From the NCBI RefSeq assembly GCF_002021815.1, contig NZ_CP019952.1:1705001-1769000 (forward strand): a DNA stretch of 64,000 nt. Reading direction: 5' to 3'. A program made the translations under genes and the position numbers. The notes beneath the pieces were generated by a model, which saw only the letters and a program-made list of their open reading frames with translations, did no database searches and had not been told where the DNA came from. Below, piece by piece: positions 1 to 64,000 of the stretch (the stretch's first letter is position 1; every line of letters begins with the position of its first letter). The stretch is from Pseudomonas parafulva. GTDB taxonomy: Bacteria; Pseudomonadota; Gammaproteobacteria; Pseudomonadales; Pseudomonadaceae.

Positions 1-206
1 GCTTCATTAATGTGTGCTTGCCCAGACACTATGGTTAAGTGAGTTTCTGCCTGAAGCATTGCCGACTGAGTCGGGTCGGATTTTCCTTATTTCTATAGGC
101 TAATCGATAGGGCAGTTAAGATCATGACTTTGATAGTCAGCGGGGTGTCCGTTTCTCCCGCTGGGAACGATTTTTTGCAGCACTGGTGTGCCTTAATATA
201 CCTCCA

Positions 207-641
207 TTATGGCATTCGTGCCTCCAGTTCGAATTTCACCTCATTCAAGTTACCTTCGACCTTGTAATAGGCCGTATTGTGGAATTCGTAGATCTTATTT
301 AGGGTGCGTAGTTTTACGGATCGGCTCGTAATCTCGTAGACCGCACCCGTACTTCTCGTCACCAAAAAAGGAACTGAATCTTTGCTTCTTTGCAAGGCGG
401 CTTCATGACTGGGCTGGACCTCCATCACGAAGTGCCTGTACACGTGAGGGACTGTAGCGCCCCCACCACTGTACCGAACTTCATAGATGGCGCCGTTCTC
501 TCCGACACGGGACACGGAAATGATTTCATCGGGATCTGGCAAAGTACGGTTGGATGCATAAATGTAGATCATCTGGCCTAGGCAGAGCAGTGTTAATAAC
601 CAGAGGCAAATCCTAGTGTTCTTTGGACTTGGCATAATCAA
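207..641 (-). CDS. small membrane-anchored protein, putative immunity protein for the upstream toxin
   Basis: This 144-residue protein has a short basic N-terminus followed by one hydrophobic segment (about residues 10-28), so it is probably a single-pass inner-membrane protein with its remaining 115 residues in the periplasm. No family is recognised. It lies directly downstream of the toxin-like gene and overlaps it by about 29 bases, which implies translational coupling. ATG codons at 641 and 635 are both possible starts. A toxin gene followed by a tightly coupled small gene is the usual layout of a polymorphic toxin and its immunity protein. A periplasmic immunity domain would suggest that the toxin acts in the cell envelope or is neutralised there. 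The immunity role is inferred from position only. Confidence 0.55.
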   Translation of the reverse strand: MIMPSPKNTRICLWLLTLLCLGQMIYIYASNRTLPDPDEIISVSRVGENGAIYEVRYSGGGATVPHVYRHFVMEVQPSHEAALQRSKDSVPFLVTRSTGAVYEITSRSVKLRTLNKIYEFHNTAYYKVEGNLNEVKFELEARMP

Positions 642-1626
642 TACCTGCTTTAATCCATGCTTGATCTACTGGATCGTCACCGTATGGCGCCTCTGCCCAC
701 CAAGCGTCGAAATCCGCTTGCGATGTGCCTGAAACCAACTGTGCAGCCCCTGCAGCTCTTAAGAGGACGGCTTCGGATATCCCGCTTGCAGTACCTGTAG
801 CACCATAATTGAAATTTCCAAAGCTTTCAAACTGCGAGCCCAGCTGCTTGTAATCCCACTCACCACGATTACGCACTTTCTTATAAAACCAGCTCAGTAG
901 AAAAGCGGTACCACCATTCTTGAAGTGCTCTTTTTGAGCTTTGGATTCTTCGAGGTTCTGGTCAAGTGATACACCTGGGGGTGGAGAAGGATACTGATTC
1001 AGACGAATCTGTTCCATTGCCGCGCTTAGTGCTTCCGCTGCGCGGATATTTTGTGTGCTTTCGATAGCTAAAAGGGTTTCTACACGCGCTCGTAGACGTT
1101 GTGCCATTTCAGTGTAAATTTGAAAAAGTTTAACAGCTTGTAAACTGTCCGCCCAGTCCGCTAGGCGCTTTTGGTCGACTACCACCTTGTAGCCTTTGGC
1201 GCGTACAAAGCTGGAGGGTTTGGCACTGGCCGGATCAAAGCCGTGATTGCTGGCGAAACGCAGTGCAATGGCGTTTTTTTCAGTGGCGGTTGATTCTTTG
1301 GCCATGTAGAGTTTGATTAATACATTTTTCTCGTTCCTGACAATATTGATGGGTGTTAATATGTCGATGGTCGTGTTTAGTCCGCCTGCCTCCAAGATGT
1401 CAGCATCTAGTTCGGCATCCAATGCGTTTAAGTTTTCATCATGTTGCTGATTAATTTCATTTTCTTTCTGTGTCATCCAGTCTTGGACATATTCGTTAGC
1501 GCGAATCAACCAGTCCAATGTGTCCTGTGCTTGGGGGTCAAGAGGTTCCACAACTGGACGGACAGTGAGTGGCGAAAAATCGGGACGACGATCAGTAATG
1601 ACCGTGGCAGGTAGCTCTCTTGGCAT
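613..1626 (-). CDS. polymorphic toxin / bacteriocin-like protein with toxin-44-type C-terminus
   Basis: The 337-residue protein has three parts. The first 30 residues are Pro-rich and probably disordered, with no signal peptide. A long helical, charged region follows (about 35-210), including an Asp/Glu/Asn-rich stretch near 50-75. The C-terminal region (about 225-337) carries WFYKKVRNRGEWDYKQ and FGNFNYGATG, which I recognise from memory as typical of the 'bacterial toxin 44' family. This organisation resembles S-type pyocin-like or polymorphic toxins that carry a killing domain at the end. The biochemical activity of the family is not asserted here. A putative immunity gene overlaps its 3' end. 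The sequence is visibly AT-richer than the aminotransferase fusion next door, consistent with horizontal acquisition. The delivery route cannot be read from the window. Confidence 0.6.
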   Translation of the reverse strand: MPRELPATVITDRRPDFSPLTVRPVVEPLDPQAQDTLDWLIRANEYVQDWMTQKENEINQQHDENLNALDAELDADILEAGGLNTTIDILTPINIVRNEKNVLIKLYMAKESTATEKNAIALRFASNHGFDPASAKPSSFVRAKGYKVVVDQKRLADWADSLQAVKLFQIYTEMAQRLRARVETLLAIESTQNIRAAEALSAAMEQIRLNQYPSPPPGVSLDQNLEESKAQKEHFKNGGTAFLLSWFYKKVRNRGEWDYKQLGSQFESFGNFNYGATGTASGISEAVLLRAAGAAQLVSGTSQADFDAWWAEAPYGDDPVDQAWIKAGIDYAKSKEH

Positions 1627-2060
1627 TTAAATGACCATTATCTAGATGTTACGTTTGAGTGGGGTGCCGTGAGGTTGCTCTCGGCTCAGGAACCTTAAAA
1701 AAGAACCCGGGCGCACGCAAGATAATGAGATAAAACGAAACATATTCCTATTGCGGCTTCTGTGTCTATTCTGTTGTAACAAGAAGAAACGGATACGCAT
1801 TTAGTTGTGTAGTAGGTTTTCTTCAATGCAGTGTCATGGCTCCTGGCCAAGTATTTAGATGCTGTACAGCGCGTCCCACGACTTATTATTGCAGGCGATA
1901 AATGCACCTTGACTTGGCTGGGCACACGTCACGATAGCGCGGTGCCCAATTCACACTACTGATGCCGCTAGATAGGTCAGCCGCCTAGCCACTTGGGTCG
2001 CCCGCGTGGCCGCGGGCCCATATGGACGGCTCAAAGATTCAGGCCAACAGGCCATCCCCC
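1627..2060 (-). other. gene-free spacer between the toxin and the fusion protein
   Basis: This 434-base stretch is AT-richer on the toxin side and becomes GC-rich near the fusion gene. A 76-codon reading frame on the minus strand (1695-1925) has no recognisable composition, RBS or homology and is not called. The stretch probably holds the toxin gene's promoter; no convincing -35/-10 pair or terminator was identified. Confidence 0.5.
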
Positions 2061-4988
2061 TCACACGCCCTGCGAAAGCACCCGATCAATACAGTCCACA
2101 AAATAATCCACACTCGCCCGCGTGGTGCACATCGGCGGTTTGATCTTCAGGATGTTCAGGTAATCGCCCGTCGGCTGCATGAAAATCCCCAGCTCGCGCA
2201 GACGGTTACACAGCACCATGGTTTCCTCGGTCGCAGGTTCCAGCGTATCCCGGTCTCGCACCAGTTCCAGCCCCAGATAAAAGCCCGAACCATGCGCCGC
2301 ACCCGCCAAGGGATGCTTGTCGACCAGCGCTTGAAGGCGGGCCTTGAAATAGCGCCCCGTCTCGCGGGCGTTGTCCCACAGGCCCTCCTGCTGCAACACA
2401 TCCAGTACCGCCATGCCAATGCGGCAACTGACCGGGCTACCGCCGGCAGAGGAAAAGAAGTAACCCTCAGCCTCCAGCGCCTCGGCGATTTCGCGACGCG
2501 TGATTACCACCCCCAGCGGCTGGCCATTGCCCATGCCCTTGGCCATGGTGATGATATCCGGCACCACGCCTTGCTCCTCGAAACCCCAGAAATGTTCCCC
2601 TAGACGGCCATAGCCCACCTGCACTTCGTCGGCGATGCATACCCCGCCGCGTGCGCGCACCTTGGCATAGGCCGCTTGCAGGTAGCCCGGCGGCAAGGCA
2701 ATGCCGCCGGCATTGCCATACACAGGTTCGCAGATGATTCCAGCCAGCTGGCGCCTGCTCGCATCGAGTTCGGCCAGCCGGTTATCGACGTCGCGCAGGT
2801 AGTCAGCGGCGCTGTCCGGGCCTCGGAAACGGCCGCGGAACGTGTTTGGGGCTTCGACCGGGTGCACCCAGGCGGGGCGGGTTTCCAGGGCCTGCGGGTT
2901 GTCGGCAATGGACGTGGAGATCGCATCGGTCGCCACTGACCAGCCATGGTAGGCCTCCAGTACGCTGAGCATGTCGCGTCCACCGCTGTAGGCCCATGCC
3001 AGGCGGATTGCCAGGTCATTGGCTTCAGTACCGCTGTTGACCATGAAAACGCGGTCGAATCCGTCGGGCGCCAGGGCCAGCAGGCGTTCGGAGAATTCGG
3101 TGACGGCGGCGTAGTGAAAGCGCGAATTGGTGTTGAGCAGCGACCATTGCCGTGCCGACTCGGCCGCCATGCGCGGATGACCATGCCCGAGTACGGCCAC
3201 GTTGTTGAGCATGTCTAGGTAAGAGCGACCTTGCAGATCGATCAGGTAGTTGCGCCAGCCGCGCTCGATCTGGGGTGGATCTAGGTAATAATGCTTCTGC
3301 GACCGGGCAAAACTGGCCCCGCGTCTAGCCAGTAACGCGTGAGGGTCTGGCAGGGCGTCTGCGTTGCAGTCCAACCTCAGTAAGCCCGCAGGAGAAGGGC
3401 ACAGGGCCAGCCATGCTGGCGCGCGGGAGGGCGCGGCGAAGAACGGCGGTTCGAGGCTGCTGTCCAGGCATAGCTGGACGCTGAGCCTCTCCCCGCTGTT
3501 GCCCAAGGCATCGCCCTTTCGCAACCATTGCCCATCGGCGGGGGCCTGTGCCAAACCAGTGAGCCACAGGTCCCATGAGGAGCTGCGCAAGTACCCGCTC
3601 TGTTCATCTACAGACCGCCACGTGCCGTCCTGCGGCGCCTGCACGGCCGTGCCAGGCTCCAGTTTCAGCTCCACCCCCAATGCGCAGGTTGCCGGTTCTT
3701 CGCTACGATCGATGTGTGTCTGGGACAAGCGATACTGCCCATGCAACGTGCATGCTGGTGCTGACTGGGCTGCCAGCAGGCGCTGGTCGAAACCTGGCAC
3801 CTCCCAATTGCCGGCATCGCAGTGCACGCTCAGCACCCCCAAATCGAGGCGGGCGACCGGGTGGCCAGCCACGGTAGGTAGCAGCGGTGCGCAATCAACG
3901 AAGCAGGGGGCCGAAGGCGCCGAACCAGCTGCCTGTAAAATGGCGACTTCCATCAGTGCCAACGGTGCGGCCTGCGCAGTCTCGAAAATCTGCCATTCAT
4001 GGGCGGCGTTATCGCGAATGTACTGGTTACCGGGGTCGATGGCCTGCTGTTGAGCACTGCTGAGCACCAACACGATTGCACGGTTGACCACCAAGGGCCA
4101 CAACGCGCGTAGTTCTGCCTCGGTCAGCGGATTGACCGCCTGATAGGCACTGACGGCGGCAAGCACTCTGAAAGGGTCACCGTCGGCATGATGCAGCAGC
4201 GCTGCGCAGGTCACCGACAGATCGGCAACGCGCCAGGTGCGAACCAGGTCGCCGAAATCGATGAGCCCCTGCAGTTGCCACTGGCGCTGCGCATCTTGAG
4301 CCCAGACGGTGTTGTCATCGGTGATGTCCAGGTGCACGGCCTGGATGGGCAACTGCTTCATCAGAGGGGAAAGGCGGATGGCAGCGGCTCGTGCTGCCTC
4401 GCTCAGCCGTCCGCGTAGCCTTGGGTCTTCCACCTGTGCCAGCAGGCGGTCAATCAATGCCGGGGCGTGCCTGGGGTCCCATTGCAGCGTGCGTGCCAGA
4501 CCTTCGTGGTCGAAATCTGCAAGGGCCCTGTCGACCTGCGCGCAAAGGGTGCCCATCGCCTGAATCACAGGGGCTGGAAGCCACCCGCATCGGGTCAAGG
4601 GCTGTCCTTGCAAGTATTCCAAGACCCGGACCCTCAGCGCTTGCCCTTCGATATCCAGTGTCAGCAGGGTGTTGCCAGTCTTTGCGGCAACCACCGAAGG
4701 CACTGGCAAGCCCTGGTCACGCAGCACACCCAGCGCAGCATGCTGAGCGTGCAGCTCGGGCTCGGCGTAGCTGGCGTGGCACGCCTTGAGCACGAACTTG
4801 CCCTGGCCAGTATCCATAAGCACATTCAGATCCTGTTGACTGCCAAGCGGCTGTAGTTCGCCGCAGAGGCCGTAATGCTCCGAGAGCAGTTCACGTGCCT
4901 GGGAGAGTGCTAGGCAGGGCGCTGGCAGGCTCACACGTTCTGTGATCTGGCGAAGGACGGTGGCGGCATCATGAAGACGTGTAGGCAT
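2061..4988 (-). CDS. APH-type kinase / degenerate M23 / class III aminotransferase (phospholyase-like) fusion
   Basis: This is a 975-residue three-domain protein. Residues 1-350 form an APH/choline-kinase-type phosphotransferase with catalytic HLDITDDN (His219, Asp221, Asn226) and a DFG at 244-246. Residues 410-520 resemble an M23 peptidase fold (GTAVQAPQDGTW, GDALGNSG), but the expected His/Asp metal ligands and the HxH motif are missing. Residues 560-975 are a fold-type I class III aminotransferase with the PLP lysine at Lys817 (TMAKGMGNGQPLG). In animals, hydroxylysine kinase and the PLP enzymes AGXT2L1/AGXT2L2 (phosphoethanolamine and 5-phosphohydroxylysine phospholyases) work in sequence, and bacterial fusions helped link them. 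By analogy this protein may phosphorylate an amino alcohol or hydroxy-amino acid and then eliminate phosphate and ammonia. The substrate is unknown. It is a single-gene unit with no obvious partner. Confidence 0.9.
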   Translation of the reverse strand: MPTRLHDAATVLRQITERVSLPAPCLALSQARELLSEHYGLCGELQPLGSQQDLNVLMDTGQGKFVLKACHASYAEPELHAQHAALGVLRDQGLPVPSVVAAKTGNTLLTLDIEGQALRVRVLEYLQGQPLTRCGWLPAPVIQAMGTLCAQVDRALADFDHEGLARTLQWDPRHAPALIDRLLAQVEDPRLRGRLSEAARAAAIRLSPLMKQLPIQAVHLDITDDNTVWAQDAQRQWQLQGLIDFGDLVRTWRVADLSVTCAALLHHADGDPFRVLAAVSAYQAVNPLTEAELRALWPLVVNRAIVLVLSSAQQQAIDPGNQYIRDNAAHEWQIFETAQAAPLALMEVAILQAAGSAPSAPCFVDCAPLLPTVAGHPVARLDLGVLSVHCDAGNWEVPGFDQRLLAAQSAPACTLHGQYRLSQTHIDRSEEPATCALGVELKLEPGTAVQAPQDGTWRSVDEQSGYLRSSSWDLWLTGLAQAPADGQWLRKGDALGNSGERLSVQLCLDSSLEPPFFAAPSRAPAWLALCPSPAGLLRLDCNADALPDPHALLARRGASFARSQKHYYLDPPQIERGWRNYLIDLQGRSYLDMLNNVAVLGHGHPRMAAESARQWSLLNTNSRFHYAAVTEFSERLLALAPDGFDRVFMVNSGTEANDLAIRLAWAYSGGRDMLSVLEAYHGWSVATDAISTSIADNPQALETRPAWVHPVEAPNTFRGRFRGPDSAADYLRDVDNRLAELDASRRQLAGIICEPVYGNAGGIALPPGYLQAAYAKVRARGGVCIADEVQVGYGRLGEHFWGFEEQGVVPDIITMAKGMGNGQPLGVVITRREIAEALEAEGYFFSSAGGSPVSCRIGMAVLDVLQQEGLWDNARETGRYFKARLQALVDKHPLAGAAHGSGFYLGLELVRDRDTLEPATEETMVLCNRLRELGIFMQPTGDYLNILKIKPPMCTTRASVDYFVDCIDRVLSQGV

Positions 4989-5119
4989 GGGTCGTACCGG
5001 GTCATAAGGAGACTGACGTTATTTATGCGCGTTCTGGGCGATGAAGAAAGACGATTGTCTTCAGTTTTTCTGAAAACGCTCCACGCGGCAGCGCGGAGCA
5101 AAGGCCCTTGTATTGAACC

Positions 5120-5143
5120 TGTACACAGGTGATTTCTTGTACA
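5120..5143 (-). promoter_or_regulatory. paired TGTACA boxes upstream of the fusion gene
   Basis: TGTACA occurs at 5120-5125 and 5138-5143 (18 bases apart, about two helical turns), and again at 5307-5312. The boxes lie in the 398-base divergent spacer (4989-5386) between the fusion gene and the PAS-MCP gene; nothing else was identified there. Regularly spaced direct boxes are typical of MocR/GntR-type operators, which often control PLP-linked genes. No such regulator gene is nearby, so this is only a candidate operator. Confidence 0.25.
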
Positions 5144-5386
5144 GAAAGGTGATATCTGGATGATGGCGTCCTTCCCCGCGCCTTCGTCCCGTTCAATCAC
5201 ATTTATTAAGCCTGTCTATAGGAACGACCGCCGTATCTTCGAGTCGAAACGGCATCAGGGACGTGATGGACAGACCCCAGGCATCCTTTAGACCGCGCTG
5301 TGGGCCTGTACAAGTATTGACTGATCTGTCACACGTAAGCAGTGACAGTACGCTGGTGCTGACGCACCCCACCCTCAGGTGACCCC

Positions 5387-6499
5387 ATGTTCAATCGGCA
5401 ACTCAAAGCTACCTTGGCCGCCCGCGAAACCGAACTGGCTACGCTTCGCCAGCGCCTGGACGTTTTGGAAAACGGCGCATTCTTGCGCCTTGATGCACAA
5501 CGTCGCGCTCTCGAATGCAGCCCGGCGTTCGCCACTGCCTTGGGCGTTTCGCCCGAAGCGGTGGTAGGGCAGCCACTCGGGAACTGGCTGGCCGCTCCTG
5601 CGCAAGAAAGCCAGGCGCTGCTGGAGGCCCTGTTGCGCTCCAGCGCCATCATCCAGTTCGACCTTGAGGGCAAGGTGCTGGCCGCCAACCCCAACTTCCT
5701 GACGGCGTTGGGTTACCGCCTGGACGACGTGGTGGGGCAGCATCACCGCATGTTCTGCAGCCCTGATGAGGTCAAGGGCGAGGCATACAGCAACTTTTGG
5801 CGCACCCTCAACGCAGGTCGCTATGTGACCGGGCGTTTCAAACGCCTGGACCGCCACGGGCATGAGGTCTGGCTCGAGGCCAGCTACAACCCGGTCAGCG
5901 ATGCCAGCGGCAAGCTGGTGAGGGTGGTCAAGTTCGCTTCCTTGGTGACCGACCAGGTGCAGCGTGAAGAGGCCGTCAAGCAAGCGGCGCAGGTGGCGCT
6001 GGAAGTGTCGCTGCAAACCGATGGCAGCGCCAGCGAAGGGGTCGTGGTCATGCAGGAAGTGGGGCAGTCCATGCAGGGGGTCGCGCGTCAACTGCAGTCG
6101 GCCGGTGACACCATCAGCGCGCTCGGCCAGCAATCGACGGTGATCAGTGCCATCGTCCAGACCATTGGCGCCATTGCATCGCAAACCAACTTGTTGGCGC
6201 TCAACGCAGCCATCGAGGCGGCGCGGGCGGGTGATCAGGGGCGCGGCTTCGCCGTGGTGGCAGACGAGGTGCGCAAACTGGCCGGACGTACCAGCGCGGC
6301 CACGGCGGAAATCGATGCGGTGGTGGCACGTAACCAAGCGTTGGTGACCCAGGCCGTGGGCGAAGTGCAAAGCAGCCGTGCCGAAGCGGCTAACGGCCTG
6401 CAGCTGGCTGACCATGCAGGGCATGTAATCAGCAGTATTCAGGAAGGCGCCAAGCGCGTGGTCGGCGCTGTCGAGCGGGTCAGCAAGGACCTGCGTTAG
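5387..6499 (+). CDS. soluble PAS-domain chemotaxis transducer, BdlA-like
   Basis: The 370-residue protein has no transmembrane segment. It begins with a short coiled coil (about 5-30), then a first, poorly conserved PAS-like segment (35-85), a clear PAS/PAC domain (about 90-200, with [16 protein letters not shown] and the PAC-like [12 protein letters not shown]), and an MCP signalling domain (210-370). The conserved hairpin tip is present ([17 protein letters not shown], then [15 protein letters not shown]). This architecture matches BdlA of P. aeruginosa, a cytoplasmic transducer needed for biofilm dispersion and c-di-GMP-linked signalling. It is somewhat shorter than the roughly 417-residue BdlA, so equivalence is inferred. 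It is transcribed alone, and ATG 5387 follows an AGGTGA ribosome-binding site. Confidence 0.8.
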
Positions 6500-6557
6500 C
6501 GTCCTGCAGGTCAGGGCGCAGTGTGAAACGCCCGCCGCCGCCTGACAGCGTGTCAAA

Positions 6558-6586
6558 CCGACGCGCCCTGTAGAAGAGCGCGTCGG
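6558..6586 (-). terminator. hairpin between the converging PAS-MCP and yejF genes
   Basis: A perfect 9-bp stem (CCGACGCGC / GCGCGTCGG) with an 11-base loop lies between the two gene ends. A second perfect 8-bp inverted repeat (GTTAACGC at 6598-6605, GCGTTAAC at 6613-6620) overlaps the yejF stop codon. There is no strong U-tract, so termination may be bidirectional and partial. Confidence 0.5.
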
Positions 6587-6615
6587 GCCGGGACACGGTT
6601 AACGCGCCGTGGGCG

Positions 6616-8223
6616 TTAACGGGCTTCAGGCTGCAAGAACGCGGCCTCCAGCAGTTGCTGGGTGTAGGGGTGTTGCGGGGCCTGAAAGATGGTTTGAGCA
6701 TCCCCTTGCTCGACCACATGGCCTTGCTTGATCACCATCAGCTGATGGCTCAAAGCCTTGACCACTGCCAGGTCGTGACTGATGAACAGGTAGGTGAGGT
6801 TGTATTTCTGCTGCAGGTTGCGCAGCAGCTCAACCACCTGGCGCTGTACCGTCCGGTCCAGCGCGGAGGTGGGCTCGTCCAGCAGGATCAGCGCCGGCTT
6901 GAGCACCAGGGCTCTGGCGATCGCGATGCGCTGGCGCTGGCCGCCTGAGAACTCATGGGGGTAGCGATGGCGCGTCTGCGGGTCGAGTCCGACCTCCTGC
7001 AGCGCTGCGATGATGGCGGCTTCCTGTTCCTGGGCGGTCCCGATACGGTGGATGCGCAGGCCTTCACCCACAATCTCGGCCACGCTCATGCGCGGGCTGA
7101 GGCTGCCGAACGGGTCCTGGAATACCACCTGCATTTCCCGCCGCAGGGGGCGTACGGCTTGCTGGTTCAGCCCTTGCAGTTCTTTCCCGTGGAAGCGGAT
7201 GCCACCTTGGCTCCCGATCAAGCGCAGAATCGCCAGGCCCAGGGTCGACTTGCCTGAGCCCGACTCGCCCACGATGCCCAGGGTCTGCCCCTGGGGCAGG
7301 CTGAAATTGATACCGTCCACGGCTTTGACGTGGTCGACGGTGCGGCGCAGCAAGCCTTTCTTGATCGGAAACCACACCCTCAGGTCATCCACTGCCAGCA
7401 GTGGCGAGCCGGGGGTGTTGTGCGCCGGCAAACCGCTGGGTTCGGCGTTGATCAGCATCTGTGTATACGGGTGCTGTGGGGCATCGAATAGCGTGGCGCA
7501 GTCGGCTTGTTCGACGATCTGCCCCTGCTGCATCACGCACACCCGGTGCGCGATTCGCCGTACCAGGTTCAGGTCATGGCTGATCAACAACAAGGCCATG
7601 CCCAGGCGCGCCTGCAGCGCCTTGAGCAGGTCAAGCACCTTGAGTTGCACGGTCACGTCCAGCGCGGTGGTCGGTTCGTCTGCAATCAACAATTCTGGCT
7701 CGTTGGCCAACGCCATGGCGATCATCACACGTTGACGTTGCCCGCCCGAGAGTTCATGGGGTAGGGCCTTGAGGCGCTTGCGCGGCTCTGGGATGCCGAC
7801 CATCTCCAGTAACTCAAGGGTGCGAGCGGTGGCCTGCTTGCCGGTCAGCCCCTTGTGGATGAGCAGAATTTCGTTGATCTGCTTTTCGATGCAGTGCAGC
7901 GGGTTGAGCGAGGTCATCGGCTCCTGGAAGATCATCGCGATACGGTCGCCACGAATGCGCTGCATGCTCTTTTCGTTCTGCTGCAGCAAATCCTTGCCTT
8001 GATAGCGGATCGTGCCACCGGGATGACGCGCCAGGGGGTAGGGCAGCAAACGCAGGATAGAGTGGGCAGTCACTGACTTGCCCGAACCGCTTTCTCCGAC
8101 CAGCGCCAGCGTTTCACCTTTGCGGATGTCGAAGCTGATGCCGTCGACCACCCGGTTGGTGTGCTCGCCGGTCACGAACTCGACGGCAAGGTCACGCACT
8201 TCGATCAGGTTTTCTTCGCTCAT
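6616..8223 (-). CDS. yejF: peptide ABC transporter, tandem ATPase subunit
   Basis: The 535-residue protein is a duplicated ATP-binding subunit. Each half has a Walker A motif (GESGSGKSVTAHS near 40 and GESGSGKSTLGLA near 320), a signature motif (LSGGQRQRV, FSGGQRQRI) and a Walker B (LLIADEPTTALD, LILLDEPTSALD). Each half ends in the C-terminal region typical of oligopeptide transporters. It powers import through the YejB/YejE channel. YejABEF in enterobacteria takes up peptides, including peptide-nucleotide antibiotics such as microcin C; that substrate range is a family inference here. It is the last gene of the operon, with its ATG one base after the yejE stop, and a hairpin region follows. 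Confidence 0.93.
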   Translation of the reverse strand: MSEENLIEVRDLAVEFVTGEHTNRVVDGISFDIRKGETLALVGESGSGKSVTAHSILRLLPYPLARHPGGTIRYQGKDLLQQNEKSMQRIRGDRIAMIFQEPMTSLNPLHCIEKQINEILLIHKGLTGKQATARTLELLEMVGIPEPRKRLKALPHELSGGQRQRVMIAMALANEPELLIADEPTTALDVTVQLKVLDLLKALQARLGMALLLISHDLNLVRRIAHRVCVMQQGQIVEQADCATLFDAPQHPYTQMLINAEPSGLPAHNTPGSPLLAVDDLRVWFPIKKGLLRRTVDHVKAVDGINFSLPQGQTLGIVGESGSGKSTLGLAILRLIGSQGGIRFHGKELQGLNQQAVRPLRREMQVVFQDPFGSLSPRMSVAEIVGEGLRIHRIGTAQEQEAAIIAALQEVGLDPQTRHRYPHEFSGGQRQRIAIARALVLKPALILLDEPTSALDRTVQRQVVELLRNLQQKYNLTYLFISHDLAVVKALSHQLMVIKQGHVVEQGDAQTIFQAPQHPYTQQLLEAAFLQPEAR

Positions 8224-8224
8224 G

Positions 8225-9244
8225 TCACTTCCTCGGGTCGAAGGCGTCGCGGGCGGACTCGCCGATAAATACCAGCAGGCTCAGCATCACGGCCAGCACG
8301 GCAAATGCGCTGATGCCCAGCCACGGCGCCTGCAGGTTGGACTTGCCCTGCGCAACCAATTCGCCAAGCGACGGAGCGCCCGGAGGCAGGCCGAAGCCGA
8401 GAAAGTCCAACGCGGTCAGCGTGCCGATCGCGCCGGTGAGAATGAACGGCATGAACGTCATGGTCGAGATCATGGCATTGGGCAGGATATGCCGGTACAT
8501 GATCGCGCCGTTGCGCATGCCCAGTGCGCGCGCGGCGCGAACGTACTCCAGGTTGCGTCCGCGCAGGAATTCGGCGCGGACCACGTCCACCAGGCTCATC
8601 CAGGAAAACAGCAGCATGATGCCCAGCAACCACCAGAAATTGGGCTGCACGAAGCTGGCCAGGATGATCAGCAGGTAGAGCACTGGCAAGCCGGACCAGA
8701 TTTCCAGGAAGCGTTGCCCAGCCAAGTCCACCCAGCCACCATAGAACCCCTGCAAGGCACCGGCGATCACGCCGATGATGGAGCTGAGCACGGTCAGGGT
8801 CAGGGCGAACAGTACTGAAATGCGGAACCCGTAGATCACCCGTGCCAACACGTCGCGCCCTTGATCATCGGTGCCCAGCCAGTTGTCAGCTGAGGGGGGA
8901 GCGGGGGCGGGCACGCGCAGGTCGTAGTTGATGCTCTGGTAGCTGAACGGTATGGGTGCCCACAGCACGAAGCTGTCCTTCTTGGCCAGCAGGTCACGCA
9001 CGTAGGGGCTCTTGTAGTTGGCTTCCAGCGGGAACTCACCGCCAAACGTGGTTTCCGGGTAACGCTTGAAGGCAGGGAAGTACCACTGGCCGTCGTACTG
9101 CACGGCAATGGGCTTGTCGTTGGCGATAAGCTCGGCGCCCAGGCTCAGCCCGAACAGGATCAGGAACAGCCACAGCGACCACCAGCCACGGCGGTTGGCC
9201 TTGAAACGCTCGAAGCGACGACGGTTCAGGGGGGACAAGGCCAT
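8225..9244 (-). CDS. yejE: peptide ABC transporter permease
   Basis: This 339-residue inner-membrane permease belongs to the DppC/OppC class. A basic N-terminus and first membrane helix (WWSLWLFLILFGLSLGAEL) are followed by a large periplasmic insert (about 45-140) and a five-helix core. The EAA-type loop (VRAARALGMRNGAIMYRHILPNA) contacts the ATPase. ATG 9244 is preferred over the in-frame ATG seven codons upstream because it begins one base after the yejB stop and gives the usual start of this family (MALSPLNRRR). It forms a heterodimeric channel with YejB. Confidence 0.92.
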   Translation of the reverse strand: MALSPLNRRRFERFKANRRGWWSLWLFLILFGLSLGAELIANDKPIAVQYDGQWYFPAFKRYPETTFGGEFPLEANYKSPYVRDLLAKKDSFVLWAPIPFSYQSINYDLRVPAPAPPSADNWLGTDDQGRDVLARVIYGFRISVLFALTLTVLSSIIGVIAGALQGFYGGWVDLAGQRFLEIWSGLPVLYLLIILASFVQPNFWWLLGIMLLFSWMSLVDVVRAEFLRGRNLEYVRAARALGMRNGAIMYRHILPNAMISTMTFMPFILTGAIGTLTALDFLGFGLPPGAPSLGELVAQGKSNLQAPWLGISAFAVLAVMLSLLVFIGESARDAFDPRK

Positions 9245-9245
9245 G

Positions 9246-10319
9246 TCAGTGCTCCCGGCTGGCAAAGTCGATGCGTGGATCGACCAAGGTGTAGGTCAGG
9301 TCGCCGATCAGTTTCACCACCAGCCCCAGGAGGGTGAAGATGAACAGGGTGCCGAAGACCACCGGGTAATCGCGGTTGATGGCCGCTTCGAAACTCATCA
9401 GGCCCAGCCCGTCGAGGCTGAAGATCACCTCGATCAGCAGCGAGCCTGTGAAGAAGATGCCGATGAACGCCGAGGGAAAGCCTGCGATCACCAACAACAT
9501 GGCATTACGGAACACGTGGCCGTACAAGACCCGTGACCGGCTCAGGCCCTTGGCCTTGGCGGTGACCACGTACTGCTTGTTGATCTCGTCGAGAAAGCTG
9601 TTCTTGGTGAGCAGCGTCATGGTGGCGAAGTTGCCAATCACCAGGGCCGTGATCGGCAACACCAGGTGCCAGAAATAATCGAGGACCTTGCCCGTGGTGC
9701 TCAGCTCATCGAAGTTGTTGGAGGTCAGGCCGCGCAGTGGGAACCAGTCGAAGTAGCTGCCGCCGGCGAACAGCACGATCAGAAGGATCGCGAACAGGAA
9801 CGCCGGGATGGCATAGCCCACGATGATCGCCGAGCTGGTCCACACATCGAAGTGACTGCCGTGTCTGACCGCCTTGGCGATCCCCAGGGGGATCGAGATC
9901 AGGTACATGATCAACGTGCTCCACAGCCCCAGCGAGATCGATACCGGCATCTTCTCCAGGATCAGGTCGATGACCTTGGCGTCACGGAAGAAGCTGTCGC
10001 CAAAATCCAGCCGGGCATAGTTCTTGATCATGATCCACAGGCGTTCGGGCGGCGATTTGTCGAAGCCGTACATGCGCTCGATCTCCGCCACCAGCGCAGG
10101 GTCCAGGCCTTGGGCACCCCGGTAGTTGGAGCCGGCTACCGACACCTCGGCGCCCCCACCTGCGATTCGGCTGGTGGCGCCTTCGAACCCTTCGAGCTTG
10201 GCGATCATTTGCTCTACGGGCCCGCCAGGAGCGGCCTGGACGATGATGAAGTTGATGATCAGGATGCCGAACAATGTGGGGATGATCAGCAGCAGTCGCC
10301 GCAGGATATAGGCCAGCAT
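9246..10319 (-). CDS. yejB: peptide ABC transporter permease
   Basis: This 357-residue permease of the DppB/OppB class begins [20 protein letters not shown], the standard first helix of the family. A periplasmic region (about 35-120, including the APGGP motif) and five or six further helices follow. The coupling loop is near 265-285 ([20 protein letters not shown]). It is slightly longer than OppB, as YejB proteins generally are. It starts one base after the stop of the second binding-protein gene and lies one base upstream of yejE, so the operon is expressed as a tight block. Confidence 0.92.
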
Positions 10320-10320
10320 G

Positions 10321-12156
10321 TCAGTTGGCCTCGCCGGCAGTGGCCTGGCTTGCCTTGGGCGGTGTGCCGGGCTTGATCCACCAGGTGTCGATGCCGATGT
10401 CGTACTTGGGCGAAACCTTGGGGTGACCGATGTGGTTCCAATAGGCCACGCGCCAGGTCTTGATGTGCCAGTTCGGAATCACGTAGTAGCCCCACAGCAA
10501 TACCCGGTCCAGGGCGCGGCAGTGGTCGATCAGGCTCTGGCGCGACTCGGCGTTGATCAGGCCATCGACCAGTTGGTCGATGGCAGGGTCACGCAGGCCG
10601 ATGAAATTGCGGCTGCCGGGGTTGTCGGCGGCCGCGCTGGACCAGAATTCCCGTTGCTCGTTGCCAGGGGAGTTGGACTGGGGGTAGCCGCCGACAATCA
10701 TGTCGTAGTCGCGCGAGCGCAGGCGGGTGATGTACTGAGACACATCAACCCGGCGGATGTTTAGCTCGATACCCAGGTCCGCGAGGTTGCGCTTGAAGGG
10801 CAGCAAAACCCGCTCAAACTCGGTCTGGGCAAGCAGAAACTCGATGCTGACCGGCTGGCCGTTGGTGTCGACCATCTTGTCGTCGACGATTTTCCAGCCC
10901 GCTTCCTGCAGCAACTTGTAGGCTTGGCGCTGCTGTTCCCGGATCATCCCGCTGCCGTCGCTGACCGGGTTATGGAAGTCCTGGGTGAAGACCTGCTCAG
11001 GCACCTGGCTGCGCACCGGGTCGAGGATTTTGAGCTCGCCAGGGCCGGGCAGGCCACGGGCCGCCATCTCTGAATTCTCGAAGTAACTGCCGGTGCGCGT
11101 ATAGGCGCCGTTGAACAGCTGCTTGTTGGTCCATTCGTAGTCCAGCAGCAGGCTCAGCGCCTTGCGCACGCGTATATCCTGGAAGACCGGCCGGCGGATG
11201 TTGAAGATGAAGCCCTGCATGCCGGTGGGGTTGCCATTGGGCAGCTCCTCCTTGATCAGGCGGCCATCGCGCACGGCCGGCACGTTGTAGGCTGTGGCCC
11301 AGTTCTTGGCGCTGACCTCCAGCGAATAGTCGAAGGCGCCGGCCTTCAGTGCCTCCAGCGCAACCGTAGTGTCGCGGTAGGAATCGAAGGTCATGGCGTC
11401 GAAATTGTAGAAACCACGGTTGATGGGCAAGTCCTTGGCCCAATAGTCCTTGACCCGCTCATAGCGCACCGAGCGCCCGGCCTTGACCTCGGCCACCTTG
11501 TAGGGCCCGCTGCCCAGCGGAATTTCCAGGTTGCCGCGGTTGAAGTCGCGCTGCGCGTACCAATGCTTGGGCAGCACGGGCAACTGGCCGAGAATCAGCG
11601 GCAGTTCACGGTTGCCCTTGTGCTTGAACGTGAACACGACCTTGAGCGGGTCTTCGGCGACCACCTCGGCCACGTCCGCGTAGTACTGGCGGTACAGAGG
11701 GGCACCGTCCTTCATCAGCGCATTGAAGGTGAACACCACGTCTTCGGCGCGCATGGGATGGCCATCGTGGAACCGCGCCTCGGGGCGCAGGTAGAAGCGC
11801 ACCCAGCTGTTGTCAGGCGCCTTCTCGATCTGTCGAGCGACCAGACCATATTCGGTGAAAGGCTCGTCCAGGCTCTGGCGCATCAAGGTGTCGTAGATGA
11901 TGCTGATGTTTTCGGCCGATACCCCCTTGTTGATGAAGGGGTTGAGGCTGTCGAACCCACCAAAGCTGGACTGGCGGAAGGTGCCACCCTTGGGAGCGTC
12001 CGGGTTTACGTAATCGAAGTGCTTGAAATCCGCTGGGTATTTGGGCGGCTCGTCGTACAGGGTGAGTGCGTGCTGCGGCGCTGCCAGCGCGGGAAGGCTC
12101 AGGCAGGCCAGCAACAGGCTGCCGGCCAGCCGGCGCAAGGAATGCGTGGGCGTCAT
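10321..12156 (-). CDS. YejA-type extracellular peptide-binding protein, second copy
   Basis: This 611-residue family-5 solute-binding protein has a classical signal peptide ([16 protein letters not shown], cut near residue 23). The SBP_bac_5 fold follows, including the family motif [11 protein letters not shown] near the N-terminus and an [18 protein letters not shown] segment near the C-terminus. The reading frame extends 46 codons upstream, but ATG 12156 is chosen because it gives a proper signal peptide. It also overlaps the preceding gene's stop in an ATGA junction, indicating translational coupling. It delivers peptides in the periplasm to YejB/YejE. Two such proteins in tandem suggest a recent or retained duplication with different ligand preferences. 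Confidence 0.9.
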
Positions 12157-13982
12157 TGGGCTTTCTCCGAAGTCTTGATCCACCAGCTGTTCAGCCCGAG
12201 GGTATAGGGCGGCGTGGTGACGAAGCCGAACCGATTGCGGTAGGCCAGGCGGTGGTTGTCGAGGTACCAGTTGGGAATCATGTAGTGCTGCCATGACAGC
12301 ACGCGGTCCAGCGCTCGCGCCGCTGCGACCTGGTCATCACGGGTGCGCGCCGCCAGCAAGGTGTCGAGCAGATGATCGACCACAGGGTCGTCAACCCCGG
12401 CGTAGTTCTTGCTGCCTTTGGTGGCCGCCTGGCTTGAATGGAAGTACAGCCACTGCTCGAGGCCCGGGCTCAGGGTCTGGTTCAGGGTCATCAGAATCAT
12501 GTCGAAGTCGAACTGGTCCAGTCGCTGTTTGTACTGGGCGCGGTCCACGGTTCGCAAGCGCGCGTCTACACCGATGCTGGAGAGGTTTTCGACATACGGT
12601 TGCAGGATGCGTTCCAGGTTGGGGTTTACCAGCAGCACTTCCATGCGCAGCGGTTGGCCCTTGCTGTCGACCAGGCGCTGACCCTTGAGCGTCCACCCGG
12701 CCTCCGCCAGCAAGGCCAGGGCCTTGCGCAACGTCTGCCGGTCGATCCCGCGCCCGTCCGTGCGGCTGACCTGGTAGGGTTCGGTGAACAGCTTGGCCGG
12801 AAGCTGATCGCGAAACGGGGCCAGCAACAGCCATTCCTTGCCCTGGGGCAGGCCGGCGGCTGCGAATTCGCTGTTGGGGTAATAACTGGTCGAACGGCGG
12901 TAGGCGCTGCTGAACAGCGCACGGTTGGTCCACTCGAAATCGAACATCAGGCCCAGCGCCTGGCGCACCCGTGGATCGCTGAAGGTGGCCCGACGGCTGT
13001 TCATGAACAGGCCTTGGGTCTGGGTCGGGATGCGGTGGGGGATCTGCGCCTTGATCACTTCGCCGCGCCGCACGGCGGGGAAGGTGTAGCCGTTGGCCCA
13101 GTTCTTGGCTTGATGCTCTATGTAGATGTCGAACTCGCCTGCCTTGAAGGCTTCGAAGGCAACGGTCGAGTCGCGGTAGAACTCGTACTCGACACGGTCG
13201 ACGTTGTACTTGCCGCGATTGACTGCCAGGTCCTTGCCCCAGTAGTTTTTCACCCGCTCGAATACCAGGCGCCGGCCTGGCTGTACCTGGGTCACCCTGT
13301 AGGGCCCGCTGCCCAGCGGGGGCTCGAAGGTGGTGGCCTTGAAGTCGCGTGTGCGCCAGTAATGCTGGGGCAGAACGGGCATTTCCCCAAGGCGCAGGAT
13401 GAGCAGCGGGTTGCCGGCACGCTTGAACACGAAGCGGATACGAAGCGGACCGAGAATGTCCACCCGCTGCACTTCCTGCAGGTTGGTCCGGTAAAGCGGA
13501 TGGCCTTCCTTGAGCAGTGTGCGGAAGGAGAAGGCCACGTCTGCCGACGTGATGGGCTTGCCATCGTGCCAGCGGGCTTGCGGCCGCAGGTTGAACACCA
13601 CCCAGCTGCGGTCCTGGCTGTATTCGACCGAGCGGGCGATCAGCCCATAACTGGAGGTCGGCTCATCGCCCGAGGGGTCGTACTGGCCGGTGCCCACCAT
13701 GAGGGTTTCGTTGAGTTCGTTGACCCCATACTGTTGAAAGTTGGGCGTGCTCACCGGGCTCGTACCCTTGAAGGTATAGGGGTTGAGGGTGTCGAACGTA
13801 CCGAAGGCCATCGCCCGTAAGGTGCCACCTTTGGGGGCTTGGGGGTTGACCCAGTCGAAATGGGCGAACGAGGCCGGGTATTTGAGCGTGCCGAACTGCG
13901 CGTAACCGTGGCTTTCGCTTACGGTTGCGACGGCGGGAAAGCTCAAGGCCAGGCTGAGTGTAAGAAGGAGGGGACGTATCAA
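12153..13982 (-). CDS. yejA: YejA-type extracellular peptide-binding protein, first copy
   Basis: This family-5 solute-binding protein is about 609 residues long. It parallels its downstream neighbour throughout: FDTLNPYTFKG matches [11 protein letters not shown], and both carry the GSGPYRV/GSGPYKV and RVKNYWGKDLAVNRG-type blocks. The start is uncertain. TTG at 13982 gives a short signal peptide (LIRPLLLTLSLALSFPAVA). A GTG at 14084 has a better AAGGAG ribosome-binding site 10 bases upstream, but it would add a 34-residue N-terminus that looks non-coding and contains a GC hairpin. The product is periplasmic and feeds the YejBEF transporter. It lies downstream of mltD on the same strand. Confidence 0.88.
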   Translation of the reverse strand: MIRPLLLTLSLALSFPAVATVSESHGYAQFGTLKYPASFAHFDWVNPQAPKGGTLRAMAFGTFDTLNPYTFKGTSPVSTPNFQQYGVNELNETLMVGTGQYDPSGDEPTSSYGLIARSVEYSQDRSWVVFNLRPQARWHDGKPITSADVAFSFRTLLKEGHPLYRTNLQEVQRVDILGPLRIRFVFKRAGNPLLILRLGEMPVLPQHYWRTRDFKATTFEPPLGSGPYRVTQVQPGRRLVFERVKNYWGKDLAVNRGKYNVDRVEYEFYRDSTVAFEAFKAGEFDIYIEHQAKNWANGYTFPAVRRGEVIKAQIPHRIPTQTQGLFMNSRRATFSDPRVRQALGLMFDFEWTNRALFSSAYRRSTSYYPNSEFAAAGLPQGKEWLLLAPFRDQLPAKLFTEPYQVSRTDGRGIDRQTLRKALALLAEAGWTLKGQRLVDSKGQPLRMEVLLVNPNLERILQPYVENLSSIGVDARLRTVDRAQYKQRLDQFDFDMILMTLNQTLSPGLEQWLYFHSSQAATKGSKNYAGVDDPVVDHLLDTLLAARTRDDQVAAARALDRVLSWQHYMIPNWYLDNHRLAYRNRFGFVTTPPYTLGLNSWWIKTSEKAQ

Positions 13983-14110
13983 GTCGGCATCCGATCCAAA
14001 GGCATTGGGCTTTGATCGGGCTACAGTAACAGTTTGCACTGGCGCGGCAAGCGCCAAACGGCAAGAAAACACAGGTACGCGCACGTACGGGTGTCTCCTT
14101 GCCGCCAGGG

Positions 14111-15541
14111 TCAGTGGCCGACGTAGACGGTCAGGGTCTGGCCTGGTTTCAGCGCATGGCCACTGCGCGGGTTCCAGCGCTTGAGGTGGGTCATCTCGAC
14201 ATTGAAGCGTTTGGCCACCAGATACAGCGAATCGCCCTTGCGCACCTTGTATTGAGTGGTGCGTTTTGCCGAACTGGCGACCCGGTTGGCGGCGGCACTG
14301 GAGGCTTTGCCGCCGCGCAGGGCTAGCACCTGGCCTGCCCGCAGGCTGCTACCCGAAAGGCGGTTCCAGCGCTTGATGTCCGCAATGGAGACACGGTTGG
14401 CCTTGGCGATGGTCCCCAGGTTGTCACCACGCCTGACCTTGTAGCTGCGCGCGGCTACAGGCGCCTGGGCTTCGGCCACGGCGCGAGCGAAAGCTGCCTT
14501 GGGGGGCTGAAGGGTGACCAACTGCTCGGGGTTGAGGTTGGAAAGGCTGGCCGAGAGCAACTGCGCCTTGGCCGTGGGTACCAGCAACTGCTTCGGGCCA
14601 TCGACCGTCATGCGCTTTTTAAAGGCTGGGTTCAGCTGGATGAGTTCGTCTTCGTCGATGTCGGCGAAGGCAGCCACCCGCGTCAGGTCGAGCCGGTCGT
14701 TGATCGCGACGGCCTCGAAGTACGGTTCGTTGGCAATCGGCGTCAGGTTCACGCCGTAGGCTTCAGGCGTGGAAACCACCTGGGACAACGCCAGCAGTTT
14801 CGGCACATAGTCACGGGTTTCCTGAGGCAGCGGCAGGTTCCAGTAGTCGGTAGGCAAGCCCAGCTTCTCGTTGCGTTCCATCGCCCGGCTGACCGTGCCT
14901 TCTCCAGCGTTGTAGGCCGCCAGTGCCAGCAGCCAGTCGCCGTTGAACATGTCGTGCAGGCGGGTTAGGTAGTCAAGCGCGGCGTTGGTCGAAGCGGTGA
15001 CATCGCGGCGCCCGTCATAGAAGTTGGTCTGGCGCAGGTTGAAGTGCCGGCCGGTGGCTGGCATGAATTGCCACATGCCGGCTGCACTTGCGCGTGAGTA
15101 GGCCATAGGGTTGTAGGCGCTCTCGATCGCCGGCAGCAGGGCCAACTCCAGTGGCATGCCGCGCTCTTCGAGGCGTTCGACGATGTAGTGCAGGTAGAGG
15201 CTGCCGCGCTCGCCAGCACTTTCGATGAACGTCGGGTTGCTGGCAAACCACAGGCGCTGCTGATCGATGCGCGGGTTGACGTCGCGGTACTCCTGGAGCA
15301 CGAAGCCCTGGCGCATGCGTTCCCAGACATCCCGAGGCGCTTGCTCGACCGGCTTGACCAGCAACGGCGCGGGTCTTGGCTTGATTCGCGCTTTCTGGCT
15401 GTGCGCGCGGACGCTATCGGCTTCGTCGAGCTGACGTGTGCTCTGGCAGCCCACCAAGGTGGCGGCCAGCGCGAGCGCACTGACCTGGGCCAGGCGCGTC
15501 AGCGCGACGGAATGAGAGGTTCTGCGGCTTCGGGAAGACAT
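14111..15541 (-). CDS. mltD: membrane-bound lytic murein transglycosylase D
   Basis: This 476-residue outer-membrane lipoprotein cleaves the MurNAc-GlcNAc bond of peptidoglycan to a 1,6-anhydro product. The signal sequence ends in a TLVGC lipobox (Cys32 from the chosen start). The SLT domain spans about 100-250, with the catalytic Glu in AIESAYNP and the AAGMWQFMPATGRHF and LALAAYNAGEGTV blocks. Two LysM murein-binding repeats follow near 365-410 and 430-475 (YKVRRGDNLGTIAK, YKVRKGDSLYLVAK). ATG 15541 is preferred to an in-frame start eight codons upstream because it places the basic n-region correctly. It precedes the peptide transporter genes, and coupling of wall turnover with peptide uptake is conceivable. 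Confidence 0.93.
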   Translation of the reverse strand: MSSRSRRTSHSVALTRLAQVSALALAATLVGCQSTRQLDEADSVRAHSQKARIKPRPAPLLVKPVEQAPRDVWERMRQGFVLQEYRDVNPRIDQQRLWFASNPTFIESAGERGSLYLHYIVERLEERGMPLELALLPAIESAYNPMAYSRASAAGMWQFMPATGRHFNLRQTNFYDGRRDVTASTNAALDYLTRLHDMFNGDWLLALAAYNAGEGTVSRAMERNEKLGLPTDYWNLPLPQETRDYVPKLLALSQVVSTPEAYGVNLTPIANEPYFEAVAINDRLDLTRVAAFADIDEDELIQLNPAFKKRMTVDGPKQLLVPTAKAQLLSASLSNLNPEQLVTLQPPKAAFARAVAEAQAPVAARSYKVRRGDNLGTIAKANRVSIADIKRWNRLSGSSLRAGQVLALRGGKASSAAANRVASSAKRTTQYKVRKGDSLYLVAKRFNVEMTHLKRWNPRSGHALKPGQTLTVYVGH

Positions 15542-15641
15542 CGGCGGGCACAGGTATCCGGGCAAAAAATTTCGGCGATTCTAGGAACCGCTCCGGACCG
15601 GGTCAACCTCTGACCGCCACTTGCGATATATCTTGGGGTTA

Positions 15642-16421
15642 TCAGAAGCTATCTTTCCAAGACCTCAAGGCAGCAAAAACAGCGACATGCGAGGTGTTGG
15701 AATGTCCCTTCCATTCGTCTGCTTTTTGTTTAACAGATGTTTCAGCGGTGCGCAGGAAAGGGTTGGTCAGCCGTTCCAGGGCAATGGTGGTGGGCAACGT
15801 AATGCGGTCTTGCGCACGCAGACGGGAAACCGCTTCGAAGCGCTCCAATACATCTTCATTGTCAGGTTCCACGGCCTTGGCGAAACGCAGGTTGCTCAAG
15901 GTGTATTCATGGGCGCAGTACACCAGGGTCTCGGCTGGCAGGGCTGCCAGGCGGGCCAGGGCCGGTTGCATCTGCTCGGCAGTGCCCTCGAACATGCGCC
16001 CGCACCCAGCTGCGAACAGGGTGTCGCCACTGAACAGTACAGGTGTAGCCGCGCCACCGTTGAAGAACGCAATATGCCCCAGCGTGTGGCCTGGCACGGC
16101 AAGCACGTCATACACCTCTCCCAGCACCGTGACCTGATCGCCATCGTCCAGTGCCACATCCCTGCACGGGATGCGCTCGTTGGCCGGGCCGTGTACGTGC
16201 GCGCCAGTCAACGCCTTGAGCCGCTCCACACCGCCCACATGGTCATTGTGGTGATGAGTGATGAGCATGTCGGTCAGCTGCCACCCCGGGTGAGCGGCCA
16301 GCCACCGTTCTACCGGGCCGGCATCGCCAGGGTCGACCACCGCGCAGTGGCGTTTGGCAGTATCCTGTAACAACCAGATGTAATTGTCCGAGAAAGCGGG
16401 CAACGCTTCGATCTGTATCAT
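15642..16421 (-). CDS. gloB: hydroxyacylglutathione hydrolase (glyoxalase II)
   Basis: This 259-residue metallo-beta-lactamase-fold enzyme hydrolyses S-lactoylglutathione to lactate and glutathione, the second step of methylglyoxal detoxification. The binuclear metal motif [10 protein letters not shown] is present near residue 53. Further ligands are in VPGHTLGHI and [13 protein letters not shown], and the C-terminal HAGH-type region includes [17 protein letters not shown] 16421 ([16 protein letters not shown]) is the standard family start; the 29 upstream codons are not part of the family. It is divergent from the YafS-like methyltransferase across 86 bases, the same order as in many gamma-proteobacteria. 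Confidence 0.95.
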
Positions 16422-16507
16422 GGTGGGAATCCGATTCGCCTTGCTTGGCACATGAAGGCATCTTAGCCGCGATGGCGCGGTGGGAGAACCTTCCGAGGAA
16501 TTGCACA

Positions 16508-17281
16508 ATGACCGACCAAGCCTTCGCCCAGGCCGACCCGGACTGGGTCAAGCTGATCAGCCTGGCCCGTGAGTGGTTTCAGGGCCCGCTCGGCCAGTTG
16601 ATGCTGCACGAAGAACAGAAGCTGCTGGAGGAAGAGCTGGGGCGCTTCTTCGGTGGCTACCTGGTGCACTACGGCCCCTGCGCCGATGCCCCGCCCAGTG
16701 CGCCGAAGGTCCAGCGCAACGTGCGCCTCGGCGCACCGCTGCCGGGGGTGGAGATCGTCTGCGAGGAACAAGCCTGGCCGTTGAGCGAGCACGCGGCCGA
16801 TGTGGTGGTGTTGCAGCATGGGCTGGATTTCAGCCTGTCGCCCCATGGGCTGTTGCGTGAGGCCGCCAGCGCCGTGCGCCCCGGCGGCCACCTGCTGGTC
16901 GTCGGGATCAACCCGTGGAGCAGCTGGGGAGTGCGTCACCTGTTCAGCCGTGGCGCTTTGCGCAAGGCTCGCTGCATCTCGCCTTCGCGACTGGGTGACT
17001 GGCTCAATCTACTGGGCTTTGCCTTGGAGAAACGTCGCTTCGGGTGCTATCGTCCGCCGCTTGCTTCGCCTGCCTGGCAGCAGCGCCTGCAAGGGTGGGA
17101 ACGCATGGCGGGCGGTTGGCAGAGCGCTGGCGGCGGTGTCTATGTGCTGGTGGCGCGCAAGATGGTCGTGGGCCTGCGGCCGCTGCGGCCCCAGCGTCGC
17201 GAGCCGATGGGCAAGTTACTGCCGTTGCCATTGGCCAAGGTCAACCGCACCTCGGCGACCCCCGATCCCGATAAGCAGTGA
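16508..17281 (+). CDS. YafS-like SAM-dependent methyltransferase
   Basis: This 257-residue protein belongs to the methyltransferase-11-like group. Its glycine-rich SAM motif I is weak, but the post-motif regions are clear: [30 protein letters not shown] and the [12 protein letters not shown] segment. It sits between gloB and rnhA, exactly where yafS lies in E. coli, so orthology is supported by context as well as sequence. The substrate is unknown. ATG 16508 is chosen over an upstream in-frame ATG because it is preceded by GAGGAATTGCACA and begins at the conserved part. The tail is basic and Pro-rich. Confidence 0.85.
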
Positions 17282-17294
17282 ATACGAGTGGTAC

Positions 17295-17741
17295 ATGAGC
17301 GATAGCGTCGAAATGTTTACCGATGGTGCCTGCAAGGGCAACCCTGGCCCCGGCGGCTGGGGTGTGCTGATGATTTTCAAGGGCGTTGAAAAAGAGTTGT
17401 GGGGCGGCGAACGTGAGACCACCAACAACCGCATGGAGTTGATGGCCGCCATCCAGGGGCTCATGGCGCTCAAACGTGAGTGCGAGGTCGTGCTGACGAC
17501 TGACTCGCAGTACGTGATGAAAGGCATCAGCGAGTGGATGGTCAACTGGAAAAAGCGTGGCTGGAAGACCGCGGCCAAGGAGCCTGTGAAGAATGCCGAC
17601 CTGTGGCAGTTGCTGGACGAACAGGTCAACCGCCACAAGGTGACCTGGAAGTGGGTGCGCGGCCACATTGGCCACCCCGGCAACGAGCGTGCGGACCAGC
17701 TGGCCAACCGTGGCGTAGACGAAGTACGCGCCCGCGCCTGA
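17295..17741 (+). CDS. rnhA: ribonuclease HI
   Basis: This 148-residue enzyme cleaves the RNA strand of RNA-DNA hybrids such as R-loops and primers. All the catalytic residues can be placed at E. coli numbering: Asp10 ([15 protein letters not shown]), Glu48 ([10 protein letters not shown]), Asp70 (LTTDSQYV), His124 ([10 protein letters not shown]) and Asp134 ([11 protein letters not shown]). The basic handle ([16 protein letters not shown]) is also present. A longer reading frame extends upstream through the methyltransferase gene in another frame, but ATG 17295 is the true start. It lies 13 bases after the methyltransferase stop and 101 bases before dnaQ. Confidence 0.97.
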
Positions 17742-17842
17742 AGCCCTGAACTCGATCCCAGGTGCGAAGGGGGCACAGCGCTTGCCTTCGGCCTGCTGTT
17801 ATACTGCGCACCTTTGTAAGCGATGCAAGTTGGAGTCCCCAG

Positions 17843-18601
17843 GTGGAGCAACAGCAAGACAAGCGGTTCGTTATCCTCGATACCGAAACCACGGGTATGC
17901 CGGTCAGCGAGGGGCACCGCATCATCGAGATCGGCTGCGTCGAGGTGGTCGGCAGGCGTCTGACAGGCAGGCACTTCCACGTCTACCTGCAGCCTGACCG
18001 CGAAAGTGACGAGGGCGCGATCAACGTCCATGGCATCACTGACGCCTTTCTGGTTGGCAAACCTCGCTTCAGCGACGTAGCCGAGGAGTTCTTCGCGTTC
18101 ATCAAGGGCGCTACGCTGGTCATCCATAACGCAGCGTTCGACGTGGGGTTCATCAACAACGAGTTCGCGCTGCTGGGGCAGCAGGACCGTGCCGACCTCT
18201 CCCAGCACTGCACCATTCTCGACACCTTGTTGCTGGCGCGGGCGCGTCATCCTGGGCAACGCAACAGCCTGGATGCCCTGTGCAAACGCTACGATATCGA
18301 CAACTCGGGGCGCGAACTGCACGGCGCGCTGCTCGACGCCGAGCTGCTGGCAGATGTCTATCTGGCGATGACCGGCGGCCAGACCAGCCTGTCGTTGGCA
18401 GGGCACGGCAGCGATTCGGACGAAAACGGGCAGGGCAGTGGTGGAACTGACATACGCCGCATCAGCGGACGTGCGCCAGGCCGGGTCATTCTGGCCACAC
18501 CGGATGAGCTGGAATCACATGCCGAACGTCTTGCAGCGATTGCAAAGTCCGCCGGCGGCCCCTCGCTCTGGCAGGCGCTGACCGAGCGGTCAGCGGACTG
18601 A
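17843..18601 (+). CDS. dnaQ: DNA polymerase III epsilon subunit (3'-5' proofreading exonuclease)
   Basis: This 252-residue DEDDh exonuclease is the proofreading subunit of the replicase core. It carries ExoI (FVILDTETTGMP), ExoII (VIHNAAFDVGF) and ExoIII-epsilon (HGALLDAELLADVY). A Gly/Ser-rich linker follows, then a C-terminal region that binds the alpha subunit, ending in GPSLWQALTE. GTG 17843 is the chosen start, with a TTGGAG ribosome-binding site seven bases upstream. An extended -10 (TG-n-TATACT, 17797-17805) suggests that dnaQ has its own promoter downstream of rnhA. Confidence 0.95.
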   Translation: MEQQQDKRFVILDTETTGMPVSEGHRIIEIGCVEVVGRRLTGRHFHVYLQPDRESDEGAINVHGITDAFLVGKPRFSDVAEEFFAFIKGATLVIHNAAFDVGFINNEFALLGQQDRADLSQHCTILDTLLLARARHPGQRNSLDALCKRYDIDNSGRELHGALLDAELLADVYLAMTGGQTSLSLAGHGSDSDENGQGSGGTDIRRISGRAPGRVILATPDELESHAERLAAIAKSAGGPSLWQALTERSAD

Positions 18602-18689
18602 AAAAGTCACGGCCCGTTGCTGTTCAATCCAGGCCCGCAAAATCGGTACAAACATGATTGAGTAGCAACAGGCTAGTACTGTCTCCCTG

Positions 18690-18908
18690 TCATGGGATAC
18701 GAATGATTTCGACACCGGTGCGGGCAAGCTCGAATCGATTTTCACCCAGGTAGTTGACGCGGTCGCCGATGGCAAGGCGGTAAGTAGTGATAGGTGCGCC
18801 GGTCGTGCTGCCGTCCAGTTGCAGGGTAGATTCCTGGAACTCGTGAACGGGATAAATACGGCCTTCGGCGTCGCGGGCATGGAATTGGCCGACCATTACT
18901 GCTGCCAT
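18690..18908 (-). CDS. small conserved hypothetical protein
   Basis: A 72-residue soluble protein with no signal peptide or membrane segment. It is rich in beta-prone sequence: MVGQFHARDAEGRIYPVHEF, a Thr/Gly-rich middle, then RVNYLGENRFELARTGVEII. The frame runs further upstream, but ATG 18908 is preceded by GAGGG and the upstream part looks non-coding. I do not recognise a domain with certainty; short Pseudomonas proteins with this HARDAEGRIYPV pattern seem familiar. It converges with dnaQ and is divergent from the FMN reductase gene. Confidence 0.65.
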   Translation of the reverse strand: MAAVMVGQFHARDAEGRIYPVHEFQESTLQLDGSTTGAPITTYRLAIGDRVNYLGENRFELARTGVEIIRIP

Positions 18909-19062
18909 TTGGGTGGAACCCTCTGAATTGCGTAGGAAATGTCTGTAGCAGTAGACCTTCCAAGGGCAAGGGAAGTTTTCGCGGCCAGGAAAAAAACCAA
19001 AGCCGCGCAAAACGGTCATCTATAACTACATCGTCCCTGAAAACGTGAAGTTGGAGATTGCC

Positions 19063-19623
19063 ATGACCCAGGTCTATTCGGTTGCCGTCGTCGTCGGTAG
19101 CCTGCGCAAGGATTCCTATAACCGCAAGGTGGCCCGCGCGCTGTCTGAGCTGGCGCCGTCTAGCCTGGCACTGAAGATCGTCGAGATCGGCGACTTACCC
19201 ATGTATAACGAAGACCTGGAAACCGATGCTCCGCCAACTGCCTGGACACGCTTTCGGGAGGACATCAAGGGCAGCGATGCGGTGCTCTTCGTCACGCCAG
19301 AGTACAACCGGACCATGCCAGGCTGCCTGAAAAATGCCATCGACGTGGGTTCAAGGCCTTACGGGCAAAGCGCGTGGGGCGGTAAACCGGCAGCCGTGGC
19401 GAGTGTGTCGCCAGGCGCGATCGGCGGCTTTGGTGCCAACCATTCGGTGCGTCAGTCTCTGGTGTTCCTGGACATGCCGTGCATGCAGATGCCGGAGGCC
19501 TACATCGGCGGCGCTGCCAGCTTGTTCGACGAGTCAGGCAAGCTCAACGACAAAACCCGGCCGTTTCTGCAGGGCTTCATCGACAAGTTTGCCTCTTGGG
19601 TGAAGCTCAATCGGTCCGTATGA
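19063..19623 (+). CDS. NADPH-dependent FMN reductase (ChrR/YieF-type)
   Basis: This 186-residue flavodoxin-like reductase binds FMN through VGSLRKDSYNRKVARAL near the N-terminus and the TPEYNRTMPGCLKNAIDVGSR region (about 80-105). The family performs two-electron reduction of quinones, chromate and similar oxidants, protecting cells from one-electron cycling. The SPGAIGGFGANHSVRQ and MQMPEAYIGGA blocks are typical of the ChrR/YieF branch. ATG 19063 is chosen over an ATG six codons earlier because it fits the family start. The gene is monocistronic and converges on the TonB receptor gene. Confidence 0.88.
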   Translation: MTQVYSVAVVVGSLRKDSYNRKVARALSELAPSSLALKIVEIGDLPMYNEDLETDAPPTAWTRFREDIKGSDAVLFVTPEYNRTMPGCLKNAIDVGSRPYGQSAWGGKPAAVASVSPGAIGGFGANHSVRQSLVFLDMPCMQMPEAYIGGAASLFDESGKLNDKTRPFLQGFIDKFASWVKLNRSV

Positions 19624-19643
19624 CGGTGGGCTAGGCGGCGCCA

Positions 19644-19673
19644 CATTGCGCGGGCCAGCCGGCCGGCGCAATG
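19644..19673. terminator. bidirectional terminator candidate between convergent genes
   Basis: An inverted repeat CATTGCGC / GCGCAATG with a GC-rich middle (further GGCCnnCCGGCC pairing possible) lies in the 82-base gap between the FMN reductase and TonB receptor stops. A short T-run follows on the plus strand. Confidence 0.5.
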
Positions 19674-19705
19674 TTTGTCAGCCAGAGAATGCTCGATTGT
19701 GGCAG

Positions 19706-21778
19706 TCAATGGAAGGTATAGGACACTCCGGCATAGACCGCAGCGCCTTCCCCCGGGGTCGAGCGGGCAATGTCGCGCCCTGCGTCATTGAAGCCTGGGG
19801 TAACGGTCGCCGCGTAACGTTTGTTGGTCAGGTTGCGTAGGTCCAGCCATGTCTGCCAGTCACGCTGCGGCGAGTCCCAACCGAGACGGGCACCGAGCGT
19901 AGCGTAATCGTCGGCGTGGTAGCTGTTGGCGTAGTCCACTTGCACCTTGGACGCCATCTGCGTGTTGAGCCCGGCGTAGAAGCCATTGGGCCAGTCGAAG
20001 CGCAACTCGGCCTGGTAGTAATGCATGGGGATGCCCGGCAGGCGGTTGTGGCCGAATTTTTCGTCGTCGCGGTAATGGAAGTCACTGAAGGTATAGGCCT
20101 GGCGCAGGCTCAGGCGGCCCATGCCAGACTGTTCCCACAGGGTGCTGTCCAGCCCGGCCTCCACCCCTTGATGCACCGTGGCGCTGGCGTTGAATTCCGA
20201 GGTGAAGTTCGGCACCACCTCGACCGCGAGCAGTTCGTGGCGTACCTGGGAGTAGTACCAGGCAAGGTCCCATCGCCCGACCGTGGACTCGCCGCGCGCA
20301 CCCACCTCCAGCGTGGTGGCGGTCTGGTTCTGCATTTTGATCGGTTGAATCTGCTTGCCGCCAACGCTTGGCGCACTCCAGATCAATGACCAAGGGTGCG
20401 GCGGTTCTACCGACCGGCTGAGGTTGCCGTATACCTGCAGGTCGGGGCGTATGTCGTAGCGCAGGCCCACCCGTGGCGCATAGTCCCAGTCGTGCAGGGA
20501 CACCTTGCCGCCCTGGGCAGGGTAGGTCACGTCGCTCTCGCGGCGGGTATAGATCGCGGCCAGGCCTGTGGTCAGCCACACATTGGGTACCAGCTCCAGG
20601 TCGTTACCCACGTGCAACACGGTGTCTGAGCCTTGGTAGGTAAAGTCTCGGGTGCGGTCTGCGAATACATGGCCGTTACGAGCAAACTGCGACGCGCCGC
20701 TGTTGGGCAGGTGTTTGGTGGTGCGCCAGCCGATAGTGGACTTGCTTTCACGCCCGAACAACGTATCGCGGCGCCTGTAGTCGAGTGTGCCGCTGACGTC
20801 GGTATAGGCGACTTTCAGGCGCATGGGCCCTTCGCGAAGGTCCATGGGGTAATCGTGGTACACCAGGCCAGCTTCAAGCTTGGCGTCATCATCGAGGTAA
20901 AAGGTTGTTTTGTTGCCCACCCAGGTGCTGCCCGGTTGCGGGCGACTGTCATCGCGAGCCAGGTAGCTTGGGTTGGCTGCCCGCGGGTGGTGCTTGATCT
21001 GGTCTTTGGTCAGGCGGCCGGCCAGTTCGTTTTCGGTTTCCCGGTAACGCAGGTAGAACCGCGTTTCCAGGTTCGGGTTGAAGCGGTAGCCGATGTTGGC
21101 GGCAATACCGCTGGCGCTGCCACTGCTGTGCCGCTGATAGCCGTTGTACTCGACGTCGGTAAGGGCCACGTAGTAATCCAGGCCACCGAGCACCTGGCCC
21201 GAGCTGATGTGCCGATGCTGATAGCCCCGGCTGCCCACTTCGTAACGTATCTGCAATGGCGCGGCATCGCGGCCCGTGTGGGTGACATAGTTGATCGCGC
21301 CGCCGAGGGCCAGGGCACCTTGATCAAAGCCATTGGCCCCCCGTAGCACTTCGGCGCGGCTCAACCATAACGGTTCGAACAGCTCGTAGGGCGTGCCACC
21401 TGGTCCAGTCAGGGGCAGGCCATCGAACAGGGTGTACACACCCGAGCCATGCGCACCCGGTGCCCGGTTGATGCCCGAGCCACGGATCGACAGCTTGATC
21501 CCATCGTTGCCTGCCGACTGGGCGAACACCCCTGGCTGGTAGGCCAGAACGTCCTGATTGCTGGCCACGCGGCCTTGTCCAATGCTGTGCATGTCCACCA
21601 TGTTGCTGGCGCCCGGTATGGCCCGCAAGCGCTCACTGGCGGCGCTCAGGTCGTCCTGTTCCTCCTCGGTAATCAGCACCTGGCCCAGTTCGACCGGCGC
21701 CGCTGCCAGCGCGGGCTGGGCGGCCATGAACACACCCAGCATACCCACGCAGGGGGTAAGGGACAAAACGCAACGCAT
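19706..21778 (-). CDS. TonB-dependent outer-membrane receptor
   Basis: The 690-residue protein starts with a signal peptide (to about residue 26, AAQPALA) and a TonB-box-like GQVLITEE at the mature N-terminus. The plug domain follows (about 55-160, with IRGSGINRAPGAHGSGVYTLFDGLPL and VLRGANGFDQGALALGGAINYVTH split over it). A 22-strand beta-barrel runs to the end, with the usual NLTNKRYAATVTPG near the C-terminus. The last residues are SYTFH, so the usual terminal Phe is followed by one His. It imports a metal chelate or other large ligand using TonB energy. The ligand is not predictable and no Fur box is seen upstream. It is divergent from a LuxR-type HTH gene. Confidence 0.9.
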   Translation of the reverse strand: MRCVLSLTPCVGMLGVFMAAQPALAAAPVELGQVLITEEEQDDLSAASERLRAIPGASNMVDMHSIGQGRVASNQDVLAYQPGVFAQSAGNDGIKLSIRGSGINRAPGAHGSGVYTLFDGLPLTGPGGTPYELFEPLWLSRAEVLRGANGFDQGALALGGAINYVTHTGRDAAPLQIRYEVGSRGYQHRHISSGQVLGGLDYYVALTDVEYNGYQRHSSGSASGIAANIGYRFNPNLETRFYLRYRETENELAGRLTKDQIKHHPRAANPSYLARDDSRPQPGSTWVGNKTTFYLDDDAKLEAGLVYHDYPMDLREGPMRLKVAYTDVSGTLDYRRRDTLFGRESKSTIGWRTTKHLPNSGASQFARNGHVFADRTRDFTYQGSDTVLHVGNDLELVPNVWLTTGLAAIYTRRESDVTYPAQGGKVSLHDWDYAPRVGLRYDIRPDLQVYGNLSRSVEPPHPWSLIWSAPSVGGKQIQPIKMQNQTATTLEVGARGESTVGRWDLAWYYSQVRHELLAVEVVPNFTSEFNASATVHQGVEAGLDSTLWEQSGMGRLSLRQAYTFSDFHYRDDEKFGHNRLPGIPMHYYQAELRFDWPNGFYAGLNTQMASKVQVDYANSYHADDYATLGARLGWDSPQRDWQTWLDLRNLTNKRYAATVTPGFNDAGRDIARSTPGEGAAVYAGVSYTFH

Positions 21779-21886
21779 TGTAGGGCTCCAGATAGATGGC
21801 GGACGAATATCAGCATTGAGACGAGCGAGATGGCGCTCGGAGCACGTCGAAAGTCGGCGAATTCATCGGGTTTCCAAGGCGCGCAA

Positions 21887-21907
21887 TTGTATGAAGTTTC
21901 CGTACAA
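21887..21907. promoter_or_regulatory. inverted repeat in the TonB-receptor / LuxR divergent spacer
   Basis: TTGTA and TACAA arms separated by 11 bases lie about 110 bases upstream of the receptor start and 90 bases upstream of the HTH gene. This is a possible operator serving one or both genes; no regulator is assigned. Confidence 0.25.
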
Positions 21908-21996
21908 AGCCCGCCGCTAGAGTAGGCGCGTACTTGCTTCGTAAGGTGACTGCAGGCCGGCAGCATCGCCGGTCGTCACTTACCCGGAGTTCGAAC

Positions 21997-22281
21997 ATGG
22001 CTACCGATCCAAGAGGTCCACAACAATCCGTCTCAGCTAAACCCACAGGCGCGCCTACCGGCGACTCCCCAATCGCCCCCGCGCGCCTGACGCCCCGCGA
22101 ACACCAGGTACTGCTGTGGTGCGCCTACGGTAAGAGCTCGTGGGAAATCGGGCAGATACTAGGTTGTAAGGAGTCGACGGTGAATTTTCATGTATCCAAC
22201 ATCATGCGCAAATTCGATGTGCCTACCCGGGTAGGGGCAGTCATCAAGGCTATTCGTTATGGCCTTTTGGCCGAAGCGTGA
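21997..22281 (+). CDS. LuxR-type HTH protein without a sensor domain
   Basis: This 94-residue protein is essentially a stand-alone LuxR/GerE DNA-binding domain (about residues 28-90: LTPREHQVLLWCAYGKSSWE, then the recognition helix STVNFHVSNIMRKF) behind a 27-residue Pro/Thr-rich tail. It lacks the autoinducer-binding or receiver domain of normal LuxR/NarL regulators. ATG 21997 is used; an in-frame ATG 21 codons upstream gives an Arg-rich extension. The 22-bp repeat in the upstream spacer could be its target. It may be a truncated LuxR solo or a GerE-like small regulator. It sits immediately before phage-derived genes. Confidence 0.8.
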   Translation: MATDPRGPQQSVSAKPTGAPTGDSPIAPARLTPREHQVLLWCAYGKSSWEIGQILGCKESTVNFHVSNIMRKFDVPTRVGAVIKAIRYGLLAEA

Positions 22282-22289
22282 GGTGATTT

Positions 22290-22631
22290 ATGAACCATCA
22301 AGACACTGCTCGTGCTGGCGACTGCCATGACCCATTCTGGCCACGCATTGATCTGAACGGGCTGCGCAAGCGCCTGAAGTTGCAGCGAACCACGGGGGAT
22401 GCGGCAATCGAGGTAGCTGCTCATTGCGCCGTGATCAAAGCCGCTCGCGAGTTTGCCAACTGGCGCGTCGCGTTGCGAAGCCTGGGCTACAGACGCCTGG
22501 ATGATGTGTGCGGGCATGACCATGGGCGCGCGCTGCGGATTTGTTATCTGTGCTTTGTGGACGCGGCAATCATGCTCTATCTGGGCCTGCCCTACGTACG
22601 CTCACCACGCCGGGGTGTGCGTCATGGCTGA
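22290..22631 (+). pseudogene. truncated P2 gpL-like phage head completion protein
   Basis: This 113-residue frame resembles the N-terminal two thirds of P2-type head completion protein gpL. FWPRIDLNGLRKRLKLQ corresponds to the FWPDIDL...LRLDGTV opening of that family. REFANWRVALRSLGYRRLDD matches its ELAAWRAEQQAAGYASLAD block, and the LRICYLCFVDAAIM stretch matches its YRRAVYCLAAAEL helix. The normal remainder (about 50 residues) is replaced by a short basic tail, so this is probably a decayed fragment. It starts eight bases after the LuxR-type gene and overlaps the holin-like gene by eight bases. The assignment is by pattern memory. Confidence 0.55.
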
Positions 22632-22986
22632 ACGACTTAACGCAGGGGGGGAATTCCAGGCGGTCATGGAGCTGCTGAGCGCCGAAGCCAGCGTGTTGTT
22701 TGCCGCCTTGCTTGGCGCGTTGCTGGTCAGTGCGGCTCGAGATCGGCTGATCACCGACACGGCCAAGCGGCTTACATTGAGCAAGAAAATACTGCTGGTG
22801 TTCGTGACGGTTGGGGTAGGGCATCTGTTCGAACCCTTGATTTCGTCCATCGCGCCTTTGCTGACCCCTGGCATGTCGGCCTTCGTCGCCGCTGTCGTGG
22901 TCATTCCCATCAGCTTGAAGGTCATGGTCTGGCTGGATTCGCTGGATCCGCGCGAGCTGATTCAGCGTTGGCGCCGTCGGGGTTAA
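22624..22986 (+). CDS. putative phage holin
   Basis: A 120-residue protein with two or three hydrophobic segments (about 23-41, 50-72 and 80-105) and a strongly basic C-terminus (LIQRWRRRG), the usual layout of a holin that permeabilises the inner membrane for endolysin release. In P2-like phages the order is L-X-Y(holin)-K. Finding it directly after a gpL-like fragment fits that order with X lost. No endolysin or spanin follows, so the lysis cassette is incomplete. Start ATG 22624 lies inside the end of the gpL frame. Confidence 0.6.
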   Translation: MAERLNAGGEFQAVMELLSAEASVLFAALLGALLVSAARDRLITDTAKRLTLSKKILLVFVTVGVGHLFEPLISSIAPLLTPGMSAFVAAVVVIPISLKVMVWLDSLDPRELIQRWRRRG

Positions 22987-23372
22987 GGGGCACTACTGCC
23001 AGAACCCTTACTGAGCTCGGTCAATCGTTGTTCCAGCAGCTGTATCCGTTGTTTGTCCTTGATCACGAGCAGGATGGCCTGGCGGTCAGTGGGGGACAGA
23101 GTGCGCAATCGCCCCAGCAGATCCGACTCCCACTCAGCGTTTTCTTGAGCAAAAAAAGCAGCTTGGCCCTTGCCCAACAGCAACCAGTCAAGAGAGCACG
23201 CATAGTGTACGGCAATCTCTACGCAAAACGAATATGGGACACTGTTGCGGACTTTCCAGCTGCTCAAGGTCTGCGGGCTGATCGACAACGCCCGTGAAAG
23301 CTCCGCATCAGTGTGGGTACCGGTCAGCTGCTTGAGACGCTCCATGACGGCAGCGAGCGCATGAGTACTCAT
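22983..23372 (-). CDS. CI-type phage repressor, N-terminal domain only
   Basis: This 129-residue DNA-binding protein has a helix-turn-helix of the phage CI repressor family (about 10-70: DAELSRALSISPQTLSSWKV, then SVPYSFCVEIAVHYACSLDWLLLGKG). A helical tail (75-125: LGRLRTLSPTDRQAILLVI) follows. The S24 peptidase domain used for RecA-dependent induction is absent, so it would act as a non-cleavable repressor, as P2-type C proteins do. It is transcribed against the holin-like gene (3' ends overlap by four bases) and divergent from the 37-codon ORF and ogr, so it probably controls the promoter in the 89-base gap between them. Confidence 0.8.
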   Translation of the reverse strand: MSTHALAAVMERLKQLTGTHTDAELSRALSISPQTLSSWKVRNSVPYSFCVEIAVHYACSLDWLLLGKGQAAFFAQENAEWESDLLGRLRTLSPTDRQAILLVIKDKQRIQLLEQRLTELSKGSGSSAP

Positions 23373-23461
23373 AACAAATATCCATCACTGGTTTAATGAT
23401 ATTCCATGGGCTTAAACTACTCGTTACGAATACAGCCCTGTGCTTTTAGGAGGATTCCCGC

Positions 23462-23575
23462 ATGAGGAACTTGAAGATGAGCCACCCAGCCATGCATTCA
23501 GCCAAAACTTACGTGGCCCTAGGATCATGCCTACATCGCAGAAGCAGCAACAATGCTAGCAGGTACTTCTCGTGA
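23462..23575 (+). CDS. 37-residue ORF translationally coupled to ogr
   Basis: This frame encodes 37 residues beginning MRNLKMSHPAMHSAKTYVAL. It is supported by a perfect AGGAGG ribosome-binding site seven bases before the ATG, and by its TGA overlapping the GTG start of the next gene (GTGA junction). It has no recognisable domain; it is basic with several Ser/His residues. It may be a leader whose translation sets the level of the Ogr-like activator, or a small phage protein. Confidence 0.55.
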   Translation: MRNLKMSHPAMHSAKTYVALGSCLHRRSSNNASRYFS

Positions 23576-23832
23576 GTACTTATAAACTGGTTTGCCCGCA
23601 TTGCCACAGCCGCATGCGCATACGTACCAGCGAAGGCCGTCATATTTTCCTGCGAATTGCCTATTTGCAATGCACCACCGAGGCGTGCGGTTGGTCAGTA
23701 CGGGCTGAGTTCGAGATGACCCACGAGCTGTCCCCAAGCGGCATGCCCAACCCTGGCGTTTACCTCCCACCCGCCAAGGGCGACGTGCGCAAGGCGGCAT
23801 TACCGGACACAGCCGCTGTGCTGGCGCGGTGA
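23572..23832 (+). CDS. Ogr/Delta-like zinc-finger late-gene activator
   Basis: This 86-residue protein carries the Ogr/Delta zinc-binding pattern: Cys8-X2-Cys11-X22-Cys34-X4-Cys39 (LVCPHCHSRMRIR near the start, CTTEACGWSV after it). In P2-like phages Ogr activates late promoters and contacts the RNA polymerase alpha subunit. The finger and the family's following MTHELSPSGMPNP block are intact. Start is GTG 23572 within the coupled junction. With late genes reduced to fragments, any remaining target would be elsewhere in the genome. Confidence 0.85.
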   Translation: MSTYKLVCPHCHSRMRIRTSEGRHIFLRIAYLQCTTEACGWSVRAEFEMTHELSPSGMPNPGVYLPPAKGDVRKAALPDTAAVLAR

Positions 23833-23888
23833 GTGAGGCGCAGCGATGTGGCCAAGGATGGCGTACCACGTTAATGGCGCGGATACAA

Positions 23889-23914
23889 AAACACCCCGCA
23901 CAAGCGGGGTGTTT
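23889..23914 (-). terminator. nuo operon terminator
   Basis: A perfect 11-bp stem (AAACACCCCGC / GCGGGGTGTTT) with a four-base loop lies 17 bases beyond the nuoN stop. On the minus strand it is followed by a T-run, the form of a strong intrinsic terminator. It would also limit read-through from ogr. Confidence 0.88.
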
Positions 23915-23930
23915 CGCGTTGCCAGACCGA

Positions 23931-25400
23931 TCAGCCGATCAGTTGCAGGCTTGCTTGCTGGACAAGGTCCAGCAAGGGCTGTGGATACACGCCGAGAATG
24001 AACGCAAGCACGGCGACGGCCAGCAGCATGACGCCACCGGTGCGCTGTTCCCATTTCAGCGGGGCATCATGACGGCGCAGGTTCGGCTCTACCAGGTACA
24101 GGGTCACCATGACGCGCAAGTAGTAGTACACGCCAATGGCGCTACCGATTACCAGAGCACCTACTAGCCACCACAGTTGCGACTCGACACCGGTGGCAAT
24201 GATGTAGAACTTACCGATGAAGCCAGCGGTGAGCGGGATGCCGGCCAGCGAAAGCATCATCACGGTCAGCACGGCAGTCAGGTAAGGGCGACGCCAGAAC
24301 AGACCGCGGTACTCGTACAGCGCGTCAGCGTCGCGGCCACCGTAGGGCGAGGACATCAGGGTGATGACGCCGAACGCCCCCAGGCTGGTGAGCACGTAGG
24401 TGACCAGATAGACGCCCATGGCCTCCAGCGCCAAGCCCTTGCTGGCGACCAGCGCGATCAGCAGGTAGCCGAAATGGGCGATGGACGAGTAACCCAGCAG
24501 GCGCTTGAGGTTGTTCTGAGTCAACGCCAACAGGTTGCCGACCAGGATCGAGGCCACGGCGATCACTGCAAGCACCGTGCTCAGCACACCGCTGCTGGCG
24601 GCAGGGGAGAGCATGAACAGGCGGATGACCACTGCGAAGACCGCTACTTTGCTGGCCGTAGCGAGGAACGCTGCAACCGGCGCCGGGGCACCTTCGTACA
24701 CATCGGGCGTCCACAGGTGGAACGGTACCAGCGACAGCTTGAACGCCAGCCCGACCAGCATCATGCCCAGACCCAGTTGAGCCAGCAGGCTCGGCATGCT
24801 GGTGGCAGCCAGTGCCTTGCCCAGCTGGTCGAAGGTCAGGCTACCGGCGTCTGCGTACAGCAGCGCCATGCCGAACAGCAGGAAGGCCGAACCTGCGGCC
24901 GACAGCACCATGTACTTGATGCCGGCTTCAAGCGAGCGCTTGTTGAAGAAGGCGTAGGCCACCAGGCCATAGACCGGTACCGACAGCAACTCCAGGCCGA
25001 TGAACAGGCCCGCCAGGTGGTTGGCGCTGACCAGCACCAGCCCGCCCAGTGCCGACATCAGCAGCAGCAGGTACAGCTCTTCGCGGTTGCCCGGGAAACC
25101 CTTGGCGCCTTCGCCCAGGTAGGCATGGGCCAGCGTCACGCACGCCAGGGTCGCGACCAGCATGATCGCCATGTACAGGCAGGCGAACTTGTCGATGGTG
25201 ATCAGCGACGTGACCGCCAGGGGCGCGACCTTCAGTGCCGGCAGGATCGAGAGCAGGGCCAGGTTCAGCCCCACGGTGGACAGCAGGAATGTCTGCGAGT
25301 GATTGCGCTTCCAGGCGATCGCCAGCATCACCACCACCGTGGTGATGGTGGTGATCAGCATCGGCGCCAATGCGATGAAGTGTTGAGTGGTGAATTCCAT
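23931..25400 (-). CDS. nuoN: NADH-quinone oxidoreductase subunit N
   Basis: This 489-residue antiporter-like membrane subunit of complex I is part of the proton-pumping arm. It has about 14 helices, with conserved charged residues in membrane helices such as the Glu in [12 protein letters not shown] and the Lys near [13 protein letters not shown], and the [21 protein letters not shown] signature. ATG 25400 gives the usual [15 protein letters not shown] start and lies seven bases after nuoM; the 21 extra upstream codons are not used. It is the last gene of the operon and is followed by the terminator. Confidence 0.97.
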
Positions 25401-25407
25401 AGCGCTC

Positions 25408-26940
25408 TTACCGGGCCGAAGCGAGTTGAGTGAAAGCGGAACCGAGCCACTGCTGCACACCACTCATGGTGGCGGCAGAGGTGTCGAGGAACGGCTGTGG
25501 ATACACGCCCAGCAGCACCAGCAGTACCGCCAGGCCCAGCACCATGACCAGCTCGCGGGTGTCCATGCCGGCCAGTACGGTGTCCGATTTGCTCGGGCCG
25601 AAGTAGGCGCGATGAATCATGATCAGCGAGTAGACCGAGCCGAACACCAGGCCAGTGGTGGCGATGACGGTGATCCACGGCACGTGTACGAAGCTGCCGA
25701 GCAGGATCAGGAACTCACCCACGAAGTTGCCGGTACCTGGCAGCCCCAGGGAGGCGGCAGCGAAGAACAGGCTGATGGCAGGCAGGTAGGCGATGCGGTG
25801 CCACAGCCCGCCCATCTGGCGCATGTCACGGGTGTGCAGACGCTCGTACAGCTGGCCGGACAGGATGAACAGCGCGGCAGCCGACAGGCCGTGAGCCAGC
25901 ATCTGGATGACTGCACCTTGCAGTGCTTGCTGGCTACCGGAATAGATGCCGATCAGCACGAAGCCCATGTGCGAGACGCTGGAGAAGGCGATCAGGCGCT
26001 TGATGTCGGTCTGGGCAAAGGCCAGGAAGGCGCCGTAGAAGATGCCGATCAGGCCCAGGGTCATAGCGATGGGCGCGAACTCTGCCGATGCATTGGGGAA
26101 CAGCGGCAGGGCAAAGCGCAGCAGGCCATAGGCCGCGGTCTTGAGCAGGATACCGGCCAGGTCCACGGAGCCTGCAGTAGGCGCCTGGGCGTGGGCATCG
26201 GGCAACCAGGAGTGGAACGGTACCACCGGCAGCTTCACCGCAAAGGCAATGAAGAAGCCCAGCATCAGCAGGTACTCGGTACCGGCCGGCAGGTCGGCCT
26301 TGAGCAGGTCGCTGTAGTTGAAGGTGATCACACCGGTATTGGTGTAGTTGACCAGGACCAGGCCCAAGATCGCCACCAGCATGATCAGGCCACTGGCCTG
26401 GGTGAAGATGAAGAACTTGGTCGCCGCGTAGATGCGCGTCTTCTTGCCGTCCGCTGAGCTATGACCCCAGAGCGCGATGAGGAAGTACATCGGCACCAGC
26501 ATCATTTCCCAGAAGAAGAAGAACAGGAACAGATCCAGCGCCAGGAACACACCGACCACACCGCCCAGGATCCACATCAGGTTCAGGTGGAAGAAGCCGA
26601 CATGGCGCTGGATCTCTTTCCAGGAGCACAGCACCGACAGCACGCCCAGCAGGCCTGTGAGCAGGATCATCAGCAGCGACAGGCCGTCGAGCGCCAGGTG
26701 GATGCTGATGCCGAAGCGCTGGATCCACTGGACTTTGTATTCCAGGGCCCATGCGGGCTCGGCGCCCGGGGCAGGGGCAAGGGTGTAGTCGCCGTTAGCC
26801 CACAGCCACAGGCCGATGCCGAGCAACAGGGACATGGTCAGCAGCGCGATCCAGCGCGGCAGGGTAGCGCCGAAGCGCTCGCCCAGCCAGCACAGGAAGC
26901 CGCCGATGAAGGGGATCAGGATCAGCCAAGGCAAAATCAT
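25408..26940 (-). CDS. nuoM: NADH-quinone oxidoreductase subunit M
   Basis: This 510-residue antiporter-like subunit (14 predicted helices) translocates protons in the membrane arm. Key features are [19 protein letters not shown] with the conserved Glu, the [20 protein letters not shown] signature, and the [19 protein letters not shown] motif with its conserved Lys. ATG 26940 begins [15 protein letters not shown]. It lies 49 bases after nuoL and seven bases before nuoN. Confidence 0.97.
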
Positions 26941-26989
26941 GACGGGTTGGTTTCCTTTTGCAGGGTCGCAAGGTTCGCAAGGTTCATGG

Positions 26990-28843
26990 TCATACCGCGG
27001 CCACTACCACAGCGCCGAGTACCAGCACTGCGCCAATGGCGATGGAGGCGGTGTACCAGCGCAGCTGGCCCGTCTCGGTCTTGGTCATGGCCACGTGGCC
27101 ACCGCGAGCCAGGCGAGGGATCAGGCCGATACCGCGGTCAACCGGGTCTTTGCGCAGCAGGTGGCTGATCAGCAGGTAGGGCTTGACGAACAGCTTGTCG
27201 TAGATCCAGTCAAAGCCCCAGGCCGCGAACCACCAGGCCGACAGCACGCGGCCGATACCACTGTTGGCCACCGCGCTGACGAAGCTGCGCTTGCCCAGGA
27301 ACAGCAAGGCGGCGAGCAGGATACCTGCAATGGCGATGGCGCCCGAGGTGATCTCCAGCGCATGCTTGGCTTCACCGCCGGCATGGCCTGCGCTCTGTGG
27401 CAACACATCAGCCAGCGGCGGGGTGATCCATGCGCCGACGAAGGTCGACAGCACGATCAGCACGCCCAGTGGCAGCCAATGGCTGATGCCGTGGCCGGCA
27501 TGAGCTTCGGTCTTGGCTTCGCCATGGAAGGCGATGAAGATCAGGCGGAAGGTGTACAGCGACGTCATGAAGGCGCCGACCAGGCCGGCGTAAAGCAGGC
27601 CGGAGTTGCCGCTGGCGAAGGCTTCCCACAGGATCTCGTCCTTGGAGTAGAAGCCCACGGTCACGATCGGCAAGGCCGCCAGGGCAGCGCCACCGACCAC
27701 GAAGCTGGCGTAGGCCAGGGGCAGTTTCTTCCACAGGCCGCCCATCTTGAAGATGTTCTGCTCGTGGTGGCAGGCCACGATGACGGCACCCGAGGCCAGG
27801 AACAGCAGCGCCTTGAAGAAGGCGTGGGTCATCAGGTGGAAGATCGCCGCATCCCAGGCGCCGACGCCCAGGGCCAGGAACATGTAGCCGATCTGGCTCA
27901 TGGTCGAGTAGGCCAGGATACGCTTGATGTCGGTTTGCACCAGTGCAGCGAAGCCCGCCAGCACCAGGGTCACGCCACCCACCACGCCCACCAGGTGCAG
28001 GATGTCCGGCGCCAGCAGGAACAGGCCATTGGTACGGGCGATCAGGTAGACACCAGCCGTGACCATCGTCGCCGCGTGGATCAGCGCCGACACTGGGGTC
28101 GGGCCGGCCATGGCGTCTGCCAACCAGGTCTGCAGCGGCAGCTGCGCGGATTTGCCCACGGCACCGCCCAGCAGCATCAGTGTTGCCAGCACCATCCAGG
28201 TATCACCGGCCTGGAATTTCTGCGGTGCCAGCACCAGCAGTTCCTGGACGTTCAGCGTGCCCAGCTGGGCGAACAGGATGAACAGGCCGATGGCCATGAA
28301 CACGTCGCCAATCCGGGTGACGATAAAGGCCTTGAGCGCTGCGTTACCGTTGTTGCGGTTGCTGTAGTAGAAACCGATCAACAGGTAGGAACACAGGCCC
28401 ACGCCTTCCCAACCGAAGTAGATGAACAGCAGGTTGTCGCCCAGGATCAGGAACAGCATGCTGGCGATGAACAGGTTGGTGTACGAGAAGAACCGCGAGT
28501 AGCCGGTCTCGCCACGCATGTACCAGGACGCGAACAAGTGGATCAGGAAACCCACGCCTGTCACTACGCCCAGCATGGTGACCGACAGGCCATCCAGGTA
28601 CAAGGTGAAGTTCGGCGCAAAGCCATCCACCGACATCCACTGCCACAGCAGCTGGCTGTACGCACCGCCTTCAGGCGGGGCGACGTTGAACTGCCAGATC
28701 ACGTAGGCGGCCGTGGCCGCCGACAGGCCCACCGAACCGACGCCGATCAGAGCGGACAGGTTCTCCGAGAACCTCCCGCGCGAGAACGACAGCAGCACAA
28801 AGCCGATGAGGGGAAAGACGAAAGTCAGGAAGAGAAGGTTCAT
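26990..28843 (-). CDS. nuoL: NADH-quinone oxidoreductase subunit L
   Basis: This 617-residue protein is the most distal antiporter-like subunit, with about 16 helices including the C-terminal lateral helix that runs along the membrane arm. Conserved blocks are [38 protein letters not shown] and [18 protein letters not shown]. Its ATG overlaps the nuoK stop by four bases (ATGA), indicating coupled translation. Length and motifs fit the family and no defect is visible. Confidence 0.97.
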
Positions 28844-29148
28844 CCGCGCATCTCACTGGCAGCATCGATGTCGAGAGTGTGGAAGCGGCGATACAGCTGC
28901 AGCAGGATGGCCAGGCCAATGCTGGCCTCGGCTGCTGCCAGGCTGATCACCAGAATGAACATCACCTGGCCATCGGGTTGGACCCAACGGGCACCGGCGA
29001 CGACGAACGCCAGGGCAGAGGCGTTCATCATGACTTCCAGGCTCATGAGCACGAAGAGGATGTTGCGGCGGACCATCAGGCCAACCAGACCTAAGCAGAA
29101 CAGGATGCCGGCGACGGCCAGACCATGTTCGAGAGGGATAGCACCCAT
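28840..29148 (-). CDS. nuoK: NADH-quinone oxidoreductase subunit K
   Basis: This 102-residue three-helix subunit of the membrane arm is the MnhC-like partner in the half-channel next to NuoJ and NuoA. Conserved Glu residues occur in [14 protein letters not shown] and [11 protein letters not shown], as expected for proton transfer. It starts three bases after the nuoJ stop and overlaps nuoL by four bases. Confidence 0.96.
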
Positions 29149-29151
29149 GAT

Positions 29152-29652
29152 TTACTCCTTCGCCTCATTGCGGCCCAGGTGGAAGGCGGTGACAGCTGCC
29201 GCGAGCAGCAGCATCGACGCCAGTTCGACCACCAGCAGGTAGGGGCCGAACAGGCTCACACCCACTGCTTTCGGGCCCACGGTGGTACCGCTGATGGCAG
29301 CCCCGCTGGGTGCGACGAACAGCACATACAGCAGTTCCACCAGCAACAGGGCGCCGAGGATCACCGGCCCTGCCCAGATACCGGGCTTGAGCCAGCCGCG
29401 CTCCTGGGCGACCGACGCCGGCCCCAGGTTAAGCATCATCACCACGAAGACGAACAGCACCATGATGGCGCCGGCATAGGCGATCACTTCCAGGGCGCCC
29501 GCGAACGGCGCGCCAAGGGAAAAGAAGATCATCGCCACGGAAATCAGCGAGATGATCAGGTAGAGCAGGGCGTGCACGGGGTTTGTGCCGGTCACCACCC
29601 GAAGGGTGGAGACCACGGCGATCCCGGATGCGAAGTAGAAAGCGAATTCCAT
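29152..29652 (-). CDS. nuoJ: NADH-quinone oxidoreductase subunit J
   Basis: This 166-residue membrane subunit has five helices. It includes the pi-bulge region [19 protein letters not shown], which is involved in coupling quinone reduction to proton movement, and a short hydrophilic tail ([10 protein letters not shown]). It lies 10 bases after nuoI. Length and sequence are typical of Pseudomonas. Confidence 0.96.
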
Positions 29653-29662
29653 CTTTCTGTCC

Positions 29663-30211
29663 TTATGGGAGCAAGCTCTTCACGTTGATCGGCTCGGCTT
29701 CGTTCTGCGCAGCGCCTTTCGGCTTGCCAGCGATTGCCATGCCCGCAACACGGTAGAAGTTGTAGTCAGGGTTCTTGCCGGGGCCGGAGATCAGCAGATC
29801 TTCTTTCTCGTACACCAGGTCCTGACGCTTGAACTCGGCCATTTCGAAATCCGGAGTCAGCTGGATTGCGGTGGTCGGGCACGCTTCTTCGCACAGGCCG
29901 CAGAAGATGCAGCGCGAGAAGTTGATGCGGAAGAACTCCGGGTACCAACGGCCGTCGTCGGTTTCTGCCTTCTGCAGCGAGATGCAGCCCACCGGGCAGG
30001 CTACCGCGCACAGGTTGCAGGCCACGCAGCGCTCTTCGCCGTCGGGGTCGCGCGTCAGGACGATGCGGCCACGGTAGCGTGGCGGCAGGTACACGGGTTC
30101 TTCGGGGTACTGCAGGGTGTCGCGCTTGCGGAACCCGTGGGAGAACACCATGGCCAGGCTGCGCAGCTGGGTGCCGGTGCCCTTAACGATGTCGCCGATA
30201 TACTTGAACAT
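29663..30211 (-). CDS. nuoI: NADH-quinone oxidoreductase subunit I (ferredoxin-type)
   Basis: This 182-residue peripheral-arm subunit binds two [4Fe-4S] clusters through [15 protein letters not shown] (about 60-74) and [15 protein letters not shown] (about 100-114), passing electrons from NuoG to NuoB near the quinone site. An amphipathic N-terminal helix ([19 protein letters not shown]) docks it to the membrane. It lies 11 bases after nuoH. Confidence 0.97.
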
Positions 30212-30222
30212 GGGTCAAATCC

Positions 30223-31230
30223 TCACTGGGCCGCGACGGCTGGCGTGTTGTAAAGCACGATCGCAGCGGTCACCAGCAAATTGATCAGGGTCAGCGGCAG
30301 GCAGAACTTCCAGCTGAAGTCCATCACCTGGTCATAGCGTGGGCGCGGAATGGAGGCGCGCAGCAGGATGAACAGCATGATGAAGAACGCGGTCTTCAGG
30401 GCGAACCACAGGAACGACAGTTGCGGCAGGATGCCGAACGGGCCGTGCCAGCCGCCGAAGAACAGGGTGACCAGCAGCGCCGAGATGAGGATGATGCCGA
30501 TGTACTCACCGACGAAGAACATGCCCCACTTCATGCCGGCATACTCGATGTGGTAGCCGTCGGCCAGTTCCTGTTCCGCTTCCGGCTGGTCGAAGGGGTG
30601 ACGGTGAGTCACGGCCACGCCAGCGATGAAGAAGGTGCAGAAGCCGAAGAACTGCGGAATGATGAACCACAGGTTCTGCGCCTGGTACTCGACGATGTCG
30701 CGCATGTTGAACGAGCCGACCTGCACCACCACGCCCATCAGCGCCAGGCCCAGGAACACTTCGTACGACACGGTCTGGGCCGAGGCCCGCAAGCTGCCCA
30801 GCAAGGCGTACTTGTTGTTCGAGGACCAGCCGGCAAACAGCACGGCATACACCGACAGACCGGCCATGGCGAAGAAGAACAGCAGGCCGATATTCAAGTC
30901 GGCCACGCCCCAGGTCGGGGTGATCGGGATGACCACGAAGGCAATCAGCAGGGCGCTCATGGCCACGACCGGTGCCAGGGTGAAGATCACGCGGTCGACG
31001 AAGGGCGGGTTCCAGTCTTCCTTGAAGAACATCTTGAGCATGTCGGCAGCGATCTGGAACATGCCGAACGGGCCGACGCGGTTCGGACCGTAACGGTCCT
31101 GCCACCAGCCCAGCAGGCGCCGCTCGATGAAGCTGAGCAGCGCGCCGCAGACCACCACCGCCAACAGGACCACGATGGCCCGTAGCACGGTGAGGATCAC
31201 GTCGATCACTTCGGGGGTGAACCAGCTCAT
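30223..31230 (-). CDS. nuoH: NADH-quinone oxidoreductase subunit H
   Basis: This 335-residue eight-helix membrane subunit forms much of the quinone chamber. The signature [20 protein letters not shown] lies near residue 35, [19 protein letters not shown] near 215 (Glu-rich proton path), and [18 protein letters not shown] near the end. Its start overlaps the nuoG stop by four bases. Confidence 0.97.
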
Positions 31231-33941
31231 TGTGCTGCCTCCTGCAGGCCTTCGACGGATGCCCCGAACACGGCTGGCGGGATGCCGGCCAGGCCCTTGG
31301 GCAGCGCGACCAGGCCAGCGCCCAGCGCTTCATTGATACGCAGCGGCAAGCGTAGCGCCACACCCGCGACGTTCAGGTCCAGCAGGGCGCCTTCGTTGAC
31401 GCCCAGGCGATCGGCTTCGGACTTGGCCAGGGCCACGTAGGCAGCCGGAATGCGCTCTTGCACTGGCGCGGCACGCGAGGAGCTTTCTTCGCTGCCGAAC
31501 AGGTGGAAGAACGGTACTGCCGTCCAGGTGCCGCGGGCCGGGTTGAAGGCGCCAGGCACCGTGGTGAACCAGGCCAGGCCATCACCTTGGGATTCGATCA
31601 GGCGTACGCCGGGGTCGCCGGCACGCAAGTGACCGCCCACCTCGTCCTGAAACTTGTTCCAGGCCTGGGGCGAGTTCCAGCCTGGCGACCAGGCGAACGG
31701 GACCTGCTGACGCGGCTCGGCCGAGCCCGAATACCCTTCCATCGAGAAGGCAAAGGCGGTATCGCGGTCTTGCGGGGTACGCGGCTCGTGCACGCTGATG
31801 TTGGCGCGCATGGCGGTGCGACCGGAGTAGCGCAGCGGCTCGCGGGCAAGCTTCAGGCCCTTGATGCGGAAGGCGGCGCTTGGCGCGGCGTCGACGATGC
31901 CAGCCAGTTGCGGTGCCGCCTGGGCGCAGGCGTGGGTCACGTGGTCCAGTTGGGTCCAGTCCACGGGCTTAGCCAGCAGGGTTGCACGCAGGGCGTGCAT
32001 CCAGCGCCAGCCTTCGTGGACCTGGATGCTGCTGTCCAGGTACTGCGGGTCGAACACCTGGAAGAAGCGCTGGGCACGGCCTTCCTGGCTGACCAGGGTG
32101 CCGTCGCCTTCGGCGAAGGAAGCGGCTGGCAATACCAGGTGAGCGCGCTCGACCGTCGGGGTTCTGGAGTGATCGGCAACGATGACCACCTTGGCCGCTG
32201 CCAGGGCAGCATCCACTTTGGCCGCAGGCACTCGGGCGTAGAGGTCGTTTTCCAGCACCACGATGGCGTCGGCCTTGCCGTCGATGACCGCATCCAGTGC
32301 AGCGTCGACCGATTCGCCACCCAGCATGGCCAGGCCAAGGCTGTTGGCTTCAGGCACCACCAGGCTCAGCGAGCCTTGTTTGTCGCGCAGCTTCAGGGCT
32401 TTGGCGATGTTGGCGGCGGCCTCGATCAGCGAGGCATCGGCCAGCGAGGTGCCGGCAATCACCAGCGGGCGCTTGGCGGCGATCAGGGCATCGGCGATGC
32501 GCTGGGCCAGGGCCTTGGCCTCGTCGTCCAGGCCGGCGACGGCGGGTGCACTTGGGTCGATGGCATGGGCCACGGCAAAACCAAGGCGGGCCAGGTCCGC
32601 CGGGGCTGCATGCACGCACTCCTCGGCCACGTCGTCGAGCTTGGTCTCGGCCAGGCTGGCGATGAACAGGGGGTACAGCGCATGCTGACCGATGTTCTTG
32701 ACGGCGGCGTCGAGCCACGGCTGAACCTTCATCGCCTCGGCCATGGCCTCGGCCTTGCCCTTGGTGGCCTGGCGCACGGCCAGGGCGACACGGGCAGCGG
32801 TCTGGGTCAGGTCTTCACCGAGCACGAATACCGCGTCGTGGTCTTCGATGTCGCGCAGGGTCGGAACGGGCAGGGGGCTGTTGTTCAGCACCTCCAGCGC
32901 CAGGCGCACGCGCGCCAGTTCACCGGCTTCCATCCCACAGTGGAAATACTCGGCACCGACCAGTTCGCGCAGGCCATAGTTGCTTTCCAGGCTGGCGCGT
33001 GGCGAACCGATACCGACGATGGTGCGGCCGCGCAGCAGGTCGGCGGCTTTGTCCAGGGCAGCGTCCAGGCCCAGCTTGGTGCCGTCGGCCAGTTGCGCCT
33101 GGCGTGGACGATCCGTGCGGTTGACGTAGCCATAGCCGAAGCGGCCCCGGTCGCACAGGAAGTACTGGTTCACCGAGCCGTTGAAACGGTTCTCGATGCG
33201 GCGCAGTTCACCGTAACGCTCGCCTGGGCTGATGTTGCAGCCACTGGAGCAACCGTGGCAGATGCTCGGGGCAAACTGCATGTCCCACTTGCGGTTATAG
33301 CGTTCGGAGTGGGTCTTGTCGGTGAACACGCCGGTTGGGCAGACTTCGGTCAGGTTGCCCGAGAACTCGCTTTCCAGCACGCCGTCTTCGACGCGGCCGA
33401 AATAGACGTTGTCATGGGCGCCATAGACACCCAGGTCGGTGCCACCGGCATAGTCCTTGTAGTAACGCACGCAGCGGTAGCAGGCGATGCAGCGGTTCAT
33501 CTCATGGGCGATGAACGGGCCAAGGTCCTGGTTCTGGTGAGTGCGCTTGGTGAAGCGATAGCGGCGCTCGTTGTGGCCGGTCATCACCGTCATGTCTTGC
33601 AGGTGGCAGTGACCGCCTTCCTCGCACACGGGGCAGTCGTGCGGGTGGTTGGTCATCAGCCATTCGACGACGCTGGCGCGAAACGCCTTGGACTCGTCAT
33701 CGTCGATGGAGATCCAGGTGCCGTCGGATGCAGGCGTCATACAGGACATGACGATACGCCCGCGGGTGTCGTTCTCGTCGGTGTACTGCTTGACCGCGCA
33801 CTGGCGACAGGCACCGACGCTGCCAAGCGCCGGGTGCCAGCAGAAATAAGGGATGTCGAGGCCAAGTGACAGACAGGCCTGTAACAGGTTGTCTGCACCG
33901 TTGACTTCGAGCGCTTTGCCGTCTACGTGGATAGTGGCCAT
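31227..33941 (-). CDS. nuoG: NADH-quinone oxidoreductase subunit G
   Basis: This 904-residue iron-sulfur subunit of the peripheral arm has an N-terminal ferredoxin domain binding [2Fe-2S] ([20 protein letters not shown]). A [4Fe-4S] region with a His ligand ([18 protein letters not shown]) and a two-cluster segment ([11 protein letters not shown]) follow. The extra CxxCxxxC cluster motif ([15 protein letters not shown] near 230) and a long degenerate molybdopterin-oxidoreductase-like domain complete it. Its length matches E. coli-type NuoG. It starts 133 bases after nuoF, the widest gap in the operon, which contains a perfect hairpin. Confidence 0.97.
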
Positions 33942-34040
33942 TGTTCAAAGTTCTTCGTTGGCCCGCGTGAGCAGGCGTGGCTAATGGAAATCGGTAAGCC
34001 TGCGACACGCCGCGATCGGGTCGGGCCTGTCGGCAAGCTG

Positions 34041-34062
34041 GCGGGTGGCACGGACCACCCGC
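34041..34062 (-). promoter_or_regulatory. intercistronic hairpin between nuoF and nuoG
   Basis: A perfect 8-bp stem (GCGGGTGG / CCACCCGC) with a six-base loop lies 12 bases beyond the nuoF stop in the 133-base nuoF-nuoG gap. It lacks a U-tract. It may stabilise the upstream message or reduce read-through. Confidence 0.45.
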
Positions 34063-34074
34063 TGGAACATGTTG

Positions 34075-35454
34075 TTATGCGCCGACTACGGTCGGCCCTG
34101 CCTGAAGCGGTCTTGCCAGGTCAGGGCGCAACGCCTCGCCAGCGACGACCGGCGCGACACCGGCCTCGAACTCCGAGCGGAAGTACTTGATGGCACTGCC
34201 AAGCGGCTCCACCGCACCCGGTGCGTGGGCGCAGAAGGTACGGCCTGGGCCAAGGAAGTTGACCAGCCCCAGCAGGGTCTCGATGTCTTCGGCACGGCCC
34301 TGGCGGTTTTCCAGGGCGCGCAGCATCTTCACGCTCCATGGCAGGCCGTCACGGCATGGTGTGCACCAGCCGCACGACTCACGGGCGAAGAACTCCTCCA
34401 TGTTGCGCAGCAGCGAGACCATGCTGACGCTGTCGTCAACCGCCATGGCAAGGCCTGTGCCCATGCGGGTGCCGACCTTGGCGATACCGCCTGCGTACAT
34501 CTGCGCGTCCAGGTGCTCGGGCAGCAGGAAACCGGTGCCGGCGCCGCCTGGCTGCCAGCACTTGAGGCGGAAGCCGTCGCGCATGCCGCCAGCGTAGTCC
34601 TCGAACAGTTCGCGTGCGGTGACGCCAAACGGCAATTCCCACAGGCCTGGGTTCTTGACCTTGCCGGAGAAGCCCATCAGCTTGGTGCCATGGTCTTCGC
34701 TGCCTTCGCGGGCCAGCGACTTGTACCAGTCGTTGCCGTTGGCGACGATGGCCGGCACGTTGCACAGGGTCTCGACGTTGTTCACGCAGGTCGGCTTGCC
34801 CCATACACCCACGGCGGCAGGGAAGGGCGGCTTGGAACGCGGGTTGGCGCGGCGACCTTCGAGCGAGTTGATCAGCGCGGTTTCTTCGCCGCAGATGTAG
34901 CGGCCTGCACCGGTGTGCACGAACAGCTCGAAATCGAAACCGCTGCCCAGGACGTTCTTGCCCAGCAGGCCAGCGGCCTTGGCTTCATCGATGGCGCGGT
35001 TGAGGTTTTTCGCCGCAGTGGTGTATTCGCCGCGCAGGAAGATATAGCCGCGGTAGGCCTTCAGCGCGCGGGCGCTGATCAGCATGCCTTCGATCAGCAG
35101 ATGGGGCTGTTGCTCCATCAGCATGCGGTCCTTCCAGGTGTTGGGCTCCATTTCATCGGCGTTACACAGCAGGTAACGGATGTTCATGGATTCATCCTTG
35201 GGCATCAGGCCCCACTTCACCCCGGTGGGGAAGCCAGCGCCACCACGGCCCTTGAGGCCGGAGTCCTTGACGCTTTGCACGATTTCGTCAGCCGACATCT
35301 GCGCCAGCGCCTTGCGGGCAGCGGCGTAGCCGTTCTTCGATTCGTACTCGGCCAGCCAGACCGGCTCGCCGTCTTCACGCAGGCGCCAGGTCAGCGGATG
35401 GGTCTCAGCCGAGCGCGCGATGCGGTTGGCCGGGCCGAAGGAAGTGATGGTCAT
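34075..35454 (-). CDS. nuoF: NADH-quinone oxidoreductase subunit F (NADH-binding)
   Basis: This 459-residue subunit is the entry point for electrons. It binds NADH and FMN through the Gly-rich [20 protein letters not shown] and the FMN region [19 protein letters not shown], and holds a [4Fe-4S] cluster with [13 protein letters not shown] plus a downstream Cys ([15 protein letters not shown]). ATG 35454 overlaps the nuoE stop by four bases and gives the family start ([12 protein letters not shown]). An in-frame extension 75 codons upstream lies inside nuoE and is not used. Confidence 0.97.
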
Positions 35455-35948
35455 GCGTAACCCTCCAGCAGCTTGGAGACGCCAGCAGGCTGCACGTCGC
35501 CAAAGGTGTCGTCGTCGATCATCAGCGCCGGGGCCTTGTCGCAGTTTCCAAGGCAGCAGACCGGCAGCAGGGTGAAGCGGCCATCGGCAGTGGTTTGCCC
35601 CAAACCAATGCCCAGCTCGCTCTGGATCTGGCTGACCACCGACTCGTGGCCGCCGATGTAGCACACCATGCTGTCGCACACGCGGATGATGTGGCGGCCC
35701 ACCGGCTGGCGGAAGATCTGGCTGTAAAAGGTGGCGACGCCTTCGACGTCGCTGGCCGGGATACCCAGCACCTCGCCGATGGCATGAATGGCGCCGTCCG
35801 GCACCCAGCCACGGGCTTTCTGCACGATCTTGAGGGCTTCGATGGACGCCGCACGCGGGTCCTCGTAGTGGTGCATTTCATGCTCGATGGCCGAGCGCTC
35901 GGTTTCGCTCAGGGCGAAACGGTCTGTCTGGATAAGCGTGCTGTTCAT
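35451..35948 (-). CDS. nuoE: NADH-quinone oxidoreductase subunit E
   Basis: This 165-residue thioredoxin-fold subunit binds a [2Fe-2S] cluster through [14 protein letters not shown] (the first pair) and [16 protein letters not shown] (the second pair). The N-terminal helical region ([21 protein letters not shown]) is typical. It works with NuoF and NuoG in the NADH dehydrogenase module. It starts two bases after the nuoCD stop. Confidence 0.97.
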
Positions 35949-35950
35949 GC

Positions 35951-37750
<1,800 letters not shown>

Positions 37751-37772
37751 TCAACGTTAAGAATGAAGCCAG

Positions 37773-37800
37773 GCCGCCGGCACCCTCGGGCACCGGCGGC
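37773..37800 (-). promoter_or_regulatory. intercistronic hairpin between nuoB and nuoCD
   Basis: GCCGCCGG and CCGGCGGC form a perfect 8-bp stem, with further imperfect pairing toward the loop, just beyond the nuoB stop in the 79-base gap. There is no U-tract. Together with the nuoF-nuoG hairpin it could adjust relative subunit expression. Confidence 0.45.
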
Positions 37801-37811
37801 AGGTCGCTGGA

Positions 37812-38489
37812 TCAGACTTCGTCGGGGCTGCGCAGGTTGGTGACGGCAATGCGCTGTTCACGACGCAGCTCTTTCTGGGCAGGCATCTCGGCACGGTAAA
37901 TGCCTTGATCACCCACGACCCAGGAAAGCGGACGTCGCTCCTGGCCGATCGACTCCTGCAGCAGCATCAAGCCTTGCAGGAAAGCCTCAGGGCGTGGCGG
38001 ACAGCCGGGCACGTAGACGTCCACGGGGAGGAACTTGTCGACCCCCTGAACGACCGAGTAGATGTCGTACATGCCGCCGGAGTTGGCGCACGAACCCATG
38101 GAAATGACCCATTTGGGCTCGAGCATCTGCTCGTAGAGGCGCTGAATGATCGGCGCCATCTTGATGAAGCAGGTACCGGCAATGACCATGAAGTCGGCCT
38201 GGCGCGGCGAGGCCCGGATGACTTCGGCGCCGAAGCGGGCGATGTCGTGGGGCGCCGTGAAGGCCGTGGTCATTTCCACGTAGCAGCAGGACAGGCCGAA
38301 GTTGTACGGCCACAGGGAGTTCTTGCGGCCCCAGTTGACGGCGCCACGCAGCACATCTTCGAGCTTGCCCATGAAGATGTTCTTGTGGACCTGGTCTTCG
38401 AGCAGTTGATCGGTGACGGTTTCCCGTTCACCAACCGGATACTGCTCGTTGGGTGCGTCCGGATCGATTCTGGTGAGATTGTATTGCAT
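37812..38489 (-). CDS. nuoB: NADH-quinone oxidoreductase subunit B
   Basis: This 225-residue subunit carries cluster N2, the last iron-sulfur centre before quinone. The ligands lie in [10 protein letters not shown] (tandem Cys), [13 protein letters not shown] and [14 protein letters not shown]. The N-terminal 50 residues and a C-terminal basic tail match the family. It is encoded nine bases after nuoA. Confidence 0.97.
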
Positions 38490-38498
38490 GCCAAAGCC

Positions 38499-38912
38499 TC
38501 ATTGTTTCAGCTTCGCTTGCCGCTTGCGGCGACCTTCGGGTGCCCAGTCAAGGGCCCCGACGCGCCATAGGTAGACAAGACCTGCCAACAGAATTGCTAT
38601 GAAAACGAGTGCTTCGACGAACCCGGTCCAGCCGCTTTCGCGGACGGACACAGACCATGCAAAGAGAAAGAGGGCTTCGATATCGAAGATCACGAAGAGC
38701 ATCGCGACCAGATAGAATTTTGCCGACAGGCGCAGGCGCGCGCTGCCGGTGGGCAGCATGCCGGATTCGAAGGGTTCGTTCTTGGCGCGGCCCCAGGCCT
38801 TGCTGCCGAGCAGGCTGGACAGGCCGAGCATGAAGGCGCACAGGCCGACGACACCCAGAAGGAAGATGGCAAAGCCCCAGTTGTGGGCGATGAGTCCTGC
38901 CGAATCGGACAT
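38499..38912 (-). CDS. nuoA: NADH-quinone oxidoreductase subunit A
   Basis: This 137-residue first gene of the complex I operon encodes a three-helix membrane subunit. The conserved loop [20 protein letters not shown] and [21 protein letters not shown] are present. The C-terminal basic tail ([14 protein letters not shown]) is typical of Pseudomonas. The promoter lies in the AT-rich region upstream. A TACACT -10-like element is visible near 38970 on the minus strand, but no convincing -35 was found. Confidence 0.96.
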
Positions 38913-39454
38913 GCTTTAAATCCTTATACAGAGACCCAGCTCTGCAGTCTGAAATAAGTGTAGAGCGGCGACGTGGTGTCGCACTTGCAGTGACCAAATG
39001 TCGCAGCTGAATCAATCCTGCTGATTTTATGGGTAAACCCGGGCCAAGTAAAATTTCCGTAGCAAATTTATTCGCAGGGTCAACAACATATTCGGCGTGT
39101 AACTGGCTGAAAGCCTTGAAATTCGGGCATTGCGCGCGCTTTTGTTAATTATGTTTCTTGCGAGTGGTAACGAATTACGAATTGAGTAATGATAATTAAT
39201 ATCATTTGGACTGATGCCGCTTATTTGGTCCGTTCTGGGTCTTGTAAAGTTCATCTGCAGATTTCCTCTGCTTGCAAATGCGAAAAGCTCGTGTTCTAGC
39301 ACTTATCGACCCGCTGCGTACCGCCCTGGGTCAATACTAAAGCGCGTTTGCGGTGGTGGGGTCGCGCGTGGCGCTGTGCCTGCAAGCATAGACCAGGGTG
39401 CTCTGATTGCTCCTCGTCGTGGTTGCACGCATTGGATGGGCAGCGCTCGCGCTA
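38913..39454. other. AT-rich intergenic region upstream of nuoA
   Basis: This 542-base region has no convincing gene. It contains the nuo promoter area, a small inverted repeat GCGAC-n5-GTCGC near 38975, and the Fur-box-like palindrome at 39186-39204. Short frames near 39030-39300 on the minus strand and 39214-39450 on the plus strand lack coding features. The IS insertion forms its right edge. Confidence 0.6.
39186..39204. promoter_or_regulatory. Fur-box-like palindrome
   Basis: The 19-mer matches the classical Fur consensus in its left ten bases (TAATGATAAT) and most of the right part. ATGATA-n5-TATCAT (39189-39205) is a perfect inverted repeat. It lies 274 bases upstream of nuoA and 250 bases from the IS, with no recognisable iron-uptake gene next to it. 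Confidence 0.5.
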
Positions 39455-39892
39455 GGCTCTGTCTGAAAAAAGCCGTCGCATACACCGCAGGACACAAGTC
39501 AGCGAAACCATCGCGGCGTAACTTTTTGCGAGCTTGTCGAAGCGCGTGAAGATCCGGCGGTTCTCTTTCAACCAGCCAAACATGCGTTCGATGATGTTGC
39601 GCTGTCGGTATTTGGGCCGGTCGAACAGTCTGGGTAAGCCAGGCTTGGGCTTGCGCTTCATCGAGCGCAACGGGATGACGGGTTGCATTCGATATTGATC
39701 GCAGTAGCGGCGTAGCGCTTCGGCGTCGTAGCCCTTGTCGGCAAGTAGCCACTTACAGCGCTTGCGCGGGCGGCCACGTCGGCTCGATGGAATGCTGACC
39801 TCGTCCAGCAGTGGTTGGGCGTAGCTGATGTCACTGGCTTGACCGCCAGAGAGGAGAAAGCGCAACGGTATCCCGCTGGCGTCGCAGAGCAT
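39452..39892 (-). CDS. IS5-family transposase, OrfB
   Basis: This frame supplies the catalytic C-terminal half: the second Asp in LLADKGYDAEAL and the Glu in NIIERMFGWLKENRR. The open frame extends upstream of the listed ATG to the slippery site (reading PDEPADHALGRSRGG), so the natural product is a -1 frameshift fusion with OrfA; independent initiation at 39892 is doubtful. Its TAG stop is formed by the last base pairs of the element plus the target-site CTAG. Confidence 0.9.
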   Translation of the reverse strand: MLCDASGIPLRFLLSGGQASDISYAQPLLDEVSIPSSRRGRPRKRCKWLLADKGYDAEALRRYCDQYRMQPVIPLRSMKRKPKPGLPRLFDRPKYRQRNIIERMFGWLKENRRIFTRFDKLAKSYAAMVSLTCVLRCMRRLFSDRA

Positions 39893-40401
39893 GTGGATTT
39901 TGGTTCTCAGGCCGCCACGACTTCGGCCTAGAGCGTGATCGGCAGGCTCGTCAGGCCCCCTTTTTTCCGCGCTCCAGATGAAGCACGGGTTGCTCTAACA
40001 GCGGTCGAATCGATCATCCAGGTGTGGAGATCGATCAAGCCTTTGTCATTGAGTCTGAGGTGCAATCGTCTGAGCATCTGATCGAACGTTCCGCGGTTTC
40101 GCCAGACTCGGAAGCGGTGATAGACAGTCGCCCAAGACCCGAAACGCTCGGGCATATCTCGCCAGGCTGCTCCTGAGCAGAGCACCCAGAGAACACCATC
40201 GAGCATCAAGCGATCACTGCTGCGGGGCCTGCCCCTGACGTGGACTGCCGTAAAGAGGTCGGCGACCACCTCCCATGCTTCATCAGAGAGCTCATAACGC
40301 TTTGCCATCACAGAATTCCTTTCCGTTGATGGTCGGCGACTGTACCGAACCCAGGCTGTTCCGCGGCCACATTTCAGTTTCTTGGGATTTCAGACAGAGC
40401 C
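39455..40401 (-). mobile_element. IS5-family (IS427-type) insertion sequence
   Basis: The element is about 947 bp. Its ends carry GGCTCTGTCTGAAA as terminal inverted repeats (left at 39455, right end complementary up to 40401), and CTAG/TA lies at both junctions, the target preferred by this group. It holds two overlapping transposase frames on the minus strand linked by an A6G slippery site. Ends, frames and DDE residues appear intact, so it is probably a recent, functional copy. No gene seems to be interrupted. Confidence 0.9.
39928..40311 (-). CDS. IS5-family transposase, OrfA
   Basis: This 127-residue product is the N-terminal part of the transposase (DUF4096-type HTH region, LSDEAWEVVADLF, LDGVLWVLCSGAAWRDMP, TVYHRFRVWRNRGTFD). 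It includes the first DDE aspartate in TWMIDSTAVRA. The frame ends soon after GARKKGG. Ribosomes slipping back one base on AAAAAAG (39960-39966 on the complementary strand) would continue into OrfB to make the full enzyme. Confidence 0.92.
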   Translation of the reverse strand: MMAKRYELSDEAWEVVADLFTAVHVRGRPRSSDRLMLDGVLWVLCSGAAWRDMPERFGSWATVYHRFRVWRNRGTFDQMLRRLHLRLNDKGLIDLHTWMIDSTAVRATRASSGARKKGGLTSLPITL

Positions 40402-40581
40402 TAGGCGACATCGCGTACGCAGAGCGGGCTCAGCGCCAGGTGCAGTTAGGCGCGGGGTCACTGGAATGTCGGATTTAACCCCTTCCCTGTAGGGCATTTC
40501 CCAAACATACTCTTGCCGCCTGTTTTCCGTTGCGGCTGCCCGGGTAGCGCTCTAGTCTCGGCCTGTCGTTGCTCATCAACG

Positions 40582-40762
40582 ACACAGCTTTGACAGGCTG
40601 TGACGGTAAATAGTGCGCGGCTTTCCTATATGGTGGCTGTGCGTGCGGGCACGCTTGCGTGCGCCGGAACTTAGCTATTTCCGCCGGTCTGTCAACCCAC
40701 GTACAGCTGCCGCCCTTCTGTTTGACAGCAGGTGGGTGGCCAGCCATAGAAGGTAAATAGCT
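40582..40762 (+). promoter_or_regulatory. structured 5' leader with alternative pairing that can mask a start site
   Basis: The leader ahead of the 80-residue DUF gene contains GGTAAATAG twice: at 40605-40613 and at 40752-40760, where it overlaps the ribosome-binding site and runs into the ATG. TTAGCTATTTCC (40671-40682) can pair with either copy, and better with the second (nine bases plus GG/CC). Between them is a GC hairpin (GCACG-CTTG-CGTGC, 40649-40662) and a CCCAC/GTGGG pairing (40696-40700 / 40732-40736). TTTGACAG is also duplicated (40589, 40721). The layout suggests a translational on/off switch. The rest of 40402-40762 shows nothing further. Confidence 0.5.
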
Positions 40763-41005
40763 ATGTTGAAGATAGTCCCCGATCCACCTCGCATCTCTCA
40801 TTCCCTCGAAGACACCCTGATCCAGGCCACCGACCACGCACTCTGCGCAGCGACCGTGGTGCATCAGGCCTTGCTTCAACAGCCCAAGTCCCCTGCATCG
40901 ATCCTCATGATGACCTCGATGCATGAACTCGAAGCGCTTCGGGCTTTGCTTGAGTCGGCCTTGATTCAGGTGCAGATGCCAGCCGGTGCCAAGCCTTTGC
41001 ACTGA
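40763..41005 (+). CDS. DUF6124-type small protein
   Basis: This 80-residue soluble protein resembles the helical core of the Pseudomonas DUF6124 group (LEDTLIQATDHALCAATVV, then HELEALRALLESALIQVQ). The assignment is from memory. Its function is unknown. ATG 40763 follows AGAAGGTAAATAGCT, in which AAGG serves as ribosome-binding site and lies inside the leader's pairing element. A DUF3077 gene follows on the same strand, a pairing common in pseudomonads. Confidence 0.7.
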   Translation: MLKIVPDPPRISHSLEDTLIQATDHALCAATVVHQALLQQPKSPASILMMTSMHELEALRALLESALIQVQMPAGAKPLH

Positions 41006-41158
41006 GGCTGATCAATGTGTAGCGACAGCTGGCCTTTGGCGGGTAAGTCCATGCCTACGCAATCACCGCAGCCTGCAATGTTCCACATTGACGGCGGGAG
41101 CGGGTCTGCCCGCATCAGGGGTCGGCTATGCAGTCGGAAATTCTCAGGGGATTCAAAC

Positions 41159-41422
41159 ATGACTACAGAAGACGCCCAGTTCACCGTCGGTCAAACAACT
41201 TTTTGCCAAGGTGAAAACGTCACGCACGCGTTGTTTCGCATCGAGCCCGGCATACCGTGCCGGGATGCTCGCGAGCAGTCGTCAGAGTTGATGGGTTACG
41301 TTCGCGAACTGACCATCATCGGCTTGACGGAGGACAGGCCAATGATGATCTGGGCGGCCCACTACCTCAGCGCCATGGCCAAGGCATTGATGGATGACGC
41401 CGAGCTGGGCATGGCGCAGTGA
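41159..41422 (+). CDS. DUF3077 family protein
   Basis: This 87-residue protein has the DUF3077 pattern: FRIEPGIPCRDAREQSSELMG in the middle and WAAHYLSAMAKALMDDAE near the C-terminus. The family is small, helical and of unknown function, and is common in Pseudomonas. ATG 41159 is used because the conserved part begins just after it; CAGGGGATTCAAAC precedes it. A frame extending 48 codons upstream is probably non-coding leader. Confidence 0.8.
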   Translation: MTTEDAQFTVGQTTFCQGENVTHALFRIEPGIPCRDAREQSSELMGYVRELTIIGLTEDRPMMIWAAHYLSAMAKALMDDAELGMAQ

Positions 41423-41444
41423 TTCTCGGCTAGATGTCCTAGCC

Positions 41445-41481
41445 CAGCGGCTTGCGTGGTTTGGCGCCACGCAAGCCGCTG
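41445..41481. terminator. long perfect hairpin after the DUF3077 gene
   Basis: A perfect 15-bp stem (CAGCGGCTTGCGTGG / CCACGCAAGCCGCTG) with a seven-base loop begins 22 bases after the DUF3077 stop. It is followed by CTACAAAG rather than a T-run. It could be a terminator or a REP-like element, since Pseudomonas REPs often end in CTACAA. Confidence 0.55.
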
Positions 41482-41612
41482 CTACAAAGCAGGCGTACCG
41501 GTGGTACTCAAGTTGTATTCAAGTAAAGGTCCACGTGTCATGAACCACTGGCCTTGTCCTTAGCTGCCACACCCTTATCAGTGATAACCTCTGACTCGGC
41601 CAACTCGACCGG

Positions 41613-42884
41613 CTACCGTGTCAGGCGTACCAGATAGAGGCCGGTTCGAGGGTCTGTCGCAAGCTTCAGGTTGCAGGCGACAAGCGGCTGGCCATTAGCC
41701 TGACAGCTGACCTTCAGTGCCGTCCCGCTTTCCCCGACAAATGCCCAGCCAGCCGTACCAAAGTTATTGTCCAGGGTGCCATCGCTGTTGAAGCGCAACA
41801 GGACTAGTGGGTCGCGTGCTGCTTCGTCTTCATACATCACGGCTAGGTAAATTTTTTCGTGATCGCCCGGTTGTCCATCGAAGGCCAAGTCCAGCGCGGA
41901 AGCCATGACCGAGGGGTCTTTTTGAATAATGACAGGTTGCCCCGCATTGAAATGGGTGTTTGGCGCACCGTCGCGTTTGAAGGACATGAGCGCGGTACCT
42001 TCATCATAGGTATTGATGTCGGTCCGGCACGCCAGCACGAAGTGATGGTTGGACGTGGACTGCTCAAGACGCGCTGCCAGCAGCGTGTGTCCAGGCGTGC
42101 TCAACTGCAAATGGCCGTGCGCGGCAAACGTCTCGTCGACATTGGCTCGGTGATCAAGGCGAGTCACGATCACATGGCTTTGGTAATCCTCGATAGGCAT
42201 GGGCGTGTGCGCGGCATAAATACCTTGTTCAGTCACCGCTATCGCGCCCAGCAGCACGGGCTGCCCCTCGTGTGCAGCGCCCCAGAAGCCCGTGCCATTG
42301 AACTCGGTATCCAAGTCCCCGTTTAGCGTGATGGCCACAATATGGTCGCGCGAATGGAAGTAGAGGACGCCGTCCCAGATGCTGCCGCTGGTGCTTCGCG
42401 GGGTAGTTGAACTGCTGTGCTTGGAGCCGGGGGTTGAATTGATTGGCCGGTGCTGGCGTGTAGAGCTGATCGACCGGTAAACACGGTAGGCCTGCCCATT
42501 TTCGCCAAATTGGGTGTCGGGCTTTCCATCAGGGAGCAAGTGAAAGACTACGGGGTAATAAGAATCGGGTGCATAGTTGAAGTCACCCACCACATAGATT
42601 CCCCCGGTTTCGTCCGTAATGATCGTGGACAGAAAGACCCGCAAGGCACCGGTGTATTCAACGATAGCGACTCCGTCGGTGCCAAACTCACGGTCAGGCA
42701 CTCCGCCAGCGTCAAGCCGTAGCAGCTTGATGTGTTGCTCAGTCCTGTGCGCCGAGGACACAAGGATGTGTCCGGTTGATTCGAGCACGGCCATTGGGCC
42801 AACGTGATTGTATTGATGGTGCGAAAAGCGGCCCCTCGAAGCGAACGTAGGGTCCAGCTCACCGGCTTTGGAAATATTTGGCAT
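41613..42884 (-). CDS. delta-60 repeat beta-propeller-like protein
   Basis: This 423-residue protein is built of about seven delta-60 repeats, each containing an LDxxFGxxG-like motif: GELDPTFASRG, GVPDREFGTDG, GKPDTQFGENG, GDLDTEFNGTG, NVDETFAAHG, GAPNTHFNAG and GTLDNNFGTAG. Spacing of roughly 60 residues suggests a seven-bladed propeller. There is no signal peptide or membrane segment. ATG 42884 is preceded by AGGAG; the upstream in-frame extension of 48 codons is not used. The function is unknown. A Ser/Thr-rich insertion lies near 170-190. It is monocistronic, followed by convergent unrelated sequence. Confidence 0.8.
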   Translation of the reverse strand: MPNISKAGELDPTFASRGRFSHHQYNHVGPMAVLESTGHILVSSAHRTEQHIKLLRLDAGGVPDREFGTDGVAIVEYTGALRVFLSTIITDETGGIYVVGDFNYAPDSYYPVVFHLLPDGKPDTQFGENGQAYRVYRSISSTRQHRPINSTPGSKHSSSTTPRSTSGSIWDGVLYFHSRDHIVAITLNGDLDTEFNGTGFWGAAHEGQPVLLGAIAVTEQGIYAAHTPMPIEDYQSHVIVTRLDHRANVDETFAAHGHLQLSTPGHTLLAARLEQSTSNHHFVLACRTDINTYDEGTALMSFKRDGAPNTHFNAGQPVIIQKDPSVMASALDLAFDGQPGDHEKIYLAVMYEDEAARDPLVLLRFNSDGTLDNNFGTAGWAFVGESGTALKVSCQANGQPLVACNLKLATDPRTGLYLVRLTR

Positions 42885-43067
42885 GATGCGACTCCTGATT
42901 GGGCAAGTCGCAAGGTTTACAGAAGGGGTTGCTGTAAATAACTGGCAATACTGATAGGTGTTGAACGCTAAGGCACTCGCCGCGCTTTGCGAAGCCCCCC
43001 TGTTCTTTGCGAAGAAACCCTGGTCCACGTGCAGGTTCGGTTTGACCTGAGCTGGCCACCTTCAGCA

Positions 43068-43110
43068 AAACGAAGGCCCGGGGCCTGTACAAGCCCCGGG
43101 CCTTCGTTAA
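43068..43110 (-). terminator. aceA terminator
   Basis: A long, nearly perfect inverted repeat (AACGAAGGCCCGGGGC and its complement with a short loop) lies 15 bases beyond the aceA stop. T-runs flank both sides, so it is a strong, probably bidirectional, intrinsic terminator. Confidence 0.92.
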
Positions 43111-43124
43111 ACCGCAACCCACTA

Positions 43125-44450
<1,326 letters not shown>

Positions 44451-44806
44451 GGAAGTAAACCTCGTCGCATCGATCTTGGGTTAATTGTGCGGATGCTCGG
44501 GGCAGATCAGGGCGCTGGCGGCAGTCCTGTTAAAGCAGGTACGGCGGCATCGGGCAAGGATGAGGGGTAAGGCGGGCAGTCAGGTCCATCGGTGCCCCGG
44601 CAGGTCGGCTCGTGGATGCCTCGCTGCGGTGCTACGCGAATGCTGTGACGGCGGTGACGCACTTGAGTCCCTCGCAACCACTTGCTCGTTGCAGTCGCCA
44701 CCTCGTCGAACCGCCTTGTGGGCTGTACGGACACAGGGCGCCTCCAAGGTGACAGAGGGCGCCCCGAAGGCCCTTGCCAGGGCCCCTGATTAGCGGGAGC
44801 GAGGCC

Positions 44807-44836
44807 ATCATGCCCTCGTGAAAAAGTGCCTGTCAA
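44807..44836 (-). promoter_or_regulatory. sigma70-type promoter candidate for aceA
   Basis: On the minus strand a perfect -35 TTGACA (44831-44836) is followed after 18 bases by CATGAT (44807-44812, four of six matches to -10). Transcription would start near 44800 and leave a 5' leader of about 350 bases (44451-44800). The leader contains a GGCGCC-palindromic stem near 44735-44765 but no gene. The rest of the 44451-44935 spacer shows nothing else. Confidence 0.45.
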
Positions 44837-44935
44837 ACGTTTTGTAGTGCTTTTTTAGGTCTACTACATCTTTGGTCTAATACGACTCATCAGTCAGTTC
44901 AGAGGCCTTTGGTCGAGGCCGCAGACTGTCTGGGA

Positions 44936-45670
44936 TCAGTCCAAAACATCGACTTTCACCCGCACTGTCATGTTTTTTCCCCGCTCGGTGCTGTAGATAT
45001 GGCTTGCGCTGCTGAAACCGGCCTGGCTCTGCTGGTTGTACCCGGCCATATCGATCCACTCGCCAACCTTGCCGGTCAAGGTTGTGTCGGTGCTTTGAAC
45101 ATCCACTACATCTGCACGTTCGCGGCTGATACGATCATTATTGGTGCTGATCTGTAGGCGAACGGTGTCCCCAGTAAGCATCGGCGTTACGTAAAAACCT
45201 TGGGTGACATTGCGGTATTGGGTGTCGCTCTGCATGCGCCCGTATCCATCGGTGCTGGAGCTGGTGACGGGGATGCTCTGGCCGACCTGGATCAGCGCTG
45301 GTTGGCCTTCGCTTGCCTGGATCTGCTGTACGCCGCCGTCGCGGTTGGAGGTGCCGTGGCGGATGATCCTGGCGTTGCCGCGGGTATCCTGAAATTGGCT
45401 GTCGCTGGTGTCGACGCTGATCAGCAAGCGCTTGGCGGCCGTGTCCAGTTGCTTGAGCACATTACGCAGCTCGCCGATGCGTTGTGGGCTGGCATTGACG
45501 ATGAGCTTGTTCTCGAAGGCACTGACGGTGCCGTCCTGGCCGATGAAGGCTTGCGCGGGCGCCAGCAATTCGGCGCTGCTGCGGTGCTGCAGCGGCACGA
45601 CCTCAGTCTCGGCCTGTGCGGCCAGGCTGGCCAGCATTGCCAGCGAGATGAAAAGCGGGCGTGTGGACAT
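44936..45670 (-). CDS. periplasmic secretin-domain protein
   Basis: This 244-residue protein has a clear signal peptide (MSTRPLFISLAMLASLAAQA). It has an N1-type secretin segment (VVPLQHRSSAELLAPAQAFIG, SAFENKLIVNASPQRIGELRNVLKQLD) and a C-terminal part of secretin type (GQSIPVTSSSTDGYG, VTQGFYVTPMLTGDTVRLQI). This is much shorter than true GspD/PilQ secretins and lacks a full membrane barrel, so it may be a stand-alone accessory protein. It is divergent from the subtilase gene. ATG 45670 is chosen for the signal peptide; 25 in-frame codons upstream are ignored. Confidence 0.75.
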   Translation of the reverse strand: MSTRPLFISLAMLASLAAQAETEVVPLQHRSSAELLAPAQAFIGQDGTVSAFENKLIVNASPQRIGELRNVLKQLDTAAKRLLISVDTSDSQFQDTRGNARIIRHGTSNRDGGVQQIQASEGQPALIQVGQSIPVTSSSTDGYGRMQSDTQYRNVTQGFYVTPMLTGDTVRLQISTNNDRISRERADVVDVQSTDTTLTGKVGEWIDMAGYNQQSQAGFSSASHIYSTERGKNMTVRVKVDVLD

Positions 45671-45877
45671 GGGCAGGTCTCCGTAAAAGGTGAGTGTAAT
45701 CGCTGCATCGGCAGCGCCTGGACTTCCTGAGCTATTTCGCAGCAATTAATTCCTGGATCGTCAGCGGTGCCATCTTGGACCTCGGCTTCCACAAGGAGGG
45801 TCCCGAAGGACAGGGCAGCGGCTGAACCTTGGCAGGGGTCGTGGGTCGCAATCACAGGCCATCCGGGGGCGACTGTC

Positions 45878-47587
45878 ATGAAACGCTGGTTCATCGTATG
45901 GGGGTGCTTGTGGAGCGCCGGTTTGCAGGCAGCGCCTGATGTGCTGCGCATCCAGCACCTGCAACGCTGCGGTGATGTATTGAGTACTGAGCGCCAGCAG
46001 TGGTGCCTGCGCGTGACGGGGCTGGGTGAACAGCCGCCAACATTCAAGGTTGGGGGTGTGACAGTGCCTGCTAAAGCGTTGGAGCGCCAAGGTGACACGT
46101 TCACGCTGACCCTTGGAGACCAGCCTGGACCGAGTGCGCCGTTGTGGCTGGAGGTCAACGGGCAGGCCAGCAACCCTGTGTGGTTGACTCGTCAACGCAG
46201 TCATGTGGTCGCCGCAGGCCCCGATGAGGTGGCCAAGAACATGGACGGCCTGACCACCTACCTGAATCTGGTCAGTGTGCTGGTAGAAGAGAAATACGAC
46301 GGTCTGCACGAGGCCAGGCGCATTGCCGAAAAGTACGGCGCGCAGGTGGTGGGCGCCATAGCGCCGCTGAACGTCTACCAGTTGCGCTTGCCGGTGCACG
46401 ACCTGGTGCAACGGGACGCCATGATCCTGCGCATGGGCACGGAGGTCAGTGTCGATGCGGTGATCGTGGAAGAGTCGGCTCCCGAACGGGGCGAGGAGGG
46501 GGACGACCGCGCCGAACCAGCCATCACCCAGGCCGATGAATGGGCCGCGAACCGCTTCATGGACGCCTTGTACTACTATCAGCGCCGCATCCCTGCTTCC
46601 AGAATCCCTGTCCAGCCTGTGCGTGTGGGAGTGATTGAAAGGGGTGTGGACTTCGATGCGGCAGGCTTCACGCGTTATCGCGGCGCCTGTGAGCACGGGC
46701 AGACGTGCGTGTATGCCAGGGACGGCAGCGAGTCTGCTAGCCATGGCACTCATGTGGCGGGCATTTTCGCCGCCCAGGATGAAGGCTTTCTCGCTGGGCT
46801 GGGCAAGGCAAGCCCGGGGTTCGATGTGATCGTCGACCGTAATTCCGACGCCGGTATCACGGCCAATATCGCCGCATCCGTCAACCTGGTGCAGGACGGT
46901 GTGCGGGTGCTGAACTGGAGTTGGGGCATTCACCGGCTAGGTGCCCGTAACATCAAGGGAGATGAGGTCGACTCGCTGGTCCGTTCCGGGCTGGCCATGA
47001 GCGGTTATGAAGAGCTGCTGGAGGAGTTTTTCCTGTGGCTGCGGGCCAAGCATCCGGATGTGATTGTGGTGAATTCCGCGGGTAATGGGGCTTCGTGGTC
47101 GGGCACGGACGAATACCGATTGCCGTCGTCCTTCGTCACCGAACAGTTGCTGGTGGTGGGCGGCCATCAGCGCAGTGAGCACGCTGTACCCGTCAGTGAC
47201 CCGCGGCATGTGCGCAAGCGCCACAGCTCCAACATCGACAGTCGCGTGGATGTCAGCGCCGCCGCATGCCTGCGCCCCTCCGGCGAAGCCAAACCCCATT
47301 GCGGCACGTCCTATGCCACGCCTTTGGTGGCGGCCACCGTGGCCGCGATGCTGTCGATCAACCCGGCGCTGACCCCGACGCAGGTGCGTATGCTGCTACG
47401 TCGCAGTGCGCTGACCCTTGGCGAGCAGCAGGATTTCGAGGCGATGGATGCCGAGGACTTGACTGCCCCCATTTTGCCGTCGGAGCGAGGCGGGCGCCTG
47501 GATGACCCGGACCTTGGGCGTTCTGCGCGCCTGGACATGCAGCGTGCCCTGGATTTGGCGGTGCAGAGCCGCGATCGGGTGCGCTGA
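45878..47587 (+). CDS. S8 subtilase-family protein with altered catalytic Asp
   Basis: The 569-residue protein has a short signal peptide (MKRWFIVWGCLWSAGLQA), a roughly 220-residue prodomain-like region, and a peptidase S8 domain (about 245-500). The His motif SASHGTHVAGIFAA (His289), the oxyanion Asn (NSAGNGA, Asn403) and the Ser motif CGTSYATPLVAA (Ser478) are intact. The strand that normally reads V-I-D-T-G is VGVIERGVDF, with Glu254 in place of the catalytic Asp. The protein may be catalytically altered or use a nearby acid. ATG 45878 is chosen for the signal peptide. It is divergent from the secretin-like gene, so the two may be co-regulated. Confidence 0.85.
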   Translation: MKRWFIVWGCLWSAGLQAAPDVLRIQHLQRCGDVLSTERQQWCLRVTGLGEQPPTFKVGGVTVPAKALERQGDTFTLTLGDQPGPSAPLWLEVNGQASNPVWLTRQRSHVVAAGPDEVAKNMDGLTTYLNLVSVLVEEKYDGLHEARRIAEKYGAQVVGAIAPLNVYQLRLPVHDLVQRDAMILRMGTEVSVDAVIVEESAPERGEEGDDRAEPAITQADEWAANRFMDALYYYQRRIPASRIPVQPVRVGVIERGVDFDAAGFTRYRGACEHGQTCVYARDGSESASHGTHVAGIFAAQDEGFLAGLGKASPGFDVIVDRNSDAGITANIAASVNLVQDGVRVLNWSWGIHRLGARNIKGDEVDSLVRSGLAMSGYEELLEEFFLWLRAKHPDVIVVNSAGNGASWSGTDEYRLPSSFVTEQLLVVGGHQRSEHAVPVSDPRHVRKRHSSNIDSRVDVSAAACLRPSGEAKPHCGTSYATPLVAATVAAMLSINPALTPTQVRMLLRRSALTLGEQQDFEAMDAEDLTAPILPSERGGRLDDPDLGRSARLDMQRALDLAVQSRDRVR

Positions 47588-47672
47588 TCGGTGGCTCCTG
47601 CCTGACAAATTCCGTAACATTGCGCCTTCATTTTCGCACTCCGTCCGTTCTGGACCGTCACCCAGGAATTCC

Positions 47673-49115
47673 ATGAAACCCGCTCGCCTACGTGCCGACC
47701 TGCTGGCCGGCTTGACCACCTCGTTTGCCCTCGTGCCCGAATGCATCGCGTTCGCCTTGGTGGCACACCTCAACCCCTTGATGGGCCTTTATGGCGCATT
47801 CGTCATTTGCACGCTGACCGCGCTGTTCGGCGGCCGGCCGGGGATGATTTCCGGTGCTGCAGGCTCGATGGCTGTCGTGATCGTCGCCCTGGTGGTGCAG
47901 CACGGCGCGCAATACCTGCTGGCCACAGTGTTGCTCGGGGGCGTAGTGATGATCCTGTTCGGCGTATTGCGCCTGGGCAAGCTGGTCAGGCTGGTGCCGT
48001 ACCCGGTAATGCTCGGCTTCGTCAATGGTCTTGCGATCGTCATTGCCATGGCCCAGCTTGAGCATTTCAAGCAAGGCGAGCGCTGGCTGCACGGGGTGCC
48101 CTTGTACCTGATGGTCGGCCTGGTGGCCTTGACGATGGCGGTGGTCTACATTCTGCCTAGGCTCACCCGCGCCGTGCCTCCGGCGTTGGTTGCGATCCTG
48201 GGCGTAGGCCTGTTGGTGTACCTGTTCGACCTGCCGACCCGCACCCTGGGTGACATGGCCCACATTGCCGGTGGCCTTCCGCAGCTGGCTTGGCCGGCGG
48301 TGCCCTGGACCCTTGAAACTTTGCAGATCATTGCCCCTTATGCCGTATTGATGGCCATGGTGGGCCTGCTCGAAACCCTGCTCACCCTCAACCTGACGGA
48401 CGAGATCACCGAAAGCCGCGGCTTTCCGGACCGCGAGTGCGTGGCGCTTGGGGCGGCCAATATGGTGTCGGGATTGTGCGGCGGCATGGGTGGATGCGCC
48501 ATGATCGGTCAGACGGTGATCAACCTCAGTTCCGGTGGGCGAGGGCGGCTATCAGGGGTGATGGCCGGGGTGATGATCCTGTTGTTCGTGCTGTTCCTTT
48601 CGCCATTGATCGAACGTATCCCCTTGGCGGCCCTGGTGGGTGTCATGTTCGTGGTCGCGCAACAGACGTTCGCCTGGGCGTCGCTGCGGGTGCTGCACAA
48701 GGTGCCGGTGAACGACATGCTGGCGATCATCGCCGTCACCGTGGTGACTGTGTTCACCGACCTGGCCATGGCCGTGCTGTTCGGCATCGTGATCGCGGCG
48801 GTGAACTTTGCCTGGCAGCATGCGCGCGAACTGTACGCCGACAGCCATGAGGACGAGCACGGGCACAAGCGTTATCAGGTGCACGGCACCTTGTTCTTCG
48901 CCTCGACCGCGCCGTTCCTGAACCAGTTCGACCCGGCCAATGACCCGGCCGAGGTGACCTTGGACTGCCAGCACCTGAGCTTTGTGGACTATTCGGCCAT
49001 TGCCGCGCTGAAAACCTTGCGCGAGCGCTATGCCAAAGTCGGCAAGCACCTGCGGGTGGTGCATTTGTCCGAACGTTGCAAGAAGCTGCTCAAGCGGGCC
49101 GGCGAACAGCACTGA
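47673..49115 (+). CDS. SulP-family anion transporter with STAS domain
   Basis: This 480-residue inner-membrane transporter has about 12 helices (LTTSFALVPECIAFALVAHL, the TM3-like FGGRPGMISGAAGSMAVVIV, and GFVNGLAIVIAMAQLEHF). A cytoplasmic STAS domain follows (about 385-480, LDCQHLSFVDYSAIAALKTL). SulP proteins carry sulfate, bicarbonate or other anions; the substrate here is unknown. ATG 47673 follows CCAGGAATTC and gives the standard start. It lies 85 bases after the subtilase but need not be in the same unit. Confidence 0.9.
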   Translation: MKPARLRADLLAGLTTSFALVPECIAFALVAHLNPLMGLYGAFVICTLTALFGGRPGMISGAAGSMAVVIVALVVQHGAQYLLATVLLGGVVMILFGVLRLGKLVRLVPYPVMLGFVNGLAIVIAMAQLEHFKQGERWLHGVPLYLMVGLVALTMAVVYILPRLTRAVPPALVAILGVGLLVYLFDLPTRTLGDMAHIAGGLPQLAWPAVPWTLETLQIIAPYAVLMAMVGLLETLLTLNLTDEITESRGFPDRECVALGAANMVSGLCGGMGGCAMIGQTVINLSSGGRGRLSGVMAGVMILLFVLFLSPLIERIPLAALVGVMFVVAQQTFAWASLRVLHKVPVNDMLAIIAVTVVTVFTDLAMAVLFGIVIAAVNFAWQHARELYADSHEDEHGHKRYQVHGTLFFASTAPFLNQFDPANDPAEVTLDCQHLSFVDYSAIAALKTLRERYAKVGKHLRVVHLSERCKKLLKRAGEQH

Positions 49116-49119
49116 GGCG

Positions 49120-49140
49120 GCGGCCCGCCGCATGGGCCGC
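49120..49140. terminator. hairpin between convergent sulP-type and hypothetical genes
   Basis: GCGGCCC and GGGCCGC form a 7-bp GC stem with a seven-base loop in the 36-base gap. No T-run, so weak evidence. Confidence 0.35.
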
Positions 49141-49151
49141 AGGCCAGAGCT

Positions 49152-49577
49152 TCAGTCAGCCGGGGCCTGCAGGTGCCACTGTCCGTCCGCTTCATGGGCC
49201 AGCCCGCTGGCGGGCAGCAGGGCGAGCAGGCGCGGGTGCAGCGCTGCATCCGTGAAGGTCTGTACGGTGGTCAGGTCGAGGATGCCGGACAGCGTCAGAT
49301 CCACCTTGGTGTACGACAGCCAGGCCTTTTTCAGGACTTGCGCCACGTCGCTGGCGGCGGTACTGGCGAAGCGGCGATGCCATGGCCGGCCGTCGAACGA
49401 GAATGTGTGCGCCAGGGCGTAGCTCGTCTGGTCGGCGCCTTCAAGGCAACGGTGGCAGCGGCAGGGCCCCTCGCCAAACGCATTGCGCAGATAGCTGTTG
49501 AAATCCACCACCGGCTTGAGGGACAGGCGTTTGTCGACGTCGAACAGGTCGGCGATCATGGGTTCTTCAGCGCTCAC
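49152..49577 (-). CDS. conserved hypothetical protein
   Basis: A 141-residue soluble protein with no recognised domain. It contains two Cys pairs in CRCHRCLEGADQTS near residue 45, which could bind metal, and a helical middle (DVAQVLKKAWLSYTKVDLTL). GTG 49577 is chosen because GAGGA lies six bases before it; an ATG six codons downstream is an alternative. It is convergent with the SulP gene and divergent from the next small gene. Confidence 0.6.
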   Translation of the reverse strand: MSAEEPMIADLFDVDKRLSLKPVVDFNSYLRNAFGEGPCRCHRCLEGADQTSYALAHTFSFDGRPWHRRFASTAASDVAQVLKKAWLSYTKVDLTLSGILDLTTVQTFTDAALHPRLLALLPASGLAHEADGQWHLQAPAD

Positions 49578-49754
49578 TCGGGATCCTCGTATGCTAGGGC
49601 GTGTATCGGCCGGCACCCTAACAGATCGTTGCAGGCAGATCACCTGTGTTGGTCTGCACCGCGCCGGTTCGGCAGGCGAACGCTAGAGACAAGGCGCGGC
49701 CGCTGCCGTACTCTACGCGCCCCTATGCCCACCCACGTTTCGAGGTAGACCCGC

Positions 49755-50057
49755 TTGAGCAACCAGTACCCGTACATCGCCACCATCACCATCAGCGCCG
49801 AAGACCGAGGCGGCGACATCGAAGCCTCGGAAAACGCCAGCATGCGCGTGGGCCTGGAAGCGGTGACCGAGACCCTCAAGAAGGTGCATTTCGTCGGTAC
49901 GCTGGCCGCTCCGGAAAAGAACGCCACGCACATCTGCGTGACCCTGGAGAATGGCCTGACCTACTACGGCCCGATCGTCAACGGCCACGCCGAACTCGAA
50001 GGCGGCTGGATTGCCTTCGAGTCCGATATGCTTACCCCGCAAGAGCTGGGTCTCTAA
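49755..50057 (+). CDS. conserved hypothetical small protein
   Basis: A 100-residue protein beginning at TTG 49755. It is predicted to be mostly beta-strand (YPYIATITISAEDRGGDIEA, then THICVTLENGLTYYGPIVNG). No domain is recognised. It has even codon use and no membrane or signal features. It is convergent with the aminotransferase gene, ending eight bases from that stop. Confidence 0.65.
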   Translation: MSNQYPYIATITISAEDRGGDIEASENASMRVGLEAVTETLKKVHFVGTLAAPEKNATHICVTLENGLTYYGPIVNGHAELEGGWIAFESDMLTPQELGL

Positions 50058-50065
50058 GCCCCTCT

Positions 50066-51319
50066 TCAGGAGCCAAGCTCGGCAAGGCACTGCTCGAGAA
50101 TATCCAAGCCTTCCTCGAGCACGTAGGCCTCGATGGTCAGCGGTGCCAGCAGGCGTATGATGTGCCGTGCCTTGCCGCTGGGCATCAGCAGCAGACCTTT
50201 TGCGCGTGCCGCTTCCATCACCTTGCTCAGTTGCGCCGGTGCCGGGCTGCCGTCGGCATTGACGAGCTCGATCCCGCGCATGGCGCCGACGCCGGTCAAG
50301 CGGCCGATGAACGGGCTCAGGTCTGTAGCCTTCCAGTGCTCGAAGCGGCGCACGATTGCCTGTTCCTGGCGTTCGCCCCAAGTCGCGATATTCTCGTCGG
50401 TCATCTGTGCCAGGCTGGCCAGGGCCGCTGCGCAGGCGATCGGGTTGCCTGAATAAGTGCCACCCAGGCCGCCCTTGGGCAGCGCTGCCATCAGTTCCTT
50501 GCGCCCGACCACCGCACCCAGCGGCATGCCGCCGGCAATGCTTTTGGCCAACAGCAGCAGATCGGGCTCAAGCCCTAAACGTGGGAAGGCGAAGCGCTGC
50601 CCGGTACGCCCGAAGCCCGACTGGATCTCGTCGATGATGATCAAGATGCCATGCTCGTCGCAGAAACGGCGCAGGGCCTGGGCGAACGTTGGGTCAAGGG
50701 CGAGGAACCCGCCTTCACCTTGCACCGGCTCGAAGATGAACGCCGCCACGTCCTCCACCGCTAGCTCGACGCTGAACAGGCGGTCCATGGCCTTGAGGGC
50801 CTGTTCGCAGGTAACCCCGGTGTCGGTGCTGGGGTAGGGCAGGTGGTACACCGGCCCCGGCAGCTCGCCGACCCGCTGCTTGTAAGGGGCGACCTTGCCA
50901 TTGAGGTTCAGGGTGGCCAGGGTACGGCCATGGAAGCCGCCATCGAAGGCGATGATGGCGCGCTTGCCGGTCGCCGCGCGGGCTACTTTCAGGGCATTTT
51001 CGGCCGCCTCCGCGCCGCTGTTGGTCAGCATGCCGGCCAGCGGGTAAGCGACCGGGATGAATTGGCTCAGTTGCGCCATCAGCTCAAGGTAAGGGGCATG
51101 TGGGGCTGCGTTGAAAGCGTAGTGAGTCAGGCGGCTGGCTTGATCCTGTATGGCTTGTACGACCGCTGGATTGCAATGGCCCAGGTTCAGCACGCCGATG
51201 CCGCCTACGAAATCGATGTAGCGTTTTCCTTGGTCGTCCCACACCTCGGCGTTGCGGCCATGTGTAAGGGTGATGGGATGAACGATGGCGATGGATTGGC
51301 TGATGCAGTCGTGGTTCAT
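50066..51319 (-). CDS. gabT: 4-aminobutyrate-type class III aminotransferase
   Basis: This 417-residue PLP enzyme transfers the omega-amino group of GABA or 5-aminovalerate to 2-oxoglutarate. The PLP-binding region IIIDEIQSGFGRTGQRFAF and the Lys in LLLAKSIAGGMPLGAV are intact, as are NSGAEAAENALKVAR and FHGRTLATLNLNG. Its partner is the divergent GABA-type permease, so GABA catabolism is likely, although the DavT substrate (5-aminovalerate from lysine) is equally possible. No succinate-semialdehyde dehydrogenase is next to it. Confidence 0.85.
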   Translation of the reverse strand: MNHDCISQSIAIVHPITLTHGRNAEVWDDQGKRYIDFVGGIGVLNLGHCNPAVVQAIQDQASRLTHYAFNAAPHAPYLELMAQLSQFIPVAYPLAGMLTNSGAEAAENALKVARAATGKRAIIAFDGGFHGRTLATLNLNGKVAPYKQRVGELPGPVYHLPYPSTDTGVTCEQALKAMDRLFSVELAVEDVAAFIFEPVQGEGGFLALDPTFAQALRRFCDEHGILIIIDEIQSGFGRTGQRFAFPRLGLEPDLLLLAKSIAGGMPLGAVVGRKELMAALPKGGLGGTYSGNPIACAAALASLAQMTDENIATWGERQEQAIVRRFEHWKATDLSPFIGRLTGVGAMRGIELVNADGSPAPAQLSKVMEAARAKGLLLMPSGKARHIIRLLAPLTIEAYVLEEGLDILEQCLAELGS

Positions 51320-51653
51320 GAGGCGGGGACCTGTGGGCGATGTACTGCCTATCCAAGCGCCTAGGGGTCAGGGGGTGCAAACGAATTATTGGATTGGTTT
51401 CATTCCTACGGTTCTTGATGTGCCCGAGGCTGTGATCAGTGGTGCACTGGTCATGCTCTTTGAACAACATGATTCACCCTTTTGCAAGGGAGGCTCATAC
51501 GCCACGCTAGGGAACGTAGTCCACGTAGGAGGACGCTTAATCATTCCCTCAAGGAATTACGTACTGATAAAACGTCGTTTGTGACACCTCTGGCAAGTCT
51601 CAATACTTACCCGGATCAAAAAATGACCGTGCGATCCAGTCAGAGGGTTCAAC
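51320..51653. other. divergent control region of the GABA-type genes
   Basis: This 334-base spacer separates the aminotransferase and permease starts. It holds no gene; a 99-codon frame on the plus strand lacks coding features. Two small ORF-like starts have good ribosome-binding sites, but no operator, sigma-54 site or terminator was identified with confidence. Confidence 0.4.
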
Positions 51654-53036
51654 ATGGCTTCCCCGAACAACAAGAAACAGCGTTCCTTGCAACATGGCCT
51701 GACATCCCGTCAGGTATCGATGATTTCCATTGCCGGCATCATAGGCGCCGGGCTGTTCATTGGCTCCTCCAACGCCATCGCCACGGCAGGCCCGGCGATC
51801 CTCATTTCCTATGCCATGACCGGGCTGCTGGTGTTGCTGGTGATGCGCATGCTGGGCGAGATGGCCATCGCCAATCCCAACAGCGGTTCTTTTTCCACCT
51901 ACGCCTCGCAGGCCATCGGCCCGTGGGCGGGCTTTACCATCGGCTGGCTGTACTGGTGGTTCTGGGTGCTGATCATTCCGGTCGAGGCCATCGCCGGCGC
52001 TGATATCCTGCATGCCTACTTTCCCGGGGTGCCGTCCTGGCTGTTCGCCTTCATGATCATGCTCGTGCTATCAGGTACCAACCTGATCAGCGTCAAGAAC
52101 TTCGGCGCCTTCGAGTACTGGTTCGCGTTGATCAAGGTCGTGGCCATCGTTGCCTTCATCGTCGTATGTACCCTGGCGGTGACTGGCTTTTGGCCCTTGG
52201 CCGACGTGTCCGGGGTCAGCAGACTCTGGGATACCGGAGGCTTCATGCCCAACGGCTTTGGCACTGTACTGGGCGGTGTACTGATCACCATCTTTTCGTT
52301 CTTCGGTGCGGAGATCGTCACCATCGCTGCCGACGAAACGGCCAACCCCAAGGACAAGATCCGTCGTGCCACCAACCTGGTGGTGTATCGCATCGCGATC
52401 TTCTACCTGGCTTCGATCTTCCTGGTGGTTTCGCTGGTCGCCTGGAATGACCCAGGGCTCAAGGCAGTCGGCTCGTTCCAACGGGTCCTTGAGGTGCTGA
52501 ACGTGCCTGGCGCCAAGCTGCTGGTGGACATGGTGGTGCTGGTGGCCGTGACCAGTTGCATGAACTCGGGGCTGTATACCGCCTCGCGCATGCTGTATTC
52601 GCTGGGCGCCCGCGGGCAGGCTCTGCCCATCACCCGGCGCATTGCAGGCTCCGGCGTGCCTACGGTCGCGGTGATCCTCTCGACGTTGGCAGGGTTTGCC
52701 GGGTGTCTGGTCAACTATGTGTTCCCAGGCAAGGTGTTCGGCTTTCTGCTGTCCACCACCGGTGCCATCGCGTTGCTGGTGTATCTGGTCATCGCCGTGT
52801 CCCAACTGCGCATGCGCGCGCGCGCGGAGCGCGAAGGGCGCTTGCTGGAGCTGAAGATGTGGTTGTTCCCCTGGCTCACCTGGCTGGTGATCGCCACCAT
52901 CGTCCTGGTGCTAGGGTACATGTTGTTCAGCGATGCCTACCGGTACGAGACATTGATGACAGCCGGGGTCACGACGTTCATCCTCGTGGTGGCGCTGGCC
53001 AGGCGCCCCGGCAAGGCGAGCCTGCAAACCGCGTGA
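51654..53036 (+). CDS. gabP: GABA-type amino acid permease
   Basis: This 460-residue APC-superfamily (AAT family) permease has about 12 helices. The conserved first helix block (ISIAGIIGAGLFIGSSNAI) and the family signature around GEMAIANPNSGSFSTYASQAIG are present, as is FSFFGAEIVTIAADETANPK. Pairing with a GABA-type aminotransferase supports import of GABA or a similar omega-amino acid. ATG 51654 follows AGAGGGTTCAAC. Its C-terminal tail is short and basic. Confidence 0.88.
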   Translation: MASPNNKKQRSLQHGLTSRQVSMISIAGIIGAGLFIGSSNAIATAGPAILISYAMTGLLVLLVMRMLGEMAIANPNSGSFSTYASQAIGPWAGFTIGWLYWWFWVLIIPVEAIAGADILHAYFPGVPSWLFAFMIMLVLSGTNLISVKNFGAFEYWFALIKVVAIVAFIVVCTLAVTGFWPLADVSGVSRLWDTGGFMPNGFGTVLGGVLITIFSFFGAEIVTIAADETANPKDKIRRATNLVVYRIAIFYLASIFLVVSLVAWNDPGLKAVGSFQRVLEVLNVPGAKLLVDMVVLVAVTSCMNSGLYTASRMLYSLGARGQALPITRRIAGSGVPTVAVILSTLAGFAGCLVNYVFPGKVFGFLLSTTGAIALLVYLVIAVSQLRMRARAEREGRLLELKMWLFPWLTWLVIATIVLVLGYMLFSDAYRYETLMTAGVTTFILVVALARRPGKASLQTA

Positions 53037-53093
53037 CCTATCTGCTTTAATGAGGGCGTAGCGCGCCCTCATTACAACAAGCACAGGAAGCGT

Positions 53094-53591
53094 ATGAACG
53101 ATCAAGCCTTGAGCCTGCAGGCAGTGGCTGCCCCGGATGGCATTTGCTATGGCTGTGGCAGCGCCCATCCGCACGGGCTCCGTGTACAAAGCCATTGGGC
53201 CGAAGACGGCATTCATCTGGTCTGTCGACACACCCCCGACGCTACCTTTACCGGCTGGCCGGGGTTGGTCTATGGCGGATTGCTGGCAATGCTGGTGGAC
53301 TGCCACTCCAATTGGACGGCCATGGCCTATCACTATCGAAGCGAAGGCCGGACGCCTGGCAGCTTGCCGCGTATCGATTGCGTCACTGGCCGCCTGGGGC
53401 TTGAGTACCTCAAACCGACACCCATGGGGGTTGAGCTGCTGCTCAAGGCTCGAGTCGAAGGAGAAGTGGCACGCAAAAGCCGGGTGATCTGCGAGGTGTG
53501 GGCCGATGGGGTGCTCACCGTCAGGGCCGATTCGGTGTTCGTTCGTGTCGATACCGATGCATTGCAGCGCCAAGCCCACGCAAGGGCGTGA
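53094..53591 (+). CDS. PaaI-like hotdog-fold thioesterase
   Basis: This 165-residue hotdog-fold protein has the acyl-CoA thioesterase pattern: CYGCGSAHPHGLRVQS near the N-terminus, then WPGLVYGGLLAMLVDCHSNW containing the catalytic acid region, and a beta-sheet half. The CYGCG-type opening places it near the DUF4442/PaaI thioesterases. The natural acyl substrate is unknown. It lies 57 bases after the permease on the same strand and may be co-transcribed. Confidence 0.8.
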   Translation: MNDQALSLQAVAAPDGICYGCGSAHPHGLRVQSHWAEDGIHLVCRHTPDATFTGWPGLVYGGLLAMLVDCHSNWTAMAYHYRSEGRTPGSLPRIDCVTGRLGLEYLKPTPMGVELLLKARVEGEVARKSRVICEVWADGVLTVRADSVFVRVDTDALQRQAHARA

Positions 53592-53631
53592 GTTCGTTCC
53601 GGCCAAGCCTGCCTGAGCGGGAGAACGCGTG

Positions 53632-54078
53632 ATGCTGCAACTCATTCCTGCCACTGACAGTGATGTGACGTTCGCCCGCGACCTGACGCGCCGCCTCATG
53701 CTGCCTTATTACCACCGATACGACCTTCTGTGGGTGGAGCAGGCTTTCGACCAGGCCTGGCAGTGGCGCGAGCAGTGGCTAGTGACCGACACCGATACCG
53801 ACGCCGTGTTGGGTTTCTGCAGTCTCAGCCAGGATAGCCAGGCGCTTTTCATCCGGGAGTTGCATTTGCTTCCCGCTTACCAGGGGCAGGGGGTTGGCAG
53901 CTGGGTGCTCGAAACGCTCGCGCAATGGGCAGCCCAACGGCGTTTGGCGCTGCTCAGGCTGATGGTGTTTCGCACCAATCCGGCGCGCAGGCTTTACCAG
54001 CGGCGAGGGTTCATCGAAATGGGGGAGGATGATTGTTTTGTGCGCATGCAGCGCAGGATCGATTGCTCAGGGCAATGA
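53632..54078 (+). CDS. GNAT-family N-acetyltransferase
   Basis: This 148-residue protein has the GNAT fold. Its acetyl-CoA binding motif is in LHLLPAYQGQGVGSWVLETL, with the Q/RxxGxG/A-type pattern. The C-terminal strand and helix follow (LRLMVFRTNPARRLYQRRGF). The substrate is unknown. ATG 53632 follows GGGAGAACGCGTG. It lies 40 bases after the thioesterase gene and overlaps no neighbour. Confidence 0.85.
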   Translation: MLQLIPATDSDVTFARDLTRRLMLPYYHRYDLLWVEQAFDQAWQWREQWLVTDTDTDAVLGFCSLSQDSQALFIRELHLLPAYQGQGVGSWVLETLAQWAAQRRLALLRLMVFRTNPARRLYQRRGFIEMGEDDCFVRMQRRIDCSGQ

Positions 54079-54187
54079 TGCCTTGTCCCAGTCGGCCGGC
54101 AGCGGCATAGTGCCCTTTGTAAACGAGGCAGCGGTGCGTGCGGACGTGGCGCTGCTCGGAGATACTCAGGGACAAGGAGACGCCCGG

Positions 54188-54577
54188 ATGAATGGAATCG
54201 GCCCTCGGCTGCGGGAAGAACGTGAGCGGCTGGGTATGACCCAGCGTGTATTCGGCGATATCGGTGGGGTGGAACCCAACGCGCAGGGCAAATACGAAAG
54301 TGGGGAGCGCATGCCACGTGTCGATTACCTGGCTGCGGTAGCGGCCAGGGGGGTTGATGCGCTGTATGTTCTGAACGGGGTACGCATCCCTGTACCCTTG
54401 CATGGGATTAGTGCGCAGGAGTCGGACGTGCTCAACGCGCTTCGGGGCCTGGCTGAGGCCGACAAGGCGGCGATTGTCCACCTGTTGAAACGTCTGTCTG
54501 ACCACAGGCATGAGCAGCCGGGGCGTATAGGTTCGGACCCAGGTCGTCAGTCGTTTCTGACGAAAGCAATGCGCTAG
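54188..54577 (+). CDS. XRE-family transcriptional regulator
   Basis: This 129-residue protein has an N-terminal Cro/CI-type helix-turn-helix (RLREERERLGMTQRVFGDIG, then KYESGERMPRVDYLAAVAA), followed by a helical C-terminal region (ALRGLAEADKAAIVHLLKRL) also found in many phage-type repressors. ATG 54188 is supported by AAGGAG. The upstream frame reaching 54029 overlaps the GNAT gene and is not real. Its targets are unknown, and it sits alone between the GNAT and gacA genes. Confidence 0.85.
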   Translation: MNGIGPRLREERERLGMTQRVFGDIGGVEPNAQGKYESGERMPRVDYLAAVAARGVDALYVLNGVRIPVPLHGISAQESDVLNALRGLAEADKAAIVHLLKRLSDHRHEQPGRIGSDPGRQSFLTKAMR

Positions 54578-54640
54578 GCCGGTCTTGAAAAATTTTGTTA
54601 AGGTGGCGTCATACAATCGCCCTGCTGAAGAGGTGTGTGC

Positions 54641-55279
54641 TTGATTAGGGTCCTAGTGGTCGACGACCACGATCTGGTACGAACCGGTATTACGCGCATG
54701 CTGGCCGATATCGACGGCTTGCAGGTGGTAGGTGAAGGGGACTCCGGCGAATCGGCGCTCAAGCTTGCGCGCGAGCTCAAGCCAGACGTTGTGCTGATGG
54801 ACGTCAAGATGCCTGGCATCGGTGGTCTTGAGGCCACGCGCAAGTTGCTGCGCAGCCACCCTGACATAAAGGTGGTGGCAGTGACCGTGTGTGAAGAAGA
54901 CCCGTTCCCCACGCGCCTGCTGCAAGCCGGGGCGGCCGGCTACCTGACCAAGGGCGCCGGCCTCGATGAGATGGTCCAGGCCATTCGCCTGGCATTTGCC
55001 GGCCAACGCTACATCAGCCCGCAGATCGCTCAGCAGTTGGCGCTAAAATCGTTCCAGCCACAGGGCTCGCCATTCGATGCATTGTCCGAGCGTGAAATCC
55101 AGATTGCCCTGATGATCGTCGGCTGCCAGAAAGTGCAGATCATTTCCGACAAGTTGTGCCTCTCGCCCAAGACCGTCAATACCTACCGGTACCGGATCTT
55201 TGAAAAACTCTCGGTCACCAGCGACGTCGAACTGACATTGCTGGCCGTTCGCCACGGTATGGTTGACGCAAGCCTGTAA
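54641..55279 (+). CDS. gacA: response regulator GacA
   Basis: This 212-residue NarL/FixJ-type response regulator is the partner of the GacS sensor. It controls small regulatory RNAs (RsmX/Y/Z), secondary metabolism, biofilm and virulence traits. The receiver domain has Asp8/Asp9, the phosphorylation site Asp54 ([11 protein letters not shown]) and Lys near TKGAG. The LuxR HTH domain (about 145-205) includes [20 protein letters not shown] and [16 protein letters not shown]. Start is TTG 54641, the known unusual start of Pseudomonas gacA, with AGAGG upstream. It is followed five bases later by uvrC. Confidence 0.97.
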
Positions 55280-55284
55280 ACCTC

Positions 55285-57108
55285 ATGTCTGAAGTCTTTG
55301 ATGCCAGCGCATTCCTGGCGACCTGCAGTGGTCGCCCGGGTGTGTACCGAATGTTCGACGCCGATGCGCGGCTGCTCTACGTGGGCAAGGCCAAGAACCT
55401 CAAGAAACGCTTGGCCAGTTATTTTCGCAAGTCCGGGCTGGCGCCCAAGACCGCTGCACTGGTCAGCCGCATCGCCCAGGTGGAAACCACCATCACCGCC
55501 AACGAAACCGAGGCGCTGCTGCTGGAGCAGAACCTGATCAAGGAGTGGCGCCCGCCGTACAACATCCTGCTGCGTGACGACAAGTCCTATCCTTATGTAT
55601 TCCTTTCCGACGGTCAGTTCCCGCGGCTTGGCATTCATCGGGGCGCGAAGAAAGCCAAGGGGCGCTACTTCGGCCCCTACCCAAGTGCTGGGGCCATCCG
55701 CGAGAGCCTCAGCGTGCTGCAAAAGACCTTTCTGGTACGGCAATGCGAAGACAGCTACTACGCCAACCGCACCCGTCCATGCCTGCAATACCAGATCAAG
55801 CGCTGCAAGGGGCCCTGCACCGGCCTGGTCAGCGCCGAGGAATATGCCGAGGACGTACGCCATTCGGTGATGTTCCTGGAAGGGCGCAGCCAGCAGTTGG
55901 GCAATGAGCTCAATGCCGAGATGGAAAAGGCCGCCATGGACCTCAATTTCGAAAAAGCAGCCGAACTGCGCGACCAGATCGGCCTGCTGCGCCGCGTACA
56001 GGACCAGCAGTACATCGAAGGGGGCAGCGGCGAAGTCGACGTCATTGCCGCGTTCGTCAACCCCGGCGGCGCTTGCGTCCACATGATCAGCGTCCGTGGT
56101 GGGCGTGTGCTAGGGAGCAAGAACTTCTTCCCGCAGGTCGGCATCGAGGAAGACGTTTCCGAGGTGATGGCGGCATTCGTTTCCCAGTACTACGTCGGCA
56201 ACCCGGAGCGTGAGTTGCCGGGGGAGCTGATCGTGAACGTGGTGCACGAGGACTTCGAGGCCATCACCGAGGCCCTCAATGCTCTACGCGGCCGCGAGCT
56301 GACCATCAGCCATCGCGTGCGTGGCACCCGTGCGCGCTGGCAGCAGTTGGCAGTGACCAATGCCGAGCAGGCGCTCAACGCACGCCTGGCTAATCGCCAG
56401 CACATGGCAGCACGCTTTGACGCACTGGCCGAAGTACTGGGCCTGGACGAAGTGCCGCAGCGCCTGGAGTGCTACGACATCAGCCACTCCAGTGGCGAGG
56501 CGACGGTCGCCAGCTGCGTGGTGTTCGGGCCGGAAGGGCCGATCAAGTCGGACTACCGGCGCTTCAATATCGAGGGCGTCACGGCCGGCGACGACTACGC
56601 CGCCATGCACCAGGCCCTGACCCGTCGTTACGGACGCATTCGCGATGGCGAGGGCAAGCTGCCGGACGTGCTGCTGGTGGACGGGGGCAAGGGCCAGTTG
56701 AACATGGCGCGCGATGTGATGCAGGAACTGGGGTTCAGCGAGTTGACCCTGCTTGGCGTGGCCAAAGGCGTGACGCGCAAGGCTGGTTTCGAAACCCTCT
56801 ACCTGAACGATGTGCACAACGAATTCACCCTCAAGGGTGATTCGCCAGCGCTGCACTTGATCCAGCAGATCCGCGACGAGGCCCACCGCTTCGCGATCAC
56901 CGGCCACCGTGCCCGTCGCGGCAAGGCCCGGCGGGTGTCGAGCCTGGAGGATGTGGCAGGCGTCGGGCCCAAGCGCAGGCGGGACTTGCTGAAACATTTC
57001 GGCGGCCTGCAAGAGCTCAACCGCGCCAGTGTCGACGAGATTGCCAAGGCACCGGGTATCAGTAAAAAGCTTGCCGAGTCGATTTATGCCAGCCTGCATA
57101 GCGAGTAG
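55285..57108 (+). CDS. uvrC: excinuclease ABC subunit C
   Basis: This 607-residue nuclease makes both incisions in nucleotide excision repair with UvrAB. It begins with the GIY-YIG domain ([20 protein letters not shown], Arg/Lys/Glu active-site residues follow), then a Cys-rich region ([15 protein letters not shown]). The UVR motif ([16 protein letters not shown], about 205-235), the RNase H-like endonuclease domain ([20 protein letters not shown] and [13 protein letters not shown]) and C-terminal helix-hairpin-helix motifs complete it. It shares an operon with gacA, the classical gacA-uvrC arrangement of gamma-proteobacteria. Confidence 0.97.
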
Positions 57109-57141
57109 AATGCCGGGTTCAACCCGCGGCCAGTCGTACCG

Positions 57142-57702
57142 ATGAATATTCCAAACCTGCTCACCGTTCTACGCGTTCTGCTCATCCCGATTTTCATCCT
57201 GCTGTTCTACATGCCGTTCCATTGGAGCTACATGGCCGCCAGCAGCGTATTTGCCGTCGCCGCCGCCACCGACTGGCTGGATGGCTACCTGGCGCGTCGG
57301 TTGCAGCAGAGCACCCCGTTCGGTGCGTTCCTGGACCCGGTGGCCGACAAGCTCATGGTCGCCGTTGCGCTGGTGCTGCTGGTGCAGACCCACGCCAACT
57401 TCTGGCTCACCTTGCCCGCTGCGGTCATCATCGGTCGCGAGATTGTGGTGTCGGCGCTGCGCGAGTGGATGGCCGAACTGGGCGCGCGGGCGCACGTGGC
57501 CGTGTCCAACCTGGGCAAGTGGAAGACGGCTGCACAAATGCTGGCGTTGGTGATCCTGCTGGGCAACCCGCCAGCGGTAACCTTCTGGGTGATCCTGGGT
57601 TATGGGTTGTTGTTAGTCGCGGCGGGCTTGACCCTGTGGTCGATGGTGCATTACCTAGTGGCTGCCTGGCCGCACCTGCGCGAAGGCTCGGAGCAGAAAT
57701 AA
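57142..57702 (+). CDS. pgsA: CDP-diacylglycerol--glycerol-3-phosphate phosphatidyltransferase
   Basis: This 186-residue inner-membrane enzyme makes phosphatidylglycerophosphate, the committed step to phosphatidylglycerol and cardiolipin. The CDP-alcohol phosphatidyltransferase motif D-G-x2-A-R-x8-G-x3-D-x3-D is intact in [11 protein letters not shown] and [14 protein letters not shown]. About five hydrophobic helices are visible. It starts 33 bases after uvrC and precedes tRNA-Gly. Confidence 0.97.
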
Positions 57703-57723
57703 AAGTTTTTTTGAATCAAGGGG

Positions 57724-57751
57724 TTGACGCCATTTTGGATATCGCTACAAT
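57724..57751 (+). promoter_or_regulatory. tRNA-Gly promoter
   Basis: TTGACG (57724-57729) and TACAAT (57746-57751) are separated by 16 bases, close to sigma70 consensus. Transcription would start a few bases before the tRNA at 57767, so the tRNA gene has its own promoter in addition to any read-through from pgsA. Confidence 0.75.
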
Positions 57752-57766
57752 GGCACCCATCACGAC

Positions 57767-57842
<76 letters not shown>

Positions 57843-57883
57843 AATATCGATCTACAGAGGCCTGTTGGTTTCTTAGGTCATCG

Positions 57884-57910
57884 AAAAAAGACGCTTAGGC
57901 GTCTTTTTTC
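57884..57910 (+). terminator. tRNA-Gly terminator
   Basis: AAAAAAGACGC TTAG GCGTCTTTTTT forms a perfect stem with flanking A/T runs, 42 bases beyond the tRNA. It is an intrinsic terminator that works in both directions. Confidence 0.9.
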
Positions 57911-57924
57911 GTTTTTGTTATTTC

Positions 57925-58062
57925 ATGCGCCTACTGACCCCAAGCCTGCTTCTTTTTTCGTTCGCCTGGATCAACACCGCCATGGCATTGGACCCGAACG
58001 AGCAAGCCGATGCCGTATATTCACTGACCTGGCAACCGACATTCTGCAAGATGCGGGTTTGA
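57925..58062 (+). pseudogene. N-terminal fragment resembling RNase T2 (RNase I)
   Basis: A 45-residue frame begins with a plausible signal peptide (MRLLTPSLLLFSFAWINTAMA) and ends in ADAVYSLTWQPTFCKM before a stop. The LTWQPTFC block resembles the first conserved strand of RNase T2/RNase I proteins (YVLALSWQPGFC-like), but the rest of that family, including the catalytic His motifs, is missing. It may be the remnant of a gene lost next to the tRNA, or a chance frame. The stretch 58063-58268 holds a GCACAGCTGGC / GCCAGTTGTGC inverted repeat (58078-58106) and nothing else recognised. Confidence 0.4.
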
Positions 58063-58268
58063 TGAATAGTTCAAGTCCCGCACAGCTGGCAATTTTGCCA
58101 GTTGTGCACGGTTCTTCTCCCCCTGACACTGCACCCGTGTGTGAAGGAACTGAACCGAATCACAACTAAGGGCGCGCCTGCCTCTGGTCCAGTTCTTTCA
58201 CACCCTACTTTTTTCCTGTGCAGATCAATCCATACCCGAACACCTGGCCTGGATACGAGCCGCCTGCC

Positions 58269-59186
58269 TCATGGCTTGACGGACGTCGTCGAGCATAGCG
58301 ACATCGTAGGCGGGTCGTCAGGCGTGAATGCCATTGCAGCATCGAGGGGGTTAGTGGTCATCATACGCATGGCGCCTTGCTGCTCAGACTCGACGTGCGG
58401 CGTGTGTTCCACAGGTTGCACCACCAGGGACGTCACGCTGGCCTGCTCGCGATGGTGCTGCAGCAATTTCTCGACCATATCCTGTGTGGTCGGCGTCTGA
58501 GCCCGGTCGATCACTGACAGCACACCGCCAGAACGAAGAATGCGATCAGCGATCTCGTAGACCCTGTTCTGCACGAAGATCCGATGTTCATAGGCTGTGG
58601 GCATCAGCGCCAGATCGACCGCGGCGTTGTGCCCACGTGCATCATGGGTACCGAGCAACCAGCACGCGACGGCGTCGAACTTTGGCTGACGTTCGAGCCA
58701 TGCTTCCAGGGCGGGGTCGTTCAGGGCATCGCCCTCGATGAGCAAACAGTCCGCTTGGGGCGCTTCTGGGATTTCGCTGTAGATCAGCCGGTAGGCGTTT
58801 TCATCCAGGCTAACCGGCGTTTCCCTGGCAATGACCTCGACGCAGAAGCCTTCGTCGGCCAGCCGCTTGCGCGTCGCCGCAATGCACTGGGGGTTCTCTT
58901 CCACGCACACGACGGTATGCCCCTGTTGCAGCAGCGCCAGCGTGGAATGGCCGACGCCACAGCCAATCTCCAGGGTACGCGGGAAGCCCTTTACGCGTTC
59001 GGCCATCCAGGAATAGTGGCCCTGGGCCAAGTGACCTTCGGAGTTGATGCCCCAGCTCTTGATGTACGCTTTGCGAAAGCTCTTCAGTTGATAGAGGGCT
59101 GACGGCTGCAGGCCACTGCCGCCGCCGATAGCAGGCTTTCTCTTGGCTTTTTTCAGGTCACGTCGTCTTTTGCTGTTGATGCTCAT
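58269..59186 (-). CDS. SAM-dependent methyltransferase domain protein
   Basis: This 305-residue protein has a basic N-terminus (MSINSKRRRDLKKAKRKP) and a class I methyltransferase domain. SAM motif I is RTLEIGCGVGHSTLALL (about 70-86), and the acidic residue ending motif II is in VVCVEENPQCIAA. The following FDAVACWLLGTHDA is motif IV-like, and RILRSGGVLSVIDR is motif VI-like. The C-terminal 60 residues look low-complexity. The substrate is unknown. It lies near the tRNA-Gly region, but nothing marks it as foreign. Confidence 0.8.
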   Translation of the reverse strand: MSINSKRRRDLKKAKRKPAIGGGSGLQPSALYQLKSFRKAYIKSWGINSEGHLAQGHYSWMAERVKGFPRTLEIGCGVGHSTLALLQQGHTVVCVEENPQCIAATRKRLADEGFCVEVIARETPVSLDENAYRLIYSEIPEAPQADCLLIEGDALNDPALEAWLERQPKFDAVACWLLGTHDARGHNAAVDLALMPTAYEHRIFVQNRVYEIADRILRSGGVLSVIDRAQTPTTQDMVEKLLQHHREQASVTSLVVQPVEHTPHVESEQQGAMRMMTTNPLDAAMAFTPDDPPTMSLCSTTSVKP

Positions 59187-59303
59187 GGCTGCTCTCCCTG
59201 AGGGCCTGTATGTGCATCTGGATCTTACTTAGGACGATCGTACTTGACTGTAAACAAGGGGTTTGCACGTCTGATAAGGGTTCCGACGTGTAGGAAATGG
59301 CCC

Positions 59304-60224
59304 TCACGGTACCGCCGAAAAAACCGACCCCGTAATGCGCTCGCTCAGCAATTCCAATGCGCGAATACCTGCCAGCGAATTGCCAGAAGCGTTAAGCGCT
59401 GGGGACCAGACGCAAATGCTGTACCGCCCGGGGACCACTGCCACGATGCCGCCGCCCACGCCACTCTTGCCCGGCAGGCCCACACGATAGGCGAAATTGC
59501 CGGCTTCGTCGTACAAGCCGCTGGTAGCCATGATGGCGTTCACCTGCTGGGCCTGACGTGCGCTGAGCACGTGTTCACCGCTGTGCGGGCAATAGCCGCT
59601 GTTGGCCAGAAACGCAAAGCCCCGCGCTACGTCGACGCAGTTCATCGACAGCGCGCAGTGATGGAAATAGCTGCTCAGCACCGCGTCCACGTCGTTATGA
59701 AAGTTGCCAAACGCGGTCATCAGCCAGGCCATGGCGGCATTGCGTGCGCGGTGCTGGTATTCGGACTCGGCCACCACCGTGTCGCTGACGATGCGCGGGT
59801 TGCCAGCCAGGCGGCGAACGAAGTCGCGCATCGACAGGGCAGGGGTGGCGAAGCGTGACTGGTTGATGTCGCAGATCACCAGTGCGCCAGCATTGATGAA
59901 CGGGTTGCGCGGGCGACCCTTTTCCACCTCCAGCTGCACCAGCGAGTTGAAGGCCTGCCCCGAAGGCTCGTAACCCAGGCGTGACCAGATGTCCTCGCCG
60001 CTATGGTTGATCGCCTGGACCAGGCTGAACACCTTGGAAATGCTCTGGATGGAAAAGGGTGTGTAGGCATCGCCAGCGCAGTGCAGCTGGCCATCGAGGC
60101 TGTGCACTGCGATACCCAGCTGGTTGGGGTCGACCTGGGCCAGGGCGGGGATGTATTGCGCGACCTGACCCTGGCTGAGCAGTGGGCGCACCTGGTCGAG
60201 GATCTCTTGCAGCATGTCTTGCAT
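59304..60224 (-). CDS. glsA: glutaminase
   Basis: This 306-residue serine-dependent glutaminase hydrolyses glutamine to glutamate and ammonia. It has the beta-lactamase-like SxxK active site ([12 protein letters not shown], Ser61 and Lys64 by this numbering) and [14 protein letters not shown]. Conserved Tyr and Ser blocks follow ([22 protein letters not shown], and [18 protein letters not shown]). Length and motifs match the glsA family. It is monocistronic; the gap to the next gene is about 100 bases. Confidence 0.95.
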
Positions 60225-60321
60225 CGCGACGGCCTTGGGAACGAGGAAGGATGGGTCTCAGACGCTGCGGCACGCCGGCAGGGCACGCCTTCGATCAACG
60301 TGCCCGGGCGAGGGTTGAAGT

Positions 60322-61116
60322 TTAGTGGGCCGTGTGCGGCAGCGGGGTCAGGCCGCTTTTCTCGATGGCGGCGTCCGCCTGGGCAGAGGCCATGTAGTCA
60401 AGCAGCGCCTGGGCCGCCGCCCGGTGCTGGCTGTTGGCAACCACCGCACCCGAATACATCGTCATCTTTTGCCCCTCGGCCGGGATCAGCCCCACGATGT
60501 CGATGCCGGCCACCGGCTTGAGCTCGCTCAGTTGCTGGAACCCGATGGCTGCCTGGCCGCGTGCGACCACCTTGCCGACGGGCTCGGCAGGGATCATGTG
60601 GGCTTTGTGGGTGAACCCTTCGCCCAGGTTCATGCTCGGGAACAAGGTTTTGGACAGGTACACCCCGCTGGCGCTGTCGGAGTAGGCAACCGAGGGGCTA
60701 TCGAGCAGCACCTGACGCAACTCACCCATTGTGCCGATAGCCGGCTTGGGCTCACCTTTGCGTACGGCCATGGCAATGAACGACTTGCCCAGGTCGATGC
60801 GGCTGGCCTTGTCGGCCTTGCCGTCGGTGACCAACTTGTCCAACGCCGAGCCCACCATCAGCACCACATCGGCCGGCTCGCCCCGTTGCAGCCGATTCGG
60901 GATGGCTTGCGGGGTCTGGCCCATCGATGGCGCGGCGAGCACGTTGAGCTTGACCCCGTAGGTGTGTTCATAAGCCGGTGCAACGTTGCGGATGGCGCCC
61001 ATGATGCCGCCGGAGCTGAGCACTGTCAGCGTGGGGGCCTGGTCAGGGGTGGGCTCTGCGGCAGAGCAGGCAAAGGTGGCGACCAGCAGTGCCGTGCAGG
61101 ACAACGTCTTGAGCAT
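60322..61116 (-). CDS. orphan ModA-like periplasmic binding protein
   Basis: This 264-residue protein has a signal peptide (MLKTLSCTALLVATFACSA) and a fold typical of molybdate/tungstate-type binding proteins (TVLSSGGIMGAIRNVAPAYE, then RGEPADVVLMVGSALDKLV). The SDSASGVYLSKTLF and GQAAIGFQQLSELKPV segments are typical of the ModA-like group. No permease or ATPase is adjacent, so it is an orphan of uncertain ligand. ATG 61116 is preceded by GGAG and preferred to an ATG eight codons earlier. Confidence 0.8.
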   Translation of the reverse strand: MLKTLSCTALLVATFACSAAEPTPDQAPTLTVLSSGGIMGAIRNVAPAYEHTYGVKLNVLAAPSMGQTPQAIPNRLQRGEPADVVLMVGSALDKLVTDGKADKASRIDLGKSFIAMAVRKGEPKPAIGTMGELRQVLLDSPSVAYSDSASGVYLSKTLFPSMNLGEGFTHKAHMIPAEPVGKVVARGQAAIGFQQLSELKPVAGIDIVGLIPAEGQKMTMYSGAVVANSQHRAAAQALLDYMASAQADAAIEKSGLTPLPHTAH

Positions 61117-61197
61117 GGGAAAACTCCGAATAAAACGCATAGCTTATTGGCAGGCGGGCCCAGCGCTGAATTAACCGGCGTTAATAATGTTTCATGC

Positions 61198-62091
61198 TCA
61201 GCGGTTCGGCCATTTCTCCAGCAGGATCGACACGAACTTCTCCGCTGCTGGCGACAGCGAGGCGCCGCGGCGGTAGACCAGCCCCAAGGTGCGGGTGACC
61301 TCTGGCTCAATCAACGGCACGCTTACCAGGGTAGGGTGGTCTGCACTGGGCATGGCCAGGCTAGGCATGGCCGATACGCCAAGCCCGGCCTCGACCATGC
61401 CCAGGGACGTGGACAGGTGCTGCACTTCGTAGAACCATTTGGGCCGCAGATTCAGCCCGGCCAGAGCGTGGTCGAGCAACATGCGGTTGCCGCTCAATCG
61501 GCCGACACCGATCAAGCGATAGTCGGCAAGCTCGGTCCAGGTCACTGCATTGCGGTCGGCCAATGGGTGGTCGCGCCGGCAGGCCAGCACGAAGTGCTCT
61601 TGCACCAAGGACACGAACTCGATGTCCGGATGCTGGCCGCTCATCATGTTGATGCCAAAATCGGCTTCCCCGCGCAGCACGGCCTCCAGGCCGTCATTGG
61701 CGCTCAGGTCCAGCAGGCGAATGCGGATCTTGGGATACTGGTCGTTGTAATCGCGGATCACCGACGGCAAGAAATAGAACGCTGCAGTCGGGATACAGGC
61801 CAGCGTCACCTGCCCGGTCTGGCGCTCGGCCAGCTCCCGGATGCTGAGAATCGAATCCTCGAAGTCGTCCAGCAGGCGCCTGGCCTTGGGCAGAAAATCG
61901 CGGCCTACGCTGGTCAGGCTGACACGGCGGGTGGTGCGCTCCAACAGTGAGGTGCCTAACCCTTCCTCCAGCTTCTTGATACGTCGACTCAAAGCCGGCT
62001 GTGACAGATGCAGCACTTCAGCGGCCTCGTGGAAGCTGCCGAGTTCGGCGATTTTCACGAAAGATCGTATGTCTTGAAGCTCATATTCCAC
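61198..62091 (-). CDS. LysR-family transcriptional regulator
   Basis: This 297-residue regulator has an N-terminal winged helix-turn-helix (about 5-60: FVKIAELGSFHEAAEVLHLS, then QPALSRRIKKLEEGLGTSLL). An effector-binding domain follows (about 90-295: FYFLPSVIRDYNDQYPKIRI, and LVYRRGASLSPAAEKFVSIL). It is divergent from the tautomerase-type gene across 146 bases with a candidate operator. The effector is probably an intermediate of the pathway the neighbours serve. In the gallate pathway GalR is a LysR-type activator, a useful parallel. Confidence 0.92.
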   Translation of the reverse strand: MEYELQDIRSFVKIAELGSFHEAAEVLHLSQPALSRRIKKLEEGLGTSLLERTTRRVSLTSVGRDFLPKARRLLDDFEDSILSIRELAERQTGQVTLACIPTAAFYFLPSVIRDYNDQYPKIRIRLLDLSANDGLEAVLRGEADFGINMMSGQHPDIEFVSLVQEHFVLACRRDHPLADRNAVTWTELADYRLIGVGRLSGNRMLLDHALAGLNLRPKWFYEVQHLSTSLGMVEAGLGVSAMPSLAMPSADHPTLVSVPLIEPEVTRTLGLVYRRGASLSPAAEKFVSILLEKWPNR

Positions 62092-62119
62092 GATTCACCT
62101 CAGGTCGAAGTCGATTTTT

Positions 62120-62142
62120 ATTATGTTGTAAAACGGAATAAT
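62120..62142. promoter_or_regulatory. LysR-type operator candidate
   Basis: ATTAT and ATAAT arms 13 bases apart lie in the divergent spacer, about 30 bases upstream of the LysR start and 95 bases from the tautomerase-type start. The A/T-rich arms fit a T-N11-A LysR site. It would control both genes. Confidence 0.4.
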
Positions 62143-62237
62143 CGCTACGATATTTGCATTGGAATGATTTATCCATCCCTGTCACTCTTTTGCTCACGGC
62201 ATCAATGATGTCCATTGATCAACAAGAGTGCGAAATC

Positions 62238-63317
62238 ATGCAACGAATTCCTTGCGTACTCATGCGCGGCGGCACTTCAAAAGGGCCGTTCTTTCATGCC
62301 TGGGACTTGCCTGCCAATGTGGTCGAACGCGATGAATTGCTCATCGACCTGATGGGGTCCGGCCACGAGCTGGAGATCGACGGTATCGGTGGCGGCAGCC
62401 CGCAGACCAGCAAGGTCGCGATCATCAGCCCGTCGCTGCATGCCGACGCCGACGTCGATTACCTGTTCGTGCAGGTGATGGTCGCCCAGCGCCGCGTGGA
62501 CACTGCGCCCAACTGCGGCAACATGCTGTGCGCGGTCGGTCCTTTCGCCATCGAGCAAGGGCTGGTCAAGGGCCAGGAAGGCAAGACCCTGGTGCGCATT
62601 CGTAACCTGAACACGGGCACCTTCGTCAACTCGCTGGTGGAAACCCCGGGTGGCATCGTGCGCTATGAAGGGCGTACCGCCATCGATGGCGTGCCCGGCA
62701 CTGCCGCGCCGGTGCACCTGACCTTCCTTGATGCGGTTGGCAGCAAGACCGGCAAGCTGTTCCCCACTGGGCAAGCCAAGGATGTGATCGATGGCGTGCC
62801 CATGACCTGTATCGACATGGCCATGCCCATGATGGTCATCCAGGCCAGTGACCTGGGCATGACCGGCGCCGAAACGCCCGACGAGCTTGACGCCAACGGC
62901 CCTCTGCTCAAGCGTCTGGAAGCCCTGCGCCTCAAAGCCGGCAAGGCCATGGGCCTTGGCGATGTCAGCGGCATGGTGATCCCCAAGCCGGTACTGGTGT
63001 CCAAGCCGCGCTACGACGGCACGCTCCAGGTGCGCTACTTCATGCCGCATAATTGCCACCGTGCCCTGGCGATCACCGGTGCTGTGGGGCTGGCCACTGC
63101 CTGTGTCAGCCCCGGCAGCGTCATTGTGGATCTGCTGGGCGAACAAGCCTTGGACCTGAGTCAGGTTCGTCTTGAGCATCCAAGTGGTGGCATCGACGTC
63201 GCGTTGTCACGCAGCGGCGCTGATGGCAAGACCCTGCAAGCCTCTGTAGTACGTACTGCCCGGCGGCTCTTTTCAGGGTTCGTCTACGCGCCTACCTTGC
63301 GCAGGTTGGCTGGCTAG
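62238..63317 (+). CDS. PrpF/GalD-type isomerase (4-oxalomesaconate tautomerase-like)
   Basis: This 359-residue protein has the diaminopimelate-epimerase-like fold of the PrpF family. MRGGTSKGPFF at the N-terminus and the conserved Cys/Ser pairs (TAPNCGNMLCAVGPFAIEQG, then GVPGTAAPVHLTFLD) are clear. GalD of P. putida is a 4-oxalomesaconate tautomerase of about 361 residues in gallate breakdown, while PrpF isomerises 2-methylaconitate; this protein is close in length to GalD. Its actual substrate is not certain. ATG 62238 is chosen because the conserved part starts there; the 28 upstream codons are not used. It is followed by a dicarboxylate transporter. Confidence 0.8.
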   Translation: MQRIPCVLMRGGTSKGPFFHAWDLPANVVERDELLIDLMGSGHELEIDGIGGGSPQTSKVAIISPSLHADADVDYLFVQVMVAQRRVDTAPNCGNMLCAVGPFAIEQGLVKGQEGKTLVRIRNLNTGTFVNSLVETPGGIVRYEGRTAIDGVPGTAAPVHLTFLDAVGSKTGKLFPTGQAKDVIDGVPMTCIDMAMPMMVIQASDLGMTGAETPDELDANGPLLKRLEALRLKAGKAMGLGDVSGMVIPKPVLVSKPRYDGTLQVRYFMPHNCHRALAITGAVGLATACVSPGSVIVDLLGEQALDLSQVRLEHPSGGIDVALSRSGADGKTLQASVVRTARRLFSGFVYAPTLRRLAG

Positions 63318-63388
63318 CCACCTCAAGGGTCGACCGCTGTACCTTGCAACAAGCGCATCCGCACAATATGAACAATGGGTGATGCCTC

Positions 63389-64000
63389 ATGAAACTTGCC
63401 AAATCGCTGTACTTCCAGATCCTCTGCGCCGTCGTGCTGGGCGTAGTGGTCGGTCACTTCTGGGCGCAACAGGCCGTTGCGCTCAAGCCCTTGGGCGATG
63501 CCTTCATCAAGCTGGTCAAGATGATGATCGCGCCCGTGGTGTTCTGCACCATCGTCACCGGTATAGCCGGCATGACCGACAAGCGCTCGCTCGGGCGCTT
63601 GATGAGCAAGACACTATTGCTTTTCCTGGGGCTGACCATTGTCAGCCTGATCATCGGCTTGGCTGCGGTGTACCTGTTCAAGCCAGGGGTCGGCATGAAC
63701 ATCGACCCGGCCACCCTGAGCACCGAAGGCTTGACCCAGTTCACCGCCTCGGCCGCCAAACTGGGCGTGGTGGACTTTTTCATGCACATCATCCCAGACA
63801 CCTTCATGGGGGCGTTCAACAAGGGTGAAGTGCTCCCCGTGCTGTTCATTGCCGTGCTCAGCGGTTTCGCGCTGTCGTCCATGGGCGAGAAGGGCAAACC
63901 GGTGCTGGACGTACTGGAAGCGGCCTCGGCCATGGTGTTCCGCATCTTCGGCTACCTCATGCGTTTCGCACCGGTCGGTGCGTTCGGTGCCCTGGCGTTC
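63389..64000 (+). CDS. dctA: DctA-type C4-dicarboxylate:cation symporter, 3' end outside the window
   Basis: The first 204 codons of a DAACS-family transporter are present and remain open to the window end. The N-terminus (MKLAKSLYFQILCAVVLGVV), FIKLVKMMIAPVVFCTIVTG and FMGAFNKGEVLPVLFIAVLS match DctA/GltP proteins. It would import C4-dicarboxylates or related acids with Na+ or H+. It lies 71 bases downstream of the tautomerase-type gene on the same strand, so it is probably co-transcribed and supplies or removes an acid of that pathway. Confidence 0.85.
   Translation, partial: MKLAKSLYFQILCAVVLGVVVGHFWAQQAVALKPLGDAFIKLVKMMIAPVVFCTIVTGIAGMTDKRSLGRLMSKTLLLFLGLTIVSLIIGLAAVYLFKPGVGMNIDPATLSTEGLTQFTASAAKLGVVDFFMHIIPDTFMGAFNKGEVLPVLFIAVLSGFALSSMGEKGKPVLDVLEAASAMVFRIFGYLMRFAPVGAFGALAF

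Follow-up and report, generated by a model that had tools for sequence, protein, structure and literature searches.

What does a single polypeptide do in which a LytM/M23-fold domain that lacks zinc ligands sits between an APH-fold kinase and a class III PLP domain? This question is raised by one gene in the window, that is, the whole 64,000-nucleotide stretch of Pseudomonas parafulva DNA that was analysed. The best overall explanation, with a probability of roughly 0.55, is a bifunctional catabolic kinase-phospholyase that acts likeliest on 5-hydroxylysine and carries a metal-free former LytM domain. The gene and its parts are as follows.

2061-4988, minus strand: whole gene for the kinase, LytM-like and PLP phospholyase fusion; 975 aa, ATG start, stop codon included.
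3969-4988, minus strand: APH-fold kinase, residues 1-340, with H219, D221, N226 and D244-F245-G246; assigned by Pfam APH, motifs and the kinase tree.
3354-3908, minus strand: LytM/M23-fold domain without zinc ligands, residues 361-545, with conserved R420, P452 and W526.
2064-3347, minus strand: class III PLP domain of the phospholyase subfamily, residues 548-975, with K817 and the subfamily residues N595, N596, N619, R623, F845 and K948.

The full-length protein matches NCBIfam PRK06149 (NF004800) with 1547.7 bits, above the curated cut-off of 973, and it was matched in 115 of 149 sampled Pseudomonas genomes (E <= 1e-150). Among these 115, the match covers only residues 13-770 in one genome (G034) and consists of two pieces with one TGA inside in another (G076). 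Therefore, the fusion is neither a chance ORF nor an assembly artefact. It is single-copy in the genome of the window; 11 further matches there are confined to the PLP part (28-36% identity). Its neighbours in the window are yejABEF and a divergent gene (5387-6499, plus strand) for a 370-aa PAS and MCP-signalling protein. Downstream, a gene at 613-1626 (minus strand) encodes a protein with a C-terminal Ntox44 (bacterial toxin 44) domain by Pfam. A small ORF at 207-641 (minus strand), which overlaps this gene and has no Pfam match, could be its immunity protein, although this is a guess.

Pfam assigned APH to residues 45-274 (96 bits) and Aminotran_3 to residues 573-971 (212 bits). At E values up to 0.01, nothing was matched between these two domains, M23 included. 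The earlier note had described both enzyme domains as intact, and this holds. The kinase carries the HxDxxxxN and DFG-type motifs of the APH fold, and all of the named residues are present and correctly numbered: HLDITDDN starts at residue 219, IDFGD at 243 and the catalytic-lysine motif MAKGMGNG, with the PLP lysine K817, at 815. VLKA starts at residue 66.

By sequence, the best PDB matches of the PLP domain were human ETNPPL (6tor, 331 bits) and the Arthrobacter aurescens phospholyase A1RDF1 (5g4i, 249 bits), both above DGD (190 bits). The first two were also top-ranked in a Foldseek search with the full-length structure model (pLDDT 85.4, poor at residues 567-602). In a quick tree of 65 rows, from which eight near-duplicates or second class III genes had been removed beforehand, the PLP domains of the fusions form one clade with ETNPPL and 5g4i (SH-aLRT 100). 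Seven other class III proteins of the genome of the window, one at another locus (L026) and DGD fall outside it. N595, N596, R623, F845 and K948 are present in 56 of 56 rows of the clade and in none of the nine others; this signature comes from our own alignment, in which two rows are named phospholyases. The PLP part thus belongs with the phospholyases, apart from the transaminases; a grouping with ordinary transaminases, which would have spoken against the earlier reading, was looked for and is absent. ETNPPL and A1RDF1 share the clade and the subfamily residues with the fusion, but their chains (499 and 446 aa) are too short to hold a kinase and a LytM domain as well.

Three groups are seen within the clade. 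Group I (clade I), to which the protein of the window belongs, contains PRK06149 proteins of Pseudomonas, rhizobia and actinobacteria. Group II contains PRK06148 proteins, fusions without M23 and ETNPPL, and group III contains lyases mostly with a separate kinase gene, plus 5g4i. The split between groups II and III is supported, whereas their joining is weak (84).

The kinase domain was treated in the same manner. A PDB search with it found homoserine kinase at an E value of 1.4e-4. In a midpoint-rooted tree of 57 rows (six near-duplicates or second class III genes removed beforehand), the clade I kinases are on one side (SH-aLRT 100), and the kinases of groups II and III are on the other. The kinase and PLP trees agree, giving the same three groups, and group III loci encode the kinase separately, in a gene adjoining that of the lyase. 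This agreement and the recurrent adjacency are good evidence that the kinase and phospholyase parts would work in one pathway. The succession of kinase and phospholyase proposed in the earlier note gains support from these findings in relatives, and also from the hydroxylysine-type loci of the sister clade described below. In mammals, hydroxylysine kinase (HYKK) and 5-phosphohydroxylysine phospholyase (PHYKPL) are two separate proteins, and such a pairing of a kinase with a PLP lyase is known in principle. Their two-step logic, as described, is like that proposed for the fusion. Veiga-da-Cunha et al. in 2012 are said to have used bacterial fusions of the kinase-lyase kind. A 2025 review states that gene fusions can reveal function though both partners are uncharacterised, and cites Veiga-da-Cunha et al. 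2012 among its fusion references (PMC12138971). Adjoining separate kinase-like and lyase genes are also found in a Pseudomonas genome without the fusion at the cut-off used (L110 8142-10608, genome G135).

Since a kinase and a phosphate-eliminating PLP domain are joined, this one polypeptide is probably able to degrade hydroxylysine or a comparable hydroxy-amine, and we regard a kinase-phospholyase reaction as quite likely. The N-terminal kinase would use ATP to phosphorylate a 1-amino-2-hydroxy compound at its hydroxyl group. Next, the C-terminal PLP domain would bind the terminal amine and eliminate phosphate and ammonia, which would leave an aldehyde. Elimination of phosphate with release of ammonia is the chemistry named for ETNPPL and a close relative in an earlier publication (PMC8154272). 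With 5-hydroxylysine as the likeliest substrate, the product would be allysine/piperideine-6-carboxylate (P6C). AmaB (P6C dehydrogenase) and later HglS, encoded elsewhere in the genome, could take it onward. Fusing both enzymes would hold the phosphorylated intermediate near its consumer. That hydroxylysine is the main substrate is put forward tentatively, at slightly less than even odds.

Loci of the sister group speak for hydroxylysine. In Thalassotalea loyana (L077; L116 is the same genome and contig), a 782-aa fusion without M23 is flanked by the genes for a beta-galactosidase and an L-piperideine-6-carboxylate dehydrogenase. The latter scored 824 bits against a cut-off of 730; the beta-galactosidase is 74% identical to a Pfam-identified GH2 protein of another locus (L076), and galT and galK are nearby. 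At L076, saccharopine dehydrogenase-type and AlaDh/PNT-type genes lie near the fusion, and we read these as the two halves of a saccharopine pathway enzyme. A search with the L077 protein found 202 loci, of which 80 were kept; these are not independent, because they are related and were picked by likeness to L077. Gene calls, here as at the Pseudomonas and other clade I loci, followed a longest-ORF heuristic, and most neighbours were labelled by BLAST to one anchor. By these calls, 57 of the loci have a fusion without M23. Within their flanks, a beta-galactosidase is found in 33, a P6C dehydrogenase in 14 and saccharopine-type genes in 22; one of the last two is found in 34 of 57, and any of the three in 42. 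Where the genes are separate or partial (15 loci), a P6C dehydrogenase is present in 5. By our criteria, none of the three kinds of gene was found at the seven M23-bearing fusions among the 80 loci. At another locus (L071), a P6C dehydrogenase (789.5 bits, cut-off 730) is encoded some 7 kb from an M23-bearing PRK06148 fusion.

Allysine is the product of phosphohydroxylysine phospholyase, and galactose sits on collagen hydroxylysine, galactosyl-hydroxylysine being a collagen modification. Hydroxylysine would therefore be a coherent substrate for the group without M23, and the marine loci point to hydroxylysine or its galactosyl form. The arrangement of L077 (7172-14377) recurs in its marine relatives (L117-L168), often with added gal, saccharopine-type, NhaC-like or GntR genes, and is a candidate galactosyl-hydroxylysine catabolic locus. 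In Thalassotalea sp. 42_200_T64 (L147), the beta-galactosidase, the fusion and the P6C dehydrogenase are each split over several ORFs, for which sequencing errors may be the cause. In S. meliloti Ak57, pSymB (L089 8983-16165) holds a PRK06149-type and a PRK06148-type fusion close together, with hut genes and an Lrp/AsnC regulator.

For clade I itself, the evidence on the substrate is thin. No P6C-dehydrogenase-like gene at least 55% identical to that of L077 was seen at the clade I loci examined. Across the genomes, P6C dehydrogenase is found in 115 of 115 with the fusion and in 14 of 34 others. This co-occurrence is not specific for a hydroxylysine link, as AmaA shows the same pattern (115/115 and 13/34); it seems to be that of the AmaAB lysine pathway as a whole and may reflect ancestry. 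The comparison genes gave weaker differences (hutH 113/115 and 26/34, BADH 112/115 and 29/34). Since the genome of the window holds AmaA, AmaB and HglS together, allysine could be used. Of 148 loci scanned, 9 have an Lrp/AsnC-like gene next to that for the PLP domain, and annotations place such genes by the fusions of S. meliloti and Rhodococcus. These neighbours weakly favour an amino acid as the clade I substrate. Friede and Henderson reportedly dealt in 1976 with 5-hydroxylysine in P. fluorescens. P. taiwanensis was inferred to metabolise 3-hydroxylysine but not 4-hydroxylysine, in a source whose accessible text names no gene for this (PMC12930750).

The substrate of the same chemistry might instead be ethanolamine or another small amino alcohol such as 1-amino-2-propanol, and the product would then be acetaldehyde or propanal. 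The nearest solved relatives are an ethanolamine-phosphate phospho-lyase (6tor) and the Arthrobacter phospholyase (5g4i), and older Pseudomonas biochemistry reportedly describes such a route; our literature search for an ethanolamine or amino-alcohol route in Pseudomonas found no paper. But ETNPPL belongs to group II, as the hydroxylysine-type loci do, and lies outside group I, and thus nearness to it fails to fix the substrate. As the Lrp/AsnC neighbours also lean weakly toward an amino acid, this alternative seems unlikely.

A hydroxylated polyamine, for instance 2-hydroxyputrescine, which would be converted to 4-aminobutanal, is somewhat more doubtful. The usual Pseudomonas neighbours of the fusion are dTDP-rhamnose genes and agmatine deiminase, the latter in the fetched flank of 13 of 20 loci, and an aguB-like gene is near it in four. 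Downstream of the Pararhizobium fusion, its strand carries genes for an amidohydrolase, an ABC transporter and a histone-deacetylase-family protein, and aguB; glutamine-synthetase-family genes adjoin two PRK06148 fusions. However, aguBA and the rhamnose genes may be bystanders, as the locus of the window is without them, and the glutamine-synthetase-like gene scored 238 bits, far under the cut-off of 650 for gamma-glutamylputrescine synthetase. The name aminotransferase, used by NCBIfam and by several source records, would imply a plain transaminase joined to a kinase that has nothing to do with it. This is very improbable, because the tree, the subfamily residues and the structure all place the PLP part with phospholyases, and because the kinase and the lyase are found together repeatedly, in one protein or in adjoining genes, and their trees match.

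To return to the kinase-phospholyase with a metal-free LytM domain, its middle region takes the M23/LytM fold in the structure model, as structure comparisons also indicate. The five positions at which M23 peptidases have H, D, H, H and H as zinc ligands and catalytic His are A436, E440, L479, R501 and S503 in the protein of the window, so that none of the five is kept. The loss of the zinc ligands had been recognised in the earlier note; a metal site with ligands elsewhere in the modelled region was also looked for and not found. Among 165 clade I rows, none of the five residues is kept in 147, one in 16 and two in 2. These rows are weighted toward Pseudomonas: 120 are hits P0001-P0120, and those of them listed with a name come almost entirely from this genus. 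For the alignment, 54 of 218 hits were dropped for low coverage, and P0298 and 11 PRK06148 rows were added by hand and counted apart. In the latter the site is intact in 11 of 11. The M23 domain is thus intact in one sister group (PRK06148) and absent in another, and its site is lost across the PRK06149 clade. The middle domain is very probably no zinc peptidase.

In spite of this loss, all but one of the 165 clade I rows carry R420, as do all 11 sister rows. The median dN/dS value was 0.198 for the middle domain, 0.239 for the kinase and 0.064 for the PLP domain (91 pairs, some repeated because L048 duplicates L011 and L049 duplicates L017; of 29 Pseudomonas loci, 5 were dropped for a missing search motif). 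The conserved arginine and the steady selection suggest that the domain still has a function, which may be structural, regulatory or in binding; a binding or tethering module had been suggested in the earlier note. The domain would then be an old LytM peptidase domain whose metal site was lost early in the clade and which was kept as a metal-free module. EnvC, which acts on the cell envelope, offers a comparison. According to a PDB title, its LytM domain can act as an activator; unlike that of EnvC, the LytM domain of the fusion sits between two metabolic enzyme domains.

It is conceivable, though we think it improbable, that the ancestral enzyme catalysed three steps: release of an amino-alcohol residue by an intact LytM peptidase domain, its phosphorylation by the kinase and elimination of the phosphate by the PLP domain. 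PRK06148 would still work in this way, and PRK06149 would have lost the hydrolase step but kept the domain, with its near-invariant R420, for substrate binding or regulation without a metal. If this is true, hydroxylysine bound in a peptide or in some other conjugate is one example of what the ancestral peptidase could have freed.

PRK06149 is an equivalog family named "aminotransferase", a name that gives no kinase, LytM or lyase function. PRK06148 (NF004799, "hypothetical protein") has the same order of kinase, M23 and PLP domains, but differs in its intact M23 residues and in its separate group in both trees. In a literature search, no paper was recognised as an experiment on the PRK06149 family, and neither family name occurs in the papers listed. 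We know of no enzymatic activity for any PRK06149 protein. The database name of PRK06149 is misleading: the gene in these 115 Pseudomonas genomes very probably encodes a kinase-phospholyase. The odd part is the metal-free LytM domain retained in PRK06149 beside the intact one in PRK06148; to our knowledge, there is no explanation for an intact LytM domain inside a metabolic enzyme together with a dead but selected copy in its relative. The marine loci with beta-galactosidase, fusion and P6C dehydrogenase suggest a galactosyl-hydroxylysine route, and the PRK06149 fusion would be a testable gene for bacterial breakdown of amino alcohols or hydroxylysine.
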